Source: an uncultured Clostridia bacterium
GTDB taxonomy: Bacteria; Bacillota; Clostridia; Christensenellales; HGM11417
Direction of reading: 5' to 3'
NCBI GenBank assembly: GCA_944332455.1
Contig: CALVJY010000002.1
Location: 1 to 64,000 of the forward strand
DNA: 64,000 bases
In this document: positions 1 to 64,000 of the stretch, piece by piece
Layout of the letters: the number at the start of each line of letters is the position of its first letter
Numbering within the stretch: the first letter of the stretch is position 1
Notes under the pieces: model-generated
What the model was told of the DNA's origin: nothing
Database searches by the model: none
The model's input: only the letters and a program-made list of their open reading frames with translations
Made by a program: the position numbers and the translations under genes

Positions 1-230
1 CTTGCCTTTTGATTCACCTCTTTCCACCCGAAAATTTACTCACCGTAAATTTTCGATCGAGTCCGATGGCGGCGCATGTCCGCCATCGTCACGACGAGAT
101 TGAAAGCCTGGTGCGGGGATAGATTTTGAGGAGCCGCGATGATTTGGAGCGGGCGTATTGCCTGGAGCCGCCGGCTCCCACCCCGGCATTGGCGCAACGA
201 GATTGAAAGCCCGGTGCGGGTGCCGACTTT
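1..230 (-). repeat. Hairpin element family B, reversed copy
   Basis: Non-coding. It contains an inverted repeat around the loop between GAAAATTTAC and GTAAATTTTC, next to a second hairpin made of GATGGCGG/CCGCCATC. The same modules in the opposite orientation occur near 26.1, 26.55, 42.97, 43.2, 43.68 and 52.08 kb. ORFs across it are translations of the repeat and are not credible genes. Confidence 0.75.
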
Positions 231-610
231 GCGAAGAAAAGACAAATTAGAACGAGTATAAAAGTTCTTTGTATATTGTCCGTCCACAACGTGCCGCGAA
301 GCGGCACATATCGAACAAAGTGAGCGCAACTGAGCCTGTATATCAGCTAAAATACATTGCAGGAAAATCAAGCAATCTTCACATTTGCTTAGAGTGGGCG
401 CGTTGCCAGGTGCCGCCGGCACCGGAACTTTGCATATCGAGTGGGCGCAAGCCCACATATCGAGCGAGGCATAGCCTCGCATATCGACAGATATTTATCG
501 CAGGATAAATAATCAATAATTCCGCTTAGTCAGAGTGGGCGTTCAGGGTGTGCCTCAGGCACCCCGCCGGCACCCCGCCATACTCAAATATACCCGTTTT
601 CGGAAAAAAA
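230..610 (-). repeat. Hairpin element family A, reversed copy
   Basis: Non-coding run of small, mutually different palindromes (GTGCCGC/GCGGCAC, GTGGGC/GCCCAC, GCGAGGC/GCCTCGC) separated by a CATATCGA-type linker, ending in a GTGCCTGA..GGCAC hairpin. Other copies are at about 25.5, 42.7 and 51.8 kb in the opposite orientation. It touches family B, so the two form one composite here. No serC promoter is obvious in it. Confidence 0.75.
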
Positions 611-647
611 CAAACCCCTGCCCGGCAGGGAAAGGAGAACCTTTTTT

Positions 648-1721
648 ATGCGCGTCTACAATTTTTCGGCCGGTCCCTCCATGCTTCCCCTTCCCGTCCT
701 CGAGAAGGCGGCCGCTGAAATGCTGGATTACCATGGCACCGGCATGAGCGTGGCCGAGATGAGCCACCGCTCCAAGCCCTTTCAGGCCATCGTGGACGAG
801 GCCGTGTTTTTGCTGCGGGAGCTGATGGGCGTTCCCGAGAACTACGACATCCTGTTTGTGCAGGGCGGGGCCTCCACGCAGTTCGAGGCCGTGCCCCTGA
901 ACCTGCTGAAAAAGGGAAAGGCCGACTATGTGGTCACCGGCAACTTTGCCAACAAGGCCTTTAAGGAGGCCCAGAAATACGGCGACATCCGGCTGGTCGC
1001 CTCCTCCAAGGACAAGAACTACACCTACATCCCCGCCCTCTCCCCCGAGATGTTCTCGCCCGAGGCCGACTACGTGCACATCACCTCCAACAACACCATC
1101 TTCGGGACCCGCTACACGGCCTTCCCGCAGACGCCCTCGCCCCTGGTGTGCGACATGTCCTCCAACATCCTCTCCGAGCCGGTGGAGGTCTCCCGCTTCG
1201 GGGTGATCTACGCCGGCGCCCAGAAGAACATCGCCCCGGCCGGGGTGACCATCGTCATCGTCCGGAAAGATCTGGAGGAGCAGGCCCTGCCGATCTGCCC
1301 CACCATGCTGAAGTGGAGCACCCAGGCCAAGGAGAACAGCCTCTACAACACCCCGCCCTGCTTTTCCATCTACATGGCCGGGCTGGTGTTCCGTTGGCTG
1401 AAGGAGCTGGGCGGGGTCCCCGAAATTTACAAGATCAATCAGTACAAGGCCGGGCTTTTGTACGACTTCATCGACAACAGCGCCTTTTACACCAACGCCG
1501 TCAACCCCGCCGACCGCTCGCTGATGAACGTGCCCTTTATCACCCCCTCGGCCGAGCTGGACGACAAATTCGTCAAGGAGGCGGCCAAATCCGGCCTGGT
1601 CTCCCTGAAGGGCCACCGCCTGGTGGGCGGGATGCGGGCCTCCATCTACAACGCCATGCCCGTCGAGGGCGTCAAAGCCCTGATCGGGTTCATGAAAAAA
1701 TTCGAGCTGGAAAACGCCTGA
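648..1721 (+). CDS. serC: Phosphoserine aminotransferase
   Basis: 357 residues, the normal full length. SerC converts 3-phosphohydroxypyruvate and glutamate to phosphoserine, the second step of serine synthesis, using PLP in the cytoplasm. The N-terminus NFSAGPSMLP is the family signature, and the PLP lysine is K193 in YAGAQKNIAPAG. The start is fixed by AAAGGAG about 10 bases upstream. The stop lies 15 bases before the serA ATG, so the two genes form an operon for consecutive steps. The adjacent upstream DNA is repeat-rich, with no clear promoter. Confidence 0.97.
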   Translation: MRVYNFSAGPSMLPLPVLEKAAAEMLDYHGTGMSVAEMSHRSKPFQAIVDEAVFLLRELMGVPENYDILFVQGGASTQFEAVPLNLLKKGKADYVVTGNFANKAFKEAQKYGDIRLVASSKDKNYTYIPALSPEMFSPEADYVHITSNNTIFGTRYTAFPQTPSPLVCDMSSNILSEPVEVSRFGVIYAGAQKNIAPAGVTIVIVRKDLEEQALPICPTMLKWSTQAKENSLYNTPPCFSIYMAGLVFRWLKELGGVPEIYKINQYKAGLLYDFIDNSAFYTNAVNPADRSLMNVPFITPSAELDDKFVKEAAKSGLVSLKGHRLVGGMRASIYNAMPVEGVKALIGFMKKFELENA

Positions 1722-1736
1722 TCCGGAGGTATCGTG

Positions 1737-2900
1737 ATGTACGAAATTCTGACCCTGAATGCCATCAGCCCGGCGGCCGCCGCCGAGCTGGACCAAAATT
1801 ACCGCCTGACCCCGGAGTCGGACTCCCCCGACGCCATCCTGCTGCGCAGCTTCAAGCTGCACGACTATCCCCTGCCCGAGAGCCTGCTGGCCGTGGCGCG
1901 GTGCGGGGCGGGTGTCAACAACATCCCCATCGAGGTCTGCACCAAAAGGGGCATCGTGGTCTTCAACACCCCCGGGGCCAACGCCAACGCCGTCAAGGAG
2001 CTGGTGCTGTGCGCCCTCTTTCTGGCCTCCCGCAAGGTGGTGCCCGCCGTGGAGTGGGCCAGGAGCCTGAAGGGCAGGGGCGCCGAGGTCGGTCCGGCCG
2101 TGGAAAAGGGCAAGTCCGCCTTTGTGGGCCCGGAGATTTTGGGGAAAAAGCTGGGCGTGATCGGCCTGGGCGCCATCGGAGCCATGGTGGCCAACGCGGC
2201 CTATGCCCTGGGGATGGAGGTCTACGGCTACGACCCCTTCATCTCGGTGGAGGCCGCCTGGAGCCTTTCCCGCAACATCCGCAGGATCGACGACCTGAAC
2301 ACCCTGTTCGCCGACTGCGACTACATCACCCTGCACGTGCCCTACCTTCCCGCCACCCGGGAGATGATCAACGCCGAGGCCCTGTCCAAGATGAAGGAGG
2401 GCGTGGCCGTGGTCAACTGCGCCCGGGGCGAGCTGGTCAACAGCGCCGACATGTTGGCGGCCATCCGGTCGGGCAAGGTGGCCCGCTACGTCACCGACTT
2501 CCCCCAGGACGAACTGCTGGGGGAGGAAAACGTGGTCTGCATCCCCCATCTGGGGGCCTCCACCCCCGAGGCCGAGGACAACTGCGCGGCCATGGCCGCC
2601 CGGCAACTGAAGGACTACCTGGAAAACGGCAACATCGTCAACAGCGTCAACTTCCCCGCCTGTTCCATGCCCCGCCAGTCCGCCGCCCGCCTGACCATCG
2701 TGCACCTGAACGTGGCGGAGATGATCAGCCGGATCACCCGGGCCATCAGCGCCCACAACGTCAACATCGCCCACTTTCTGGACAAGAGCCAGGGCGAGTA
2801 CGCCTACAGCATTTTGGAGCTGGACGATCCCCTCTCCGCCGAGGCCCTCGAAGGGATCCGGGCCATCGACGGGGTGATCTCCCTCCGGCAGATCCTCTGA
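1737..2900 (+). CDS. serA: D-3-phosphoglycerate dehydrogenase
   Basis: 387 residues, the shorter SerA form. It oxidises 3-phosphoglycerate with NAD to phosphohydroxypyruvate, which SerC next door then uses. A Rossmann motif (VIGLGAIGAMVA) lies near residue 145, the active-site NCARGELVN segment near 230, and HLGASTPEAEDN holds the catalytic His. The last ~70 residues (LTIVHLNVAEMISRITRAIS) look like an ACT domain, which in this family often mediates serine feedback. A GTG sits at 1734, but ATG at 1737 is better spaced from GGAGGT at 1725-1730. Confidence 0.95.
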   Translation: MYEILTLNAISPAAAAELDQNYRLTPESDSPDAILLRSFKLHDYPLPESLLAVARCGAGVNNIPIEVCTKRGIVVFNTPGANANAVKELVLCALFLASRKVVPAVEWARSLKGRGAEVGPAVEKGKSAFVGPEILGKKLGVIGLGAIGAMVANAAYALGMEVYGYDPFISVEAAWSLSRNIRRIDDLNTLFADCDYITLHVPYLPATREMINAEALSKMKEGVAVVNCARGELVNSADMLAAIRSGKVARYVTDFPQDELLGEENVVCIPHLGASTPEAEDNCAAMAARQLKDYLENGNIVNSVNFPACSMPRQSAARLTIVHLNVAEMISRITRAISAHNVNIAHFLDKSQGEYAYSILELDDPLSAEALEGIRAIDGVISLRQIL

Positions 2901-2924
2901 ACGCTTTGAGGGGAGGGAAAAGAG

Positions 2925-3635
2925 ATGAGATGCGTCCATTGCGGCGCCGAACTGCCAAGCGGCGGAAAATTCTGTCCTCACTGCGGCCAGCGCCTGGAAA
3001 AGACGCGCCCCTGTGCCCGCTGCGGCGCGGCCCTGCGGGCGGACGACCGTTTCTGCGCCCGCTGCGGCGCGCCCGTAACAGGAGAAGCGCCGGCCGAAAC
3101 GGGAAAGGCCCTGACTCTGCCCTCCGAGCCGAATGAGTATGGCTTCCGGCTCGGGCAGATCGCCGTCCCCCTGCCCTCCGCCGACGTCGCCGGGCAGACG
3201 GAAAGCGCGCCGCCCCAACCGGAACAGCCGCTGACCCCGCCCGCCGATCCGGCCGAATACGGCTTTAAACGCGGGCAGATCGATCTTTCGCAGACCGCCG
3301 GGCCTCAGCCCGCGGACCAAAAGCCGCGAAAAGGCCGGCTTCCGGAGCGGACGCCCTCCGCCCCGGTCCCCTATCCGGCCGCCCTGCGCTCCGAACACAC
3401 CGAGCCGAGCCGAACCCTCAACGTACCGGGGCTGGTGGGCATGGTGTTCGGCATCATAGCCCTGCTGATCTCATGGATGCGCATTGCCCCGCTGGTGGGC
3501 ATCGCCGCAGCCGTGATCTCCGGCGTCTCCCTCTCCGAGCGGCGGGAGAGCAGGGGCCGCGAACCTGCCCTCGTCGGGCTGACGCTGGGCCTGGCCGTCG
3601 TGTTTCAGGCCCTCCGCAACCTGATCCTCTTCTAG
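2925..3635 (+). CDS. Double zinc-ribbon membrane protein
   Basis: 236 residues. Residues 1-50 hold two CxxC..CxxC zinc ribbons (CVHCGAELPSGGKFCPHCG, then CARCGAALRADDRFCARCG). A low-complexity linker contains two related copies of an EYGFxxGQI motif about 40 residues apart. The C-terminal ~70 residues are hydrophobic with two likely membrane spans, resembling DUF4190-type small membrane domains. GGGGAGGGAAAAGAG precedes the ATG, 24 bases after serA, so it may be co-transcribed. Function unknown; a membrane-anchored zinc-ribbon adaptor is only an inference. Confidence 0.8.
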   Translation: MRCVHCGAELPSGGKFCPHCGQRLEKTRPCARCGAALRADDRFCARCGAPVTGEAPAETGKALTLPSEPNEYGFRLGQIAVPLPSADVAGQTESAPPQPEQPLTPPADPAEYGFKRGQIDLSQTAGPQPADQKPRKGRLPERTPSAPVPYPAALRSEHTEPSRTLNVPGLVGMVFGIIALLISWMRIAPLVGIAAAVISGVSLSERRESRGREPALVGLTLGLAVVFQALRNLILF

Positions 3636-4009
3636 CCCTGTCTTTCCCCGACACATGCACATCTTTTGCATGTACAAGATCGGAGTTTTCGATTTGGAGA
3701 CTGCGGCTGTTTTTCCCCACACATGTACCTCTTTGCATCGCATCTTAGAACTGTTGGCGACACCTAAAAGTTCCGCTCCTCTCTTTGAATATTTTTCAGG
3801 TAAACCAGAAAAGTTTTCAATGAAAGGCAGCGGATTTTTTCCTTCTTGACAAGAGGCACCGGGGAATAAAGGGATAGCTCCGGATCATACCACGATCCGG
3901 CAGAAAAATTACATGCTCCGCTGCGTCTCAGCTTAAAGAGTTCTGCAATACTTTTGAAGTTCCGCGCGATGTCATGCCTGACGGAACCCCTTCCTCTCCC
4001 TTCTCGAAC

Positions 4010-4052
4010 AAAAACCCTCCCTGAAAACCGATGTTTTCAGGGAGGGTTTTTC
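4010..4052. terminator. Strong bidirectional terminator
   Basis: A perfect 19-bp stem (AAAAACCCTCCCTGAAAAC and its complement) closes on a CGAT loop. It has A5 on the left and T5 on the right, so it can stop transcription from both sides. It separates the serC-serA region from the leftward-transcribed immunity array. Confidence 0.9.
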
Positions 4053-4063
4053 GCGTAGTGAAT

Positions 4064-4214
4064 TATGAACAGGAGAGAATAAAAAAGGAGTTCATACAGA
4101 TCTGTGGTAAAATAGAGTTGCGAAACAAAATTTACTACACAGGAGGTCTGTATGAACTCCCGCCATTTTACCATAGAAGAGTGCTGTTGTCTACGAAAAT
4201 AAGAAACAGGACTT
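4064..4214 (+). pseudogene. IS30-like transposase 5' stub
   Basis: An ORF with AGGAGGT begins ATG at 4152 and reads MNSRHFTIEECCCLRK before a stop, resembling the N-terminus of IS30-family transposases (R-H-x-T-x-E-E). An inverted repeat of the GGAGTTCATACAGA type flanks the start (about 4088-4105 and 4144-4160). The rest of the element is absent. The similarity is from memory of the family, so the call is tentative. Other short ORFs here are not convincing. 3636-4009 holds no gene I can support. Confidence 0.45.
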
Positions 4215-4788
4215 TATTCGAAGTGATAAGATAAAAATTTACTATACCTGTCTGACAGTTCTTTTAACTTCTTTTTATCTTTCGCCACGATGACGCAACC
4301 CCTTTCGTCATATAATCTGATCCCCATCATTCCGATCAGATCGATAAGATAATAGTTGCATGCGGGGCACACCCTTTTGAAGACAGATCTAACAAAATGC
4401 CTGATGTTCAATTGCCCTGCTCTTACCTTGATGTAGGTGATATTATGATACAGGTAATCGATATCTTCATTGAACCCTTGAAACTCAAAATAGTTCTCCT
4501 TTGAGGGATGCCCTTTGACCAACTTCTTCTTGTCAGAAATTCCGATACTGCCATATTCACAGAGAAAAAATCTTTTCCATTCAGTAATTCATGCAGGAAC
4601 CCCACGACAAAAGAACTGCGTTTGCGCTTTGGGATCGATGTAAAATTCAACTGTATGGCATTTTGGGGGTTATTCTGCCAGACCGGATCTTCAAAAACAA
4701 AATCCTGACAGATAAAAGATCTGATCTCTTGATTAGATTCTTCATCAAACCAATGATCTTTCGTCATCCACTTTTTTATTTTATGCAT
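4214..4788 (-). pseudogene. Frameshifted DUF3885-like immunity gene
   Basis: Two overlapping reading frames (4788-4423 and 4522-4214) join into one sensible protein of about 190 residues if one base is added at the A6 run at 4565-4570. The joined reading through this point is GKDFFLCEYGSIGISDKKK. The C-terminal part (IRLYDERGCVIVAKDKK) resembles the DUF3885 pattern of a Y-D-x-R-G strand seen in suspected immunity proteins. Last gene of the array, 160 bases before the terminator. A homopolymer error in the assembly is an alternative to genuine decay. Confidence 0.65.
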
Positions 4789-4838
4789 AATCCCCTCGTT
4801 TGCTTTGGTCAGGACACCATCCGGGAGCAGGCGCGATC

Positions 4839-5342
4839 TCAGATCTTCCGGTAAGTATCCGTAAACGCCAAGGCTTCAAAATTTTTAGGACGCCGTCCGA
4901 ACCCTTTCAGGCATACGAGACAGAGTTCATCCTTTTGGCCGAGCAGAAAAACTCTTTTCACACCGGAGAATTTTTCAAAATAATACTGCCCTCGAAATAA
5001 TTTTTTGATCTGTTTTTCGCAGAATTTCCCGTAAAAGAAGTTTCCGTCCTCGGTCATCAGTTTTGACGTTCTGTTGAAGTCCGTTTCGGGAAAATCACGA
5101 TGATCCGTGTTTTCCTGCAAATCAGCATGCAGATACGCTTTTACATACAGGACCCATTCGCCGTTTTCCTGCCTCAGATCGACTTCGACCGTTTCGAAAT
5201 TTGCCTTCTTTACATAATCAAAATGATAATACTCAAGAAGGATCTCTTCCATGCCTTCTTTGTTCAGCTTGAGATATCTCAATTCAAAGCCTCCATATCC
5301 CTGCCCCTTTTGTCTTGTTTTTGAACTGATGACTTTGATCAT
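4839..5342 (-). CDS. Unknown array protein
   Basis: 167 residues, no family recognised, no signal peptide or membrane span. Mixed charged and aromatic content (GFELRYLKLNKEGMEEILLE) fits a small soluble cytoplasmic protein. Its ATG overlaps the stop of the upstream gene (ATGA at 5339-5342), which implies translational coupling. The position among immunity-like genes makes an immunity role plausible but undemonstrated. A short resemblance (RYLKLN) to the gene at 9906-10439 is too small to claim homology. Confidence 0.7.
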   Translation of the reverse strand: MIKVISSKTRQKGQGYGGFELRYLKLNKEGMEEILLEYYHFDYVKKANFETVEVDLRQENGEWVLYVKAYLHADLQENTDHRDFPETDFNRTSKLMTEDGNFFYGKFCEKQIKKLFRGQYYFEKFSGVKRVFLLGQKDELCLVCLKGFGRRPKNFEALAFTDTYRKI

Positions 5343-5902
5343 TTCGACAACACATTAGGATGACTTTTTTGCCATTCTTCCAATAACCGTTTTTTCGTCA
5401 TATCGGCCTTGATATCCAACGACAGTAGATATTGAAACACTGACGCAAGAAGTACAGCAGGGTATGTATTTTTACTCATAAAGTGGCTTAAATCTTTATC
5501 CGTAAAACAATCATTGGTGTAGATCAGATAAATCAATTGACAAAATGCCTCTGTTCCAACTTTCTTTCTATTCAAATACATTAATTGATAAAACGATAAG
5601 TTGCAATGACTTAACGCTATGAAATATGTTTTCCTCATTCTTCCCGGATATCTGACCAATTTCCGAAAAATTGGATCTGTAACGCTATTATGATCGCAAA
5701 AATATAGAACATCACCGAGAATAATTTTTATATATTTATTTTTATAACTTCTGTCGATTATTTTCAATAAACCATCACTGTTTAATTTTCCCTCAAAATT
5801 ATTTTCCAAATAATCCGGGGCATTTTGAATTTCTTCATATATTTCTTTTGCTTTCTTTTCATCTCGCAATAAAACATCAATGAGATCATTTATATTTTCC
5901 AT
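5339..5902 (-). CDS. Array paralogue, HCxLSFYQL family
   Basis: 187 residues from ATG at 5902, chosen because CAGGAG lies eight bases upstream; a longer in-frame start at 5932 lacks one. It is an all-helix-looking soluble protein and shares ALSHCNLSFYQLMYLN with GLCHCDLSFYQLQELN in the gene at 18191-18736, so the two are diverged paralogues at opposite ends of the array. Very AT-rich compared with the flanks. No named family recognised; a role as an immunity protein is inferred from location. Confidence 0.72.
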   Translation of the reverse strand: MENINDLIDVLLRDEKKAKEIYEEIQNAPDYLENNFEGKLNSDGLLKIIDRSYKNKYIKIILGDVLYFCDHNSVTDPIFRKLVRYPGRMRKTYFIALSHCNLSFYQLMYLNRKKVGTEAFCQLIYLIYTNDCFTDKDLSHFMSKNTYPAVLLASVFQYLLSLDIKADMTKKRLLEEWQKSHPNVLSK

Positions 5903-5946
5903 TAAAAACTCCTGACTTTTAAGGATCAACATAATAGGCTGACTTT

Positions 5947-6141
5947 TTATCGTTGGCCGGTCATGCTGATACTCAAATCGTTTTCATGATACCCTGCACG
6001 CCGATCCAACAGCCACCTCCGATACCGGATCGGATTTAGACGCCCGATGTGATTATGATATCCCGTTCCTTCCGCAATGTCAAGCCCGGCTTCCGGTTTA
6101 TTCTTATAAAATGGCGTATTTATAATGCAAGGGAGGCCCAA
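5947..6141 (-). pseudogene. Rhs/YD-repeat core remnant
   Basis: The minus-strand translation contains GRLNPIRYRRWLLDRRAGYH. This matches the hallmark near the end of Rhs cores (NPxRYRGYxYDxETGLYY) before the toxin tip. The flanking sequence has no Rhs reading frame left. It supports the view that this island derives from Rhs toxin loci. Confidence 0.6.
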
Positions 6142-6199
6142 TTTTTTGACCCTGCCCTGTCATGACCGTTCCGCATCTGACATGGATGACCTTTGCCTG

Positions 6200-6637
6200 T
6201 CAAAGTTTTTCTAAGTCCTCCCTCCTTACGTCCAAAGCCTGCAAAATATCATGTATCAACTTTTCTCCCTGAAAATCTCCTTTTTTTCGACTTTCCACCA
6301 CCATAATAGAATCTACAATGTTTTTTATAAGCAACAATTTTTTCCCTTCTTTACTCGCTTTCCGGTAGTTTTCATAATCGATCTTTAAACGGATATCTGC
6401 CCATTTTTCTTTAAATCGAATCAACTTTCTTTCTTTATAGACATCAAACCGAGGCGAAAGGATCATCATAATAATACCAATATCCTCAAATTCTTCACCA
6501 TAAGTATGGTCTTTTTTAAGCTTTTCTTTCTGGAGACGATTTGTCAGAAAACTCAATTTCCCATCGATTTCATTGCAAAGAACTCTGAGCTCTTCGAAGT
6601 CAATATCTCCGGTCTCAGAACTGATAAATAAATACAT
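6200..6637 (-). CDS. Imm44-like immunity protein
   Basis: 145 residues from ATG at 6637 (GAGGAA upstream; a GTG at 6655 overlaps that site). The order of features, a D-Y/E-F stretch (TYGEEFEDIGIIMMIL), then ERKLIRFKEKWADIRLKIDY, then LLLIKNIVDSI, matches my recollection of Imm44, an immunity family of polymorphic toxins. Its last 38 residues and about 40 bases past the stop are nearly identical to the gene at 8651-9085, while the N-terminal halves differ strongly. Cognate toxin not present. Confidence 0.75.
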   Translation of the reverse strand: MYLFISSETGDIDFEELRVLCNEIDGKLSFLTNRLQKEKLKKDHTYGEEFEDIGIIMMILSPRFDVYKERKLIRFKEKWADIRLKIDYENYRKASKEGKKLLLIKNIVDSIMVVESRKKGDFQGEKLIHDILQALDVRREDLEKL

Positions 6638-6858
6638 TTTTTCATTCCTCACCAAAAATTTTTATTCATAGGGGGCCTTGTACCCTTCAATTTCTCATTT
6701 CTGCTTAGCCTTCCTGATCTGTCACAATTAAATCTCCGCAGGCCCTCAACGCCGATTTTGCCGACAAAGGATCTGTTCGCGCCCCTTTCTTTTGACCTAG
6801 TTGAAGTAGAAAATCCAGGAACACGCTCAAATCGTGTTTTCCGGAACCTGGAACCCCG

Positions 6859-7763
6859 CTAAAGCATGAATCCTTTCCCCTTTGGCAGATCCTTATCCTT
6901 CAAATTATAGCTTCTTTTACTGTCTGTGGACGCATACTCCAAGGACAGACACGGTTTTAAATCTCCGTCTAAAACCGTTGTCCCCCAAAATGTAAAGACT
7001 TTCAGATTCGGTAATTTGCTGACAAAACGGACCGACGGAATACTTCCACAATCCGACAACAGCAATTTTTGCAGAAGCTCCAGACTTCCTAAGAGCTTCT
7101 CGAAATCAGGAGGGAAATTTTTACATCTTTGCAATTCTAAATAAGAAAGACTTCGACAATGCGACAAAAAACTGTAATCTTCCAATTTCGGACAGTACCC
7201 CAAAGACAGACTCTGCACCGTTTCCAAATGAAGTCCGCGCAGCGATGTATTCCGGATCTGTATGATTTCTGCCGATTTCAAACTCCTGATCTGATCCATT
7301 TCCTGAAAATCGATTTTTACGTTTCGCAGATATAGTTCTTCTATCCCGTCATTCAATTTACTGAAAGGAAATTGCCCGGTCTCGGCGACTCCGATTTTCT
7401 TCAAAAACAAAAGTTCCAACCCGCTGACGTCGAAATCTCCTGTCAGGCTCAATCCTTTCAAATCAGGAAGGTGTTGCAGATCAAGTTCTTGTGCTTTGAT
7501 CTTGTGATTCCCCACTCTCAGTTGCTTCAATTTGGGAAATAACTTTAAAAAGGAATAAGAACTGCATTCCGCATCGACGATCAGGGACTCTATGGTCTCA
7601 AGCCCCTCCAAGTCCGCAAGAAAGGCTAAATCATATACTTTTCTATCCTCAAACCCTGCCCAATAAAAAGTTCTTGAATTCCGTTTTTTTTGATCCGATC
7701 GTCCCATGCACTCTTTTTAAAACGAGGTAATATTATTTCAAACCGTTTTCCTTTTCGCTCCAT
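6859..7763 (-). pseudogene. Frameshifted leucine-rich-repeat immunity-like gene
   Basis: An ATG at 7763 with AAGGAG opens a frame reading MERKGKRFEIILPRFKKSAW, continuing to GIQELFI. The rest (AGFEDRKVYDLAFLADLEGL and about eight LRR-like strands such as LKQLRV, LSYLEL) lies in another frame from 7707. The break falls between about 7655 and 7691, a zone that includes a T8 run at 7684-7691. Together the parts form a ~300-residue LRR protein of a type common beside polymorphic toxins. As sequenced, only a 282-residue N-truncated product could be made. Spacing of 28 bases to the upstream gene implies an operon. Confidence 0.65.
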
Positions 7764-7790
7764 CACTGGTTCTCCTTGCCGAAACAAATT

Positions 7791-8567
7791 TCACAAAGCA
7801 AAGCATGCCAAACGAGATCGCAGCGTTTCAAAGACCTTTGCGATCTCCTCTCCCTCTGTGATCAATCGTTTGTCCAAACATAGAGAATCATATTTTTTAT
7901 GTCGGAATAAAAAGATACATTTTTCTGTGGATGGAACATAAATGTTAGATCCTCGAATCTCGATTTTTATATGATCGTCTGGCAAGCTTATGGCTAAATC
8001 CTCATCTAAATCTGGTTCTTTCCGATAATCGCTGAACGGCGTGACGACGAACCCCTGATCTTGAAGATCTGTTAAGAACTTCCTCCTTTCTCCATCCGGA
8101 AAACAACAACGAATCTCCTCCTTCTGCAGCAGGTAAATCGCAGAAACTTTGCGTGCCAGCCATTGTTGGTAAAAGTCATCTGCTATATAAATTGATGTAC
8201 TATCCAGATTTATATAATTTGTTTTTATAAACTTTTTGATGGCCTTGAATGCCTTTAGGAGTTGTTCGCCCTGAACATATACGATAGACCCCTCCATCGT
8301 CTCCCCTTTTGGATTCAGCCGGCAGTTCGCAAATTCAAGAAAGCGGCTTTCCTCTGAAAATATCATCCTGTTTCCGATCTTCGTCAGTTTGACATCCTCT
8401 TCCGATGTTAAGATCCGAAAAAATTCAGGTTTGTTCCATTTCTTCAGTTCTTCAAGTGTAAGGGGTTGACCTTCATAAGAATAAATTTTACATTGAATTT
8501 CAAACACAAATTCGCATAACCGATAAAAGTCTTTTTGTGTCTGCAAAAAATAAACTCCATGACTCAT
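7791..8567 (-). CDS. Unknown array protein
   Basis: 258 residues from ATG at 8567, which has AGGGAGG nine bases upstream; the open frame runs further up to 8654 but without a ribosome site. Soluble, charged, no recognised domain. The C-terminal third contains a KCIFLFRHKKYDSLCLD segment. It precedes the LRR gene by 27 bases and so is probably co-transcribed. No function can be assigned beyond its place in the immunity-type array. Confidence 0.7.
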   Translation of the reverse strand: MSHGVYFLQTQKDFYRLCEFVFEIQCKIYSYEGQPLTLEELKKWNKPEFFRILTSEEDVKLTKIGNRMIFSEESRFLEFANCRLNPKGETMEGSIVYVQGEQLLKAFKAIKKFIKTNYINLDSTSIYIADDFYQQWLARKVSAIYLLQKEEIRCCFPDGERRKFLTDLQDQGFVVTPFSDYRKEPDLDEDLAISLPDDHIKIEIRGSNIYVPSTEKCIFLFRHKKYDSLCLDKRLITEGEEIAKVFETLRSRLACFAL

Positions 8568-8650
8568 AAGCTGCCTCCCTTTCATTATATGGAATAAAAA
8601 ACACTTGCCCCCATGACCGTTCCGCATCTGCCTTGGATGACCTTTGCCTG

Positions 8651-9085
8651 TCAAAGTTTTTCTAAGTCCTCCCTCCTTACGTCCAAAGCCTGCAAAATAT
8701 CATGTATCAACTTTTCTCCCTGAAAATCTCCTTTTTTCCGACTTTCCACCACCATAATGGAATCTACCATGTTTTTGATCAGCAGCAACTTTCTCTCTGT
8801 TCGATATGGTTCTCTCTCCACATCCCATTTGCCCCGAATAAATCTTTCATAGTCCACAAATAGGCGGATGTCTGCCTCCGATGTCTTTCTCTTGATCAAG
8901 CGTCTTTCCCGGAACCGTTCGTGCAGGTCTTCCGGCATAATAATGGGAATGACGGCCATGCTTTTAAACTCTTCGCCGTAATCGTTCTTTGCAACCGCTT
9001 TTATGCCGATATCTATTTCCTGCTTTGCCTGGATGAATAAGTTGCCTGCCGTTTGATAAGTTTCCGCCGTAAAAATTATTTCCAT
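8651..9085 (-). CDS. Imm44-like immunity protein
   Basis: 144 residues. DYGEEFKSMAVIPIIMPEDL, RERRLIKRKTSEADIRLFVD and KLLLIKNMVDSI in that order match the Imm44 pattern as I recall it. Its 3' end (positions 8612-8767, including downstream DNA) is almost identical to 6161-6316 in the other Imm44-like gene. That points to recent recombination or duplication restricted to the 3' part. The ribosome site before 9085 is weak. A cytoplasmic inhibitor of a lost Rhs toxin is the likely role. Confidence 0.78.
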   Translation of the reverse strand: MEIIFTAETYQTAGNLFIQAKQEIDIGIKAVAKNDYGEEFKSMAVIPIIMPEDLHERFRERRLIKRKTSEADIRLFVDYERFIRGKWDVEREPYRTERKLLLIKNMVDSIMVVESRKKGDFQGEKLIHDILQALDVRREDLEKL

Positions 9086-9216
9086 AAGTCGCTGAACTTT
9101 TTAACTTTAAAAGTCTGCCTGGCCTTTCAGGGGCAAATCTTTTTGTTATGATACAATGGACTTGTACATTGAGGCAAGTCATTTTTATCCCCTTTCCGAT
9201 CGCCGCAAAAGAGGAG

Positions 9217-9552
9217 TTAATACTGCTTTTTCTCATCTAAGACAAGACGATACAGTTCTTTTGCGGAAAACTCCAGCCCCTGCCCCTCTATGGGGAAAAC
9301 AACAAACTTGTAATCGCCGTAAGCCTCGTTCTTCAGATACCCGCGCAAAAAGGCAAGGTATTTCAAACGGGCACACGGCCTGTCTGCATATTCCGCAAAT
9401 TCCCGGAAGGGATAGACCTCTATCCTCTTGGCCTGTTCATCGACATATACAAAGTAAGAATTTCTCGGGACAGCCCGATGCAGGAAGTATTCAAATCTTT
9501 GCTCATCGGTCGCCTTCACAACGTGTGACAAAGTCTCTTGCGAGATCTTCAT
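9217..9552 (-). CDS. DUF2750-like small protein
   Basis: 111 residues with an excellent AAAGGAGGAGAAC ribosome site. ATDEQRFEYFLHRAV near the start and IEVYPFREFAEYA in the middle recall the DUF2750 pattern (eRyeyF ... WPhpeyAe), which is common among suspected immunity or defence-island proteins. The match is weak and from memory. No membrane segments. It is preceded on its strand by a GC-rich tract (9553-9770) that may be the last of an old toxin gene. Confidence 0.6.
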   Translation of the reverse strand: MKISQETLSHVVKATDEQRFEYFLHRAVPRNSYFVYVDEQAKRIEVYPFREFAEYADRPCARLKYLAFLRGYLKNEAYGDYKFVVFPIEGQGLEFSAKELYRLVLDEKKQY

Positions 9553-9905
9553 GCTTGTTCTCCTCCTTTTTTACGGGACCGATGCGACAGCTCCAGCCCG
9601 ATTTGCGCCCTGATGCAAGGTTTTGAACCGGTCCGCATCATTTATGCCGCAAAGATCGGTCGGCGGCGCAACCTCCGCTCCGTTCAGGCGGATCGCCGCC
9701 AAACGCCGGAACTTGCGGAACAGCGGAATCGGGCGCTGCCCCTGTTTTGATTATACCCGTCTTTATTCAGAATGTCAAGCCCGGGCATTCATAACGGCTT
9801 TAAAAGCCGAATGCGCCCCAAAAGTTCGGCTGACTTTTGGAGCGCACATCTCATCCCGGCGGAAAAGCACTCGGCCATCTTCACATCATGGGGTTTTGTG
9901 GAACC
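9553..9905. other. GC-rich spacer inside the array
   Basis: No convincing gene. About 9560-9770 is much richer in G and C than the genes on both sides and may be a toxin-gene remnant. A hairpin (GCGCCCCAAAAGT / ACTTTTGGAGCGC) lies at about 9810-9845, downstream of the leftward gene at 9906. Confidence 0.4.
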
Positions 9906-10439
9906 TTACACAAATCTCCCGACAACCTCTGTCGTTTTGTCTGCAAATTTTATGCCATGATCTTCCTTGTCCAGGATCTTACGGTCAAAATCAGATCTTG
10001 AAATGTACACCGTGTACAGGTCGGACTCCTGTTTCGTCACGCAGTAAAACTTCTTCATGTGCAAAAGCTCGGCCACGATGGAAAGCAGCAGACGGGACAT
10101 GTCCTGATCGTTCAGTTTTAGGTATCGGACCTCGTCCGCCAGATCATGATCCCGATCCGATTCCCGGATCGCCCGGCTTTGACCGGAACTGCTTAACAGC
10201 TGTGCGTCATACAGGCCTGTCTCTTTCAACTCGTGATGTTCCAAAAAGTCCTTAAAAAACTGTCCATGCCCATCCCGCATCAGTCCGACCGTCAAGCACT
10301 TGTTCCGGACGTCCGGCTCGATCCAAAATGAACGATCCCGATTGGTAGCCTTGAACAACCTTTCGCAATTTGAAATGATATATTCATAGACCGCTTCAAC
10401 CATTTCTTCCCACCGGTAGCGGACAACATAAATCTTCAT
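9906..10439 (-). CDS. Unknown array protein
   Basis: 177 residues. It begins MKIYVVRYRWEEMVEAVYEY, a start shared by small soluble immunity-type proteins but not diagnostic. No recognised domain, signal or membrane segment. AGGG precedes the ATG by about five bases. It ends before the GC-rich spacer and its hairpin, which may terminate the transcript. It follows the gene at 10451 by 11 bases, so the two are probably one transcription unit. Confidence 0.68.
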   Translation of the reverse strand: MKIYVVRYRWEEMVEAVYEYIISNCERLFKATNRDRSFWIEPDVRNKCLTVGLMRDGHGQFFKDFLEHHELKETGLYDAQLLSSSGQSRAIRESDRDHDLADEVRYLKLNDQDMSRLLLSIVAELLHMKKFYCVTKQESDLYTVYISRSDFDRKILDKEDHGIKFADKTTEVVGRFV

Positions 10440-10450
10440 GGTAGCCCTGC

Positions 10451-10954
10451 TTAATATCCGATATATCCCTTATATCTTTGCAAAAATCGGATCACGGACA
10501 GTCTTTGGATATTTTCCACGATTTGCTGATCTTCCTCTCCCCAACGATCGCCCAGATACATCGCGCCATCGGCGTAGTGCCACGGCACGATCTTGGTGTA
10601 GACCTCTTTTCTGGGAATGATATGATATAAATAAATATTGCCGGTAAGCCAAAGCGCAAATTCTTCACTCAGCTTGTACATTTCAACAAAATCTTCGTTC
10701 TCTCTGCATCCTGCCCGGCTTTCCGAAGCTGCTGCCGATATGTCGATATACGCCTGATACAGCGTGGAGGACTTCAACTCATCACTGTCAGGCTCCTCAT
10801 GAAACAATTGCTCCATCAACTTCTTCCAGCCAAACTCTTCCAGCAGTCTTTTTGTCGACCTGAATCCTTTCCCTTCCGAAAGGTCGATCCAAGCTGAACG
10901 GACACAGCGAGCTTGACCTTTCAGCACCCTTTTCCTTACCATAATTTTTTCCAT
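10451..10954 (-). CDS. Unknown array protein
   Basis: 167 residues with a strong GGGAGGGG site before the ATG. Helical, charged N-terminus (WIDLSEGKGFRSTKRLLEEF) and an aromatic C-terminal part (LWLTGNIYLYHIIPRKEVYT). No family recognised. It is in tandem with the gene at 9906-10439. Such short unique genes with individual ribosome sites are typical of orphan immunity arrays, but nothing in the sequence proves the role. Confidence 0.7.
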   Translation of the reverse strand: MEKIMVRKRVLKGQARCVRSAWIDLSEGKGFRSTKRLLEEFGWKKLMEQLFHEEPDSDELKSSTLYQAYIDISAAASESRAGCRENEDFVEMYKLSEEFALWLTGNIYLYHIIPRKEVYTKIVPWHYADGAMYLGDRWGEEDQQIVENIQRLSVIRFLQRYKGYIGY

Positions 10955-11019
10955 GATCCCCTCCCGGATCTACGGCGATAAACCGTTCAAAGCTGCATCT
11001 TTCGGCATCATATTTGATT

Positions 11020-11607
11020 TTATCGCAAGAATTCTTTTATCGTCGGATAGAACAATCTCCCTCTGCGCCTGATGCTTGTCTGTTCCGGCATTGAATCAAA
11101 TCGATTATGTGAGAGAATAAAACGGATCATTTCCTTTTCTGACGCCGCCCGACGGCATTCTTCCGTGCCGTCGAAAGTAAAAACAACGCCGCCTTCATCA
11201 TCCCGAAAGTAGGCAGTCAACTTATTCTTTCTTCCGTCTTTTCGCCAGGCAAAATTTACCGTTCTCGTTAAAGGAAAATCCTGTAAATCGCTGAATTCCA
11301 AAGTCGGGATTTCCCGGCAGCACAGCAGGATCTTGTTCTCTTCCGCATGAAATCCCATGTTTCGATTAAAATGATCGATACAATCCCGATATGCCAACTC
11401 GCCGGTAGCCCCAACCCCTCCTATTTTACTTATGATCGCCCCACAATCACTGTTGATCACACTGACATTTATGGTTGCATGCTTTTCCTTTTGATCAAAT
11501 TCATCTATGCTTTTGATACATTCAGTCAAGGAAACAACCAGGATCAAACCATTTTTTACTATTATTTTGTGTTCACATTCCCTGTCTATACTGAAATCAT
11601 TTATCAT
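11020..11607 (-). CDS. Unknown array protein
   Basis: 195 residues, no recognised domain, no signal peptide. The sequence is beta-rich (HKIIVKNGLILVVSLTEC, GGVVFTFDGTEE). The ribosome site is weak, so an internal start is possible. AT-rich like its neighbours. It is separated from the gene upstream (11650-12024) by 42 bases. Functional assignment is not possible; location suggests immunity. Confidence 0.65.
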   Translation of the reverse strand: MINDFSIDRECEHKIIVKNGLILVVSLTECIKSIDEFDQKEKHATINVSVINSDCGAIISKIGGVGATGELAYRDCIDHFNRNMGFHAEENKILLCCREIPTLEFSDLQDFPLTRTVNFAWRKDGRKNKLTAYFRDDEGGVVFTFDGTEECRRAASEKEMIRFILSHNRFDSMPEQTSIRRRGRLFYPTIKEFLR

Positions 11608-11649
11608 AACACACCAAAGGGCCTTCCTTTTCTTCTTCCCTCCAAGACA

Positions 11650-12024
11650 TCAGTAAACCTGTTTCCATCCTGACAAAGTTTGCAGTTCCGGAAACAGTAC
11701 GAAACTCTCTTTGAACTCCTCTTTTAGATCAATGGGTTTCACCTTGTCAAAAAAGTTCGATTCGTATAAGGATATTACGGCACGTATGATCTCTTTTTTG
11801 CTTACTTCTTTTACCAAAATGATCGTATGATCAATTTGATAGACTTGATTTTTGGCAATGGCCCTTTCAAAGTCTTGCGTTAACGAAAAAATATCATAGA
11901 AGGAGGGATGATAGAACTGATCTTCGATCTGGACCAAAACATCGTTCCTGGAGCCGCCGTCTATGCTGTTTATTTCCATGTATTCGCTGTCATCAGCAAA
12001 AAATATGTGCAATGCCTGATTCAT
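11650..12024 (-). CDS. Unknown array protein
   Basis: 124 residues from ATG at 12024, chosen for the AAGGTG site ten bases upstream; the open frame extends to 12045 without support. Acidic N-terminal half (FFADDSEYMEINSIDGGSRN) and a helical C-terminus. No named family. Size, soluble character and context fit a toxin-immunity protein. It lies 64 bases downstream of the gene at 12089. Confidence 0.66.
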   Translation of the reverse strand: MNQALHIFFADDSEYMEINSIDGGSRNDVLVQIEDQFYHPSFYDIFSLTQDFERAIAKNQVYQIDHTIILVKEVSKKEIIRAVISLYESNFFDKVKPIDLKEEFKESFVLFPELQTLSGWKQVY

Positions 12025-12088
12025 CTCACACCTTCCCGATCCCAATCCCTCTTAAAAAAGGCTGAATGCCCTCCAAAAGCCCGTTCGC

Positions 12089-12514
12089 CTATAATCCGAA
12101 ATGCACGATATACTTTTTCTCTTCTTTAGCAGATTCACATAAGCCGATCAATCGGGACAATTGGGCATGCATCTTTGAAGTGATCTTCACGGCTTTTATG
12201 GCGAAGATCTCCCCATCCTCGCTTTTTACTGTCGATTCAGGAATGATCTTCCAACTGTTGAGTTCTTTCAAATTATTGATAAAGCATTCCAACGAAGTAT
12301 GAGGAATTAAAGTGATACCACCATAATCCAACCCTTCTCCCGGGTTTTTGAAAGAACATTTAAAACTTTTGAATCCTTTCAAGAAAAGGCCGTTGTCCGA
12401 CACCCATTTATCCGGCAGAAGGACGCTCGTCTTGATCATGGAACGATCTGAAAACCACAGCGGTTTATCGACTATTTTTTCATCTTCCAAAATGAAAAAC
12501 TCATGATCCGTCAT
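12089..12514 (-). CDS. Unknown array protein
   Basis: 141 residues from ATG at 12514, immediately after a GGGAGGGAAGAAT ribosome site. The same frame stays open upstream to 12628. That upstream part (VQRELMLKGEDNLDGISPKA) is GC-rich and has a different composition, so it may be the tail of a lost toxin rather than part of this protein. No domain recognised. Confidence 0.68.
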   Translation of the reverse strand: MTDHEFFILEDEKIVDKPLWFSDRSMIKTSVLLPDKWVSDNGLFLKGFKSFKCSFKNPGEGLDYGGITLIPHTSLECFINNLKELNSWKIIPESTVKSEDGEIFAIKAVKITSKMHAQLSRLIGLCESAKEEKKYIVHFGL

Positions 12515-12756
12515 ATTCTTCCCTCCCGATCGATCCCCGGGAAATTTTTCGTGCGCTTTTGGACTGATCCCATCCAAATTGTCTTCCCCTTTCAGCATGA
12601 GTTCACGCTGCACTTCCGTGCTCCGCACGCCTCCCGTCCTGTGCCAGCGCCTGTCTTCGGCCTCGATGCCCGCTTCCGTCTTGTTTCCCTGCCTGCAACC
12701 CCGCGCACAATTTTACGAGCGGCGCCTCTGTTTGTCGCGCCTGTCAGCTTTGGCTT
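12515..12756 (-). pseudogene. Possible toxin-tail remnant (GC-rich)
   Basis: A GC-rich tract between two AT-rich immunity-type genes. On the minus strand one frame reads EDRRWHRTGGVRSTEVQREL and continues in frame into the next gene's start. This is how a toxin C-terminus would be placed relative to its immunity gene, but no toxin family could be recognised. Low confidence. Confidence 0.3.
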
Positions 12757-13050
12757 CTACTGAAATTTTTCCGCCCATTGCCTGAAAACTTCCAAAATTC
12801 TAAACAATTTGTCCGGATCCCCATCCCCTAAGAAGACATTTCCTTCGACTTTGCAGAACATCCAATCATTTTCTTGATTCATCACGTTAATCTCTTCAAA
12901 AGGTTGATCCTCCAATTCGGTCTCGGCAAGGTCAATGGTTATACTCCATCCAGGATTGTCCAGTGTTTCAATTTTGATTTGATAGCAATGCTCCCAATCT
13001 CCATCGCAATTTGACTTGTACCACTCATTTAACCAATTTACGGCATCCAT
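12757..13050 (-). CDS. Imm53-like immunity protein
   Basis: 97 residues from ATG at 13050 (GGGAGGT upstream). WLNEWYKSNCDGDWEHCYQI followed by KIETLDNPGW and IDL is the pattern I recall for Imm53, an immunity family for polymorphic toxins, and the length fits. It is about 60 percent identical to the copy at 14958-15263, and their 5' ends are nearly identical at the DNA level. An Rhs-core fragment lies directly upstream with no toxin domain between. The longer open frame to 13185 runs through that fragment and a terminator and is not the start. Confidence 0.82.
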   Translation of the reverse strand: MDAVNWLNEWYKSNCDGDWEHCYQIKIETLDNPGWSITIDLAETELEDQPFEEINVMNQENDWMFCKVEGNVFLGDGDPDKLFRILEVFRQWAEKFQ

Positions 13051-13075
13051 TTCATATACCTCCCAACAGTCAAGG

Positions 13076-13136
13076 CACCCCGCCAAAATCCGCCCTCGCT
13101 TCCATTGTAACATATTCCCTCGATATTTGCAAGGAT
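13076..13136 (-). pseudogene. Rhs-core boundary fragment, copy a
   Basis: The minus strand encodes CKYRGNMLQWKRGRILAG, a YD-repeat-type segment (GNPxxYxG..LxWxxGRxL). It lies just before the ribosome site of the Imm53-like gene. The same stretch recurs at 15283, 17094 and 19633. Confidence 0.75.
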
Positions 13137-13139
13137 AAA

Positions 13140-13175
13140 AAGAACAGCGCAACCTCAAAAAAATTGCACTGTTCT
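13140..13175 (-). terminator. Terminator after the PGLYLG gene, copy a
   Basis: AACAGTGCAA / TTGCGCTGTT stem separated by T7, followed by a T-rich tail on the minus strand, directly after the stop at 13182. A near-identical copy is at 17153-17190. Confidence 0.6.
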
Positions 13176-13181
13176 TTCTGT

Positions 13182-13514
13182 TCATGATCCATTGCTGCCG
13201 TTTCCGGCATGATCTCTGCCTAAAAAGCTATCCAGTTCCATGAAAAACTGTTTAAACGCCCCTTCATCACCATAAACCTTGATGAGGATTTGCGACCAAT
13301 GCGCCGTTGTTTTCCTCCCTTGATACTTATCTTCTATATATTCCTGAAAACCTTCAAATATATCAAATTCTTCATCGTGGCAGTCCCCAACGTTTTCGGC
13401 GCAGCCGAACGCATAACCATTGATAAAATGGTTTAAGCCGCACATAGTAGGTGTTCCTAAATACAATCCGGGGGTTTTCTCTATCTTCTTTAACAGCTGA
13501 TATAACTTATTCAT
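13182..13514 (-). CDS. PGLYLG-motif immunity-like protein
   Basis: 110 residues with an AGGAG site. MNKLYQLLKKIEKTPGLYLG followed by a GY helix, then a W-centred helix and FKQFFMELDSFLG. The gene at 17198-17524 is a paralogue, identical over the C-terminal half and divergent in the middle. The gene at 16422-16874 shares the looser pattern (GY ... F..Y ... HW..I ... AF..FF.L.D.F). The family is common in immunity arrays in my recollection, but I cannot give its name. Confidence 0.72.
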   Translation of the reverse strand: MNKLYQLLKKIEKTPGLYLGTPTMCGLNHFINGYAFGCAENVGDCHDEEFDIFEGFQEYIEDKYQGRKTTAHWSQILIKVYGDEGAFKQFFMELDSFLGRDHAGNGSNGS

Positions 13515-13725
13515 TTTTTCTCCTGAATTCTGGTCATCTTTTCCCCTCTCTCCAACTCCATAAAAATCATCTGCCCCATTGCGCTTGCAGTCCGCCCCCT
13601 TCGCTCCAAGACTTTGTCGTCATTCCCTGTCCGGCTGTCTTGTCCACACCTTGCTTACCCGCAGATTCGCACCCTGATGCAAAAGACTCGGCAAGGAGAA
13701 CTGCTCTCCCCTGCAAACTTAAATG
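13515..13725. other. GC-richer spacer
   Basis: No gene supported. The minus-strand frame SFASGCESAGKQGVDKTAGQ suggests a decayed coding tail, perhaps of a toxin, but it has stops and no recognisable domain. Confidence 0.3.
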
Positions 13726-14289
13726 CTAAACAGCCACCAAACTCAATCTTACCGGAACAGGCTCCCAATAATCTTCCAAATTGACACCTTGCTCCAACAA
13801 TTTATTCCTTTCTCTGATAAAATCTTCTACCTCTTCATAACGACGAAGAAGCCCGTTTGCGTTCAGCCTGCCTTTTATTTTCTTGTATGACTCAGGGGTG
13901 TCGGGATCTTCTGAAAGCACTTCGACCAGATATGAAACACTGTCTCCAGCCATACAATCATAGCCTAATTCTTCCCTCTCTTCCAGATCTTCATCTGCCA
14001 TACGGGCATCACTGGCAGACATAATTTTCATGACCACGACTTCTATTTTTAAATCTTTACAGTGCGCTACATACTTTTTTAATAATTCAGTATCTCCTAA
14101 AATTTCAACGTATCCGTTTTTTTCAAATTCATGATCGACCTCCCTTGTCAATTCTTTGGAAACAGGGTCCTGCTCTCTCGCCAATGGCCAATTGTGATAA
14201 CTCTGCACCCCTCTGTAAGCGCTATGGTTTATTAACAGATCTTCATTTTCGATCAGATCTTTCACAACATATCCGTTATGATAAAGCAT
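13726..14289 (-). CDS. Unknown immunity-like protein
   Basis: 187 residues from ATG at 14289, chosen because AAGGGGAG lies just upstream. The frame is open to 14424. That upstream part (IDRGHSFGGAVSRVLHLHTG) looks like a His-rich toxin tail rather than part of this protein. The body is acidic (SASDARMADEDLEEREELGY) with a C-terminal helix ending in YWEPVPVRLSL. No family recognised. Coupling of a toxin-like tail to this gene supports an immunity role. Confidence 0.65.
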   Translation of the reverse strand: MLYHNGYVVKDLIENEDLLINHSAYRGVQSYHNWPLAREQDPVSKELTREVDHEFEKNGYVEILGDTELLKKYVAHCKDLKIEVVVMKIMSASDARMADEDLEEREELGYDCMAGDSVSYLVEVLSEDPDTPESYKKIKGRLNANGLLRRYEEVEDFIRERNKLLEQGVNLEDYWEPVPVRLSLVAV

Positions 14290-14424
14290 CTTTCTCCCCT
14301 TTAATGCCGCAATGATTGATATATGCCCATTATGAAATCCGGTATGCAGATGCAAAACTCGACTTACTGCACCCCCAAATGAATGCCCCCTATCGATCCG
14401 AATAGACCAGATTCCTTTCCCCAA
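14290..14424 (-). pseudogene. Possible toxin C-terminal remnant
   Basis: The frame leading into the gene at 13726 reads RIDRGHSFGGAVSRVLHLHT then GFHNGHISIIA. Several histidines with GHSFGG recall C-terminal toxin tips of Rhs proteins. It is too short to assign. Confidence 0.35.
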
Positions 14425-14469
14425 GCCACAAGCGCCTTGGCCTTTGGGCCGAGGGCGAAAAAGCCTTTT

Positions 14470-14961
14470 TTATCGGCTTGATCCCTTTAAAATTTGGCAA
14501 TGGATCCCTGTCGCCGCGATAAATATGCCATAAGGATTCCGGATCTCTTCATCCTGCATTTTAAAAACATATCTTCCATGATAGGCATAAAGCCCTGTCT
14601 TTTCGCGCAGCTCTTCTTTCGAAGATAGGCTTAAAAACGGTTTTTGATTCTCTTCAATGATCCAACTAAAAGGACCCGCCATCATTTGGGGATAACAAAA
14701 GGTTATTTCGATTTTAGGATCCGGACAGATCAAATCATCACAACCTATTAAAATGATGCTTTCCTCATCAATTTTAGTAAAGGCCATTTCTGTCCAAAGA
14801 AATTTAGCCAAATACTCATTGATTTCATCGATCCGCTTTTTGACTGTTTCGACAGGCATTGGTTTTAATTTATCAATACGCTCATTTAATTCCTTTTCAG
14901 CAGCCAAAATCAGATCCTTATTTTCTTTCATGAATTGCTTTAGCTTTTCTTCTTCTCTCAT
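14470..14961 (-). CDS. Unknown array protein
   Basis: 163 residues from ATG at 14961 (GAAGGAGGC upstream). The N-terminal 60 residues are strongly helical and charged, possibly a coiled coil (EEKLKQFMKENKDLILAAEK). The C-terminal part is beta-rich with IEITFCYPQMMAGPFSW. The ATG overlaps the stop of the upstream Imm53-like gene (ATGA), so the pair is translationally coupled. No family recognised. Confidence 0.68.
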   Translation of the reverse strand: MREEEKLKQFMKENKDLILAAEKELNERIDKLKPMPVETVKKRIDEINEYLAKFLWTEMAFTKIDEESIILIGCDDLICPDPKIEITFCYPQMMAGPFSWIIEENQKPFLSLSSKEELREKTGLYAYHGRYVFKMQDEEIRNPYGIFIAATGIHCQILKGSSR

Positions 14962-15263
14962 CTTTTTGCCTCCTTCAAACTTTCTGCCCATTGCCTGAAA
15001 ATTTCCAAAATCTTGATCAATTTATTCGGATCTCCAGAGCTACTAAAGATATTATTCTCTACTCTGCAAAACAGCCAATCATCCTCGCTGTTATTGATCG
15101 CAATTTTCTCAAAAAATTGATTTTCAAGTTCAGTATCATTCAAATCAATTTTGACCCACCATCCGGGATTGTCCAATGTTTCAATTTTGATTTGATAACA
15201 ATGTTCCCAATCTCCATCGCAATTTGACTTGTACCACTCATTTAACCAGTTTATGACATCCAT
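14958..15263 (-). CDS. Imm53-like immunity protein
   Basis: 101 residues from ATG at 15263, with GGGAGGT upstream. It shares the DGDWEHCYQIKIETLDNPGW core with the 12757-13050 gene; the divergence lies in the C-terminal two thirds. An Rhs-core fragment (LQWKRGQILAG) precedes the ribosome site exactly as in the other copy. The toxin domain normally expected between them is absent, so this is an orphan immunity gene. The family name is from memory. Confidence 0.82.
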   Translation of the reverse strand: MDVINWLNEWYKSNCDGDWEHCYQIKIETLDNPGWWVKIDLNDTELENQFFEKIAINNSEDDWLFCRVENNIFSSSGDPNKLIKILEIFRQWAESLKEAKR

Positions 15264-15282
15264 TTCATACACCTCCCAACAG

Positions 15283-15349
15283 CCAAGGCACCCCGCCAAA
15301 ATCTGCCCTCGCTTCCATTGTAGCACATTCCCCCGATATTTGCAAGGAT
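15283..15349 (-). pseudogene. Rhs-core boundary fragment, copy b
   Basis: Nearly identical to copy a at 13076-13136, encoding CKYRGNVLQWKRGQILAG on the minus strand. Together with the shared Imm53 5' end, this gives a ~180-bp direct repeat (about 12960-13136 and 15165-15349). Confidence 0.75.
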
Positions 15350-15417
15350 TTGGTTTTTGTTTTATAGGGAACGCCGCAATCCCTTAATTTGGAATTGCGG
15401 CGCTCCTTCATTCTCTT

Positions 15418-16314
15418 TCAAATTTCATCATCCTTTGATTTGTCATGGAACTTTGCCAGCTCTGCCTTCACCTCATCGGCCAACTGAAATATTTCCTTCC
15501 AGATCGGAGAAGTCCTGACAAATTTTGCCGAAAACTCAACTTCAGACGAAAAAGCAATATCGCTCAGTTTTCTTATCCGTAAACTCTTCTTCATTCCTTT
15601 TTTGGACAATATTTTGTTGCGATAAAGAGTTTTCAGATTTTCTTTTGTCAAAAACACATAATAATACATGAATTCTTCATATATGCCCCCTGTTAAATCA
15701 ACATCTGAAAGCGATAGTAAGGAACTGCCGCAATTTTCAAAAGCAATTTGAATCTTTTCAAGGATGTCAGAAGCCTTTCTTCCCTCCCTCCTTTTTCGGA
15801 TCGGGCCTTTGCTCCTATTTTCATAAAAGATCAACCCTCTTGCCACAAAGGCTTTGTGCGATCTAAGCGAAACCCCAGTGGTCTTTTCTAACGGGAATTC
15901 TTTTCGCATATAATTTTCAAAATCATACCGAAACGAGTCAAACTCTTTGTGTAAGGCTTTAAGCCAAAGTTTGATCCACTCCCCTTCCGAATAATCTCCA
16001 GGTGAAAAAATTTTGTGATTAATTAGCGTCCTATTACCCTTCCTTGTTTTGCTAACACGTATATCTTTTAAAACCCCTATATCTTCCGGCATGTTTTTAT
16101 AATCATCTTTGGTCTCAAATCGATAATCTTCGTGTATATCTTTGAAACAACAATTATATGAATAACAATATTCTCCCGGACGAAATCTTGCGCCAAACCG
16201 ATACACTCTTATCACAACTCTGTCCAGATTCAAAAAGAATTGATTTCCTATTTTCAGAAATCCATATTCCTGAAACAACTTTGCCGTCAGTTTTAAAAAC
16301 TCATCCCTTTCCAT
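15418..16314 (-). CDS. DUF4304-like two-domain immunity protein
   Basis: 298 residues with AGGAGGAATT before the ATG. Residues 1-110 (LTAKLFQEYGFLKIGNQFFL, then the YNCCFKDIHEDY stretch) resemble DUF4304, found in suspected immunity proteins. Residues ~200-298 form a second domain (CGSSLLSLSDVDLTGGIYEE ... SPIWKEIFQLADEVKAELAK). That domain also occurs alone, frameshifted, at 17665-18034. The last ~150 bp of the two loci are almost identical. So this is either a fusion of two modules, or the other copy is a trimmed derivative. Confidence 0.7.
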   Translation of the reverse strand: MERDEFLKLTAKLFQEYGFLKIGNQFFLNLDRVVIRVYRFGARFRPGEYCYSYNCCFKDIHEDYRFETKDDYKNMPEDIGVLKDIRVSKTRKGNRTLINHKIFSPGDYSEGEWIKLWLKALHKEFDSFRYDFENYMRKEFPLEKTTGVSLRSHKAFVARGLIFYENRSKGPIRKRREGRKASDILEKIQIAFENCGSSLLSLSDVDLTGGIYEEFMYYYVFLTKENLKTLYRNKILSKKGMKKSLRIRKLSDIAFSSEVEFSAKFVRTSPIWKEIFQLADEVKAELAKFHDKSKDDEI

Positions 16315-16421
16315 AATTCCTCCTGAATCATTTTCTCATAACCGGGGCTGATCAGCCGGCGATGAAAGCCTCTCTTCGTACGATATTTAAAACCGGGACC
16401 CGGCAACAAAATCCCAGCCGA

Positions 16422-16874
16422 TCATGTTTTGCCCAAATCCTTTCGCAGATCTTCATAAATGTTTATTGTCGTCCGATAATCATTTCCAGGTGTCACCTTT
16501 TCCAGATCCGGATTTAATTGCAACTTGTGATATTTACTTTGCAGAACGTTTTCTTTTTCTCTCATTTCCGGAAAAGCATTCATAAAATTATCTACCAATT
16601 CAAAAAACACATCAAAGGCATTTTCATCGGTATGACTTTCAAACAGAACAACTTCTTTCCAATTATGTCTGTCATTCTTAACTTTAAAATGCTTAAAAAC
16701 ATACTCACTAAACTTGTAAGCATCTGAGAGGAAGTCTTCTGTTCCGGCAAACAGTTCAACCAAACATTTTGAGTATCCGGACATATAGACCATCAGAAGT
16801 CGAAAGGATTTTTTCATAATGTATAAAGGATAGTACTTTTTTACTTCCATTAACATTTCATATCTGGTTTTCAT
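16422..16874 (-). CDS. Immunity-like protein, distant PGLYLG relative
   Basis: 150 residues. YMSGYSKCLVELF, then FSEYVFKHF, HNWKEVVLFESHTDENAFDV and FFELVDNF follow the same order and spacing as the genes at 13182 and 17198 but with a different N-terminus. No strong ribosome site before 16874; a start at the internal MLMEVKKYY is possible. A small soluble protein of the array. Confidence 0.65.
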   Translation of the reverse strand: MKTRYEMLMEVKKYYPLYIMKKSFRLLMVYMSGYSKCLVELFAGTEDFLSDAYKFSEYVFKHFKVKNDRHNWKEVVLFESHTDENAFDVFFELVDNFMNAFPEMREKENVLQSKYHKLQLNPDLEKVTPGNDYRTTINIYEDLRKDLGKT

Positions 16875-17011
16875 CTTACCAATCTCCGAATAATCTCCGA
16901 ATATTTTTTTATTCTAGCTTCAAAATACACTTTATTTTTAGAGGGCTCAGTAAAATCCCTCAGTCAAACATCTGACGGTATACCGGCTCTTAAATCATCG
17001 AATCTTTTACC

Positions 17012-17151
17012 ACTATTGCAGGCCGTGAGGCCCCATCTCCGCATCATTCCGGGCGCATTTCGCCTTCGTCATAGCGGCGGACGTTCCCTCGTACCCCGTC
17101 AGGATCCGTCCTCGCTTCCATTGTAACACATTCCCTCGATATTTGCAAGAA
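17012..17151 (-). pseudogene. Rhs-core boundary fragment, copy c (longer, frameshifted)
   Basis: Encodes CKYRGNVLQWKRGRILTGYE on the minus strand. It continues in another frame with RGNVRRYDEGEMRPE, which corresponds to GNAYRYDGNG of copy d, so a frameshift broke the YD repeat. There is no immunity gene directly downstream; the next is at 16874. Confidence 0.7.
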
Positions 17152-17152
17152 T

Positions 17153-17190
17153 AAAAAAAACAGCGCAACCTCAAAAAAATTGCACTGTTC
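17153..17190 (-). terminator. Terminator after the PGLYLG gene, copy c
   Basis: Same AACAGTGCAA / TTGCGCTGTT stem as at 13140-13175, followed by T8 on the minus strand, eight bases after the stop at 17198. Confidence 0.65.
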
Positions 17191-17197
17191 TTTCTGT

Positions 17198-17524
17198 TCA
17201 TGATCCATTGCTGCCGTTTCCTGCATGATCTCTGCCTAAAAAGCTATCCAGTTCAATAAAAAATTGTTTAAATGCCCCTTCATCACCATAAACCTTGATA
17301 AGAATTTGCGACCAATGCGCCGTTGTTTTCCTCCCTTGATACTTATCCTCTATATATTCCTGAAAACCTTTAAATATTTTATCATCATGATATACTTCAG
17401 AATTTTCTTCACAGCAGAAAATATAACCGCTAAGAAAATAACCTAATCTGAACATAGATGGTCTTCCCAAATATAGTCCGGGCCTCTTCTCTATTTTCTT
17501 TAACAGCTGATATAACTTATTCAT
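17198..17524 (-). CDS. PGLYLG-motif immunity-like protein, second copy
   Basis: 108 residues, GGAGG site before the ATG. MNKLYQLLKKIEKRPGLYLG opens it. The middle (FRLGYFLSGYIFCCEENSEV) differs from the 13182-13514 copy, and from QEYIEDKYQG to the end the two are the same except for one residue. The near-identity runs past the stop into the terminator. This suggests recombination that swaps the central specificity segment while keeping the ends. Confidence 0.72.
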   Translation of the reverse strand: MNKLYQLLKKIEKRPGLYLGRPSMFRLGYFLSGYIFCCEENSEVYHDDKIFKGFQEYIEDKYQGRKTTAHWSQILIKVYGDEGAFKQFFIELDSFLGRDHAGNGSNGS

Positions 17525-17664
17525 TTTTTCCTCCTATATCCTTGTTGTTTTTACAATTCTCTCACCGAGACCATAAAAATCATCTAACCATTGTTGAAGA
17601 GGTAATCCCATTCTATGGATGTTATCGTTTCTTCGTTGGAATTGCGCCAGCCTTTCATCTCTTT

Positions 17665-18034
17665 TCAAATTTCATCATCCTTTGATTTGTCATGGAACTT
17701 TGCCAGCTCTGCCTTCACCTCATCGGCCAACTGAAATATTTCCTTCCAGATCGGAGAAGTCCTGACAAATTTTGCCGAAAACTCAACGTCAGGCGAAAAA
17801 GCAATATCGCTCAATTTTCTTATCCGCAGGCCTTTTTTTAATCGCATCTTTGGAGATAATTTTATTCTTATGGAGTATTTTTAAATTTTCTTCGTTTAGA
17901 TCAGTATACTGAAACATAAAATCTTCATAAATTACACCCTCTAAGTCAAAATCTGAAAGCGATAGTAAGGAACTGCCACAATATTCAAATACATTTTCTA
18001 TCATTTCGTATATTTCTTTATCAAAAGCGTTCAT
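17665..18034 (-). pseudogene. Frameshifted C-terminal-module paralogue
   Basis: Starts at ATG 18034 (AGGTG upstream) and reads FEYCGSSLLSLSDFDLEGVI, homologous to the second domain of 15418-16314. It shifts frame at the A7/T7 run at about 17833-17839. Removing one base gives KDAIKKGLRIRKLSD, matching the paralogue. The last 50 residues (other frame, 17847-17665) are nearly identical to the paralogue. As sequenced, the product would be cut to 81 residues. Confidence 0.7.
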
Positions 18035-18190
18035 TGCACACCTCTTAGAAAAGTCATATCCAGACTAAGGGATATTCCCTTTCCACCCCGAAAACATTTT
18101 TAATTGATTCATTTCCGGGGTTTATCCTTTAAGATCACGTTGAAAACAATCGCAAAATTGAAAACTCACAAAAAATATCTTCATTTCGTT

Positions 18191-18736
18191 TTATTGTTCT
18201 TTATTGCTGAAAAATTTACGTAATACTTCTTTCTTTTCCATCGTTACCTCTTCCATGGGAAAAGTCTGAAGAAAATACTGCAAATTTTCCTGGATATTTT
18301 CACGATAGTTCTTCCCGCTTTTCAAAAACTCAGACAGATCATATTGAGAAAAAGCATCACTTTTCAAGCATCGTGCAATCATTTTCAGCCACACTTCAAG
18401 ATCTAAATATCGTTCATTCAATTCTTGCAATTGGTAAAAAGACAAATCACAGTGGCACAAACCGATCAAGATACTCTCTCGATAGGATGTTTTACACTTC
18501 AATAACGCATCAAACACTTTAGGCGTTATTTCGTCTGCCGTTGCAAAAGGTGAATACTCGGATAAAAATCGTGCCAGATTTTTGTCCTTCGCTTTAGAAA
18601 TCAATGCCAAAAAAATCTCCTCATGGATCTGCCCCGTCAAAGTTTCGCTAAAGTCAGCTTCACTTAATCTTTCGGTTTCCAGTCGGCAAAATTCCTTATC
18701 CTGCATGATTTTTAAAATCCATTCGTTTTTGTCCAT
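18191..18736 (-). CDS. Array paralogue, HCxLSFYQL family
   Basis: 181 residues, all-helical character, AAGGAT near the ATG. GLCHCDLSFYQLQELNERYL aligns with the gene at 5339-5902, and the order of the surrounding helices is alike, so they belong to one family. No named domain recognised and no membrane segment. Its position toward the promoter-proximal end of the array may mean higher expression if the array is one transcript; this is inference. Confidence 0.72.
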   Translation of the reverse strand: MDKNEWILKIMQDKEFCRLETERLSEADFSETLTGQIHEEIFLALISKAKDKNLARFLSEYSPFATADEITPKVFDALLKCKTSYRESILIGLCHCDLSFYQLQELNERYLDLEVWLKMIARCLKSDAFSQYDLSEFLKSGKNYRENIQENLQYFLQTFPMEEVTMEKKEVLRKFFSNKEQ

Positions 18737-18915
18737 ATCCTTACGTTCCCCCTCTCTTTTGCCACAACTGTACAGTTTCTGTCCGTCCAGCGTGATCAGA
18801 CAGCCGTCCGATATGCCCCGATGTTTTCATTGCTGCTCTTCCCGGCCCTTTCTTTGCCTTAAAAACAATCTAATTCCGTGAAAATTGTTTAAATACCATT
18901 TCGCGCCACAAACCT

Positions 18916-19458
18916 TTATGAAGGCCTGACCTGCAAATCCCATATCATTTTTTGCACATCATCACCATATATATCCACACTATACGCCGAAATATTATAT
19001 CTGCTTATATTTTTAATAGGGCAAGAAGAAAATTCGGTACAATGTATAGCCAAGTTATGGGAGAGAATAAATGAACCGGTGAAATATTTCTGTATTTCAT
19101 GCAATTCAGATGAGTAAAAGCTCCGATAGATCTTATCCAAATTGCACCCTTTTTCATAGAACAACTTCTGTACAATATTCCCGTCGACTTTTTGTGTTGT
19201 CGGAATGAGTACTGTCACGACTCCGTTGATTTGAAAAGTCTCATTTGCAACAACGATCATTTTATTGTTCTTATCTTCCCAAACAGAAAAAGACTTGTAA
19301 TGATTCTTCTGAATTCTTTCCTCAATTTTCTCGTAAATAGATCCCAACGGTTTTAATTCCTCGTGTATTTCCGGCGAAAAGCCAAAACATAATTTCACAA
19401 AGTCCTTTCTTTTTTCCACCCAAAATATTTCAGTTTCTCTAAAATTGACTTGATCCAT
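18916..19458 (-). CDS. Immunity gene coupled to Rhs tail
   Basis: 180 residues from ATG at 19458 with AGGGGAAAG upstream. The stop of the Rhs tail remnant overlaps this ATG (TGATG), the arrangement expected for a toxin and its own immunity gene. The protein is soluble, starts MDQVNFRETEIFWVEKRKDF and has no recognised domain. The toxin itself is reduced to a few residues, so the inhibitor is now orphaned. Confidence 0.72.
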   Translation of the reverse strand: MDQVNFRETEIFWVEKRKDFVKLCFGFSPEIHEELKPLGSIYEKIEERIQKNHYKSFSVWEDKNNKMIVVANETFQINGVVTVLIPTTQKVDGNIVQKLFYEKGCNLDKIYRSFYSSELHEIQKYFTGSFILSHNLAIHCTEFSSCPIKNISRYNISAYSVDIYGDDVQKMIWDLQVRPS

Positions 19459-19742
19459 CAAACTTTCCCCTGTCTGTAGAAAAAATGTACACCTCTTATT
19501 TGACCATTCTGTATCGTCCCCATCTCCTCCCCCAGGATCCGGCCTCCGGACGTGTAATAGCGGTGGACCGCTCCCTCCGCCGTGATCTTTTCCTGCCGGA
19601 TCCCGTTCCCGTCGTAGCGGTAGGCGTTCCCTCCGTACCCCGTCAGGATTCGCCCTCGCTTCCATTGTAGCACATTCCCCCGATATTTGCAAGGATTTCC
19701 CACCCCGTCGTACATTCGACTGTTTGGTGTCCAAAACAAAGA
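19458..19742 (-). pseudogene. Rhs YD-repeat tail, copy d
   Basis: The best-preserved Rhs fragment. The minus strand reads MYDGVGNPCKYRGNVLQWKR, then GRILTGYGGNAYRYDGNGIR and HRYYTSGGRILGEEMG, all typical of Rhs/YD-repeat cores, ending RGVHFFYRQGKV. It is in the same frame as the IS200 tnpA fragment to its right. It ends in a TGATG overlap with the immunity gene. Confidence 0.85.
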
Positions 19743-20105
19743 TATGACCGTATCTACATAATACCCTCGACACCAAAAGTGCCGGTTCCCGTACTTGTAT
19801 TTCAGATTGGCGAATTGATCAAAGATCATCAGACTGCTCTTCCCTTTCAGATATCCCATGAATCCCGATACGCTCATCTTCGGCGGTATACTTACCAACA
19901 TATGCACATGATCCGGACAGATTTCACCTTCTATGATCTCTACTCCTTTCCACGCACACAGCTTCCTCAGAATCTCTCGGATCTCTGCCCTTTTCTCTTC
20001 GAAAAATACTTTCCTCCGATATTTCGGCGCAAACACGATATGATACTTGCAATTCCACTTCGTATGTGCTAAACTATTTGTGATGTTCTTGGACTCGTTC
20101 TCCAT
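19742..20105 (-). pseudogene. tnpA: Truncated IS200/IS605-family TnpA
   Basis: About 120 residues of a Y1 (HUH) single-strand transposase: KYHIVFAPKYRRKVFFEEKR, the HUH motif in CPDHVHMLVSIPPK, and YGNRHFWCRGYYVDTV. The protein then runs straight into Rhs sequence, so the C-terminal helix carrying the catalytic tyrosine is missing and the copy cannot be active alone. The ATG at 20105 is the family start. Insertion and later deletion within an Rhs gene is the likely history. Confidence 0.85.
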
Positions 20106-20226
20106 AATATCCTCCGATTGTGTTTTCTTCTTGACTGGCAGGTCCTTTCCATTTTAACACAATCGGAGTCCTTTTGTCTTCTTCATCGGCTGAGCCTCTA
20201 CCCAACCCCGCGACTATCGCGGGGTT
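20106..20226. mobile_element. IS200-type end with hairpin
   Basis: Non-coding DNA upstream of tnpA. It carries repeated CTCCGATTGTGTT motifs in opposite orientations (about 20111-20125 and 20157-20170) and a hairpin AACCCCGCGA / TCGCGGGGTT at 20204-20226. IS200 elements carry such end hairpins. A further hairpin of AGCCAGTCGG/CCGACTGGCT is at 20246-20268. Confidence 0.6.
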
Positions 20227-20318
20227 TTCTGTGTACAACAGAACAGCCAGTCGGAACCGACTGGCTGAATTGCTTCAAATGAAGTCTTTTTCTAATGAGG
20301 ATAGCAGGACTTGATGCA

Positions 20319-20738
20319 TCAGAACCACTTTGCGTTTTCATCTCTGAAATGCGGTATATTGCCATCTTGATAGGGGTCATACCGATTTTCATTACAACCA
20401 AATTCTTTTAAGAGGGCGATCTTACCATCCGGCGTCCATTCGATCAATGACAACCCATCAAATGCCTCTGCGTTGCCGGTGTCCATCTTATTTTTGAAAT
20501 ACCATTCAACTATGGTCTGACTCCCTTTATGGAAAAATTGTTTAATGTCCCATTGCAAGACGGTCCCGCGGGTATTCCATTCCTCAAACCAAAGTTTTAT
20601 TTTTTTGGAGCCGTGGTACTCTGGCCCCCAACTTTCAATATATACGGCATCATCTGAAAACACTTCAAATATGCCTGAATCTTTTTTTGCAAGCCACATA
20701 TCGAACCAGAGTCTGATCTTTCTTTCTCTATTGTCCAT
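20319..20738 (-). CDS. NTF2-like (SnoaL-type) protein
   Basis: 139 residues. RLWFDMWLAKKDSGIFEVFS, DDAVYIESWGPEYHGSKKIK and the later TIVEWYFKNK and FDGLSLIEW strands fit the NTF2-like cone fold of small ligand-binding or isomerase proteins. These often include proteins of unknown substrate. Its ATG is three bases after the stop of the 83-codon ORF upstream, so translation is probably coupled. It lies outside the immunity array but is transcribed the same way. Confidence 0.8.
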   Translation of the reverse strand: MDNRERKIRLWFDMWLAKKDSGIFEVFSDDAVYIESWGPEYHGSKKIKLWFEEWNTRGTVLQWDIKQFFHKGSQTIVEWYFKNKMDTGNAEAFDGLSLIEWTPDGKIALLKEFGCNENRYDPYQDGNIPHFRDENAKWF

Positions 20739-20741
20739 TTT

Positions 20742-20993
20742 TTAGCCTCTTCCTCGTTCGTTTGATATTTCAGATTCATCCTGCCCTATTTTCGATCCCA
20801 TCCAAAATGCCGCAATTCTGAGCTTCGCCGATATGAACCGGCGTTCCAACTTGATGCCTTCACCCCTGCCGGCAATCCTATTTGCGGTAAGACCGGCGGA
20901 AATCCGCTTTGAGGTAAGACCGGTAAAAATTCGCAAGCCCTCTTTCCTCATGTTGCGCTCAACCAGTGTGCGCCGGAGGGAATTAAAACTCAT
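20742..20993 (-). CDS. Small basic ORF behind a strong ribosome site
   Basis: 83 codons. ATG at 20993 is preceded by AGGAGGACAAACGCAC, an excellent site and spacing. The product is basic, with an internal near-repeat (GLTSKRISAG/GLTANRIAGR). Its stop is three bases before the NTF2-like gene. It might be a translated leader or a genuine small protein; composition is odd and no homologue is recognised. Downstream of the duplicated promoter/leader, copy 1. Confidence 0.5.
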   Translation of the reverse strand: MSFNSLRRTLVERNMRKEGLRIFTGLTSKRISAGLTANRIAGRGEGIKLERRFISAKLRIAAFWMGSKIGQDESEISNERGRG

Positions 20994-21146
20994 GTGCGTT
21001 TGTCCTCCTGCCTGCTTCCGCTTCCGGGCGTTCTGTTCCCACTCTATCAAAATTCTTGCGATCCCGCAAACATTGCCGGACACAACCGCCAAGATCGTCC
21101 GGAGTATGTTCCTTTCTTCCCTTATGGCAAAGCCAAACCCCGGAAA

Positions 21147-21364
21147 CGCAGAGAGAGCAGAATCTTGCGATCCTGCTCTCTCTGCTATGATAAGGGGGAA
21201 AATGATGAGCGATTTTGAAATCTCAGTAGCGGAACGCTTGCCGCAACCTTGATTGTGCCTTTATTATACCACCTTGTGAAAAATTTGTAAAGCGTTTGCG
21301 TGTCGAATTTTAAAATTTTTTCTTCTTCGCAAACAAGACTATTTTTCGCAAAATTTTACCTATT
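21147..21364 (-). repeat. Duplicated promoter/leader element, copy 1
   Basis: About 215 bp, nearly identical to 22017-22235. On the minus strand it carries a consensus promoter. About 80-115 bases further on is a hairpin made of AGAGAGAGCAG and its complement (21150-21186). It serves the 83-codon ORF and the NTF2-like gene. Confidence 0.85.
21263..21291 (-). promoter_or_regulatory. Sigma-A promoter in copy 1
   Basis: TTTACA (21291-21286), 17-base spacer, TATAAT (21268-21263), reading leftward. Confidence 0.85.
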
Positions 21365-21776
21365 TTTGATCCTTGTTGAAACCTGAAGCCTTCAGCAAGC
21401 CGCTGATCTCTCCGAAAGCGCTCAGGGCGATCTCCCCTCGCACGGAAAGGATCTGATCCTGCTGGAACCACCCCCGGGCGCTGAGGCGGACTTGCTGCCG
21501 GTCAATTCTCTGCCAGGTGATCGTCGTCAACGCAGCTTCCCTCTGGGGTTCGCCGTAACAATAAAACTTCCAGACGATCTTTTCTGCGTTTTCGATCCGG
21601 ATCCCCTGATCTGAAAGGACTACCCCCTCCGGCCGAAAGACCCGGCATTCCTCCCCGTCCTCAAAAGACAGGTACAGGCCGTCCTCGTTCAGGAGAAGTT
21701 TTTTCGCAATGTAGGCGTTGTCATGGGGCCTGCCCGGCCCAAATCCCCAGATGCTCAGAGATAAATAGTTTTTCAT
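21360..21776 (-). CDS. Unknown small protein
   Basis: 138 residues from ATG at 21776. The frame is open to 21836 but that part lacks an ATG with a ribosome site. Beta-rich soluble protein (GLYLSFEDGEECRVFRPEGV, EKIVWKFYCYGEPQREAALT) with no recognised domain. Downstream of the second copy of the duplicated promoter/leader element, from which it is probably transcribed. Intermediate base composition between the AT-rich array and the GC-rich core. Confidence 0.65.
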   Translation of the reverse strand: MKNYLSLSIWGFGPGRPHDNAYIAKKLLLNEDGLYLSFEDGEECRVFRPEGVVLSDQGIRIENAEKIVWKFYCYGEPQREAALTTITWQRIDRQQVRLSARGWFQQDQILSVRGEIALSAFGEISGLLKASGFNKDQK

Positions 21777-22016
21777 GGAAAGTCTCTTCTCTCTTTTCGG
21801 GAGCAGCGGACAAAATCCGAACGGCTCCGAAAACAAGTCAGGATATCAGAAAGGATTTGTCCCCGTCTGGAACAGATAGACCGTCCGGGAAAAGACGATC
21901 CTCCTCGACCGGGGCAAGACGGACGAAAAGGGCAATCCCTCCTCGGGGCGAGGCGGTTGGAAAGGAAGGCCGGCAAAGGGGGCAACAGTTGCCTCTTGGA
22001 ACGGGACGCCCCCAAA
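21777..22016. other. Leader between element copy 2 and the gene at 21360
   Basis: GC-rich, no supported gene. ORFs here have no ribosome sites. It would be the 5' untranslated region if the copy 2 promoter drives the gene at 21776. Confidence 0.4.
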
Positions 22017-22235
22017 ACGCAGAGAGAGCAGAATCTTGCGATCCTGCTCTCTCTGCTATGATAAGGGGGAAAATGATGAGCGATTTGAGATCTCAGCCGC
22101 GGAACGCTTGCCGCAACCTTGATTGTGCCTTTATTATACCACCTTGTGAAAAATTTGTAAAGCGTTTGCGTGTCGAATTTTAAAATTTTTTCTTCTTCGC
22201 AAACAAGACTATTTTTCGCAAGATTTTACCTATTT
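22017..22235 (-). repeat. Duplicated promoter/leader element, copy 2
   Basis: Second copy of 21147-21364. A one-base loss near 22085 relative to copy 1 shifts any plus-strand reading frame, so conservation is of DNA or RNA rather than of a peptide. The hairpin lies at about 22020-22056. Confidence 0.85.
22133..22161 (-). promoter_or_regulatory. Sigma-A promoter in copy 2
   Basis: TTTACA (22161-22156), 17-base spacer, TATAAT (22138-22133), reading leftward; identical to copy 1. Confidence 0.85.
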
Positions 22236-22430
22236 TGTGCCCGATTTCCCGCCGAAAAGCCGAAAGGCCGGGTCCAAGGGTCGGAACGGGCCGGACGGCA
22301 GCCGGCTGGAAGGACGAGCGGCATGTCTTTTCAAAACAGCTAAGCCCGGGCGGCCCGACAGGGCGCATCTTCCGGGCCTTTTCGTGCCATGCGGCGCCCG
22401 GGAGGCCGGCATCCGGAGAAGACCGGTCGG

Positions 22431-23372
22431 TCAGACTCCGGTCACCCCGACCAGCGTCCAGGAGGGAGAAAAACTGCCCTCCCGAAAGACCATCTGGCGG
22501 ATCAGATAGCCCAGCAGATCGGCGCTGTACAGGCCGGTGATCCGCTGGAAGGCGGTCAGCTCAAAACGGCCGGTGGTGGCGTTGAAGGAGGGGAAGACGT
22601 AATTGAGGGCGGAGACGTCAGCCTTTTTGGGGGCGATCAGGGTGCCGTCCGGCTGATAGATCGGGGCCAGCTGTTCCCGGGGGCGGTCGGAGAGGTCGAT
22701 CAGAAAAGAGGTCTCCTCCGCGTCCACCCGGACCTTGAATCCGTCCTCGTAGCGGGCAGAATCCCGGAAGGGCCAGTCCTGAAAGTCGAACAGGGCGACC
22801 GGCTTTCCCCCGGTGAGATCGAACAGATAAAAGAATCCGAACCCGCCGCTTCCTCCGCTGGTCATGCCCAGAAAGATCTGGTCGGTGCCCGCTTCGGTAA
22901 AGGGGCCGAGCATGATACGGGGATCGTATCCTTCATTCACAGGGGGGCTCAGCACAAAGATCCGGCCGTCGGCCCGGACTTCGATGCGGACGTCTGTCAC
23001 GTAGGGCCCCTCCCCCGTTCGCCCGAACAGGCGGACAGCAGCGCAGGCGCCCAGCTCGATCACCTGTCCCCAGCTCTCCTGCAGCAAAGTTTCCTGTCTT
23101 TCGTCGGCCGTGCAGGGGGCGAACTTGCCCCCTCCCCTGACGTTCAAGGTTCCGGCTGCCGCAGAGCCTTCCCCTTCCGCACCGACGCCGGACGCATCGA
23201 AGGCCTCCGCCCGCTCCTCCCGCAGGAGGGCCTCCGCCCGGGCCGGAGCAGATCTCTCCTCGGAAGCGATCGCCGGGACAGCGGCCGCCGGCTCCGGCAG
23301 GTCCACTGACGGGGACGGGGAGGGCAGGAAGGGCAGTAAAAAGGCCAGTAAAGTCAGAAGAAAAGTTTTCAT
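22431..23372 (-). CDS. Exported protein of unknown function
   Basis: 313 residues from ATG at 23372 (the frame also opens further upstream). A signal peptide (MKTFLLTLLAFLLPFLPS) is followed by a Pro/Ala-rich linker and a ~200-residue beta-rich domain with GYDPRIMLGPFTEAGTDQIF and SGGSGGFGFFYLF. I recall similar domains in spore-forming Bacillota. On its strand, CATACT (23384-23379) with GCATAA 17 bases further upstream could be a forespore sigma F/G type promoter; this is a weak inference. Confidence 0.75.
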   Translation of the reverse strand: MKTFLLTLLAFLLPFLPSPSPSVDLPEPAAAVPAIASEERSAPARAEALLREERAEAFDASGVGAEGEGSAAAGTLNVRGGGKFAPCTADERQETLLQESWGQVIELGACAAVRLFGRTGEGPYVTDVRIEVRADGRIFVLSPPVNEGYDPRIMLGPFTEAGTDQIFLGMTSGGSGGFGFFYLFDLTGGKPVALFDFQDWPFRDSARYEDGFKVRVDAEETSFLIDLSDRPREQLAPIYQPDGTLIAPKKADVSALNYVFPSFNATTGRFELTAFQRITGLYSADLLGYLIRQMVFREGSFSPSWTLVGVTGV

Positions 23373-23622
23373 ACCCTCAGTATGCCGCGCCAACCCCTCT
23401 TTTATGCTCCCATCTCAAAGCTCACTTTTCCCGATCTCCTTCTCCCGGTTAGCCGGCCCTTCCGGAAAAATTTTCAGATTCGTTCGTCCAGGCGAAACCC
23501 GGTCCTCCCTTTTGAGGCTCCTTCACCCGGACGGTCTCGCGCCGCGCCGGGGTGGCCTTGATGAATTGTTTGCCGCTCGGACCGGCCAGGCGGCCCAAAA
23601 TGTCCCGGCATGAACTTTTTGC

Positions 23623-23652
23623 TTGACCGGGACAGCGGCCCACCATTATAAT
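23623..23652 (+). promoter_or_regulatory. Sigma-A promoter of the HTH gene
   Basis: TTGACC, 18-base spacer, TATAAT, with the gene's AGGAGG at about 23688. The rest of 23373-23622 shows nothing supportable. Confidence 0.8.
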
Positions 23653-23700
23653 AGAGGTGAGAAAAACAAGATCAACTTGCAGGATACAGGAGGTAACGAA

Positions 23701-23934
23701 ATGCGATTGGTGGACGCCGTTTATGCGCGGATCGTGGAGCTGGCAAATCAAGCAGATCAGAGTTTTTACAAAGTTGCGCGCGACGGATGCATCCCCTATT
23801 CGACCATCGCGACGATGAGGCGGAGCCATACGGTCAAACTGTCCACGCTTTACGGCATCTGCGAGGGGCTGAATACGACGTTGAGGGACTTTTTCGATTC
23901 TCCCCTCTTCGCAAAGGAAAACATCACGGATTAG
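23701..23934 (+). CDS. Small XRE-type HTH regulator
   Basis: 77 residues from ATG at 23701 with CAGGAGGTAACGAA. The layout YKVARDGCIPYSTIATMRRS ... STLYGICEGLNTTLRDFFDS is a compact Cro/C1-type helix-turn-helix of the small clostridial kind, without a second domain. It has its own promoter and terminator, so it is a single-gene unit. Target unknown; binding near its own promoter would be typical of the class but no operator was identified. Confidence 0.85.
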   Translation: MRLVDAVYARIVELANQADQSFYKVARDGCIPYSTIATMRRSHTVKLSTLYGICEGLNTTLRDFFDSPLFAKENITD

Positions 23935-23965
23935 AGCAAAAAAGTCGAAACAGCGCAGAAGGCGG

Positions 23966-24007
23966 AAGCCGGGCGGGTCGATCGGACCTGCCCGGCTTTC
24001 TGTTTTT
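23966..24007 (+). terminator. Terminator of the HTH gene
   Basis: AGCCGGGCGGGTC / GGACCTGCCCGGCT stem with a GATC loop, followed by TTTCTGTTTTT. The remainder up to 24224 shows no gene. Confidence 0.85.
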
Positions 24008-24224
24008 CCCGATTTTGCGCCTTTGTTTTCCGCTCCTGCAAGGCTCGTCATCGCCGATGAAAAAGGCACTCTTTTCCGCGAAATCTCAATGCCCTCCCCG
24101 AACTTTTTACTCCGGAAAGTTCGCTTTTAAAAGAAGGATTATACGATCATCAAACTTTTCAGACGGGACAGCTTAAAACAGTTCTGAGGCCGGCCGCTGG
24201 TCCCGGAAGAAAGAGCCGCAGGGG

Positions 24225-25478
24225 CTAATCCCGGTGGAAAAAGCCGTAGGGATGGATGACGTGTTCTCCTTTGACGTCCACCTTGGCCAGGCGGGGATCC
24301 TTCAGGATGACCGCCCGCTTGACGATGTGGGGGCCGTACTTTTTCCGGAGGGCGTCCACCGTCCGGTCCAGCCCGGCCAGCCGCTCTGCCCGGGGAGAGA
24401 GAAAGTCCAGCTGGTCGTAGTCCCTGACAAAGTCAAAGGCCCACACGCCCAGCGCCCGGGCCGGCCGCTCCCAGGAAAAGACCTCCTCCGCCAGCCCCAT
24501 GGCCGCCGCCGCGAAGTCCTCGGTCCGGCCGGTGGGCCGGATCCTGCGCTGTCTGCGGAAGGCGGCCAGTCTGCTGTCGGTGACCGTCACCCCCAGCCCC
24601 GCCGCCTTGAAGAGGCCGCACTCCCGCATCCGGGCGGCCACCGATTCGCACAGCAGCACGCACAGCGGCAGCAGGGCCTCCGGCGAGGCCATATCCTGCG
24701 GGGCGGTCAGGCTGTTGCCGATGGAGCGGATGTTGCGGCTGGCGCCCACCTTCTGCACCGGAGATTCGTCCAGGCCGTTGGCGAACCGCCACAGGTAGAT
24801 CCCCCATTTGTGCAGTTTTTGTTCCAGCAGATCGGGATCGGCCCGGGCCAGATCCCCCACCGTGAAGATGTTCAGCAGGGCCAGCTTCCCGGCCGTGGCC
24901 TTGCCCACGTACAGCAGATCGGAGGCCGGCCGGCTCCAGGCCGTCTCCCGGAAATTTTCGGGGGTGATCAGGGTGACGGCGTCCGGCTTGCGGATCTCCG
25001 AGGCCAGCTTGGCAAAGACTTTGTTCCAGCTCACCCCTACGCTGACCGTCAGCCCGATCTCCTCCCGGACCTCCCGCCGGATGCGCTCGGCGATCTCGGC
25101 CCCGCTTCCGAACAGCGCCCGGCTTTTGGTGACGTCCAGCCAGCACTCGTCGATGCCGTAGGCCTCCACCTGGTCGGTGTAGCGGCGGTAGATGTCGGAC
25201 ACCGCCTCGGAAAAGCGGAGATAGGCCGGAAAGTCGGCGGTGATCTCCACCAGGTTGGCGCACTTTTTCCGGGCCTGCCAGGTCACCTCGCCGGTGGTCA
25301 CCCCGGCCGCCTTGGCCCTCTCGTTTTTGGCCAGCACAATGCCGTGGCGGGCCTCCTTGTCCCCCACCACGGCCACCGGCAGGGTCCGAAGCTCCGGCCG
25401 CCGCAGACACTCCACCGAGGCGTAAAAATTGTTCAAATCACTGTGCAGAATGGTTCTCACCCCCTTAGTGTGAACCAC
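24225..25478 (-). CDS. dinB: Y-family DNA polymerase (Pol IV type)
   Basis: About 417 residues. HSDLNNFYASVECL is the palm start with metal ligand Asp. YGIDECWLDVT carries the second acidic pair, followed by the little-finger domain to PYGFFHRD. Such enzymes extend primers past lesions with low fidelity. The start is unsure: GTG at 25478 is used here; GTG at 25460 gives VRTILHSDLN and is equally plausible. No LexA/SOS box was recognised. Upstream lies a repeat block, so it is probably a single-gene unit. Confidence 0.9.
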   Translation of the reverse strand: MVHTKGVRTILHSDLNNFYASVECLRRPELRTLPVAVVGDKEARHGIVLAKNERAKAAGVTTGEVTWQARKKCANLVEITADFPAYLRFSEAVSDIYRRYTDQVEAYGIDECWLDVTKSRALFGSGAEIAERIRREVREEIGLTVSVGVSWNKVFAKLASEIRKPDAVTLITPENFRETAWSRPASDLLYVGKATAGKLALLNIFTVGDLARADPDLLEQKLHKWGIYLWRFANGLDESPVQKVGASRNIRSIGNSLTAPQDMASPEALLPLCVLLCESVAARMRECGLFKAAGLGVTVTDSRLAAFRRQRRIRPTGRTEDFAAAAMGLAEEVFSWERPARALGVWAFDFVRDYDQLDFLSPRAERLAGLDRTVDALRKKYGPHIVKRAVILKDPRLAKVDVKGEHVIHPYGFFHRD

Positions 25479-25489
25479 TGCACTCTCTT

Positions 25490-25765
25490 TTACTCGCGGT
25501 GCCTGAAGGCACACCCTGTACGCCCAGGCGGCGTCGCCGCCCGGAAGGCAGGCCCAGGTGCCGGCGGCACCGGGCGATACGCCCACTCCCGGCTAACCGA
25601 AAAATGGGCTGATCGTTCCTGCAATGGGATTATGTCGATATGCGAGGCTAAGCCTCGCTCGATATATGGCCTGGCGGCCATTCGATATGCAAGGCTTTGC
25701 CTTGCTCGATATGTGCCACAACGTGGCACGTTTTGGATAGACAACATCAATAAAAAATGATATGT
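25490..25765 (+). repeat. Hairpin element family A
   Basis: It starts with the GTGCCTGAAGGCAC hairpin. After a GCCCACTC / GTTCCTGC middle part come four different small hairpins (GCGAGGC/GCCTCGC, TGGCC/GGCCA, CAAGGC/GCCTTG, GTGCCAC/GTGGCAC) joined by TCGATAT linkers. It ends GTTTTGGATAGAC. ORFs through it are repeat translations. Confidence 0.8.
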
Positions 25766-25865
25766 CCGTTCCAATTGCTTGGATGCCGCCGGCACCTTTT
25801 TGTACGCCCACACAAATTTAAAATCAGAATCAACCTTGGTTCCCTGCACTTATTTTTGAGAGAGA

Positions 25866-26645
25866 AAAACGCGCAGAGCCACATAAAAAATCGGAGGCCG
25901 GAAAAAATCCGGTCTCCGAACGGTTATGCGGTTTATTAAACTTAAACACTTTCGCAGGAGAAGAAGAAGGCTCCCACTCTCCAATGGAGTGGGCGTTCCC
26001 GCCCGGCGGCGCTGCCGCCCGGTTTGTCTTTCAAGCCCGACCGATTTTTGCGAAGCAAAAATCGGTCGGAACTCAAATCTGTTTTCGCAAAACGGCGGAC
26101 ATGCGCCGCCGTTTTGCACGATCGAAAATTTACGGTGAGTAAATTTTCGGGCGGAAAGAGGTGAATCAAAAGGCACAGCCTTTTGAGAGGGGAAAAACGT
26201 TGCAGAGCTTTGCCACAGGCAAAGCGAACAACGGTTGTCCCCTCAAGTCCGGCCAAAATTCGCCAAGGGCGAATTTTGGCCGGAAGCGAAGCGTGTTTCC
26301 GCAAAAGTCCGGACCTGTGCCGGACTTTTGCACGATCGTGGCTTTGCGGTGAGCAAAGCCACGGCGGAAAAGAGTGAATCAAAAACGCATCGCGTTTTTG
26401 AGAGAGAAAAACCGCTGCCGAGCTTTCCAAAAAGGAAAGCGAACAGCGGTTTGTCTTTCAAGTCCGGCCGATTTTCGCGTTTAGCGAAAATCGCGCCTGG
26501 TCGGGAAAAAAATGTTTCGCAAAACGGCGGACATGCGCCGCCGTTTTGCACAATCGAAAATTTACGGTGAGTAAATTTTCGGGTGGAAAGGGGTGAATCA
26601 AAAGCCACAGCCTTTTGAGAGGGGAAAAACGTTGCAGAGCGGAAC
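25866..26645 (+). repeat. Hairpin element family B, about three tandem units
   Basis: Each unit has interchangeable stems (for example CGAAAATTTAC/GTAAATTTTCG, CAAAACGGCGG/CCGCCGTTTTG, GCTTTGC/GCAAAGC) set between constant pieces such as GAAAAACGTTGCAGAG and CCCTCAAGTCCGG. The constant pieces repeat about every 200-280 bp. A terminator-like stem TCGGAGGCCGG/CCGGTCTCCGA is at 25891-25919. No gene is supported in 25766-26780. Confidence 0.8.
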
Positions 26646-26647
26646 AA

Positions 26648-26686
26648 AAAATCGGAGACCGAAATAATTTCGGTCTCCGAAAAAAG
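26648..26686 (-). terminator. Terminator of the cysS-rseP gene run
   Basis: A 13-bp stem TCGGAGACCGAAA / TTTCGGTCTCCGA with T6 on the minus strand, 95 bases past the rseP stop. Confidence 0.8.
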
Positions 26687-26780
26687 TTTTCAGGTTCTAC
26701 ATCTCGTTCGCGAACAACGGTTGTTCCCTCAAGTCCGGCTCATTTTTCGCAAAGCGAAAAATGACGTTTGGCCGGAATTT

Positions 26781-27896
26781 TTATACAAAAAACTGATAGA
26801 CGTCGGCCACAATGACGAAGGCGAACAGCGCCAGAAGCCCCACGGTGTGGATGGCGGCCTCCACGCTCCGCTTGACCGGCTTGCCCCGGATCCACTCGAT
26901 GGTGGTAAAGATCATGCGGGAGCCGTCCAGCGCGGGGATGGGCAGCAAATTGAACACCGCCAGATTGACCCCCAGCAGGCAGACGATCTCCATGAAGTTC
27001 CGGAATCCCGTGCGGGCGATCTCCGCAGTCATGGCGATGGTGGTCACCGGCCCGCCCACCGCGCTCAGCCCGAGGGCCCCGGTGATCAGCTGGCCCAGCA
27101 CCCCCAGGATGGCCCAGCCCAGCCGGAAGGCATAGATGAACGCCCGGCCGATGCTCTCGAAAAAGCCCAGCCTGCCGATGCCGGAGGACTGCAGGATCCC
27201 CAGGCCGAAGCCCGTCACCGGGATCTTTTCTCCATTCTCGTCCAGCACAAAGTCCCCGTTTTCGTCGGTCTGCCAGACGATCTCGCCCTCCTCGTCCAGG
27301 GTGACGTAGGCGCGCTTGGTCAGCCCCTCCAGCGTCATGGACCGGCCGTCCCGGATGATGCGCACCGAAAAGGGCTCGTCCTCCCCGATCCGGGACAGCT
27401 GAGTGGCCAGATCGCCGTTGAGGTAGAGAAAGTTTCCGTTGATCTCGACCAACAGGTCTCCCTCGCGCAGGTCGGAGGTGGCTCCGCCCGAAAGGTCGGC
27501 GTCGGGAAGGACCTGCCCCACCGAGGGGAAATAGATGCCTCCCAGAAGAAAGAGCAGAATGACCAGAAGCAGGGAGACCACAAAGTTGGTGAAGGCCCCC
27601 GCGAACTGGACGATCAGGCGCTTCCAGGGCTTTTGGTTGTTGAAGGCCCTGGGGTCCTCTGCGTCGGCGTCCTCCCCCGCAAAGGCGCAGTAACCGCCCA
27701 GGGGGATGAGCCGGAGGGAAAAGAGCTCCCCGCTCTTTCTCCGCCGGGAGAACAGCTTGGGGCCGAACCCCACCGCGAACTCCTCGATGGAAAACCCCAG
27801 CTTTTTGCCGGCCAGGTAGTGCCCGAACTCGTGCACGGTGATCATGAACAGCAGCGCTAAGATGGCCGCCAGGAATGACAAGATTGTTTGAAGCAA
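26781..27896 (-). CDS. rseP: Site-2 intramembrane metalloprotease
   Basis: 371 residues. The zinc motif HEFGH is at 22-26 within the first membrane helix. The second conserved motif NLLPIPALDGSR is near residue 320, and a PDZ-like domain (LREGDLLVEINGN) sits between. About four membrane segments. RseP/RasP homologues cut anti-sigma factors and leftover signal peptides in the cytoplasmic membrane. Last gene of the cysS-to-rseP run, 105 bases after dxr, the usual clostridial order. Confidence 0.95.
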   Translation of the reverse strand: MLQTILSFLAAILALLFMITVHEFGHYLAGKKLGFSIEEFAVGFGPKLFSRRRKSGELFSLRLIPLGGYCAFAGEDADAEDPRAFNNQKPWKRLIVQFAGAFTNFVVSLLLVILLFLLGGIYFPSVGQVLPDADLSGGATSDLREGDLLVEINGNFLYLNGDLATQLSRIGEDEPFSVRIIRDGRSMTLEGLTKRAYVTLDEEGEIVWQTDENGDFVLDENGEKIPVTGFGLGILQSSGIGRLGFFESIGRAFIYAFRLGWAILGVLGQLITGALGLSAVGGPVTTIAMTAEIARTGFRNFMEIVCLLGVNLAVFNLLPIPALDGSRMIFTTIEWIRGKPVKRSVEAAIHTVGLLALFAFVIVADVYQFFV

Positions 27897-28001
27897 GACC
27901 CGACCTCGATTTTGATTTTTGGGCGGCCGGACAGCCGCTCTCTTATCCTACCGCGCAGCCCCCCTTTTTATGGGCGGATCGGGCGGAATTTCATCTCTTT
28001 T

Positions 28002-29141
28002 TCACTTTCGCCCGGGGGCATGGCCGGCCAGTTCTTCCCCGGTCAGGCGACGGGCCAGCTCGTCGGCGGCCAGCACCTCCCGAAGGTCCCTGGGGAAAAG
28101 GGCGGGAAAGCGGTCCAATACCCTCTCCATAAGGTATGGGATCGCGGACCATTTTATACGGCCCTCCAGAAAGGCCTCCACCAGCACTTCGTCGGCGGCA
28201 TTGACGGCCAGCGGTCCGGCCCCGCCCCCCTCCAGCGCCTCCCGGCAGATCCTCAGGCAGGGAAAGCGGGCCTCGTCCGGGGCCTCGAAGGTCAGCCTGC
28301 CCAGCGCGGCCAGATCCAGCCGCGGGGGCCGGGCGGGCAGCCGGTCGGGCCAGGTCAGGGCATAGGCGATGGGCACCTCCATGGTGGGGCTTCCCAGCTG
28401 GGCCAGCAGGGAGCCGTCCCGCCAGCGCACCAGCGAGTGGACCACGCTTTCGGGGTGGACGACCACCTCGATCTGTTTGGGTTCCAGCCCGAACAGCCAG
28501 CGGGCCTCGATGATCTCCAGCCCCTTGTTGAACAGCGAGGCCGAATCCACGGTGATCTTGGGGCCCATCTTCCAGGTGGGATGCCGCAGGGCCATTTCGG
28601 GGGTGACTTTTTCCAGCTGCTCGGGCGGCAGGGTGCGGAAGGGGCCTCCGCTGGCGGTCAGCACGACGCCCTCCAGCTCCTCCCGCTTTCCCCCCTGCAG
28701 GCACTGAAAGACGGCCGAATGCTCGCTGTCGAGGGGGAGGATGCGCACCCCCTTTTGCTCCGCTTTGGCCGTGACCAGCTCCCCGGCCATGGCCAGCACC
28801 TCCTTGCTGGCGAGGGCCAGATCTTTGCCCCGCTCCAGCACGGCCATCACCACCGGCAGGGCGGTCCGCCCTGAGATCGCCACCACGGCCAGGTCGTAGT
28901 CGGCCTCGGCCGCTGTCCGCACGCAGGCGTCCGGCCCGGCAAAGGTAAAGCCGTCCTCCCGGCTCCCCTCGGTCAATCCGCAAAAAGCAGGCCGGAATTC
29001 CTCCGCCTGCTCCTGGAGCTTTTTGCTGTTTTTGCCCGCGCAGAGGGCGGTGACCTTCACCTCGCCGGCCAGCCGCCGGACCACGTTGAGGACCTGGACA
29101 CCCACCGACCCCGTACTGCCGAACAGGGCGATCTTTTTCAT
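28002..29141 (-). CDS. dxr: 1-deoxy-D-xylulose 5-phosphate reductoisomerase
   Basis: 379 residues, normal length. It catalyses the committed NADPH-dependent step of the MEP isoprenoid pathway, DXP to MEP. The NADPH loop GSTGSVG is at residues 8-14. LPLDSEHSAVFQCLQGG and the conserved MGPKITVDSASLFNKGLEII stretch form the substrate and metal site. It lies between cdsA and rseP; with uppS upstream, it ties isoprenoid precursor supply to undecaprenyl synthesis. Confidence 0.97.
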   Translation of the reverse strand: MKKIALFGSTGSVGVQVLNVVRRLAGEVKVTALCAGKNSKKLQEQAEEFRPAFCGLTEGSREDGFTFAGPDACVRTAAEADYDLAVVAISGRTALPVVMAVLERGKDLALASKEVLAMAGELVTAKAEQKGVRILPLDSEHSAVFQCLQGGKREELEGVVLTASGGPFRTLPPEQLEKVTPEMALRHPTWKMGPKITVDSASLFNKGLEIIEARWLFGLEPKQIEVVVHPESVVHSLVRWRDGSLLAQLGSPTMEVPIAYALTWPDRLPARPPRLDLAALGRLTFEAPDEARFPCLRICREALEGGGAGPLAVNAADEVLVEAFLEGRIKWSAIPYLMERVLDRFPALFPRDLREVLAADELARRLTGEELAGHAPGRK

Positions 29142-29236
29142 GTCATTCCTTCCGGGCGGCCAAACTCATCCGGTCTCCCCGGACGGCCGCCGCCTTGCTT
29201 ACAGAACGTTATGTACTTAGGATATGCGGCCCTCTT

Positions 29237-30055
29237 TTACAAAATGACCACAAAGAACAGGTAGACGAAGAAGCCGTGGAACATGATGCTGTCCAGCCGG
29301 TCCATCACCCCGCCGTGCCCGGGCAGCAGGTTGCCGAAATCCTTGACCCCGGCCCGACGCTTCAAGGAGGATTCCACCAGATCGCCAAGCTCGGTAAAGA
29401 CCGAGCCGATCAGTCCCGCGATCAGCAGGATGTACCACTCGTAGGAGACCGGGATCCCCAGCGCGCCCTCAAAGATCAGCCAGGAGGCCATGACCCCGGT
29501 CACCCCGCCCAGCACCCCGCCCAGCGCGCCCGAGATCGTCTTTTTGGGGGAGATCTCCGGACAGAGCTTGGGGCCCTTGAGGGCCGACCCTACAAAGAAG
29601 GCGAAGGTGTCGGACAGGCAGGAGCCGGCAATGGTGATCACCAGCAGAAAGAGGCCGTCGGGCTGATCGCTGAGGTCGTAGAACAGCGAGATCAGCACGA
29701 TGGGATAGAACAGCATCAAAGCGTACAGCCCCATGCCCTTCAGGGTGACGTTGCGGTCGAACAGGGTGGTCACCATCATGAGGAGGAAGGAGGACAGCAC
29801 CACCGCGAACAGCAGGATCATGCCGCTGCCCTCCAGGAAGAAGCTGACCGGCAGGGTGGCGGCCGCCGTCAGCATCAGCAGCGCCCGCAGGGCGGGGGTC
29901 AGATCGGCCCGGAAGGTCGACTCCATCTCCCAGACCGCCATCAGCATGACCAGACAGGCCAGGATCCGAAAAGACGGCGGCCAGAGCTCCCGCAAGAACA
30001 GGAGCCCCAGCCCGAAAATAGTCAAGATTCCAGCCGTCAATAACCGTTTCGCCAT
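29237..30055 (-). CDS. cdsA: Phosphatidate cytidylyltransferase
   Basis: 272 residues with about eight membrane helices. It makes CDP-diacylglycerol from phosphatidic acid and CTP for phospholipid synthesis. The family signature near the C-terminus reads GDLVESSLKRRAGVKDFGNL followed by LPGHGGVMDRLDS, complete. Usual neighbour of uppS and dxr; 28 bases after uppS, so co-transcribed. Confidence 0.96.
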   Translation of the reverse strand: MAKRLLTAGILTIFGLGLLFLRELWPPSFRILACLVMLMAVWEMESTFRADLTPALRALLMLTAAATLPVSFFLEGSGMILLFAVVLSSFLLMMVTTLFDRNVTLKGMGLYALMLFYPIVLISLFYDLSDQPDGLFLLVITIAGSCLSDTFAFFVGSALKGPKLCPEISPKKTISGALGGVLGGVTGVMASWLIFEGALGIPVSYEWYILLIAGLIGSVFTELGDLVESSLKRRAGVKDFGNLLPGHGGVMDRLDSIMFHGFFVYLFFVVIL

Positions 30056-30083
30056 ACTTCCGTCCGATGGTGTCAGAATTTTT

Positions 30084-30782
30084 TCAGCCCTTCAGCCCGC
30101 CGAACCGGCGGCTGCGGGCCGCATAGGCCTCCAGGGCCTCGTCCAGCTCCCGCTTTCCGAAGGCCGGCCAGGGGGTCTGGGTGAACCACAGTTCGGCATA
30201 GGCCAGCTGAAAGAGCAGAAAGTTGGACAGCCTCATTTCCCCCGAGGTGCGGATCAAAAGATCCGGGTCGGGCAGCCCGGCCGTGTACAGATGCCGGCTC
30301 AGGCTCTCCTCGGTGACCGGGCCCTCGGCGGCGGCCAGATTGGCCGCCCTTGCGATCTCGGCCCGGGAGCCGTAGTTCAGGGCGATGTTCAGGGACATGC
30401 CGTCGCAACCCGCGGTCTCGGCCTCCGCCCTCTGGCAGGCCGCGGCGAGGTCCTCGGGAAAGGCCGAGATCTCCCCCAGCACCCGCAGGCGGATGTTCTC
30501 CTTCACGTAATCGGCCGGGATCTGTTCCAGATAGTCGCGGAAGATGCCGAACAGGGCCTCGATCTCGGACTTCGGCCTCTTCCAGTTTTCGGTGGAAAAG
30601 GCGAAAAAGGTCAGGCAGGGAATGCCCAGCTCCCGGCAGTACTTCACCACCCGCTGCACGGTCTGCACCCCTTTTTTGTGGCCGGCCTCCCGGGGAAGCA
30701 GCCTCTTTTGGGCCCAGCGCCCGTTGCCGTCCATGATGAAGGCCAGATGCCGGGGCAGTTTTTCAAACGCGGTCTGTTTCAC
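30084..30782 (-). CDS. uppS: Undecaprenyl diphosphate synthase
   Basis: 232 residues from GTG at 30782, chosen because AAGGGAGATCA sits just before it; the frame is open to 30809. HLAFIMDGNGRWAQ contains the catalytic Asp (D18) and substrate loop, and the C-terminal RTSGEMRLSNFLLFQLAYAE is the family hallmark. It condenses isopentenyl diphosphate onto farnesyl diphosphate to make the cell-wall lipid carrier. Overlaps the small upstream ORF by about 20 bases. Confidence 0.96.
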   Translation of the reverse strand: MKQTAFEKLPRHLAFIMDGNGRWAQKRLLPREAGHKKGVQTVQRVVKYCRELGIPCLTFFAFSTENWKRPKSEIEALFGIFRDYLEQIPADYVKENIRLRVLGEISAFPEDLAAACQRAEAETAGCDGMSLNIALNYGSRAEIARAANLAAAEGPVTEESLSRHLYTAGLPDPDLLIRTSGEMRLSNFLLFQLAYAELWFTQTPWPAFGKRELDEALEAYAARSRRFGGLKG

Positions 30783-30960
30783 TGATCTCCCTTTTGATCG
30801 CCGTGACAAAGCCCGCCGTCAGCACGACAAGGCGGCCGCCCTCCTCCCGGAGGCCGACCACCAGCGTCCTGTCCGCCCCCGTCAGCTTTTTGGGGGTCAG
30901 ATCCCGCCGGACGGCGCCCGGCGGCAGCAGGGATTCGTCAAAGACCTGTCCGATCCGCAT
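30763..30960 (-). CDS. Small conserved-position protein between frr and uppS
   Basis: 65 residues. The ATG overlaps the frr stop (TGATG) and the stop lies inside uppS, so translation is coupled on both sides. Sequence LTPKKLTGADRTLVVGLREE and GGRLVVLTAGFVTAIKREI is beta-like. No family recognised. It could be a small regulator or a remnant; the coding overlaps on both sides argue that it is real. Confidence 0.65.
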   Translation of the reverse strand: MRIGQVFDESLLPPGAVRRDLTPKKLTGADRTLVVGLREEGGRLVVLTAGFVTAIKREISETDRV

Positions 30961-31538
30961 CAGACGGACATCAGTTCCTTTTCCTTGTCCTTGAACACGG
31001 CGTCCACCGTCTCCACGGCCTTGGCAAAGGGCTTTTCGACCTCCTTCTCGTAGGAGGCCAGCTCGTCCTCGGTGATCTTTTTGTCGTTTTTCATCTTTTT
31101 GAGGGCGTCCATGCAGTCCCGGCGGAGGTTGCGCAGGGCCACCTTGGAGTCCTCGCTCATCTTCTTGATCTGCTTGACCAGATCCCTGCGGCGCTCCTCG
31201 GTCAGCTCGGGGAAGGTCAGCCGGATGACTTTGCCGTCGTTGACCGGATTGACCCCCAGATTGGCGGCCAGAATGGCCTTTTCCACCCCTTTAAGCATGG
31301 AGGCGTCCCAAAGCGAGATGACCAGGGAGCGGGGCTCCGGCACCGAAATGTTGGCCATCTGATTGATGGGCGTCATGGTGCCGTAGTAGTCTACCTGCAC
31401 TTTGTCCAGAATGTGGGGATTGGCACGGCCGGCCCGCAGCGAGGCAAACTCCTCCCGCATGACCGAAATGGTCTTGTTCATCTTGGCCGTAAAGCCGTCC
31501 AGCAGCGTCAATACCTCTTCGTTCAGTTCCATTGCCAT
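30960..31538 (-). CDS. frr: Ribosome recycling factor
   Basis: 192 residues, normal length plus a few N-terminal residues. With EF-G it splits post-termination ribosomes. FASLRAGRANPHILDKVQVD and the DKKITEDELASYEKEVEK helix are typical. AAGGAGATG eight bases before the ATG at 31538 sets the start; an internal ATG two codons on is the alternative. Lies between pyrH and uppS as in most Bacillota. Confidence 0.97.
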   Translation of the reverse strand: MAMELNEEVLTLLDGFTAKMNKTISVMREEFASLRAGRANPHILDKVQVDYYGTMTPINQMANISVPEPRSLVISLWDASMLKGVEKAILAANLGVNPVNDGKVIRLTFPELTEERRRDLVKQIKKMSEDSKVALRNLRRDCMDALKKMKNDKKITEDELASYEKEVEKPFAKAVETVDAVFKDKEKELMSV

Positions 31539-31623
31539 AACCGATCATCTCCTTTTTAAACGGGGAAGTCCCCCTCTCTTTCGCTTTTCAAAGCCCTCCG
31601 CATCGGAGGAAATCCGGATCCCC

Positions 31624-32343
31624 TCAGTTTTCCTTCGGGGTGCGGATGACGGTGCCGATGCGCTCGCCCAGCACGGCGCGGACAATGCTGTCGCGCTCCT
31701 CCAGCCCGAAGGCCAGAATGGGGATGCTGTTCTCCAGACAGATGGAGATCGAGGTGGTGTCCATGGCCTTCAGGCCCCGGGCGATGACCTCCATGTGGGT
31801 GATCTCGTCGATCTTTCTAGCGTTTTTGTCCAGCTTGGGGTCGGCGTCATAGATGCCGTCGATGTTCTTAGCCAGAAGCAGCACCTCGGCGTGGATCTCG
31901 GCCGCCCGCAGCGCCGCCCCGGTGTCGGTGGAAAAATAGGGGTTCCCGGTCCCGCAGGCGAAGATGACCACCCTCCCCTTTTCGAGGTGGCGGATGGCCT
32001 TGCGCAGGATGTAGGGCTCGGCCACCCGGGTGATGGTCAGCGCGGTCTGCACCCGGGTCTGCACCCCCCGCTGTTCCAGGGCGTCCTGCAGGGCCAGGGC
32101 GTTGATGACGGTGGCCAGCATGCCCATGTGGTCGGCCGTGGTGCGGTCCATGTTGCCGCCCTCCCGGCCCCGCCAGAAGTTGCCGCCGCCGACCACGACG
32201 CCCACCTGGACGCCGAGCTCGACTACTTTACGGATCTGCTCCACCACGTAGGCCACCATGTCGCCGTCGATGCCGAATCCGGCCTTTCCGGCCATGGCCT
32301 CCCCGCTGATCTTGATGACGATCCTCTTGTACTTGGGTTCCAT
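31624..32343 (-). CDS. pyrH: UMP kinase
   Basis: 239 residues, amino-acid-kinase fold. Phosphorylates UMP to [29 protein letters not shown] and [19 protein letters not shown] mark the ATP and UMP sites. The usual neighbours rpsB and tsf are missing upstream; cysS is there instead. The gap to frr (85 bases) has no terminator, so the genes are probably co-transcribed. Confidence 0.97.
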
Positions 32344-32414
32344 TCAATCCTCCCGGCCTCCGGTCTTTCCCGTCCGCCGCTCTCGCCCGGCCCGAAAACC
32401 GGACCGACGCTTTT

Positions 32415-33800
<1,386 letters not shown>

Positions 33801-33885
33801 AGCGCCCTCGCTGTTCCCTCGCAAAAACACGGGAACGCGCCCTTCCCCCGTCCGCGGCCCCGTGTCAGCTCCTTTATTTCCTTCT

Positions 33886-33914
33886 ATTATAACCGATTGA
33901 GCCGGGTTTTGCAA
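33886..33914 (-). promoter_or_regulatory. Sigma-A promoter for cysS
   Basis: TTGCAA (33914-33909), 17-base spacer, TATAAT (33891-33886), about 85 bases before the cysS ATG. Confidence 0.75.
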
Positions 33915-34025
33915 CCGAATTTTCCAAAATTTCGGGAATCTGTCCGCGGAAGGGCAAAAAACCTCATTTTCAGACCCGTCCGGCCCCGCAGAACCCACCG
34001 TCATGCCGCAGAAAAACGCCGTCTT

Positions 34026-34619
34026 TCAGACCCGGGCAAATAACGTCTGGTTGCACCCGGACTGAAAACTTTGCTGAAATGAAGGAAAGTCTTGATAGAG
34101 CGTAATGACGCCATCGTCTCGGCGGTAATACAGAGCAACTTCAAACGTGGCGCCCGATTCTTCCTTTTCTCCAGGGAAGAGGATAAAAAAGGTAAATTGC
34201 CAAAAGATCCTGCCGCGGGGAGAGGACAGCCACGCTGCGGGGACGGTCACGCCGTCATCAAACACGCGGGAGCCTCCATCCGGAAAGTCAAAGTCCCAAA
34301 CGTATTTGCTGAAGTCCTCAAATTCCCGCAAGGTGAACTGCTCCAGAACGACAGGGGCACAGAGGTCTTCGTCATATTCCGCCCGACCCATGACGACATT
34401 GGCCGTCACGGATTCCGCAGGGGGATCCAAAGAAAGATAATCGCGGTTCAGCGCATAGGAAAGGAATACGTCCAGATCTTCTCCGACCCCGATCTGAGTT
34501 CGGTCAATCGAGAGAGTAAAGGGAGGGATTGCTGAAGGATCATTTGCCGAGACCGGGCCGACAGAGAAGGCCGCGGTCAGCAGCAGGACGGCCAGCAGAG
34601 CGGTCAGCGTTTTTTTCAT
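34026..34619 (-). CDS. Secreted protein of unknown function
   Basis: 197 residues from ATG at 34619 (GGGAGGTAACC upstream). A clear signal peptide (MKKTLTALLAVLLLTAAFSV, cleavage likely after VSA) is followed by a beta-rich domain without recognised family (FTLSIDRTQIGVGEDLDVFL). No anchor or cell-wall motif. Downstream of a strong promoter and a short leader ORF containing terminator-like hairpins, suggesting regulated read-through. Confidence 0.75.
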   Translation of the reverse strand: MKKTLTALLAVLLLTAAFSVGPVSANDPSAIPPFTLSIDRTQIGVGEDLDVFLSYALNRDYLSLDPPAESVTANVVMGRAEYDEDLCAPVVLEQFTLREFEDFSKYVWDFDFPDGGSRVFDDGVTVPAAWLSSPRGRIFWQFTFFILFPGEKEESGATFEVALYYRRDDGVITLYQDFPSFQQSFQSGCNQTLFARV

Positions 34620-34632
34620 GTCGGTTACCTCC

Positions 34633-34660
34633 CGGGTCCGCCTTTTAAAAAGGACCCGAC
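34633..34660 (-). promoter_or_regulatory. Hairpin beside the ribosome site of the secreted-protein gene
   Basis: CGGGTCC / GGACCCG stem with a T/A-rich loop. It abuts the GGGAGGT ribosome site, so pairing could affect translation. Confidence 0.5.
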
Positions 34661-34662
34661 CA

Positions 34663-34776
34663 TTAGACACCGCAGCAAGGCCTTTTATTGGCAAAAACAA
34701 AAAATTTATCCCCAAAAAGCAAAAAAAGCGCAGAGAAGGACTGTCTGTTCTCCTTGCGCTTTCCGATCTTCCGCAT
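34663..34776 (-). CDS. 37-codon leader-peptide-like sORF
   Basis: ATG at 34776 follows GGGAGGTGATCGC, one of the best ribosome sites in the window. The peptide starts MRKIGKRKENRQSFSALFLL and ends ANKRPCCGV: a basic head, hydrophobic middle, two cysteines near the end. A terminator-like hairpin (GCGCAAGGAGAAC / GTCCTTCTCTGCGC, then T7) lies within its coding part at about 34728-34764. It could be an attenuation leader or a small membrane or secreted peptide; no homologue is recognised. Confidence 0.55.
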   Translation of the reverse strand: MRKIGKRKENRQSFSALFLLFGDKFFVFANKRPCCGV

Positions 34777-34837
34777 TGCGATCACCTCCCCTTATCCCTT
34801 CTCATTGATTGGCCGCGGTGTCTTGGTTCTCGCCTCT

Positions 34838-34865
34838 ATTATACCATATTTTTTCATTTTGTCAA
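34838..34865 (-). promoter_or_regulatory. Strong sigma-A promoter before the sORF
   Basis: TTGACA (34865-34860), 16-base spacer, TATAAT (34843-34838), both boxes consensus, reading leftward. TSS expected near 34831. Confidence 0.88.
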
Positions 34866-34982
34866 GGGGGGCGGAAAAATTTTACAATTCAGGAAGGAGG
34901 GCGGCCGCCGTGCCGGGCGCCGGGCCTGTCTCCCCGGTCGGCAGAGAAGAGGCCGGGAAAGCGCGCAGGCTTCCGGAATGGC

Positions 34983-35648
34983 TCAGGGGAGCAGATCGAG
35001 GGCGGACTCCGACCCGCTCCCCTCCCCCATCAGCTGCAAAAAGACCTCGGGGATCTCCCCCACGATGACCGACTCGGCCACCAGCAGGCGGTGGCTGACG
35101 GTCAGGGGCCGGGACATCAGGGGAAGGATGAGCCTCATCTCGGTCTCCACCTCCAGATAGACGGCGTGCAGGGTCTGATTGATGCCGGCCGATCCGAACT
35201 CGGACACGAACCGGCAGACCGGGGCCCCCACCGGGCGGACGGGGATGCGCACCTGCCAGCCGAGGTCGGACAGCAGGCCGATGCCGGTGAACACGCCGGC
35301 CGGCACCCGGACCGAGACCTCGTCTGTTAAAAGCCGCTCCTGCACGGCCAGCGCGGAAGAATAGGCCAGCCGGTTGACCGAAAAGGAATTGTAGCTTAGA
35401 AAAGTGACCCGGTCGGCGTCGTCGAAGCGGATGGTGACCAGGTCCTCGTAGTCGCAGCTTTGCAGGGACTCGTAGAGGGCCAGATTGACCGAGGCCACGG
35501 TCTCGGCCTCGGCCTGGACCGAGGAGACCGACAGCACATAGGGGTTGACCACGAAGACGGCATAGCAAAACAGGGCGAGCAGAACGCCCGCCAGAATGAT
35601 CAGTCCTTTTTTCCATCTCTTTCCCCGCCGTCTGTCCTGCGCTTTCAT
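34983..35648 (-). CDS. yunB: YunB-like sporulation protein
   Basis: 221 residues from ATG at 35648. One N-terminal membrane span (KGLIILAGVLLALFCYAVFV) is followed by an extracytoplasmic domain. VNLALYESLQSCDYEDLVTI, RVPAGVFTGIGLLS, FGSAGINQTLHAVYLEVETE and AESVIVGEIPEVF match the YunB pattern, a protein made in the mother cell during sporulation. On its strand CATATACT lies at 35660-35653, reminiscent of sigma E/K -10 elements but very close to the ATG. Divergent from spoVAC. Confidence 0.85.
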   Translation of the reverse strand: MKAQDRRRGKRWKKGLIILAGVLLALFCYAVFVVNPYVLSVSSVQAEAETVASVNLALYESLQSCDYEDLVTIRFDDADRVTFLSYNSFSVNRLAYSSALAVQERLLTDEVSVRVPAGVFTGIGLLSDLGWQVRIPVRPVGAPVCRFVSEFGSAGINQTLHAVYLEVETEMRLILPLMSRPLTVSHRLLVAESVIVGEIPEVFLQLMGEGSGSESALDLLP

Positions 35649-35908
35649 GCTTTCAGTATATGCGAAAGGAGCCGAAAAGAGAATGTGCCCGGCCCGGCCT
35701 TTTGCCTGTTCGGGGCCTCCGGAAAGGCGGCCCTTTTGACCGATCATGGCGGCTTTGAAGGGCTTCCCGGCCCGAAGGGGTATAAATCAGCGCGGTTTGC
35801 GAAAACATAAGGGTATGAAAGTTTCCGTTCCGGCCCTTGCGCCCTTTCAGAACCCCGAGGACACCGAGATCCGCTCCCGGCCCTCCGCCCCCAAAGGAGA
35901 GTCCCGCC

Positions 35909-36367
35909 ATGAGATCCCTCAACCGTGAAAACACGGCCTACGTCGAATACGTCAAGCAAAAAGACCCCAAGACCAAGGTCTTGAAGACCCTGATCATCGC
36001 CTTCTGCGTGGGCGGCTTCATCTGCATGGTGGGGCAGGTCTTCCGGGACATTCTGCAATCCTCCTTCCCCGATCTGGATCCCGACGTTCTGTCCGGGCTG
36101 GTGACCGCCATCATGATCTTTCTGGGGGCCACCCTGACCGGGCTGGGCCTCTACGACGACATCGGCAAGTTCGCGGGGGCGGGCTCCATCATCCCCATCA
36201 CCGGCTTTGCCAACTCGGTGGTCTCTCCGGCCATGGAGTACAGGACCGAAGGCGTGGTGTACGGCATCGAGAGCAAAATGTTCGTGATCGCCGGCCCCAT
36301 CATCGTCAGCGGCGTGGTCTCCTCCGCCCTGGTCGGGCTGATCTACTGGATCATTTCCCTGTTCTAG
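35909..36367 (+). CDS. spoVAC: Stage V sporulation protein AC
   Basis: 152 residues from ATG at 35909 with AAAGGAG eight bases before. Four membrane helices; the KTLIIAFCVGGFICMVGQVF and GAGSIIPITGFANSVVSPAM segments are typical. SpoVAC is the membrane channel subunit that moves dipicolinic acid into the developing spore and out at germination. First gene of spoVAC-AD-AE, the short three-gene form usual in Clostridia. No firm sigma G promoter could be assigned. Confidence 0.95.
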   Translation: MRSLNRENTAYVEYVKQKDPKTKVLKTLIIAFCVGGFICMVGQVFRDILQSSFPDLDPDVLSGLVTAIMIFLGATLTGLGLYDDIGKFAGAGSIIPITGFANSVVSPAMEYRTEGVVYGIESKMFVIAGPIIVSGVVSSALVGLIYWIISLF

Positions 36368-36376
36368 GAGGCCGCC

Positions 36377-37465
36377 ATGGATCGTCACACGCTGCTGTTC
36401 CGGCACGCCCCCCGGATCGTGTCCGCCTCCTCCATCGTGGGCCGGCGGGAAAAGGCGGGGCCTTTGGGCCGGTACTTCCCCCACGCCCTGAAAGACGACG
36501 TCTTCAGCCAGGAATCCTTTGAAAAGGCCGAGCGGCAGATGCTTCAGTTCGTGATCTCCGACGCCGTCCGCCGGGCGCCGGCCGGAAAAAAATTCGTGGA
36601 TATCCTGCTGGCGGGGGACCTGATGAATCAGATCGTCTCCTCCTCCTTTGCCGCCCGGGAGTTCACGGCCTCCTTCTGCGGGCTGTACGGGGCCTGCTCC
36701 ACCATGGCCGAGGCCCTGGCGCTGGGCGCGACCTTCGTGGACGGCGGCTATGCCGGCCAGGTCGTGGCCTGCACCGGCTCCCACTTCGGCAGCGTGGAGC
36801 GGCAGTTCCGCTTCCCCCTGGAGCTGGGCACCCAGCGCACCCCCACCGCCCAGTGGACGGTGACCGGAGCCGGCGCCTGCCTGATCGGAAGCAGCGGCAA
36901 TTTCCCCCGCATCCTCTCGGCCACCCTGGGCAAGGTGGTGGACTACGGCATTTCGGACGCCAACAACATGGGGGCGGCCATGGCCCCCGCCGCCCGGGAC
37001 ACCATTCTGACCCACTTCGAGGACACCGGCACCTCGCCGGCGGACTTCGATGCCGTGGTCACCGGCGACCTGGGCAAGCTGGGTTCCGAAATTCTGGACG
37101 ACCTCTGCATGGAAAAGGGGGTCTCCCTGGGCAAGATCCACTTCGACTGCGGCGCCGCCATCTACTCCCTCGAGAAGGAGAACTTTCAGGGGGGCAGCGG
37201 CGCGGGATGCTCGGCTTCGGTGTTCGCAAGTTTTATCTACGACCGCCTGATGTCCGGGGAGTGGAAGCGCATCCTCTTCGTGGCCACCGGCGCCCTTTTA
37301 AGCCCCGTCACCACCCAGCAGGGGGAAAGCATCCCCTGCGTGGCGCACGCCGTCTGCGTGCAGGGTCCCGCCCGTCCCCGCGCCGGGAAAAACTCCGTCC
37401 AGGCGGCAGCCGGGAAGGCCAGGACCCCGGGACCGAAGACCGGGAAAAGCCGGTCGAACACATAA
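36377..37465 (+). CDS. spoVAD: Stage V sporulation protein AD
   Basis: 362 residues; the usual length is about 335-340. Thiolase-fold protein that binds dipicolinic acid for the SpoVA channel. CGLYGACSTMAEALALGATF and DNNMGAAMAP-type segments with SGAGCSASVFASFIYDRLMS are typical. The last ~30 residues (AGKNSVQAAAGKARTPGPKT) are a basic low-complexity extension not seen in family members I recall. Nine bases after spoVAC with AGGAGG overlapping the gap. Confidence 0.95.
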   Translation: MDRHTLLFRHAPRIVSASSIVGRREKAGPLGRYFPHALKDDVFSQESFEKAERQMLQFVISDAVRRAPAGKKFVDILLAGDLMNQIVSSSFAAREFTASFCGLYGACSTMAEALALGATFVDGGYAGQVVACTGSHFGSVERQFRFPLELGTQRTPTAQWTVTGAGACLIGSSGNFPRILSATLGKVVDYGISDANNMGAAMAPAARDTILTHFEDTGTSPADFDAVVTGDLGKLGSEILDDLCMEKGVSLGKIHFDCGAAIYSLEKENFQGGSGAGCSASVFASFIYDRLMSGEWKRILFVATGALLSPVTTQQGESIPCVAHAVCVQGPARPRAGKNSVQAAAGKARTPGPKTGKSRSNT

Positions 37466-37488
37466 AATAAATTTTTCCGGAGGATCGC

Positions 37489-37851
37489 ATGATTCTGGAA
37501 TTTCTGAAAGTCTTTCTGGTGGGCGGCACCATCTGCGCCATCGGACAGCTGCTTCTGGACTACACCAAACTGACTTCGGCCCGCATCCTGGTGCTGTTTT
37601 TGCTGATCGGGGTGGTGCTGCAGGCCCTCAACCTCTACCAGCCCATCGTGGATTTCGGGGGGAGCGGCGCCACCGTCCCCATCGTGGGATTCGGCTATCT
37701 GCTGGCCAAGGGGGCCATGGAGGGGGCGAAGATCGGCTTTCTGGAGGCCCTGACCGGAGGCCTTTCGGCCGCCGCCGTGGGTCTGACCGCCGCCATCGTG
37801 TTTGGCTATCTGAACGCCCTCATCTTCCGCTCCCGCACCAAAAAGCAATAG
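37489..37851 (+). CDS. spoVAE: Stage V sporulation protein AE
   Basis: 120 residues, four membrane helices. FLKVFLVGGTICAIGQLLLD and GSGATVPIVGFGYLLAKGAM are family signatures. It is a membrane partner of SpoVAC in dipicolinic acid transport. TCCGGAGG precedes the ATG. Last gene of the sporulation operon; followed by a 20-bp tandem repeat and a strong terminator. Confidence 0.95.
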   Translation: MILEFLKVFLVGGTICAIGQLLLDYTKLTSARILVLFLLIGVVLQALNLYQPIVDFGGSGATVPIVGFGYLLAKGAMEGAKIGFLEALTGGLSAAAVGLTAAIVFGYLNALIFRSRTKKQ

Positions 37852-37966
37852 TCCCTCCGCGGCAGCAATAATTCCTCCGTGGCAGCAATAGTTCCTCTGC
37901 GGCAGCATAAGTCCCTCCGCGGCCACAATAGTCCCTCTGCGGCAGCAATAATCCCTCCGCGGCGGA
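37852..37966 (+). repeat. 20-bp tandem repeat, nearly six copies
   Basis: Units follow GTCCCTCCGCGGCAGCAATA with a few changes each (CTCTGCGG, CTCCGTGG). They start right after the spoVAE stop and end before the terminator. Non-coding minisatellite in the 3' untranslated region. Confidence 0.9.
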
Positions 37967-38007
37967 AACATCCGTCCTTTTCCCCGACCCCGCTTCCTCT
38001 GACGATC

Positions 38008-38047
38008 AAAAGGGGCAGGCCTCCAACAAGGTCTGCCCCTTTTTTCT
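38008..38047 (+). terminator. Terminator of the spoVA operon
   Basis: AAAGGGGCAGGCC / GGTCTGCCCCTTT stem followed by T6. 38048-38240 shows nothing further. Confidence 0.9.
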
Positions 38048-38248
38048 GCCCTGCCCGGCCGGAAGACGCGAACAGCCTTTAAGGCACACCGCACGAAGAT
38101 CGTCCGTCCGCCGTCAGACTTTTCCCAATTCGTCCAAAATCAACCGGGGGTGTCTTTGCAATAAGGGGCTTTCAAACGGTTTTTCAGGCCGTCATTCGCG
38201 CATGTCCGGCCGTCGGCAAATTTTTCTCGGGGAAAAACTCGAAAAATA

Positions 38249-38277
38249 TTGTTTTTTGAGCCGGATTATGATATACT
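38249..38277 (+). promoter_or_regulatory. Sigma-A promoter of the repeat-rich protein gene
   Basis: TTGTTT, 17-base spacer, TATACT, 28 bases before the ATG at 38306. Confidence 0.7.
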
Positions 38278-38305
38278 GTTAGTATAAAAATAAGGAAGAG
38301 GTCTT

Positions 38306-39172
38306 ATGAGCCAGGATTCTTTTGATCCGGATCGCTACAAATTCGATCCGGAAACGGGCAAACCCCTGCAGGGAAGCGCCCCTTCTTCGGATATCCCGCC
38401 GCTGCCTGCGCAGCCCGGGGGACCTTCGGCGGCGCCGTCGGAGGCCCGGCCGGATCCCAACGCGGCCGGCCAGCCGACCCCATCCGCCCAACCGGACGGG
38501 CAGGCCCCTTACGGACAGCCCACGCCGCCCGGACAACCCGGACAGCCCCAGCCCGGCCCCTATGGTCAGCCCGGTCCCTACGGATCCGGACAGCCCTACG
38601 GGCAAAACGGGCAGCCCTTCTACGGCCCCTATTACGGTCCCTGTTACGGACAGCCTTACGGCCAACCCTACGGACAGCTGTCCCCCAATCAGCCGGGAGC
38701 CGGTCAGCCTTACGGGCAGAACGGGCAGGGCGGACAGCCGGTCTATGACCCCAACCGGCCCTACGGGCAGAACGGGCAGCCCTATGCGCCCAACCAGCCC
38801 TACGGTCAGCCGGCCGCTTCCAACCAGCCCTACGGCGCGCCCGTTCCGGGAGCCTACGGCCCCTACGGTCAGCCCCTGCCCCCGCAGAACGGACCGTTTG
38901 CGCCGGCCGAACCCACAGGGCCAAAAGGCTTCGGGATCGCCTCGCTGGTGCTGGGCATCTGCTCCATCGTCCTATGCTGCTTTATCTGGGTGGGGCTTCT
39001 GACCTCCGCCCTCTCGATCACCTTCGGGATCGTGCAGACCGTAAAGCGCAAGACCACCCTGGGCACGGTGGGCCTGATCCTCGGCATCGTGGGCGCCGCC
39101 CTGTTCGTGCTGCTGATCTTCATGGTGGCCACCGGCCTGCTGGAGATCACCTACAACATCAGCACGCCCTGA
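38306..39172 (+). CDS. Tyr/Gly/Gln/Pro-rich repeat protein with DUF4190-type membrane domain
   Basis: 288 residues. Residues ~65-205 are a low-complexity region with many YGQ/PYGQ units (QPYGQNGQ, NQPYGQP) with no membrane segments. Residues ~210-285 form two or three membrane helices (GFGIASLVLGICSIVLCCFI), like DUF4190. AAGGAAGAGG precedes the ATG. A paralogue follows 58 bases later. The role is unknown; such YGQ-rich tails may mediate surface or multivalent contacts, an inference from composition. Confidence 0.85.
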   Translation: MSQDSFDPDRYKFDPETGKPLQGSAPSSDIPPLPAQPGGPSAAPSEARPDPNAAGQPTPSAQPDGQAPYGQPTPPGQPGQPQPGPYGQPGPYGSGQPYGQNGQPFYGPYYGPCYGQPYGQPYGQLSPNQPGAGQPYGQNGQGGQPVYDPNRPYGQNGQPYAPNQPYGQPAASNQPYGAPVPGAYGPYGQPLPPQNGPFAPAEPTGPKGFGIASLVLGICSIVLCCFIWVGLLTSALSITFGIVQTVKRKTTLGTVGLILGIVGAALFVLLIFMVATGLLEITYNISTP

Positions 39173-39230
39173 CGGTCGCTTGACACCAATTTAACAGAAA
39201 AGCCGATCTCAGGCTTTCAGGAGGGTACCT

Positions 39231-39791
39231 ATGAACGAACAGAACTACGATCCCAATCAGCCGAACGTCCGGCCCCCGCAGGGGGATCAGCCGGCTCCTC
39301 CGGCCCAGCCGGGCGGGCAGGCCCCTTACGGACAGCCCTATGGGCAGCCTTACGGCCAGCCCTACGGACAGAACAACAGTCAAAGCAGCCAGCCTTACGG
39401 GCAGAACGGGCAGAGCGGACAGCCGCCCTACGCGCCCTATGACCCCAATCAGCCCTACGGGCAGACCCCCGTTCCCCCGGGCGGATACGACCAGCAGCCC
39501 CAAAAGCCCAAGGGACTGGCCATTGCCTCTCTGGTGCTGGGCATCTGCTCGCTGGTGCTGTGTTGTTTCTACTACCTGATGGTGCCCTGCGCCATCGCCG
39601 GACTGGTGCTCGGCATCGTGTACCTCTCCAAATACGGCAAAGACGCCATGGCCACAGCCGGCCTCGTGTGCAGCGCCGTCGCCCTGGCCCTGGCGGTCTT
39701 CACGCTCATCTTCGAAGCCTCCATCCTCGCCTGGCTGACTGAGAACTATCCCGAGTACGTTGAATCCTACATGTCCATTTTCCTGAGATGA
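39231..39791 (+). CDS. Second YGQ-repeat membrane protein
   Basis: 186 residues, a shorter paralogue of the preceding gene. The first ~95 residues carry PYGQ repeats; the rest has two or three helices (GLAIASLVLGICSLVLCCFY) with the same cysteine-pair position. CAGGAGGGT precedes the ATG. The stop overlaps the next gene's ATG (ATGA), giving a three-gene unit with the DUF2752 protein. No direct functional evidence. Confidence 0.85.
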   Translation: MNEQNYDPNQPNVRPPQGDQPAPPAQPGGQAPYGQPYGQPYGQPYGQNNSQSSQPYGQNGQSGQPPYAPYDPNQPYGQTPVPPGGYDQQPQKPKGLAIASLVLGICSLVLCCFYYLMVPCAIAGLVLGIVYLSKYGKDAMATAGLVCSAVALALAVFTLIFEASILAWLTENYPEYVESYMSIFLR

Positions 39792-40186
39792 ATCTGAAAG
39801 TCAAACGGGCAATCATCCTCGCGGGGGTTGCCCTCTTTTTGTCCCTCGCCGTCTTTCTGTACTTCCAGGACCCCATCGACGGCGACCTGTTCCCCTGCTG
39901 GTTCAAATCCCGCTTCGGCGTGACCTGCCCCGGCTGCGGGCTGACCCGGGCGCTGTATTCCCTGCTCCACCTCGACCTTTTGAGGGCCGTCCGCTATCAC
40001 GCCTGGTACGTCCTCTGTCTGCCGGTGGCGGGCTATGCCCTGCTCTCCCTGGGCCTGAACCACTTTTTCGATCGGAAGATCCTGCCCACCATCCCCTTCC
40101 GCCTCTGGGAGGTCTGGGTGTTCGTGGGCGGACTGATGGTCTACCAGGTCCTGCGCTGGATCTTTCCCGCCCTCTCCCTGGCCTGA
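39788..40186 (+). CDS. DUF2752 membrane protein
   Basis: 132 residues with three to four membrane helices. FGVTCPGCGLTRALYSLLHL carries the CPGCGxTR signature of DUF2752, a family of unknown function common beside small membrane proteins. Start set by the ATGA overlap with the upstream gene. End of the three-gene unit; a terminator follows about 40 bases later. Confidence 0.92.
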   Translation: MNLKVKRAIILAGVALFLSLAVFLYFQDPIDGDLFPCWFKSRFGVTCPGCGLTRALYSLLHLDLLRAVRYHAWYVLCLPVAGYALLSLGLNHFFDRKILPTIPFRLWEVWVFVGGLMVYQVLRWIFPALSLA

Positions 40187-40225
40187 AAGGAGGGCAGATC
40201 AGTCGAGGCCGTCCTTAAAAGCGCA

Positions 40226-40262
40226 AAAGAGCCGTCATCTTCGGATAACCGCTCTTTTTTGT
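40226..40262 (+). terminator. TTCG-loop terminator, copy 1
   Basis: AGAGCCGTCATC / GATAACCGCTCT stem with a TTCG loop and T6. The ~58-bp region is repeated at 41075-41132. 40263-40491 has no supportable gene. Confidence 0.88.
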
Positions 40263-40491
40263 TCTGTTGAAGAGAGTCCGCTATTACAGCATATTCTTCT
40301 TTATTTGTCAAAAAGTCCGGCTCGCTTGGGCAGCGCTTTATCCGTTTGGAAAAGACCGATCCGGCGCTTTCCCGTTATCTGAAAACAGGCCCGCTTTGGC
40401 CGGCAGAATTGCCCTCCGAAAAGATAAAGCCCCCGCCTGGCACAGAGGAAAAAGATCGTCGCTTTTCCGCCGGCAAAGCGGCCTCCGGCTG

Positions 40492-40860
40492 TCAGTCCAC
40501 TTCCTCAAACTCCACGAGAGATCGCAGCCTCTCCGGCAGTTCCTTGTCGGCCAGCGGGAATTTCCCGTAGGGCGTACGCAGGATCCGCGGGGCGTGCTTA
40601 AAGATAAAAAAGATCACCCTGCAGGGCGGCTCGTCCGCCTCAGGCTCCTCATAGGTCTCGCACACCTTTTCCGTCCCGTCCGGATTGAGGTACTGCTCCA
40701 TGTAGGGAGCCTGCCAATCGGATTTCTTTTTCCCTCGCTCCGGCACAGTAAACTTTTCCCACCTGATCTCGGACGGCCGTACATTCAGCGCCATCTCCAC
40801 TAAAAACCAATCTTCGTTGTAGTTGTAGCAGTCATAAAAGCTGACCTTTTTAGATCTCAT
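40492..40860 (-). CDS. Unknown small protein
   Basis: 122 residues with CAAGGGAGGCGGG before the ATG. Soluble, with a helical C-terminus (KELPERLRSLVEFEEVD) and a basic-aromatic middle (KHAPRILRTPYGKFPLADKE). No family recognised. It is flanked on both sides by copies of the same terminator, so it sits in its own insulated unit and could be a later insertion; this is inference. Confidence 0.7.
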   Translation of the reverse strand: MRSKKVSFYDCYNYNEDWFLVEMALNVRPSEIRWEKFTVPERGKKKSDWQAPYMEQYLNPDGTEKVCETYEEPEADEPPCRVIFFIFKHAPRILRTPYGKFPLADKELPERLRSLVEFEEVD

Positions 40861-41090
40861 TTCCCGCCTCCCTTGACTTTATGCCCTTAGTATAGCACAC
40901 TTTCCCCTCCGTTTCAAGTCTTTTTCAAAAAAAACAGGCTTTTTTAAAAAACACTCCGTCCCGGAAGGCTAAGGCTGTTCCCCTAAGAGAGGCGGGACGG
41001 CCTGTCATGATCTGGGAACGTCAAATTGGCCGGGCCTCGATTTCTTCAAAAGAGCAGGACACATGCCATGCCGGCCCTTAAAAGCGCAAA

Positions 41091-41124
41091 AGAGCCGTTA
41101 TCTTCGGATAACCGCTCTTTTTTG
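41091..41124 (+). terminator. TTCG-loop terminator, copy 2
   Basis: AGAGCCGTTATC / GATAACCGCTCT with TTCG loop and T6, near-identical to copy 1 including flanks. 40861-41090 has no gene I can support. Confidence 0.85.
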
Positions 41125-41274
41125 TTCTGTTGATCTTCTGTTGATCTGTTGATGCAAGTCCGGCCCGTTTGTCGATTTTTCAGGGACCGGGCAGGCAAAG
41201 TAAATGCCGCCAAAGACAGGATTTTTTCAGGAGAACAGACCGGCCGCGGCTTTAGAACAGGACCGGCCGCGGCT

Positions 41275-41541
41275 TTACTCCTCTTCCCGGTTCTGCTTGC
41301 CCGCCTTTTCGCCGGCCGCGATCAGCTTTTGCACCACGCCGTCGTAGTTGTAGTGGGGATACAGGCAGACCGAGCAGTCCTTGATCCCCTTTTCGGTAAA
41401 GGTGTAGTTTCCGCCGCAGTCCAGAAAATAGAGGGGACAGTAGCACATCAGGCAGTTGAAGCCGTCGGGATCGGGGGTCGGGTGGCAGGGGAAAAATTCG
41501 CAGTCGCGGTGCTGAAAAAACTTGTAGCGGGTGGTATCCAT
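41275..41541 (-). CDS. Cysteine-rich small-domain protein
   Basis: 88 residues from ATG at 41541 (AGGTGA upstream). RDCEFFPCHPTPDPDGFNCL, CYCPLYFLDCGG and GIKDCSVCLYPH give the nine-cysteine pattern of the cysteine-rich small domain family, a probable metal-binding module of unknown role often found near cobamide genes. No such genes are nearby here. A 22-bp direct duplication (ACCGGCCGCGGCTTTA) flanks its stop. Confidence 0.85.
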   Translation of the reverse strand: MDTTRYKFFQHRDCEFFPCHPTPDPDGFNCLMCYCPLYFLDCGGNYTFTEKGIKDCSVCLYPHYNYDGVVQKLIAAGEKAGKQNREEE

Positions 41542-41555
41542 TTTCACCTATGTAC

Positions 41556-42644
41556 TCAGTTCAGATAGGTCAGGATCAGCCAGATCAGCAGGGCGGCCAG
41601 CGCCAGCATGCCCAGGGTGAAAAAGCCGATCTTGAGCGGGGAGCGGGGCACCTTTCCGATGACCTTGCCCGTGGAGCCGTTGACGTAGAAGTGATAGATC
41701 TTGGTGTTGAAGCGGTAGTTGCAGATCCAGATGGGCAGCAGCATGTAACGGAAGGTCACGTCCTTGTAGAAGGAGGAGACGTTCAGAAAGTCCACCACGT
41801 CCGCGTGATACAGGTTTAAGATCTCCTGCCGGATGATCTTGTCCAGCCCGGAGCGGGCCTCCAGCCAGGAAGTGTCCATGTCCTTGTCGTAGTGGGAGGC
41901 CGCAAACCCGGCCAGAAAGCGCTGATCGTAGGCCACCGACTTTTCCAGCCTGTAGGGGCGCAGGTCGTCCACCTGACGCTGGGTCAGGTAGGGACTGGCC
42001 TCCACGATGTAGTCCTCAAAGGCGCGGGAAAAGTTGCCGGACACCAAAAACCAGCGGATGCGGGTCTCGGTGCGCCGGTTCTTGCCGCTGCCCACGGTCA
42101 CGGTGTAGCGCTCCCCCAGCCTTCCGTTGTAGACGCTGTCGGAATTGGCGTTGAACAGCCAGCAGGGCGAGTAGACGCCGTTCATCTGATCGGCCGCCGC
42201 CTGCTTTTTGAGCTTGTTGGGCACGAACCACTTCTTTTTGACCCAGGCCAGAAAGTTCTTTTTGGCGGCCTCCTCGTCAAAGAGAAAGGGCAGCACCCCG
42301 TTGGGCTTCATGCCGGACAGCTCGTCGGTGGCCACGACGTTGGTGGTGCCGCAAAAGGGACAGGTCTTGGCGATCTCGGTGCGGGCCAGGATCTCCTTGG
42401 CCCCGCAGTTCTCGCAGCGGTAGACCACGGTCTCCTCGCCCCAGGTCTCCTTGGGGCGCTCGCCGGTGGCAAAGTCCACGGGCTGGACCCCGTAGGTCTT
42501 GCCCATTTCGAACTCGCCCCCGCAGTGGTCGCAGACCAGCATCTGCTTGGCAGGCGAAAAGACGAGGTTCGCCCCGCAGGAGGGACATTTGAAAACCTCA
42601 GTCTCGTGTTGTTCGGCGTTGTAAAGATCCATGACGTCCGCCAT
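41556..42644 (-). CDS. TFIIB-type zinc-ribbon membrane protein
   Basis: 362 residues from ATG at 42644 with ATAGGAGGGGAG. Zinc-ribbon pairs in the first 110 residues (CPSCGANLVF, CDHCG, CENCGAKE, CPFCG), a middle domain and a C-terminal membrane anchor (IGFFTLGMLALAALLIWLIL). Proteins of this type occur next to SPFH/virion-core-like proteins such as the one at 44067, so the pair may act at the same membrane. The mechanism is unknown. Confidence 0.8.
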   Translation of the reverse strand: MADVMDLYNAEQHETEVFKCPSCGANLVFSPAKQMLVCDHCGGEFEMGKTYGVQPVDFATGERPKETWGEETVVYRCENCGAKEILARTEIAKTCPFCGTTNVVATDELSGMKPNGVLPFLFDEEAAKKNFLAWVKKKWFVPNKLKKQAAADQMNGVYSPCWLFNANSDSVYNGRLGERYTVTVGSGKNRRTETRIRWFLVSGNFSRAFEDYIVEASPYLTQRQVDDLRPYRLEKSVAYDQRFLAGFAASHYDKDMDTSWLEARSGLDKIIRQEILNLYHADVVDFLNVSSFYKDVTFRYMLLPIWICNYRFNTKIYHFYVNGSTGKVIGKVPRSPLKIGFFTLGMLALAALLIWLILTYLN

Positions 42645-42657
42645 GTTCTCCCCTCCT

Positions 42658-42890
42658 ATAGTGCCTGAAGGCACACCCTGTACGCCCAGGCGGCAGCGCC
42701 GCCGGGCAACGCGCCCACTCTCGGCTAACCGAAAAATTGGCTGATTGTTCCTGCGAAGGATGAAAGTCGATATGTGCCGCGAGGCGGCACTCGATATGTG
42801 GGCTTGCTCCCACTCGATATGCAAGGCTCCACTACGTTCGCCTTGCTCGATATGTGCCACTTTGTGGCACATTGTGGACGGAAAACATAA
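42658..42890 (+). repeat. Hairpin element family A
   Basis: Starts GTGCCTGAAGGCAC and has the constant GCCCACTC ... GTTCCTGC middle. Four different small hairpins (GTGCCGC/GCGGCAC, GTGGG/CCCAC, CAAGGC/GCCTTG, GTGCCAC/GTGGCAC) are linked by TCGATATG. Same architecture as at 25490 and 51790. Confidence 0.8.
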
Positions 42891-42959
42891 CAGAGAAATT
42901 TATAGACTCGTAACAGATTGCTTTTTACAAAATCTATATATGCACCGGATATGCACCGG

Positions 42960-43411
42960 GCTTTCAATCTCGTGGCGACGATGGCGGACATGCGCCGCCA
43001 TCGGACTCAATCCGACTTTTGCGGTGAGCAAAAGCCGGGGTGGAAAAGGGTGAATCAAAAGGCAAAGCCTTTTGAGAGGGGAAAAACGTTGCAGAGCTTT
43101 GCCAAAGGCAAAGTGAACAACGGTTGTCCCCTCAAGTCCGACCGATTTTGCCGCAGGCAAAATCGCGCCTGATCGGAAAAGCGAAGTGTTTTCGCAAAAG
43201 TCCGGACCTGTGCCGGACTTTTGCACGATCGAAAATTTACGGTGAGTAAATTTTCGGCGGAAAAGAGTGAATCAAAAACGCACAGCGTTTTTGAGAGAGA
43301 AAAACCGCTGCCGAGCTTTCCAAAATGGAAAGCGAACAGTGGTTTGTCTTTCAAGCCCGGCTCATTTTCCGCCATCGGCGGAAAATGACGTTTGGCCGGA
43401 AGCGAAGCGCT
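42960..43411 (+). repeat. Hairpin element family B
   Basis: TTTCAATCTCGT, the GATGGCGG/CCGCCATC hairpin, GAAAATTTAC/GTAAATTTTC, GAAAAACGTTGCAGAG and CCTCAAGTCCG modules in the usual order, following a family A element by ~70 bases. Confidence 0.8.
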
Positions 43412-43600
43412 TTATTTCGCCTCGTTCATCATCTTGACCAGGGCCTCGGGATCCTGGCCGTGCACGGCGGCGGCTTCCTCCACGGTCTCGCCGTGGGCCA
43501 TGGCGCAGCCCAGGCAGTGCATGCCGACGTTCATCAGCACTTCGGCCGCAGCGGGGTTGATGGAAAGAGCTTCCTTAATGGTCATTTCCTTGGTGATCAT
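43412..43600 (-). CDS. DUF1858-domain protein
   Basis: 62 residues: MITKEMTIKEALSINPAAAE, then VLMNVGMHCLGCAMAHGETV with the CxGC pair. This is the complete DUF1858 domain, related to small hybrid-cluster- or nitrite-reductase-associated proteins and thought to bind metal or ligands. Start at 43600 with AGAGAGG upstream. It sits alone between two family B repeat blocks. Confidence 0.9.
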   Translation of the reverse strand: MITKEMTIKEALSINPAAAEVLMNVGMHCLGCAMAHGETVEEAAAVHGQDPEALVKMMNEAK

Positions 43601-43649
43601 GTTGATATACCTCTCTGAAAAATTATTTTTTGACTTGTTTGCAAAATAC

Positions 43650-44066
43650 CGCTCACGCGCAGGCTTTCCATCTCGTCGCGACGATGGCGGACATGCGCCG
43701 CCATCGGACTCAATCCGACTTTTGCGGTGAGCAAAAGTCGGGGTGGAAAAGGGTGGGTGCCTGAGGCACCTTGCAAGTACGCCCACACGAAGCGAAATGA
43801 AAAAGCTAAAGATTTAATTCCCTGCACTTGCCTTTGAAAGGGGAAAAACACGGCAGAGCTTTGTCAAATGAAAACCTGTTCCAGGAAAAACAACCGGGTT
43901 TCCCTTTCAGACAGCGTGGGCGTTCTCGCCCGGCGGCGCTGCCGCCTTGTCCCCTCAAGTCCGGCTCATTTTTCGCAGAGCGAAAAATGACGTCTGGCCG
44001 GAAGCGAAGCGCCTTTCAAGTCCGACCGATTTTGCCGCAGGCAAAATCGCGCCTGGTCGGAATAAA
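43650..44066 (+). repeat. Hairpin element family B with partial A pieces
   Basis: TTTCCATCTCGT and the GATGGCGG hairpin, a GGGTGCCTGAGGCACC hairpin, GAAAAACACGGCAGAG, CGGCGGCGCTGCCGCC and TTTTGCCGCAGGCAAAA stems. A scrambled version of the same modules. No gene supported. Confidence 0.75.
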
Positions 44067-45224
44067 TCAAAACTTTTCCCCGCACTCGGGGCAGAACTTG
44101 GCCCCCTCTTTGACCTGGGCGCCGCACTTGGGGCAGGTCTTCTTGGCGGGTTCGTCCGCCATTTTGTTTCCGCACTCGGGACAGAACTTGGCGGAGGCCC
44201 GCACCTCGGCCCCGCACTTGGCGCACTTGACGGTGGCATTCATCTTGCCGCCGCACTCGGGACAGAATTTGGCTCCCTTGCGCACCTGCGCGCCGCACTT
44301 GGGGCAGGGCTGGGTCTCCGCGGCGGGCGCTGCGGGAGCGGGCGCGGCAGCCTGGCTCATGCCCTGGGCAAAGTTCTGGGCAAAGACGTTGCCCACGCCC
44401 AGGCCGGCGCCCAGGCCCATGCCGGCGCCAGCCAGGCCGTTGCCCTCGTTCTGGGCGGCGTCCCGGATGGCGTGCGCGGTCTGGTACTGCATGAAGGCCC
44501 CCATCTTGTCCCCCATGACCCCCATGGAGGTCCGGGTGTCCATCATCTTTTCCACTTCCTCGGGCAGCGAGACGTTCTCCACGATCATGTTGACCAGCTG
44601 GAGGCCCATCTTCTGGAAGTCGGCGTTGCTGTGCTCGGTGACCGCCGCCGAAATTTCCCGGTACTGGGTGGCCAGATCGAGGGCGGGGATCTTGAGCTCG
44701 GCGATGGTGTCGGAGATGTTCTGGATGAGGATAGATTTCAGATAGTCGGTGATGTCCTTGGTCTCGAAGGTGGAATTGGTCCCGAACAGCTCCTTCAGGA
44801 AGGTGGCGGGATCGTCCACCCGGAAGGAGAACTTGCCGTAGCCCCGGATGCGGATCATGCCGAAGTCGGCGTCCCGCATCATGATGGGATTGACCGTCCC
44901 CCACTTCTGATCGGTGAACTGCTTGGTGTTGATGAAGTAGACCTCGGCCTTGAAGGGGGAATCGAAGCCGTACTTCCAGGACATGATCTTTGTCAGCACC
45001 GGCATGTTGTCGGTGCTCAGCTTGTAGTAGCCGGGCTGGAAGATGTCGGCGATCTGGCCCTTGTTGACAAAGATGGCCACCTGCGACTCCCTCACGGTGA
45101 GGGCGGAACCCATCATGATCTCCGTGTTGGGCTGCATGGGGAACTTGTAGACCAGCAGATCCTTGCTGTCGTCCGTCCACTCGATGACCTTCAGAAGCTG
45201 GGATTTGATGAAATTGAATACCAT
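44067..45224 (-). CDS. SPFH-domain protein with three zinc ribbons
   Basis: 385 residues with AAGGAGAAAATC. Residues ~20-290 form an SPFH/virion-core-like domain (DDSKDLLVYKFPMQPNTEIM, MRDADFGMIRIRGYGKFSFR). An Ala/Pro linker follows, then three zinc ribbons of the form CPKCGAQVRKGAKFCPECGG, CAKCGAEVRASAKFCPECGN, CPKCGAQVKEGAKFCPECGE. The ribbons look like recent duplications. Possible partner of the zinc-ribbon membrane protein at 41556. Role unknown. Confidence 0.88.
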   Translation of the reverse strand: MVFNFIKSQLLKVIEWTDDSKDLLVYKFPMQPNTEIMMGSALTVRESQVAIFVNKGQIADIFQPGYYKLSTDNMPVLTKIMSWKYGFDSPFKAEVYFINTKQFTDQKWGTVNPIMMRDADFGMIRIRGYGKFSFRVDDPATFLKELFGTNSTFETKDITDYLKSILIQNISDTIAELKIPALDLATQYREISAAVTEHSNADFQKMGLQLVNMIVENVSLPEEVEKMMDTRTSMGVMGDKMGAFMQYQTAHAIRDAAQNEGNGLAGAGMGLGAGLGVGNVFAQNFAQGMSQAAAPAPAAPAAETQPCPKCGAQVRKGAKFCPECGGKMNATVKCAKCGAEVRASAKFCPECGNKMADEPAKKTCPKCGAQVKEGAKFCPECGEKF

Positions 45225-45350
45225 GATTTTCTCCTTTTCGGGCTGCCGGGTCGGCCTCCCTCCGCATATTTTTTAGGGGTGAAAAGCGCGTTTCCCTCTA
45301 TTTCTAAACCGTTTTTCCCCCTTTTAAACCGGATCCGGGCCAAAACCCGC

Positions 45351-46289
45351 CTAGATCAGCAGGGCGGCCAGCGGAATGGTGACCACCGACAGCAGCGAAT
45401 TGACCAGCATGGTGCGGGCGGCCAGGCCGCCGTCGCAGCCGTGGGTGTGGCAGAGCGCCATGATGATGGAGGCGCTGGGCATGGCCATCAGCAGCACCAT
45501 GGCCCCCTTGACCAAAGGGTCGATGCCGAACGGCAGCATCAGCGCGAACATCAGCAGGGGGCTGATGACCAGCTTCAGCAGGGCCACGCCGTACACCTTC
45601 CGGTCGCTGAACAGGGTCTTGAAGGGAATGTCCGCCAGCCGCAGGCCCATGATCAGCATGGAGACCGGGGTGGCCATGTTCCCCAGCAGGTCGATGCCCT
45701 GGGCCACCGGGGCGCACAGCTCCCACAGGTCTACCCGGAAGAAGAACAGGGGCAGGGCGATGATCAGGGTGATGCAGGCGGGATTTAAAAGGGCGCTTTT
45801 GAAGCTGATCGTGGAAGTGTCCCCGGTCAGCAGCCAGATCCCCAGCGTCCACACCAGCAGATTGAAGGTGACCAGAAAGACGGCGGCGTAGATAATGGCC
45901 TCGGGGTTGTCCGGAAAGAGCAGCTTCAGGACCGGGATCCCCATAAAGCCGCAGTTGGAAAAGACCGAAGTGAACATCAGCACCCCGCTCTGGGAGAGGG
46001 GCAGCCGATTTTTCAGGAACATCAGCCGCACCAGCAGGAGCATCAGGGCCTGGGCGAGCAGGGAAAACAGGGTGCAGAGGCCGATGTTGCCCAGAAGAGC
46101 GGGCTCGTAGGTCACGTTCAGAAAAGCCGACAGGGTGATGAAGGGCTGGTTGACGTAGATCAGCACGGCGGAAAAGGCCGCCACCGCGCTCTCCCCCACC
46201 ATCTTCCTCTTTTTGAGGAGATAGCCGGGCAGGCAGAGGCAGACCAGCACCAGCACGTTGATCAGCACGTCAAAAAAATTAAGGTTCAT
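45351..46289 (-). CDS. AEC-family transporter
   Basis: 312 residues, about ten membrane helices (NVLVLVCLCLPGYLLKKRKM, VLIYVNQPFITLSAFLNVTY). The auxin-efflux-carrier (AEC) family in bacteria mainly exports or imports organic acids such as malate; the substrate here cannot be inferred. Its ATG lies inside the last codons of the PHP gene (overlap of 11 bases), so the two genes form one operon. Confidence 0.9.
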   Translation of the reverse strand: MNLNFFDVLINVLVLVCLCLPGYLLKKRKMVGESAVAAFSAVLIYVNQPFITLSAFLNVTYEPALLGNIGLCTLFSLLAQALMLLLVRLMFLKNRLPLSQSGVLMFTSVFSNCGFMGIPVLKLLFPDNPEAIIYAAVFLVTFNLLVWTLGIWLLTGDTSTISFKSALLNPACITLIIALPLFFFRVDLWELCAPVAQGIDLLGNMATPVSMLIMGLRLADIPFKTLFSDRKVYGVALLKLVISPLLMFALMLPFGIDPLVKGAMVLLMAMPSASIIMALCHTHGCDGGLAARTMLVNSLLSVVTIPLAALLI

Positions 46290-47037
46290 GCTCCTCCTCG
46301 CGGTTGACGGTCAGGCAGACGGTCTTGGGGGGCCGGGACAAAAGCGCCTCGGGCAGCCCGATCTCGTAGCGGCCGGCCCGGATCTCCTCGGCCAGTTCGG
46401 GGGCGGAGGCCACTTTCCTTTGGGTCTCGATCCAGGCTCTGCCCTGGTCGCCCTCCTGATGGAAGTCGTCCCCGGCCAGGGGGATCAGGCCGAATTCTTT
46501 GACCCAGCACTCGGCCAGGGCGTTGTGGGACTGATGCCGGACGTTGGCGTTGAAGACCTCGGCCCCGTGCAAAAACAGGGGGGATCCCGGCCGGCTGCGC
46601 CCCCGGAAGGGGTGGGCCTGGTACATGAGGATGCCGCTCCTGTCCAGCAGCTCGAAACATTCCTCCTGCCGCAGCTCGTACAGGCGGGGATGGGCCAGAA
46701 TGAAGTCCTCGGTCAGGCCGCAGCACAGAAATTCACAGACGGGATAGCCGATGCCCGGCTCGTTGTAGGGGGCCAGATTGAGCTCCATGCCCAGCATGAC
46801 GCAGAGGCCCAGCTTTTCGCCCGCCGCTTTGACCCGGCGGTAGCCGTCCAGCCAGAAGTCGACCTTGCACTCCTCGGAGCCTTCGGGATAGTAGTCCTCG
46901 AACAGATAGGAAATAAAGTGATCGGTGACCATCAGGCCGTCAAAGCCCGCCTGACGGTAGAGTTCGGCGATCCGCTCCGGCTGAACGCAGGCGCAGGGGC
47001 TACGGCCGGCCGTGTGGCAGTGCAAGCCGATTTTCAT
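46279..47037 (-). CDS. PHP-domain phosphoesterase-like protein
   Basis: 252 residues. GLHCHTAGRSPCACVQPERI, GLMVTDHF and the later YQAHPFRGRSRP and GDDFHQ segments provide the His/Asp metal ligands of PHP enzymes. Too different from histidinol phosphatase (the one at 59461) to assign a substrate. Co-transcribed with the AEC transporter. A promoter lies ~290 bases upstream, giving a long leader. Confidence 0.88.
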   Translation of the reverse strand: MKIGLHCHTAGRSPCACVQPERIAELYRQAGFDGLMVTDHFISYLFEDYYPEGSEECKVDFWLDGYRRVKAAGEKLGLCVMLGMELNLAPYNEPGIGYPVCEFLCCGLTEDFILAHPRLYELRQEECFELLDRSGILMYQAHPFRGRSRPGSPLFLHGAEVFNANVRHQSHNALAECWVKEFGLIPLAGDDFHQEGDQGRAWIETQRKVASAPELAEEIRAGRYEIGLPEALLSRPPKTVCLTVNREEEHEP

Positions 47038-47094
47038 GAAAATGACCTCGCGGTAAAAAAATTGAAGACGAAAAGAGAAAAAACCCCGATTTTG

Positions 47095-47124
47095 TTGCCA
47101 AACCCCGCCGATTGGGGGTATAAT
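47095..47124 (+). promoter_or_regulatory. Candidate sigma-A promoter for lplA
   Basis: TTGCCA, 18-base spacer, TATAAT. TSS near 47131, about 250 bases before the lplA ATG. Confidence 0.65.
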
Positions 47125-47332
47125 ATTGGGGTTGGGCGCAGTGCGCCTTCAACGGCCGGCGCCCGGCCGCGGAAGATACCGGAACAGGCGGCCGATCCGA
47201 ACGTCACGGACGCTCTGTCCCGTCCGGCGGGAGCCGCTCCCCCGCTTCCCGCCCCTTTGGGCGAGGCGATCGCAGGGTCTGCCCCGGCTCAGGGAGGGGC
47301 CGCACGGGCAGACTCGCTGTCTGAACTCTCTT

Positions 47333-47361
47333 ATTATACCACCATTACGGGCAAAAAACAA
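47333..47361 (-). promoter_or_regulatory. Candidate sigma-A promoter for the PHP-AEC operon
   Basis: TTGTTT (47361-47356), 17-base spacer, TATAAT (47338-47333). TSS near 47327, so its leader overlaps the lplA leader in antisense over about 200 bases. Confidence 0.65.
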
Positions 47362-47378
47362 TTAAAATCGAGGCGCCT

Positions 47379-48368
47379 ATGAACAGAATCGTGCTCACCG
47401 ACCTCACGGACCCCTTTGCCAACCTGGCTCTTGAAGAACTCCTGTTCGAGAGTTCCTTTCCGGACATGACCTTTTTCCTCTGGCAGAACAGCCGGACGGT
47501 GGTGATCGGCCGCAGCCAGAACGCCTACCGGGAGTGCCGGGTGGAAGAACTGGAGGGCGCGGGCGGACACCTGGCCCGACGGGCCAGCGGGGGCGGCGCG
47601 GTCTACCACCACCTGGGCAACCTGAACTTTACCTTCTGCTGTCCCGAGCCCCTCTTCGACCTGGAGCGGCAGTTTTCCGTGCTGCTGAGGGCCGTCCGGA
47701 CGCTGGGCGTGGAGGCTGCCTTTTCGGGGCGGAACGACCTGACCGCGGGAGGCCGGAAGTTTTCGGGCAACGCCTTCCGCCACGCCCGGGGCCGGGCCAT
47801 GCACCACGGCACCTTGCTGGTCAACGAGAACATGGACGATCTGGGCCGCTACCTGAACGTGGACCCCGCCAAGATGGCCTCCAAGGGGGTGCAGTCGGTC
47901 CGGGCCAGGGTGGTCAATCTGGCCTCCCTTGATCCGGACATCGACATTCCAAAGCTCAGGGAGGCCCTTATGACGGCCTTCCGGGCCGAATACGGGGAGG
48001 CCGATCTTTTGACCGAGGCCGACTTTGCCGGACCCGAGCTGGCGGCCAAGACCGAAAAATACGCTTCCTGGGCCTGGCGGATGGGCGAAAATCCGGCCTT
48101 TGACCTCCGGCTGGAGCGGCGCTTCCCCTTCGGCAGTCTGGAGGTGCTGCTGCAGGTCTCGGGATCGGTCATCCGCGCGGCCTCCGTCTTTTCGGACATG
48201 CTGGATCCCGATTTTCCCGCCGCCCTGGCCGGCCGGCTGAGCGGCTGTCCCTTTTCCTCCGAGGCCGTGCGCCGGGCCGCGGAAGATCTGACGCCCCCCG
48301 AGATCGCCCGGGAGACCGCCGATTTTCTGGCGGAGGCGCTGGCCTCTCCCCCGACCGCCGGGACCTGA
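47379..48368 (+). CDS. lplA: Lipoate-protein ligase
   Basis: 329 residues. Attaches lipoate to the E2/H subunits via lipoyl-AMP. RRASGGGAVYHHLGNLNFTF and AGGRKFSGNAF (catalytic Lys) are the LplA signatures. The C-terminal accessory domain is present (RFPFGSLEVLLQVSG), so the enzyme can do both half reactions. No strong ribosome site; AAATCGAGGCGCCT is the best. Cytoplasmic. Confidence 0.93.
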   Translation: MNRIVLTDLTDPFANLALEELLFESSFPDMTFFLWQNSRTVVIGRSQNAYRECRVEELEGAGGHLARRASGGGAVYHHLGNLNFTFCCPEPLFDLERQFSVLLRAVRTLGVEAAFSGRNDLTAGGRKFSGNAFRHARGRAMHHGTLLVNENMDDLGRYLNVDPAKMASKGVQSVRARVVNLASLDPDIDIPKLREALMTAFRAEYGEADLLTEADFAGPELAAKTEKYASWAWRMGENPAFDLRLERRFPFGSLEVLLQVSGSVIRAASVFSDMLDPDFPAALAGRLSGCPFSSEAVRRAAEDLTPPEIARETADFLAEALASPPTAGT

Positions 48369-48524
48369 AGCCCTGACGGGCGAGGCCCTTTAACCTGGGC
48401 CTTATAAAAGAGATTGACGGGATCGCCGACTTTTGCGTCCGCCCTGACGGCTCTTTGAACATCTTTCCGGCGGCCGGGACGGGATTTTCCTCAAAAAACG
48501 ATACGAACGAAAACGGATGGGAAT

Positions 48525-49688
48525 ATGAACATGGATCAGAAAAAAAGCGAACTTTCCAAAGACAGCCTGCCCGCTGGCCTTCCGGAAGAGCCGCAGGGGC
48601 TGCCGACTGAGCGGGCGGCCGGCGAGGAAGTTCGCTCCGCCAGCCCGGAGGGAACCGGGGAACAGCCCGAAACGCCCGACGGAGCCCAAATAGAGGCTGG
48701 ACCCGAGCCGGAAAAGAGCGCGTCGGGCGAAGAGCACGATTTATCAGCCAGGCAAGCGGAAGGTCCCGCCCCGTCCGCGCAGGCAGCCGTCGCAGGATCG
48801 GAGGGCGGCATGACCAAAGCGGAGGCCCTGAAGCGGACAAGAGCCGCCCTCTTCAAGCGGGAGGCCAAGCGCTATGCCTTTATGCTGCTCGGCTGCATCC
48901 TGTACGCCAGCAGCTTCCACGCCTTTCTGACCCCGCACAAGATCGTGGCCGGCGGAGTGTCGGGACTGGCCTCCATCTTCTACCTGACCCTGGGCTGGCC
49001 GGTGGGTCTGATGAACATCCTCATCAACATCCCCATCCTGATCCTGGGACTCAAGGTCAAGGGCTGGGCCTTCATCCTCCGCTGTCTGATCACCACCGTC
49101 TGTCTGGGGCTCTTCACCGACCTGTTCGCCGTCCTCCCCTCTATCACCGACAACGCCCTGCTGGCGGCCATGTACGGCGGCATTCTCCAGGGGCTGGGCA
49201 TCGGCCTGTTCATCAAGTACGAGGTCTCCAGCGGGGGCACCGAACTGCTGGGCCGGATCTCCCAGCACTTCCTCCCCGTCGGCAGCATTCCCTTTCACGT
49301 GGCTTTCTGGGACGGCCTGGTGGTGGTCGCCGGCTCCATCGTCATGAAGAACCCCGAAAACATCCTCTACGCCCTGATCATCATCTTCATCAGCGCCAGG
49401 CTCTCCGACCTGGTGGTCACCGGCCTCAACAAGGCCAAGCTGTGCTACATCATCACCGAGCGCTCGGAGGAACTTTCGGCCTTCCTGCTCACGCACAGCC
49501 CCCGGGGGGTCACCCTGCTGGAGGGCAAGGGCATGTACACCCGCCAGCCCAAAGGAGTCCTGCTGACCTGCGTCAAGACCAATCAGCTCTCCTTCCTGCG
49601 CACCGCCGTCAAGGAGATCGACCCCCAGGCCTTCGTCATCGTCAGCGACGCCAACGAAGTCTACGGCAAGGGCTTTTACCAGATGTAA
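48525..49688 (+). CDS. YitT-family membrane protein with acidic N-terminal tail
   Basis: 387 residues if begun at ATG 48525 (GGATGGG upstream). The last ~285 are a YitT/DUF161 domain with five or six membrane helices (RYAFMLLGCILYASSFHAFL, SSGGTELLGRISQHF) and a C-terminal DUF2179 domain (GVTLLEGKGMYTRQPKGVLL). The first ~95 residues are Pro/Glu/Gly-rich and unstructured. An internal ATG at 48810 with GGAGGG could be the true start. Function of the family is unknown. Confidence 0.88.
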   Translation: MNMDQKKSELSKDSLPAGLPEEPQGLPTERAAGEEVRSASPEGTGEQPETPDGAQIEAGPEPEKSASGEEHDLSARQAEGPAPSAQAAVAGSEGGMTKAEALKRTRAALFKREAKRYAFMLLGCILYASSFHAFLTPHKIVAGGVSGLASIFYLTLGWPVGLMNILINIPILILGLKVKGWAFILRCLITTVCLGLFTDLFAVLPSITDNALLAAMYGGILQGLGIGLFIKYEVSSGGTELLGRISQHFLPVGSIPFHVAFWDGLVVVAGSIVMKNPENILYALIIIFISARLSDLVVTGLNKAKLCYIITERSEELSAFLLTHSPRGVTLLEGKGMYTRQPKGVLLTCVKTNQLSFLRTAVKEIDPQAFVIVSDANEVYGKGFYQM

Positions 49689-49738
49689 ACCCGGAGCAGA
49701 GCAGCCGCTCTGCCCGGACATTGAAACCCGGAAACGCA

Positions 49739-49777
49739 AAACGGCGCCCCGCTCAGGCGGGACGCCGTTGTTTTTGG
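49739..49777 (+). terminator. Terminator of the YitT-like gene
   Basis: AACGGCGCCCCGC / GCGGGACGCCGTT stem followed by GTTTTT. The next 150 bases hold degenerate copies of a TGTCAGTTCCGGAG-like unit before the next gene. Confidence 0.85.
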
Positions 49778-49932
49778 TTGTCGTTTGCGCTTGCATGCCC
49801 GAAGATCTGTCGCCCCGGGACATCCGTCACTTCCGGAACCCTTGTCAGTTCCGGAGCCCGTGACAGTTCCATAGCGTCTGCCAGACGGGAGGCTTTTTCG
49901 GTTCCGCAGAGTCTGTCAGGCCGGAGGCTTTG

Positions 49933-50691
49933 TCAGTTCCGGCTGCGGGCAAAGATGCGGGCCAGCAGCTGCAGAATGCGCAGGAAGAGGTAGATCAGGG
50001 TGAGGGTCAGCCCGTAGGCCGCCGTCCACTCGTACTGTTTGTCCAGTCCGTTTTCCACGATGCGGGTTATCTGATCGAAGTCCATCAGCAGCATGAGGGC
50101 AGCGAACACCACCATGACGGCCGAGATGACCAGTCCGAACACGCTGTTGCCGTAGAACAGGTTCCACAGCACCGGCGAGAACAGCGAGACGATCAGGATG
50201 ATGAGGTTGACGGCCACGATGCCGAGCATGGCCGAGATCATGAATTTCCGGAAAAAGCTGCCCACCCGGATGACGCCGGTCCAATAGAGCACGCTCATGA
50301 CGGCGAACACGCCCACGGTGGAGAGCAGGGCGGCAAAGATGATGCCCGAATAGGCCGCCTCGAACAGACAGCACAAAAAGCCCACGGCCAACCCTTCGAA
50401 CACGGCGTAGAGCGAGCCGGTCACCGGCACGGTCCGGGGGGCGAACGAAGCGATCAGCCCGCAGACCAGCGCCCCCACCGTGGAGACGATCATCACGATC
50501 AGCAGGACGTCAAATCCCGCGCCGACCGGATCCTGCATGGCCAGATTGACTCCGGCAAAGCTGGCGATGGCGGCCAGAATGGTCAGCCCCACAAAGTAGA
50601 GGGTCTTTAAGGCGATGCCCTTGTAGCTGGCGGCCTCCTCGCTCTGCCGGGGATAGGCCGCCACCTTGTTCAATGTCGGATTGTTCAGCAT
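49933..50691 (-). CDS. Bax inhibitor-1 / YccA-family membrane protein
   Basis: 252 residues from ATG at 50691 with AAAAGGAGT. Seven membrane helices; YFVGLTILAAIASFAGVNLA opens the domain and GLDKQYEWTAAYGLTLTLIY ends it, the latter with the conserved acidic pair of the pH-gated leak family. Bacterial members such as YetJ conduct calcium or interact with FtsH; which applies here is not visible. Confidence 0.92.
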   Translation of the reverse strand: MLNNPTLNKVAAYPRQSEEAASYKGIALKTLYFVGLTILAAIASFAGVNLAMQDPVGAGFDVLLIVMIVSTVGALVCGLIASFAPRTVPVTGSLYAVFEGLAVGFLCCLFEAAYSGIIFAALLSTVGVFAVMSVLYWTGVIRVGSFFRKFMISAMLGIVAVNLIILIVSLFSPVLWNLFYGNSVFGLVISAVMVVFAALMLLMDFDQITRIVENGLDKQYEWTAAYGLTLTLIYLFLRILQLLARIFARSRN

Positions 50692-50949
50692 AGTACTCCT
50701 TTTGGGCGGGGAGTTCCCGCGTGTCGTTACGAAATTATAAACCCTTTCTCTCCCCTTCAAACATCTTTCCTTCCCCGCCGCGGGCCGCCGCAGGGCGGGA
50801 GACCGGAAGATCTGCGCATGAAAAGGCGCCTGCGTTTCCGGTTCCGGGAACAGGCCCTTTCCGCCGGGACACGGTAATGTTATATTCCTTTCCGGCCCTT
50901 TTTATGCGGCCCTTGCCAAGGCCGGGGCCTTCCGGGGCGCCGGGCAGGG

Positions 50950-51765
50950 CTATCTGCTCTTTTTGCGGGGCTTTCTGGCGTGGGCCGAGGCATACTCGGC
51001 GATGCTCTGCAGGGAGATGCTGCACATGTCGAACACGGCCTGATCGGTGAAAAAGGCGGTGTGCGGAGTTAAGATGACGTTGGGACAGACCCGCACCAGC
51101 ACCACCCCCGGCTTCATCTTGTTCAAACTCTCCTCGTTGACCAGGTGATAGCTGCTCTCGTTGAGGGGGGTGTGGAAGGTCAGCACGTCGCACTCCTTGA
51201 AAAGGGTATCCAGATCGACGTAGCCCTCCACTTCCTTGGCGGGATACAGATCGTAGCACAGGGTCCGGCAGCCGAAGCTCTTCAGAAGCTCCAGCACGCA
51301 CCGCCCGATCCGCCCGGTGCCGATCACCCCCACCGTGCAGCTGCGCAGTTCCCGCCCCCGGATGTTGCGGAGGGAAAAATCCTGCACCCGGTAGCGCTCG
51401 GTGATCATCTCCATCTTCCGTACCGCCATCAGCATGAGCATGACGGCGTATTCGGCCACCGAATGGGGAGAATAGGAGACGTTGCGCACCTCGATGGAAA
51501 ATTCCTTGGCCGCCTCCAGGTCGATGTGATCAAAGCCCACGGTGCGGGTGGACAGCAGCCCCACCCCCACCTTGGACAGGGCCATGCACTCCGCCCGGCC
51601 CACCGGGGTGCCCACGATGGAAATGCCGTCCGCACCCACGGCATAGTGCACCGTTTTGGTGGAAAAGGGCTGCTCCAAGAGTTCGATCTCCAGCCCCAGG
51701 CGCTCGGCCTCTCTCTCGAAAAAGGCCCTTTCGTCCGATCTTACGCTGTACGCCACTGCTTTCAT
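50950..51765 (-). pseudogene. D-2-hydroxyacid dehydrogenase with internal deletion
   Basis: 271 residues where homologues have about 325-330. The N-terminal half is complete (VGVIGTGRIGRCVLELLKSF). The frame then jumps from NKMKPGVVLV straight to RVCPNVILTPHTAFFTDQAV. The ~57 residues normally between, with the catalytic Arg and Glu, are gone, in frame, at about 51083-51098. The catalytic His in LTPHTAF remains. The product should not be a working D-lactate-type dehydrogenase. Start at 51765 with AAGGAGGGTC. Confidence 0.8.
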
Positions 51766-51789
51766 GCCACGACCCTCCTTACTCTTGAT

Positions 51790-52015
51790 TGTCTGTTCCT
51801 GGGCGGCAGGCGGCATCGCCGCCGGGCAATACGCCCACTCGTATGGAGTGGAAAAATGAACTTTATTTCCTGCAATAAGTTTCTGTCGATATGTGCCGCT
51901 TCGCGGCACTTGATATATGGCCTGACGGCCATTCGATATGCAAGGCTCCACTATGCTCGCCTTGCTCGATATGTGCCGTTTCACGGCACGTTTTGGACAG
52001 ACCTCATAACAGAGA
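51790..52015 (+). repeat. Hairpin element family A
   Basis: GCCGGGCAATACGCCCACTC and GTTTCTGTCGATATG precede four different hairpins (GTGCCGC/GCGGCAC, TGGCC/GGCCA, CAAGGC/GCCTTG, GTGCCG/CGGCAC) linked by GATAT, ending TTTTGGACAGAC. Upstream of the dehydrogenase on its strand. Confidence 0.8.
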
Positions 52016-52049
52016 ACTTTGTAGGCTCCTTCCAATTGCTCTTTCCCTC

Positions 52050-52150
52050 AAAGTCTATCCTCGCACCAGGCTTCCAATCTCGTCGTGTCGATGGCGGGGC
52101 GGCTCATTTTCCGCCACCGGCGGAAAATGACGTCTGGCCGGAAAATTTCC
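52050..52150 (+). repeat. Hairpin element family B, short
   Basis: TTCCAATCTCGTCG with GATGGCGG, then CATTTTCCGCC / GGCGGAAAATG stem and ACGTCTGGCCGG. It directly follows the family A element, the same composite order as at 42.7-43.4 kb. Confidence 0.75.
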
Positions 52151-52157
52151 GGAGACT

Positions 52158-52688
52158 TCAATGATAAAGTACATCCTTCAGGAGCTTCTGCATCCGGCCG
52201 CTGGAGAGCCGCCACTCGAAGATCAGGCTGCCCAGAGCGCTGCCCAAAGTCCCGAAGATGATGTCGTCCAGGGTGACCATGTGGCGGAGGGGGATGACGA
52301 ACTGGAGAAACTCCAGGAAGATGGCGGCGCACAGCGCGGCCGCGAACACCCGCCCCACCCCCACGCCCTTCAGCCGGCACTGCATGTTGCCGAAAAAGCC
52401 GAACGGCATGAAGAGGACAAACTGGATGAAGATGCGGAGAGGCATCCGCCAGCTCTCCCCGCCGGACAGGGTGAAAAAGCGGTAAAAGGGCACCAGATCG
52501 ATCTGTTTTTCGGGGACCAGCGCGTCGTCGAAGATGGCATAGCTCAGCAGGATCAGCGCGTACATCAGGATCAGATTGATGTAGACCGTCCGGGCCACGC
52601 CAACGTCGTTGCGCTTGCAGTACCACACGCCGAACAGGATGCTTCCGTAAAAGACAGCCACGCCGAGCGCGGCGGCATATCCGACCAT
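52158..52688 (-). CDS. VanZ-like membrane protein
   Basis: 176 residues with about five membrane helices. IDLVPFYRFF, QFVLFMPFGFFGNMQCRLKG, AIFLEFLQFVIPLRHMVTLD and DIIFGTLGSALGSLIFEW follow the VanZ-like pattern. VanZ was named for teicoplanin resistance, but most family members have no known role. Between the broken dehydrogenase and glyS, transcribed leftward. Confidence 0.9.
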   Translation of the reverse strand: MVGYAAALGVAVFYGSILFGVWYCKRNDVGVARTVYINLILMYALILLSYAIFDDALVPEKQIDLVPFYRFFTLSGGESWRMPLRIFIQFVLFMPFGFFGNMQCRLKGVGVGRVFAAALCAAIFLEFLQFVIPLRHMVTLDDIIFGTLGSALGSLIFEWRLSSGRMQKLLKDVLYH

Positions 52689-52921
52689 CGTTCGCCCTCC
52701 TTTTTTGTCGTTTCTCCTATTTTACCACAAAAGCCGCCGAAGTTCAACAAAAACGGCCCCCTTTCCCCGCTCTTTCCCCAAATCGCGGCCAAATCTCCCC
52801 TTCCCCTCTCCGACGGGCCGAAAGCGGCCGATCTGTCCGGCAAGGCCCCCGCAATCACCGGAAGCCCGGCCGGTCTGAGGGAGATCCCCCTCAGGTTTTG
52901 CGGCCCGGGCCGTCGTTTTGC

Positions 52922-52950
52922 TTTACTTATCGGGCAAATTTGACTATAAT
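52922..52950 (+). promoter_or_regulatory. Sigma-A promoter for glyS
   Basis: TTTACT, 17-base spacer, TATAAT. TSS near 52957, leaving a leader of about 240 bases. 52689-52921 shows nothing else. Confidence 0.75.
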
Positions 52951-52956
52951 AGTATT

Positions 52957-53196
52957 CAACGATCTAAGGCACCCCCGCCCAAAGACCGCCTACGGTTTTG
53001 AACGCCTTGCTCGCATCTTTTCCGCCACTTGGCCCAAAATCTCCTTGAAATACGTTCAGTATTCCTGCGTCGATTTTGGACGAATTGACGAAAAATCTGA
53101 CTGCGCAATCCGCACACAATCTTCGTGCGGTGCTGCCCTGAATCTTAAAAAAACCGTCCCTCCGGCGGGAGGGAGCGGTCGAGGAGAGCTGTTTTT
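52957..53196 (+). ncRNA. Structured glyS leader
   Basis: It holds a long imperfect hairpin at 53007-53108. The tip is AATAC/GTATT, and the arms include CCAAAATC/GATTTTGG and TTGCTCGCA/TGCGCAA. A second hairpin CCGCAC/GTGCGG lies at 53110-53130. A third, CCGTCCCTCC/GGGAGGGAGCGG (53153-53179), abuts the ribosome site GAGGAGAG. The T-box core (TGGNACCGCG) expected for a glycine T-box was not found. A regulatory RNA or a mobile hairpin element are both possible. Confidence 0.6.
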
Positions 53197-54582
53197 ATGA
53201 GCGAAAAGACACTGGAAAAGATCCGCAACCACTGCGACACCCGGGGCTTCATCTTCCCCGGTTCCGAGATCTACGGGGGCCTGGCCAACACCTGGGACTA
53301 CGGCCCCTTGGGCGTGGAGCTGAAGAACAACGTCAAAAGGGCCTGGTGGAAAAAGTTTGTGCAGGAATCCCCCACCAACGTGGGCGTGGACTGCGCCATT
53401 TTGATGAACACCAACGTCTGGGTGGCCTCCGGGCACGTGGGCGGCTTTTCGGATCCCCTGATGGACTGCAAGAGCTGCAAGGCCCGGCACCGCGCCGACC
53501 AGCTGATCGAGGGATACTTTGCCAAGCACCACTCCTCCGAGAGCCCGGCCGGCTGGACCAACGAGCAGATGGAGGCCTTCATCGCCGAGCACAAGATCCC
53601 CTGTCCGGTCTGCGGGAAGTCCGACTTTACCCCCATCCGAAAATTCAACCTGATGTTCAAGACCTTCCAGGGGGTGACCGAGGACTCCGCCGCCACCGTC
53701 TACCTCCGCCCGGAGACCGCGCAGGGCATCTTTGTCAACTTCAAGAACATTCAGCGCTCCACCCGCAAAAAAGTTCCCTTCGGGGTCTGCCAGATCGGCA
53801 AGTCCTTCCGCAACGAGATCACCCCCGGCAACTTTACCTTCCGCACCCGGGAGTTCGAGCAGATGGAGCTGGAATTTTTCTGCAAGCCGGGGACCGAGCT
53901 GGAATGGTTCGACTACTGGAAAAATTTCTGCCACGGCTGGCTGCTGGAGCTGGGCCTTTCGGACGAGCACCTGAAACTGCGCGACCACGCCAAGGAGGAG
54001 CTGGCCCACTACTCCAACGCCACCACGGACTTTGAGTACCTGTTCCCCTTCGGCTGGGGCGAGCTGTGGGGGGTGGCCTCCCGCACCGACTTCGACCTGA
54101 AGGCCCACCAGAACCAGTCCGGGGAAAGCATGGAGTACCTGGATCCCGAGACCAACACCCGCTACATCCCCTACGTCATCGAGCCCTCCCTGGGCGCCGA
54201 CCGGGTGACCCTGGCCTTTTTGTGCGAGGCCTACGACGAGGAGACGCTGGAGGGCGGCGACGTCCGCATCGTGCTCCGCCTGCACCCTGCCCTGGCCCCC
54301 TACAAGGCCGCCGTGCTTCCTCTGCAGAAAAAGCTGAACGAGGGCGCCGAGGCGCTGTATCAAAAGCTGTCCAAGCGCTTTATGGTCACCTTCGACGACG
54401 CCGGCTCCATCGGCAAGCGCTACCGCCGGCAGGACGAGATCGGCACCCCGTTTTGCATCACCTACGACTTCGAATCCGCCGAAAACAACACCGTCACCGT
54501 CCGCGACCGTGACACCATGGCCCAGATCCGCCTCTCTGTCGACGAGCTGGAAAACTACCTGGCCGAAAAGCTGGCCTACTGA
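53197..54582 (+). CDS. glyS: Glycyl-tRNA synthetase (alpha2 type)
   Basis: 461 residues, the single-chain dimeric class II type. [20 protein letters not shown] opens the catalytic domain. [20 protein letters not shown] (motif 2 region) and [14 protein letters not shown] (motif 3) follow, and the anticodon-binding domain begins near residue 360. Zinc-like CPVCGKSD insertion present. Charges tRNA-Gly. Own promoter and structured leader. Confidence 0.97.
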
Positions 54583-54671
54583 AAATCAGCCCCCAAAAGG
54601 TCAGGTAAACTTTTGCAGAAGATCTGCTCTTACATCCTTCGGGAAGGCCTGATGTCTGCCTTTCCCCTGCG

Positions 54672-54716
54672 ATCAACAGCGGCGCTGTCCGTCCGGACAG
54701 CGCCGCTGTTTTGTTC
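54672..54716 (+). terminator. Terminator of glyS
   Basis: Perfect 16-bp stem AACAGCGGCGCTGTCC / GGACAGCGCCGCTGTT with GTCC loop, followed by TTGTTCCTTTTT. Confidence 0.9.
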
Positions 54717-54844
54717 CTTTTTAATCCCTTTTTAATCCTTTCAGTACCCGGAAAACCTGTCCGGGAACGGCTTTCAGGCCCCCGGGACGTAAAGCGGCCG
54801 AGGCCTTGCCTCGCGCCGGTCCCGGTTGCAGTGCCCGTTCCGCT

Positions 54845-54920
54845 TGCAGGCAAGCGACAACAGCAGCACCTTCACAGAGCCATGAAAGAGCATGCTCAGC
54901 GGGCACCTTGACCGCTCATA
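54845..54920 (-). pseudogene. CPBP gene fragment
   Basis: About 75 bases closely match 55085-55160 of the CPBP protease gene (GCCATGAAAGAGCATGC and CACCTTGACCGCTCATACAG). It is a short, broken duplicate just past the gene's 3' end, with no ORF of its own. Confidence 0.7.
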
Positions 54921-54960
54921 CAGGGGATGGCCTCCGGGAAAAACTTTGACCGCGGATCGC

Positions 54961-55722
54961 TCACGGCTCTCCCGTCCCCGGCTCCCGGGCCTCCCGGGTC
55001 CTTCTGCCGGCCCACCAGAGCACGATCGCCGCAGCCGTCGTCAGCAGGATCCCGGCGATCAGGATCCCATTCAGCTTTAGGACAAACGACGACAGCAGCA
55101 CGTTCACAAAGCCGTGAAAGAGCATGCACAGCGGCAGACACCTTGACCGCTCATACAGGCTCCCCAGCCAGAAGCAGAGAAAGATCCCCAGCGTCGCCTG
55201 GACCCAAAAGGGCATGGACTGATTGGGATGCCCCTCGATGAACCAGAGCGGCAGATGCCACAGCGCCCATATTCCCCCGCACACCAGCGCCGCGAGCGGA
55301 AAAGAGATCTTCTTCGACAGGGCGGGCTGCAGGATCCCCCGCCAGCCCAGTTCCTCTTCGCCTCCGTAAAGGAAGGTGGAGCCCAGCAAATTGAGGAAAA
55401 AATTGAGCGCCGTCATCTGCGGATTCCATTCCATGGAAGACAGGCCGACCGTGCCGGTGACCAGGGCGGCAAACAGCAGAAAGACCCACACCCCGCCTCT
55501 TTGATACGAAAACAGGAAATTTTTCAGCGCGCGCAGAAAAGGTCTGCCGCCCATACAGCACAGCGCGGCGATGGCGGGCCCGAAATTGCCGATCAGGTAA
55601 AGAACGCTCGGCAGCAGGTCCCCGTAGACCAGATCGGTGAACGCGACCAGGGCGGCCACCCCCCACCAGCACGCATAGGTGATGGCGAACGTGAGGAGAA
55701 GATATTTTGCAATCGCCTTCAT
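54961..55722 (-). CDS. CPBP intramembrane metalloprotease
   Basis: 253 residues, about seven or eight membrane helices. GGEEELGWRGILQPALSKKI gives the EExxxR-type motif 1, GIWALWHLPLWF motif 2 and FHGFVNVLL motif 3 of the CAAX-like (Abi) protease family. Members process peptides or serve in bacteriocin self-immunity; neither can be assigned. AGAGGC precedes the ATG at 55722. Confidence 0.93.
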   Translation of the reverse strand: MKAIAKYLLLTFAITYACWWGVAALVAFTDLVYGDLLPSVLYLIGNFGPAIAALCCMGGRPFLRALKNFLFSYQRGGVWVFLLFAALVTGTVGLSSMEWNPQMTALNFFLNLLGSTFLYGGEEELGWRGILQPALSKKISFPLAALVCGGIWALWHLPLWFIEGHPNQSMPFWVQATLGIFLCFWLGSLYERSRCLPLCMLFHGFVNVLLSSFVLKLNGILIAGILLTTAAAIVLWWAGRRTREAREPGTGEP

Positions 55723-55806
55723 TTTTCAGCCTCTTTCATGTCGTTCCTGAATATTATAGCACAGCCAGAGGTAAAAGTCATCCGTTTCTCCGATTCCGAT
55801 CCGTTC

Positions 55807-55861
55807 CACGCCGGGCAGGGGAAATTGAAAAGTCCCTTGTCTGAATAGACACGGGACCCAT
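55807..55861. repeat. Hairpin repeat, copy 1
   Basis: GCCGGGCAGGGGAAATTGAA followed by GTCCCTTGTCT / AGACACGGGAC. Copy 2 is at 56080-56134. On the minus strand the stem is followed by TTTTCAATTT, terminator-like. The ~220 bases between are GC-rich with no gene. Confidence 0.7.
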
Positions 55862-56079
55862 TCGGCGGCCTCGGCCGCACCCCGCCGGAAAGATCGTCGG
55901 AGCTTTTCGGCGGAAAGGAGCCGCAGGCGGGAAAGCCTGAGCCGGGAACCTCTTCCCGGCTCTGCGACCTGAGCCTTGCGGCGACGCGACCCCTGCGAGG
56001 CTCGTAAGGAGCCGGCATCCTGCCGGCGACGGAATAGCGATCGCTGGACGCGGCAGCGGCCCGATCGCGTCACGTAAGT

Positions 56080-56134
56080 TCAACGCCGAGCAGGGGAAAC
56101 TTAAAAGTCCCGTGTCTGCATAGACACGGGACCT
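56080..56134. repeat. Hairpin repeat, copy 2
   Basis: GCCGAGCAGGGGAAACTTAA followed by GTCCCGTGTCT / AGACACGGGAC stem. Same arrangement as copy 1. No gene is supported in 55723-56432. Confidence 0.7.
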
Positions 56135-56254
56135 GATGTGAAGGGGCGATAAAAAAGATATTTTCGCCACTTTTAGTTTGGGTTTGAACTGACGCATATT
56201 TGCTTTAAAATAAATTGCTTTTCGACCGTAAGAAGAAAAGCTACATCAGCACCT

Positions 56255-56345
56255 TTTCACTATTCACTATTACTTATTACTTCCGCCAAAAATCGACAAG
56301 GAATTAGTGAAAAGTGAAGAGTGAAGAGTGAAGAGTGAAAAAGTA
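56255..56345. repeat. AGTGAAGAGTGAAGA tandem repeat with inverted partner
   Basis: GTGAAGA is repeated about three times at 56314-56343; an inverted counterpart (TTCACTATTCACTATTACTT) lies at about 56257-56280. AT-rich, non-coding; could form a long stem. Confidence 0.65.
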
Positions 56346-56432
56346 AAATCGACAAGCTTCTGTCGAAACTTATCGATTTTTGGCTAATAACCCAAATTTT
56401 GATACAAAATTTAAGCATTCCAAAACTATATA

Positions 56433-57584
56433 TTATATTTTGACTTTGATGAATCGAACGGGGGGATTTTCATTTCCCCAAATAACTGTATATATATTAT
56501 TTTGGTAAACCTTGATTCTTCCCACGACCTCACCATCCACCGGGAGCTTTTGTAATACATTTCCGCTTGCAATATCAACTTGATAAATCATCTTTTCAAA
56601 ATCACCCAAAATAACCGTTTCACCGCAAAAGTCAAAATAAGCGCAACCGTTCTTTAAGAACATCGACCATTTTTCTTTCCCGCTTTGTGCATCAAGATTG
56701 ACGAAATAACCGTCTCTGCCTGCTGTGCCATACATCAAACAACGTTTTATAAACAAAGGATCTGTATAGATCCAGGGAGTGGTCTTAACACAATACGTTT
56801 CCTCGCCGGTATCTATATCCAAGCAAACCAGTTCCGTATCGTTTTTTACCCAATACACAAGATTATCTTGCCGATATATTTTACATCTCAGAAGCGGACC
56901 TTCAAATGAACGTTTGCTTTTCCAAAGAACTTTTTTATCTGTTGTATCATATTTTAAAATTCCCGCATTCGACCAGTTTGTGAATCCGATCAATAAAGTC
57001 CGTTCATCCAATCTGATAGGCATAAAAAGTTTATCGATGCGGGATATTTTTATTTGATCTTTGATCACTCCGCTGACAATATCAATAATCAGCAGTTGAT
57101 CGTTGCCGTAGCATGAGACCGCATTTTGAAATAAGCAAATATCTCCGGCTTGATACGGTTTTGTATTTAAAATATGATGCTTCCATTCAAGATTTTGCAA
57201 ATCCAAATTCAAGCACCATAAGGATGATCTGTCAGCGAAAATAAAATAATGGTCTTTTAATATATATGAGTTTATATGGTCGTCAATCCGAACTTGATCA
57301 AATTTGGAAAGCCTTTCGTTTTCATAGACCCAAAGCTCCCCCGTATAAATAATGATCTTGTCTCGATACTCCGCAAAAAAGCACTTTGAAGAAATAACCG
57401 ACTGTCCTGCGCATTCGATTCTGAATTTTTCTGTTCCCGTCTCCGTGTCTATAACATATAAAACGGCTTCAGGATGGCAACTTATAAAATACAGGTTGTT
57501 ATCCTTGATCAAGATGGGCGATTCATAGTGATAATCTTGACTTTTTTCGTCCGTAGGCAAATCAAACATCCACTCGATCTTCAT
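56433..57584 (-). CDS. PQQ-type beta-propeller protein
   Basis: 383 residues from ATG at 57584 with CGGAGGAACT. About seven repeats of the type LYVIDTETGTEKFRIE, LVCLDIDTGEETYCVK and YFVNLDAQSGKEKWSMFL form a PQQ-like/BamB-like propeller. No signal peptide, so it is probably cytoplasmic. Strongly AT-rich compared with its neighbours and alone beside a tRNA cluster, in composition like the immunity island; it may be a transferred immunity or defence gene. This is inference. Confidence 0.85.
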   Translation of the reverse strand: MKIEWMFDLPTDEKSQDYHYESPILIKDNNLYFISCHPEAVLYVIDTETGTEKFRIECAGQSVISSKCFFAEYRDKIIIYTGELWVYENERLSKFDQVRIDDHINSYILKDHYFIFADRSSLWCLNLDLQNLEWKHHILNTKPYQAGDICLFQNAVSCYGNDQLLIIDIVSGVIKDQIKISRIDKLFMPIRLDERTLLIGFTNWSNAGILKYDTTDKKVLWKSKRSFEGPLLRCKIYRQDNLVYWVKNDTELVCLDIDTGEETYCVKTTPWIYTDPLFIKRCLMYGTAGRDGYFVNLDAQSGKEKWSMFLKNGCAYFDFCGETVILGDFEKMIYQVDIASGNVLQKLPVDGEVVGRIKVYQNNIYTVIWGNENPPVRFIKVKI

Positions 57585-57617
57585 AGTTCCTCCGTTTTTT
57601 GCAGTAGCATTGCATAC

Positions 57618-57646
57618 ATTATACCACAATAAAACATAAACCGCAA
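57618..57646 (-). promoter_or_regulatory. Promoter of the propeller gene
   Basis: TTGCGG (57646-57641), 17-base spacer, TATAAT (57623-57618), about 30 bases before the ATG. Confidence 0.65.
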
Positions 57647-57649
57647 TCC

Positions 57650-57889
57650 CTTTGTATCGGAATTGCGGTTGGATTTTTATTTGAACTCTACTCCTGCGCG
57701 AGCCAAACGCTGCTTGCGTTTGCACTTCGTGCTTTGTTGCGGCGTGGCGCAACGCTCGCGGGAGCAACATTGCTTGCCTCGCTGACAAGCGAGCTTGTCG
57801 ACTCGGCTTCGCTACGTTATCTGCGCCGACGCACGCTTTGCGTGCTGCGGTGCATGAGGGGCAAAATCTCTCCTGCTCTCGCCGAAAAG
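57650..57889. other. Hairpin-rich spacer
   Basis: No gene supported. Contains several small palindromes (AAACGCTGCTTGCGTTT, CTCGCTGACAAGCGAG, GCACGCTTTGCGTGC), similar in style but not in sequence to family A elements. Confidence 0.5.
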
Positions 57890-57926
57890 AAAAATAAGGA
57901 ATGCCCGAAAGGACATTCCTTATTTT
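57889..57926 (-). terminator. Terminator of the tRNA operon
   Basis: AAAATAAGGAATG / CATTCCTTATTTT stem with T-rich tail on the minus strand, directly after the CCA of tRNA-Glu. Confidence 0.88.
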
Positions 57927-58001
57927 TGGTGACCCCTGCGAGGCTCGAACTCGCGTTACCGCCGTGAAAGGGCGATGTCTTGACCACTTGACCAAGGGGC
58001 C
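57927..58001 (-). tRNA. tRNA-Glu (TTC)
   Basis: Cloverleaf on the minus strand starting GGCCCCTTGGTCAAGTGG. The anticodon loop is CTTTCAC (TTC), the T arm has GAGTTCGAGCCTC, and CCA is encoded. Third of three tRNAs in one unit. Confidence 0.95.
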
Positions 58002-58005
58002 GGGG

Positions 58006-58082
58006 TGGTAGCGGCGGTGGGACTCGAACCTACGACCTATCGGGTATGAACCGATCGCTCTAACCAACTAAGCTACGCCGCC
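58006..58082 (-). tRNA. tRNA-Met (CAT, elongator)
   Basis: Minus strand, starts GGCGGCGTAGCTTAGTTGG. The anticodon loop is TTCATAC (CAT), CCA is encoded. A normally paired 5' end and the D arm GCTTAGTTGGTTAGAGC fit elongator Met rather than initiator. Confidence 0.93.
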
Positions 58083-58142
58083 ACGAAAAAAACCCTTTTT
58101 TAAGTGTAGCCGCCCCTTTGAAAAGGGACAGCTACCGAAAAA

Positions 58143-58220
<78 letters not shown>

Positions 58221-58267
58221 GCAATGTCGTCTTGCCGACGATGTGGCTTTTTTATCAAAGCCTTATT

Positions 58268-58296
58268 ATTATATCTGATTTCGGCGCCGATGTCAA
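58268..58296 (-). promoter_or_regulatory. Consensus promoter of the tRNA operon
   Basis: TTGACA (58296-58291), 17-base spacer, TATAAT (58273-58268), fully consensus. Confidence 0.9.
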
Positions 58297-58500
58297 ATGT
58301 TTTGAGGGTGTTTTTCGGGATATCTTTTCCGCTCGGACCTCCGGCCGTAAAATGGGGCCGGAAACGGGGCTTTTTCTCCTCCCCCGTCCGGCCTTCTGCC
58401 CCGTACCCGGACTGCCGAAGTTTTCTGTCCCCTGCTTTTTTCTTTATTATCCCCCGTTTTTGTGGTATAATAGTAATAACATTCCCCCCGGAGGCCTGTT

Positions 58501-59061
58501 ATGGATTTTTATCAAGCCGTCGAGACCCGGCAGAGCTGCCGCGCCTATGCCGACCGGCCGGTGGAGAAAGAGGCCGTGCTGCGGATTTTGCGGGCGGCCA
58601 GGCTTTCGCCCTCGGCCTGCAATTCCCAGCCCTGGACCTTTGTGGTCGCCGACGACCCGGCGCTCTGCGCCAAAGTGTCGGACTGCCTGCAGAGCGGGCG
58701 GCTGGGCATCAACCGCTGGACCGGACAGGTGCCCTGCTTCATCGTGCTGGTCAGCGAGAAAAAGGAGCGGACCGGCCGGGCGGCCGAGATCCTGCAAGCG
58801 CACGATTTTACCCAGGTGGACGCCGGCATCGCCGTGCAGACCCTGGCGCTGGCGGCCGCCGCCGAGGGGCTGGGGTCCTGCATTGTGGGCTGGATCGACC
58901 GGCCCGCCCTGCGCAAAGTCCTGGACATTCCCGAGGGCAAGGAGGTCCCCGTCATTCTGGCGCTGGGCTACCCTGCCGACCCGGCCGTCCTGCCCAAGAA
59001 AAGGAGAGAGGAAGCCGACCTTTTCCGCTTCGGCTCCTATTCGGCGGGAGAAGGCCGCTGA
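58501..59061 (+). CDS. Nitroreductase-family flavoprotein
   Basis: 186 residues with CCCGGAGG eleven bases upstream. MDFYQAVETRQSCRAYADRP is the conserved FMN-binding start; SPSACNSQPWTFVV and GLGSCIVGWIDRPALRKVLD follow. Such enzymes reduce nitro-aromatics or quinones with NAD(P)H; the true substrate is not visible. Monocistronic. Confidence 0.92.
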   Translation: MDFYQAVETRQSCRAYADRPVEKEAVLRILRAARLSPSACNSQPWTFVVADDPALCAKVSDCLQSGRLGINRWTGQVPCFIVLVSEKKERTGRAAEILQAHDFTQVDAGIAVQTLALAAAAEGLGSCIVGWIDRPALRKVLDIPEGKEVPVILALGYPADPAVLPKKRREEADLFRFGSYSAGEGR

Positions 59062-59240
59062 ACGTCGCCGGGCGCCTTGTTGCCTTCCCCAAAAGCGGCC
59101 AGGCTGTGTCATGAGCGCCCCGCGTCATGCCCATTCCCCTTTCCCGGTCGGCGGTCCCTTTTGATCGGGCCGGCCGGCGGGCCCTCTTTTGATCGGGGTC
59201 TGCGCTTTTTAAAAGCGGTCCGCAGGAGGGACTTTTTCGC

Positions 59241-59410
59241 CCCGTCCGAAGCCCCGGTAAGTTTCGGCGGCCCTTCCTTCCCTCCCGTCCGAAGCTCCGG
59301 CAGTTTCGGCGGCCTTTCCTTCCCTCCTGCCCGAGGCTCCGGCAGGTTTCGGCGGCCTTTCCTTCCCTGCCCGAGACTCCGGCAGGTTTCGGCGGCCTTT
59401 CCCCTGCCCG
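59241..59410 (+). repeat. 43-bp tandem repeat, four copies
   Basis: Units of the form CCGAAGCTCCGGCAGTTTCG plus GCGGCCTTTCCTTCCCT, each with a small internal palindrome. They lie directly upstream of the PHP gene, ~50 bases before its ATG. The rest of 59062-59460 has no gene. Confidence 0.85.
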
Positions 59411-59460
59411 CGCCGCCGGGCGGCCGCATTTTTCTTTTTTCATTTTTCCAAGGAGTTCCC

Positions 59461-60267
59461 ATGATCCCGGCTGATCTGCACAATCACACCGCTTTTTCCC
59501 CGGACAGCGAGGCGCCGCTTTCGGCCATGGCCGCCCGGGCCGAGGAACTTGGCTTCCGGTACTTCGGCGTCACCGAGCACGTGGACCTGGACTACGAGGC
59601 CTACGGCATGGAGATCGTGCCCACCGACCTCGAGGCCTGCCGCGCCGAATTTTTCCGGCAGAAGGCCGCCTTTGCCCCCCGCCTGGAACTGCTGTTCGGG
59701 GCCGAATTCGCCTTCCACCCGGACGCCTCCCCCCGCTATGCGGCCCTGAATGAGCGCTTTCCCTTCGACTACGTCATTCAGAGCGTGCACGCGGTGGAGG
59801 GCAAGGACCCCTATTTCGCCGACTACTTCGAGGGCAGGGAAAAGGAAGGGGCCTACGGCGCCTACTTCGAGCGGGTGCTGGAGTCCCTGGATGCCCCCTA
59901 CCGCTTCGAGATCCTGGGGCACGTCGGCTACTGCCTGCGGGGGGCGCCCTATCCCGACAAGCTGACCCTCTCCCCCCGGCACCTTTCCGTGCTGGACGAG
60001 ATCTTCCGGGCCGCCGTCCGGCGGGAGATCGCGGTGGAGATCAACACCAACGTGCGGGGATGCGGCACGCTGACCCTGCCCACCCCGGAGATGCTGAGGC
60101 GCTACTTCGCCCTCGGCGGGCGGCTGATCACCTTCGGCTCGGACGCCCACCAGCCCCGCCGGGTGGGCGAAAACCGGGACTGGGCCGAACACCTGGCCAG
60201 AGAGATCGGCTTTACGGAGTGGTGCGTCTTTCAAAATCGGAAGCGCCTGCTGCTGCCCCTCGGCTGA
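59461..60267 (+). CDS. hisK: Histidinol-phosphatase-type PHP protein
   Basis: 268 residues with AAGGAGTTCCC. DLHNHTAFSPDSEAPLSAMA, GVTEHVDLDYEAYG, FGAEFAFH, VQSVHAVEG-type segment (IQSVHAVEGKDPYFADYFEG) and GSDAHQPRRVGENRDWA give the metal site and length of the HisK-type L-histidinol phosphatase. No other his genes are nearby, so the substrate remains a family-based inference. Confidence 0.85.
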   Translation: MIPADLHNHTAFSPDSEAPLSAMAARAEELGFRYFGVTEHVDLDYEAYGMEIVPTDLEACRAEFFRQKAAFAPRLELLFGAEFAFHPDASPRYAALNERFPFDYVIQSVHAVEGKDPYFADYFEGREKEGAYGAYFERVLESLDAPYRFEILGHVGYCLRGAPYPDKLTLSPRHLSVLDEIFRAAVRREIAVEINTNVRGCGTLTLPTPEMLRRYFALGGRLITFGSDAHQPRRVGENRDWAEHLAREIGFTEWCVFQNRKRLLLPLG

Positions 60268-60368
60268 GGCAGAGCCTTTCCCCCGACCGCCTCGCCGCAT
60301 CCGTTTCACTCTGTTATTTTTCGCATCCGTTTCAACCCCTTATTTTTATCGAAAAAGGAGAGATCCCG

Positions 60369-61277
60369 ATGGACCGTCATACCGACGTACTCATTCTGGG
60401 GGCCGGACCGGCCGGACTGACCGCCGCCCTCTATGCCGCCCGGGCCGGGCTTTCGGTCCGCATCCTGGAGCGGAGCATGCCGGGCGGACAGGCCGCCCTG
60501 ACCCCCGACATCGAAAACTATCCCGGCCTTTTGTCCGTGGACGGAGTGACCCTGACCCAGACCATGTTGAAGAGCGCCGAATCCGCCGGGGCCGAGCTGG
60601 TGATCGCCTCCCCGACCGACCTGTCGCTGGGCGGCTCGCCCAAGACGGTCAAGACCGAGGCCGGCACCTTTTCGGCCGACTTTGTCATACTATGTACGGG
60701 GTGTACCCCCCGGGGGCTGGGCATCGGCGAGGAGCGGTTCATCGGCCGTGGCCTGTCCTACTGCGCGGCCTGCGACGGCGCCCTGTACAAGGGCAGACGG
60801 GTGGCCGTGGTGGGCGGGGGCAACACCGCCCTGGAGGACGCCCTGTACCTTTCCAAGCTCTGCGAAAAGGTCACCCTCATCCACCGGAGGGATCGCTTCC
60901 GGGGGGCGGCGGCCCTGGCCGATCGGGTCCGGGCGGTCCCCAACATCGAGCTGCAGATGGAATCCCGGGTGATCGCGATCGAGGGTGCGGCCCGGGTGGA
61001 GGGTCTGACCGTACAGCCCGAGGGCCGGCCCGCCTTCACCCTGCCCGCGGACGGCGTCTTTCTGGCCGTGGGGCAGATCCCCGCGACGGCCGACCTGCTC
61101 GGGGTGGCGCTGGACGAGCAGGGCTATGTGCTGACCGACGGACACCTTCAGACCAATCTGCCCGGGGTGTACGCCGCCGGCGATCTCCGCCAAAAACAGC
61201 TGCGGCAGATCGTGACCGCCTGCGCGGACGGAGCCCTGGCCGCCGAGACCGTGGCCGCCCTGAAGAACGCCTATTAA
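60369..61277 (+). CDS. trxB: Thioredoxin-reductase-like flavoprotein
   Basis: 302 residues, AAAAGGAGA upstream. FAD motif GAGPAG at 11-16, redox pair C132-A-A-C135 in SYCAACDGALY, NAD(P) motif VVGGGNTALEDALYLSKLCE, and the second FAD contact GVYAAGDLR. The CAAC in place of the common CATC is a mild variant. It passes electrons to thioredoxin or to a similar partner; no thioredoxin gene is next to it. Confidence 0.92.
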   Translation: MDRHTDVLILGAGPAGLTAALYAARAGLSVRILERSMPGGQAALTPDIENYPGLLSVDGVTLTQTMLKSAESAGAELVIASPTDLSLGGSPKTVKTEAGTFSADFVILCTGCTPRGLGIGEERFIGRGLSYCAACDGALYKGRRVAVVGGGNTALEDALYLSKLCEKVTLIHRRDRFRGAAALADRVRAVPNIELQMESRVIAIEGAARVEGLTVQPEGRPAFTLPADGVFLAVGQIPATADLLGVALDEQGYVLTDGHLQTNLPGVYAAGDLRQKQLRQIVTACADGALAAETVAALKNAY

Positions 61278-61612
61278 AGCCCGCCTTTCCCCTTTCCCCC
61301 CGATCGGCCTTCCTGTTGGAAGGACTTCACCATGATCTCAAGGGGGAAGGCAGAGGTTTGGCTCTCCCGAAAGATCGGCCCCGCCGTTTGGCGAAAAGGC
61401 TGACGGACAGTCCACGAGCCCCGTGCGGTGCCGCCTTTATGCCCGAAAGATCGGCCCCGCCTTTTCAGGGGCCTTGACGCAGGCAAAAGGGCTTCACGCC
61501 CGGCCCGTGGAGGTTCCGCCGGCTGAAAAATATTTTCCGACTTTACTTTCCATACGCCCGCCAGGACGTCCGAGGCACCGAAGAGGACCAAAACAGTCAG
61601 GAGGCCCTTTTT

Positions 61613-62944
61613 ATGAAGGTTTTCGGCACCGACGGCATCCGCGGGACGGTCCGAAAAAGCAGTCTGATCCGGACTGCTTTTTCGGTCAGTCAGGCCCTTT
61701 CGCATCTGGCCGTTTCCCGCAATCCCGACGCCAAAATTTTGGTGGCCCGGGACCCCCGGGACACCGGGGAACTGCTCACCCGCGCGGTCACGGCCGCCCT
61801 GGCCTCCTACGGGGCGGACGCCGTGGACCTGGGGGTGCTGCCCACCCCGGCTCTGGCCCGGCTGTGCGCCCGCTACGAGGCCGACTACGGGGTGATGATC
61901 TCGGCCTCGCACAACCCGCCCGAGTACAACGGCATCAAGATCTTCAACAGCGAGGGCCGGAAGCTCTCCACCGCCGAGGAGGAGTCCCTCGAGGCGCTGA
62001 CCGAGACCCTCCCCCCGCCCGGCCGTCTGGGCCGGTTTTCCGCCCTGCCCGGGGCGGCGGAGGACTATGCCGACGAACTGCGGGGGCTGATCAAAGTCCC
62101 CTTAAGCGGCCTGCGGATCGCCCTGGATCTGAGCAACGGGGCCGCGCTTCGCACCGCGCCCCTGGTCCTCGGGGGGAAGGGCGCCAGGCTCTTTCTGACC
62201 GGGAACGATCCCGACGGGCGGAAGATCAACTGCGAGTGCGGGGCCACCTTCCCCTCCTCCATCGTCCGGGCGGTCAAGGAAAACCGCTGCGACTTCGGCT
62301 TTGCCTTCGACGGGGACGGCGATCGGGTGCTGTTCTGCGACGCCGAGGGGCAGACCTACGGCGGGGACGCCCTTCTTTTCCTGTTCGCGGCCTTTTTAAA
62401 GCCCCAGGGCCGCCTCCGCCGGGACACGGTCGCCGGCACCGTGCTGACCAATCTGGGCTGCGAGGAGGCTTTGAAGGCCATCGGCGTCCGCCTGATCCGC
62501 ACCGACGTGGGCGACAAATTTCTGATGGAGGCCATGCTCAAATGCGACCTCAACCTGGGCGGGGAGGATTCCGGACACCTGCTGCTGCGGGACTACGCCC
62601 AGACCGGGGACGGCCTGCTGTCCGCCGTGATGACCCTGAACGTGCTGCTGGACGGCACCGCCTCCCTGGCCGAGCGCCTGAGCGGCTACGAGGAATATCC
62701 CGTCCGCAGCGTCAACGTCACCGTGGCCGAGGAACAAAAGCAGGCCCTCTTCCTCCACCCCGCCGTGCAGAAGGAGGCCGCGGCCCTGCAGGAGGAGCTG
62801 AAGGGCTGCGGTCGGATCGTCCTCCGCCCCTCCGGCACCGAGCCCAAGATCCGGGTGATGTGCGAGTGCCGGGAGGACTTGTTGGCCGACACCTCGGCCG
62901 CCCGCATGCAGCAGGTGCTGCTGGAGGTCCTGGAAAAGCTGTAA
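61613..62944 (+). CDS. glmM: Phosphoglucosamine mutase
   Basis: 443 residues. Interconverts glucosamine 6- and 1-phosphate for peptidoglycan precursors. FGTDGIRGT at the start, active serine S99 in MISASHNPPEYNGIKIF, metal loop FDGDGDRVLF, and sugar loop GEDSGH all present, and RPSGTEPKIRVM at the end. CAGGAGG precedes the ATG. 61278-61612 has no supported gene. Confidence 0.96.
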   Translation: MKVFGTDGIRGTVRKSSLIRTAFSVSQALSHLAVSRNPDAKILVARDPRDTGELLTRAVTAALASYGADAVDLGVLPTPALARLCARYEADYGVMISASHNPPEYNGIKIFNSEGRKLSTAEEESLEALTETLPPPGRLGRFSALPGAAEDYADELRGLIKVPLSGLRIALDLSNGAALRTAPLVLGGKGARLFLTGNDPDGRKINCECGATFPSSIVRAVKENRCDFGFAFDGDGDRVLFCDAEGQTYGGDALLFLFAAFLKPQGRLRRDTVAGTVLTNLGCEEALKAIGVRLIRTDVGDKFLMEAMLKCDLNLGGEDSGHLLLRDYAQTGDGLLSAVMTLNVLLDGTASLAERLSGYEEYPVRSVNVTVAEEQKQALFLHPAVQKEAAALQEELKGCGRIVLRPSGTEPKIRVMCECREDLLADTSAARMQQVLLEVLEKL

Positions 62945-62988
62945 CGCCCTTCCTGAGCCCTTTGAAAATTCAGACGGAACCTTCCGCC

Positions 62989-63018
62989 GAGGACCCCTTC
63001 CGGGTCCTCTTTTTTTGC
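62989..63018 (+). terminator. Terminator of glmM
   Basis: GAGGACCC / GGGTCCTC stem with CTTCC loop and T7. Confidence 0.88.
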
Positions 63019-63250
63019 GTACTTCTTGACGAGTCGGACCGGGGCGGTATAAACCGCGGAAAGCGGGACATAATTCAAGCCGAAGCCCGGGCCTTCCGTG
63101 AGCTCGGGCAGAGCTGAAAAGCGCCCTCTCCGCCGAACGCACGCGAATCCGGCGAACGTGTACCGCCGGACAAGCCCGCAGGAACGCTTTAAGCGCCCCG
63201 GCCGAAGCGAGCTCTTCCCGGTCTTGGAAAGCGCCCGCGGTTTCCAAACG

Positions 63251-63350
63251 GCCCCGAGGCATTCAAAAATGCCCTGGGGACATTCCAAAATACCCCTGCG
63301 GTATTCAAAAAACGCATCCGAAGTATTCAAAAAACGCCCCTGAGGCGAAA
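63251..63350 (+). repeat. 21-bp tandem repeat upstream of spoIIR
   Basis: Four units starting ATTCAAAAAAC or close to it at 63261, 63282, 63303 and 63325 (ATTCAAAAATGCCC, ATTCCAAAATACCCC, ATTCAAAAAACGC twice). They occupy the place where the spoIIR promoter is expected. 63019-63250 has no gene. Confidence 0.85.
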
Positions 63351-63363
63351 GTGAGGTCTTGTC

Positions 63364-63906
63364 ATGAACCGCAAAAGTCTTCCCGTCTTTCTGGCCCTGA
63401 GTCTGGCCGTCATCATTCTGCTGGCCGCCGGCATGACGCCGAAAAACAATGAAGTCTTCCGCATACATATCCGCGCGGATTCCGATCTGCCGGCGGCGCA
63501 GGCCGTCAAGTACAAGGTCAAGGACGCCGTGGTCAACTTTCTGACCCCCGTGCTGGCCGACTGCGCGGATAAGGCCGAGGCCATGGCCGCCGTCCGGGAA
63601 CTTCTGCCCGAGATCGAGAAGGAGGCCGACGCCGTGCTGGAGGCCGAGGGCTGCGCCTACCGCTGCCGGGCGGCCGTCCGGCAGGAGGAATTTCCGGCCC
63701 GGGACTACAACGGCGTGACCTTCGAGGCCGGGGTGTACGACGCCCTGATCCTGGAGCTGGGTTCGGCCTCCGGGGCCAACTGGTGGTGCGTGGTCTATCC
63801 CCCGATGTGCTTTCTGAACGGCAGCGACAACGGCACCGAGATGATCCGCTACCGCTCCATTCTGGCCGAACTGGTGGAAAAATTCCTGGCCGGGTACGGC
63901 GGATGA
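63364..63906 (+). CDS. spoIIR: Stage II sporulation protein R
   Basis: 180 residues. A signal/anchor (LPVFLALSLAVIILLAAGMT) is followed by FRIHIRADSDLPAAQAVKYK and GVTFEAGVYDALILELGSAS, the SpoIIR signatures. The forespore secretes it to switch on the mother-cell SpoIIGA protease, which activates sigma E. The ribosome site is weak (GAGG). No exact sigma F box could be fixed, as tandem repeats fill the upstream region. 63907-64000 shows no gene. Confidence 0.93.
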   Translation: MNRKSLPVFLALSLAVIILLAAGMTPKNNEVFRIHIRADSDLPAAQAVKYKVKDAVVNFLTPVLADCADKAEAMAAVRELLPEIEKEADAVLEAEGCAYRCRAAVRQEEFPARDYNGVTFEAGVYDALILELGSASGANWWCVVYPPMCFLNGSDNGTEMIRYRSILAELVEKFLAGYGG

Positions 63907-64000
63907 TTCCGGGGCGGGCGCACGCTCCCCCGATCCCGTAAAGCCCGGCGCGCCCTTTAAGGCCCTTCGGACTTTTGGGAACCACTCCCCTTTCCGGCCT

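Follow-up and report, generated by a model that had tools for sequence, protein, structure and literature searches.

On the evidence of its sequence, the duplicated stretch described here holds a small RNA gene in two copies, a gene not catalogued before that recurs in many species of one bacterial order. Each copy is probably a free-standing gene for a trans-acting sRNA of ∼ 110 nt, one of an order-wide family, whose exposed middle would pair with translation start sites, and this appears to be the best-supported reading of the computations presented below. An earlier note on this DNA had proposed either a small-RNA gene copied twice or a shared attenuating leader; the first idea is supported, and is here extended to an order-wide family, while the leader idea is unsupported.

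Two gene copies on the minus strand

The window, that is the whole 64-kb stretch of DNA analysed, contains copy A at positions 22009–22236 and copy B at 21138–21366, both read on the minus strand. Pairwise alignment gave 96.9% identity over 229 columns, which bears out the duplication and makes it slightly longer than the ∼ 215 bp originally claimed. The promoter sequence TTTACA-N17-TATAAT, correctly attributed to both copies by the earlier note, is located at 22133–22161 in copy A and at 21263–21291 in copy B; these minus-strand sites are the only two exact matches to the pattern in the 64-kb window, against an expectation from shuffled sequence of 0.00. This sigma-70-type promoter would drive the synthesis of a minus-strand RNA of ∼ 110–115 nt, predicted to span 22014–22128 in copy A and 21143–21258 in copy B if the start is placed from the –10 box and the end from the terminal hairpin, where the RNA is expected to finish. 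The two predicted RNAs fold with z-scores of –5.5 (A) and –5.7 (B) relative to dinucleotide shuffles, and none of 200 shuffles equalled them.

The predicted RNAs share a three-part architecture. A 5′ stem-loop occupies 22090–22123 in copy A, with 11 pairs, and 21220–21253 in copy B, where there is one internal U-U mismatch. This is followed by an invariant core, GCUCAUCAUUUUCCCCCUUAUCAUA, at 22057–22081 (copy A) and 21186–21210 (copy B), which is predicted to be unpaired and is the proposed seed. The terminal hairpin, at 22019–22056 in copy A and 21148–21185 in copy B, comprises 17 bp and is followed by GTTTT and GTTTC respectively. A hairpin at this position had been noticed before and is indeed present in both copies, but the 11-bp stem ascribed to it was too short, since the arms are 17 nt long and 94% complementary.

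Copy A lies upstream of a gene for a protein without a Pfam match; copy B is followed by a 116-aa ORF, which likewise has no counterpart in Pfam, and by a gene for a SnoaL-like (NTF2-type) protein. Two tandem 27-nt units that are 85% alike were observed within the 116-aa ORF, at 20870–20923.

Copies in the source genome and across the order

A search of the source genome (2.35 Mb in 53 contigs) identified five full copies and a sixth that is degenerate. The three full copies outside the window are C6:37595 (84% identity), C6:66703 (83%) and C6:66051 (79%); the degenerate site, C5:68333, retains a hairpin and, apart from one mismatch, the core, but is without a recognisable TATAAT. In every full copy a promoter of the sigma-70 type (TTTACA or TTGACA, 17 nt, TATAAT) is followed by a 5′ stem-loop, the invariant unpaired block GCUCAUCAUUUUCCCCCUUAUC and a terminal hairpin of 17–23 bp that displays compensatory changes. 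The –35 element is a perfect TTGACA in both copies near 66 kb on C6. Across the five, the –10 TATAAT and the core are invariant and the remainder has diverged.

When the five full copies were aligned, 97.8% of the 137 pair cells were paired, compared with 37–53% when the partner strand was slid, and five pairs had changed on both sides, compared with none or one in the slid controls. The covariation score was reached by none of 500 shuffles. All five double changes fall within the terminal hairpin (5 of 17 pairs). In the 5′ stem 98.1% of cells are paired, with six pairs varying on one side and none on both. The core is partly paired in the predicted fold of two of the five copies. The bases that follow the terminal stem (GTTTT, GTTTC, CGGGA, TCTTC and TATTC) do not form a long U-tract in any of the five, which makes termination in this genome less certain than in the relatives.

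The surroundings of the copies bear on whether the RNA could instead be a common 5′ leader or attenuator of the genes that follow it. Both copies in the window do point at minus-strand ORFs, and 65 of 110 loci from other species have their next downstream ORF in the same orientation; however, in the other 45 it is on the opposite strand, and in the source genome C6:66051 and C6:37595 each run into a convergent, opposite-strand gene. The former faces the 3′ end of what we take to be a tRNA nucleotidyltransferase-like gene, and the latter presumably a small membrane protein gene. In addition, terminator-like hairpins, often with U-tracts, come after the core in relatives. The leader was rejected because of the convergent neighbours, and this explanation, largely refuted, is considered very unlikely. 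The variety of the neighbours, and the frequency with which they face the other way, points rather to a free-standing RNA gene. The commonest neighbour family, found at 27 of 113 loci (for example L040), is presumably SpmB-like, and a tie to sporulation is possible in part of the order.

It could also be asked whether the stretch is a small mobile repeat, such as a MITE or an IS200-associated REP-like element, with an incidental promoter. Copies are dispersed in one genome, some of them are recent (97%), and copy B has an IS200-like Y1 transposase ∼ 1.1 kb away. Against this, the genome contains just two Y1 transposases, and the closest copy on the contig of the second one is 28 kb away; their positions do not track those of the copies. 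Moreover, across genera only the parts of the RNA are conserved while flanks, promoters and hairpins diverge, most carriers have a single copy, and a search of viral contigs for the core gave no match. On the strength of the varied neighbours, the transposase positions and the viral-contig result this reading was rejected, and it retains hardly any credibility. Nor are the copies conserved only within an insertion sequence, an outcome the earlier note had raised, as neighbours, promoters and terminators differ across many genera.

Other repeated sequences were observed in the window. The Y1 transposase ORF near copy B, at 19458–20105 on the minus strand (Pfam PF01797, 129 bits), is one of the two in the genome. 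A repeat family at 12768–13572, 14981–15741, 17067–17989 and 19610–19698 is 81–92% alike, and its short common piece also occurs within the frame of this transposase ORF near 19.6 kb. A second family of dispersed repeats, at 1–490, 25499–26777, 42661–44062 and 51807–52143, is 72–97% alike, and its members lie in several orientations.

The free-standing sRNA gene is widespread among relatives. Using blastn, 18 of 60 relatives gave a match, mostly over 25–44 nt around the core, and most of the matched places have a promoter-like sequence of their own before the core and, after it, a hairpin resembling an intrinsic terminator. A scan of GTDB r220 for the exact 21-mer core returned at least 117 stretches in other genomes. 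The matches listed carry the labels Clostridia, Clostridiales, Firmicutes or Eubacteriales, one being a contig labelled Roseburia sp., and those named among them include Candidatus Borkfalkia, Candidatus Protoclostridium and the cultured Pumilibacter intestinalis, whose copy is locus L059. We take these three genera to belong to one GTDB order, and by the named matches the order would be Christensenellales-type Clostridia; in NCBI taxonomy Borkfalkia belongs to Christensenellales and Pumilibacter to Eubacteriales, and Protoclostridium is listed under Clostridia incertae sedis.

Of 396 genomes sampled evenly across the order, 143 contain the core with no more than two mismatches, whereas a reversed-pattern control was present in none. 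Inspection of a subset of the sites showed that those in G015, G029 and G378 fall on gene starts or within coding sequence and are not the sRNA, and their removal leaves about 140 carriers. A class-level sample of 291 genomes consisted of 14 from the order, including the source genome, and 277 from outside it; none of the 277 has the core within two mismatches. Uninspected core-like sites with three mismatches were found in eight of the 277, against one for the control. Most carriers in the order sample have a single copy; tandem multiplication has occurred elsewhere, with three copies 233–266 bp apart in G212 and pairs in G281, G136, L046, L097, L126 and L143. The core exists in two variants, which contain CAUCAU or CAUAAU.

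The anatomy of the family was examined with 165 unique sites within three substitutions of the core, of which L036 and L077 were dropped because they lack a hairpin, leaving 163. As these sites were chosen by the core, its conservation among them is partly circular. The six bases that follow, however, lie outside the search pattern and are also strongly conserved: C in 137, A in 150, U in 162, A in 162, U in 127 and A in 126 of the 163 copies. The terminal hairpins are strong throughout, with a mean z of –6.8 and z below –2 in 99% of copies, and their stems have a median length of 18 bp. Between copies, however, the first 13 stem bases agree at just 29%, and the hairpins of distant copies align poorly; the structure has thus been preserved through changes in sequence. 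The 5′ domain is less structured, with a mean z of –1.9 and 45% of copies below –2. Promoter scores of at least 10 out of 12 were obtained for 87 of the 117 copies listed, compared with 8.4 expected from shuffled upstream sequence. Over the same 117 copies the core is unpaired with a mean probability of 0.81, compared with 0.46 and 0.31 for its flanks; the core value exceeds 0.8 in 62% of copies and is 0.8 or less in 38%, with a minimum of 0.22.

At least four U residues occur in the eight bases after the stem in 63% of the 163 copies, whereas the corresponding run on the opposite strand reaches this number in 12%, and this excess indicates the direction of the sRNA. It also bears on the idea that the opposite strand is what is conserved, as a short ORF with the Shine-Dalgarno sequence AAGGGGG and the start ATGATGAGC. 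The plus strand does offer a good ribosome-binding site and an ATG, but at eight tandem or variant sRNA sites the frames stop after 2–44 codons and are mostly unrelated, and the promoter and U-tract indicate the other strand. Furthermore, the frame shift that separates the two window copies on the plus strand, on which the earlier note based its rejection of a conserved peptide, is real, and the copies therefore share no peptide. Given the short, unrelated frames and the frame shift, coding on either strand was rejected, and the probability left to a conserved short ORF is close to negligible.

The unpaired core and its candidate targets

The unpaired middle of the RNA reads GCUCAU(C/A)AUUUUCCCCCUUAUCAUA. 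Its reverse complement, AUAAGGGGGAAAAU(G/U)AUGAGC, has the form of a translation start site, with a Shine-Dalgarno sequence in AUAAGGGGG (AAGGGGG), a six-base spacer, AUG and the serine codon AGC. The AUG that is common to both core variants is the one at the proper spacing. The core would most likely pair with mRNAs bearing a G-rich Shine-Dalgarno sequence, and such pairing probably blocks ribosome entry in the manner of the csRNAs and LhrC.

In order to place this mirrored start site among real ones, 163 start sites backed by homologous N-termini in the collected loci were used as a reference. The anti-core scored at the 85th percentile of these for the U variant and at the 50th for the commoner G variant; its score was reached by 0.2% of composition shuffles for the rarer U variant and by 4.9% for the commoner G variant. 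GGGGG occurs in five of the 163 real sites and AGGAG in 47, so that perfect pairing would be limited to a minority of genes.

Within the source genome, a 22-nt anti-core with up to three mismatches matched the six copies only, and the idea of one fixed full-length target there was rejected. A 16-nt anti-core with at most one mismatch matched the six copies and a single other site, C36:17814 (15/16), which falls exactly on a gene start and is a candidate target; the gene is presumably MBL-fold hydrolase-like. A second candidate is C4:117412, encoding an 86-aa protein, for which the predicted pairing extends to either side of the start (–28.2 kcal/mol). In another genome, the 362-aa gene G058:C9 is a near-perfect candidate, with a 20/21 match to its own genome's core. 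Among 28 homologues of this gene the closest, at 92% identity, retains the greater part of the match, and the others mostly have ordinary start sites, so a target conserved by orthology was rejected in this case. There is likewise no genome-wide footprint on AAGGGGG start sites: their ratio to AAGGAGG sites has a median of 0.23 in 20 genomes with the sRNA and 0.21 in 41 genomes without it (p = 0.90).

This last result can be read in favour of a real RNA whose core is a protein-binding site rather than an mRNA seed, either as a sponge of the CsrB or 6S type or as a ligand of a C-rich or CU-rich RNA-binding protein. The multi-copy state of some genomes would fit titration, and the ∼ 25 nt that are nearly invariant over the order exceed the needs of Shine-Dalgarno pairing, which would allow for a protein partner. 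However, the reverse complement of the core is a start site with the correct spacing and a start codon, and the core is without repeated motifs, which known sponge RNAs carry. A protein site in place of a seed is accordingly judged unlikely, if far from negligible. Returning to the anti-start-site sRNA, it is possible, if on balance doubtful, that evolution has fixed the ∼ 25-nt core as an idealised start site in reverse complement, with Shine-Dalgarno sequence, spacer, AUG and second codon, and that it acts as a general, Hfq-independent brake on a class of G-rich start sites, the copy number having expanded in this lineage to tune the dose.

Matches to Hfq were compared in 31 genomes (G000–G030), 11 of which carry the sRNA. 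Six of these carriers gave no Hfq match and five a weak one (45–63 bits), and the absence in six of 11 indicates that Hfq is not generally required. All seven strong matches (79–111 bits) were in genomes without the sRNA, an exclusion among these 31 genomes that may reflect common ancestry only.

Relation to known small RNAs

Searches of Rfam 15 did not connect the sRNA with a known RNA family. Only three tRNAs were found in the 64-kb window at the gathering cut-off, and for 11 RNA-bearing loci searched with E up to 1 the three sub-threshold matches all lay off the RNA. The open-access literature on the order's sRNAs and on the core sequence, a scope outside which most subscription journals and preprints fall, yielded nothing relevant, and the csfG papers listed concern other sporulation sRNAs only.

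By analogy, the design matches most closely that of the csRNAs, and then those of LhrC and RsaE/RoxS. The CiaRH-dependent csRNAs of Streptococcus have an unpaired region, complementary to the Shine-Dalgarno sequence and AUG, between two stem-loops, occur as 2–6 paralogues per genome at variable genomic locations, and have CiaR-type promoters (two TTTAAG direct repeats) and a surprising sequence diversity between species (PMC3091779). The present sRNA shares the unpaired anti-Shine-Dalgarno and anti-AUG region between two stem-loops and the several paralogues at variable locations, but it belongs to another order and has ∼ 25 nt that are nearly invariant over that order, whereas the csRNAs are diverse. 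No homology between the two is apparent, and on reading the aligned upstream sequence of the source genome's copies no TTTAAG pair was seen, but instead TTTACA/TTGACA-17-TATAAT.

LhrC1-5 of Listeria monocytogenes is also multi-copy, LisRK-controlled and equipped with CU-rich sites that block the Shine-Dalgarno sequence, with a single strand between two stem-loops and three redundant UCCC motifs, of which two lie in loops (PMC4132741). The multiple copies and the C-rich single strand between stem-loops are common to both RNAs, but the sRNA has one C-rich site in a long single-stranded core rather than three UCCC motifs. RsaE/RoxS of Staphylococcus and Bacillus has conserved C-rich regions able to pair with G-rich Shine-Dalgarno sequences, as the sRNA does, but there are several such regions and their sequence is another one (PMC4409812). 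On the tests made, the sRNA is a separate family and a member of none of these three.

Base-pairing sRNAs usually drift fast, and to our knowledge few are conserved across an order of Firmicutes. Here, ∼ 140 of the genomes sampled, from a lineage of gut and digester bacteria that is largely uncultured, share a near-invariant core in an RNA that has no Rfam entry. The sRNA offers a defined RNA, promoter, structure and core with which regulation at start sites, including action without Hfq, may be tested.
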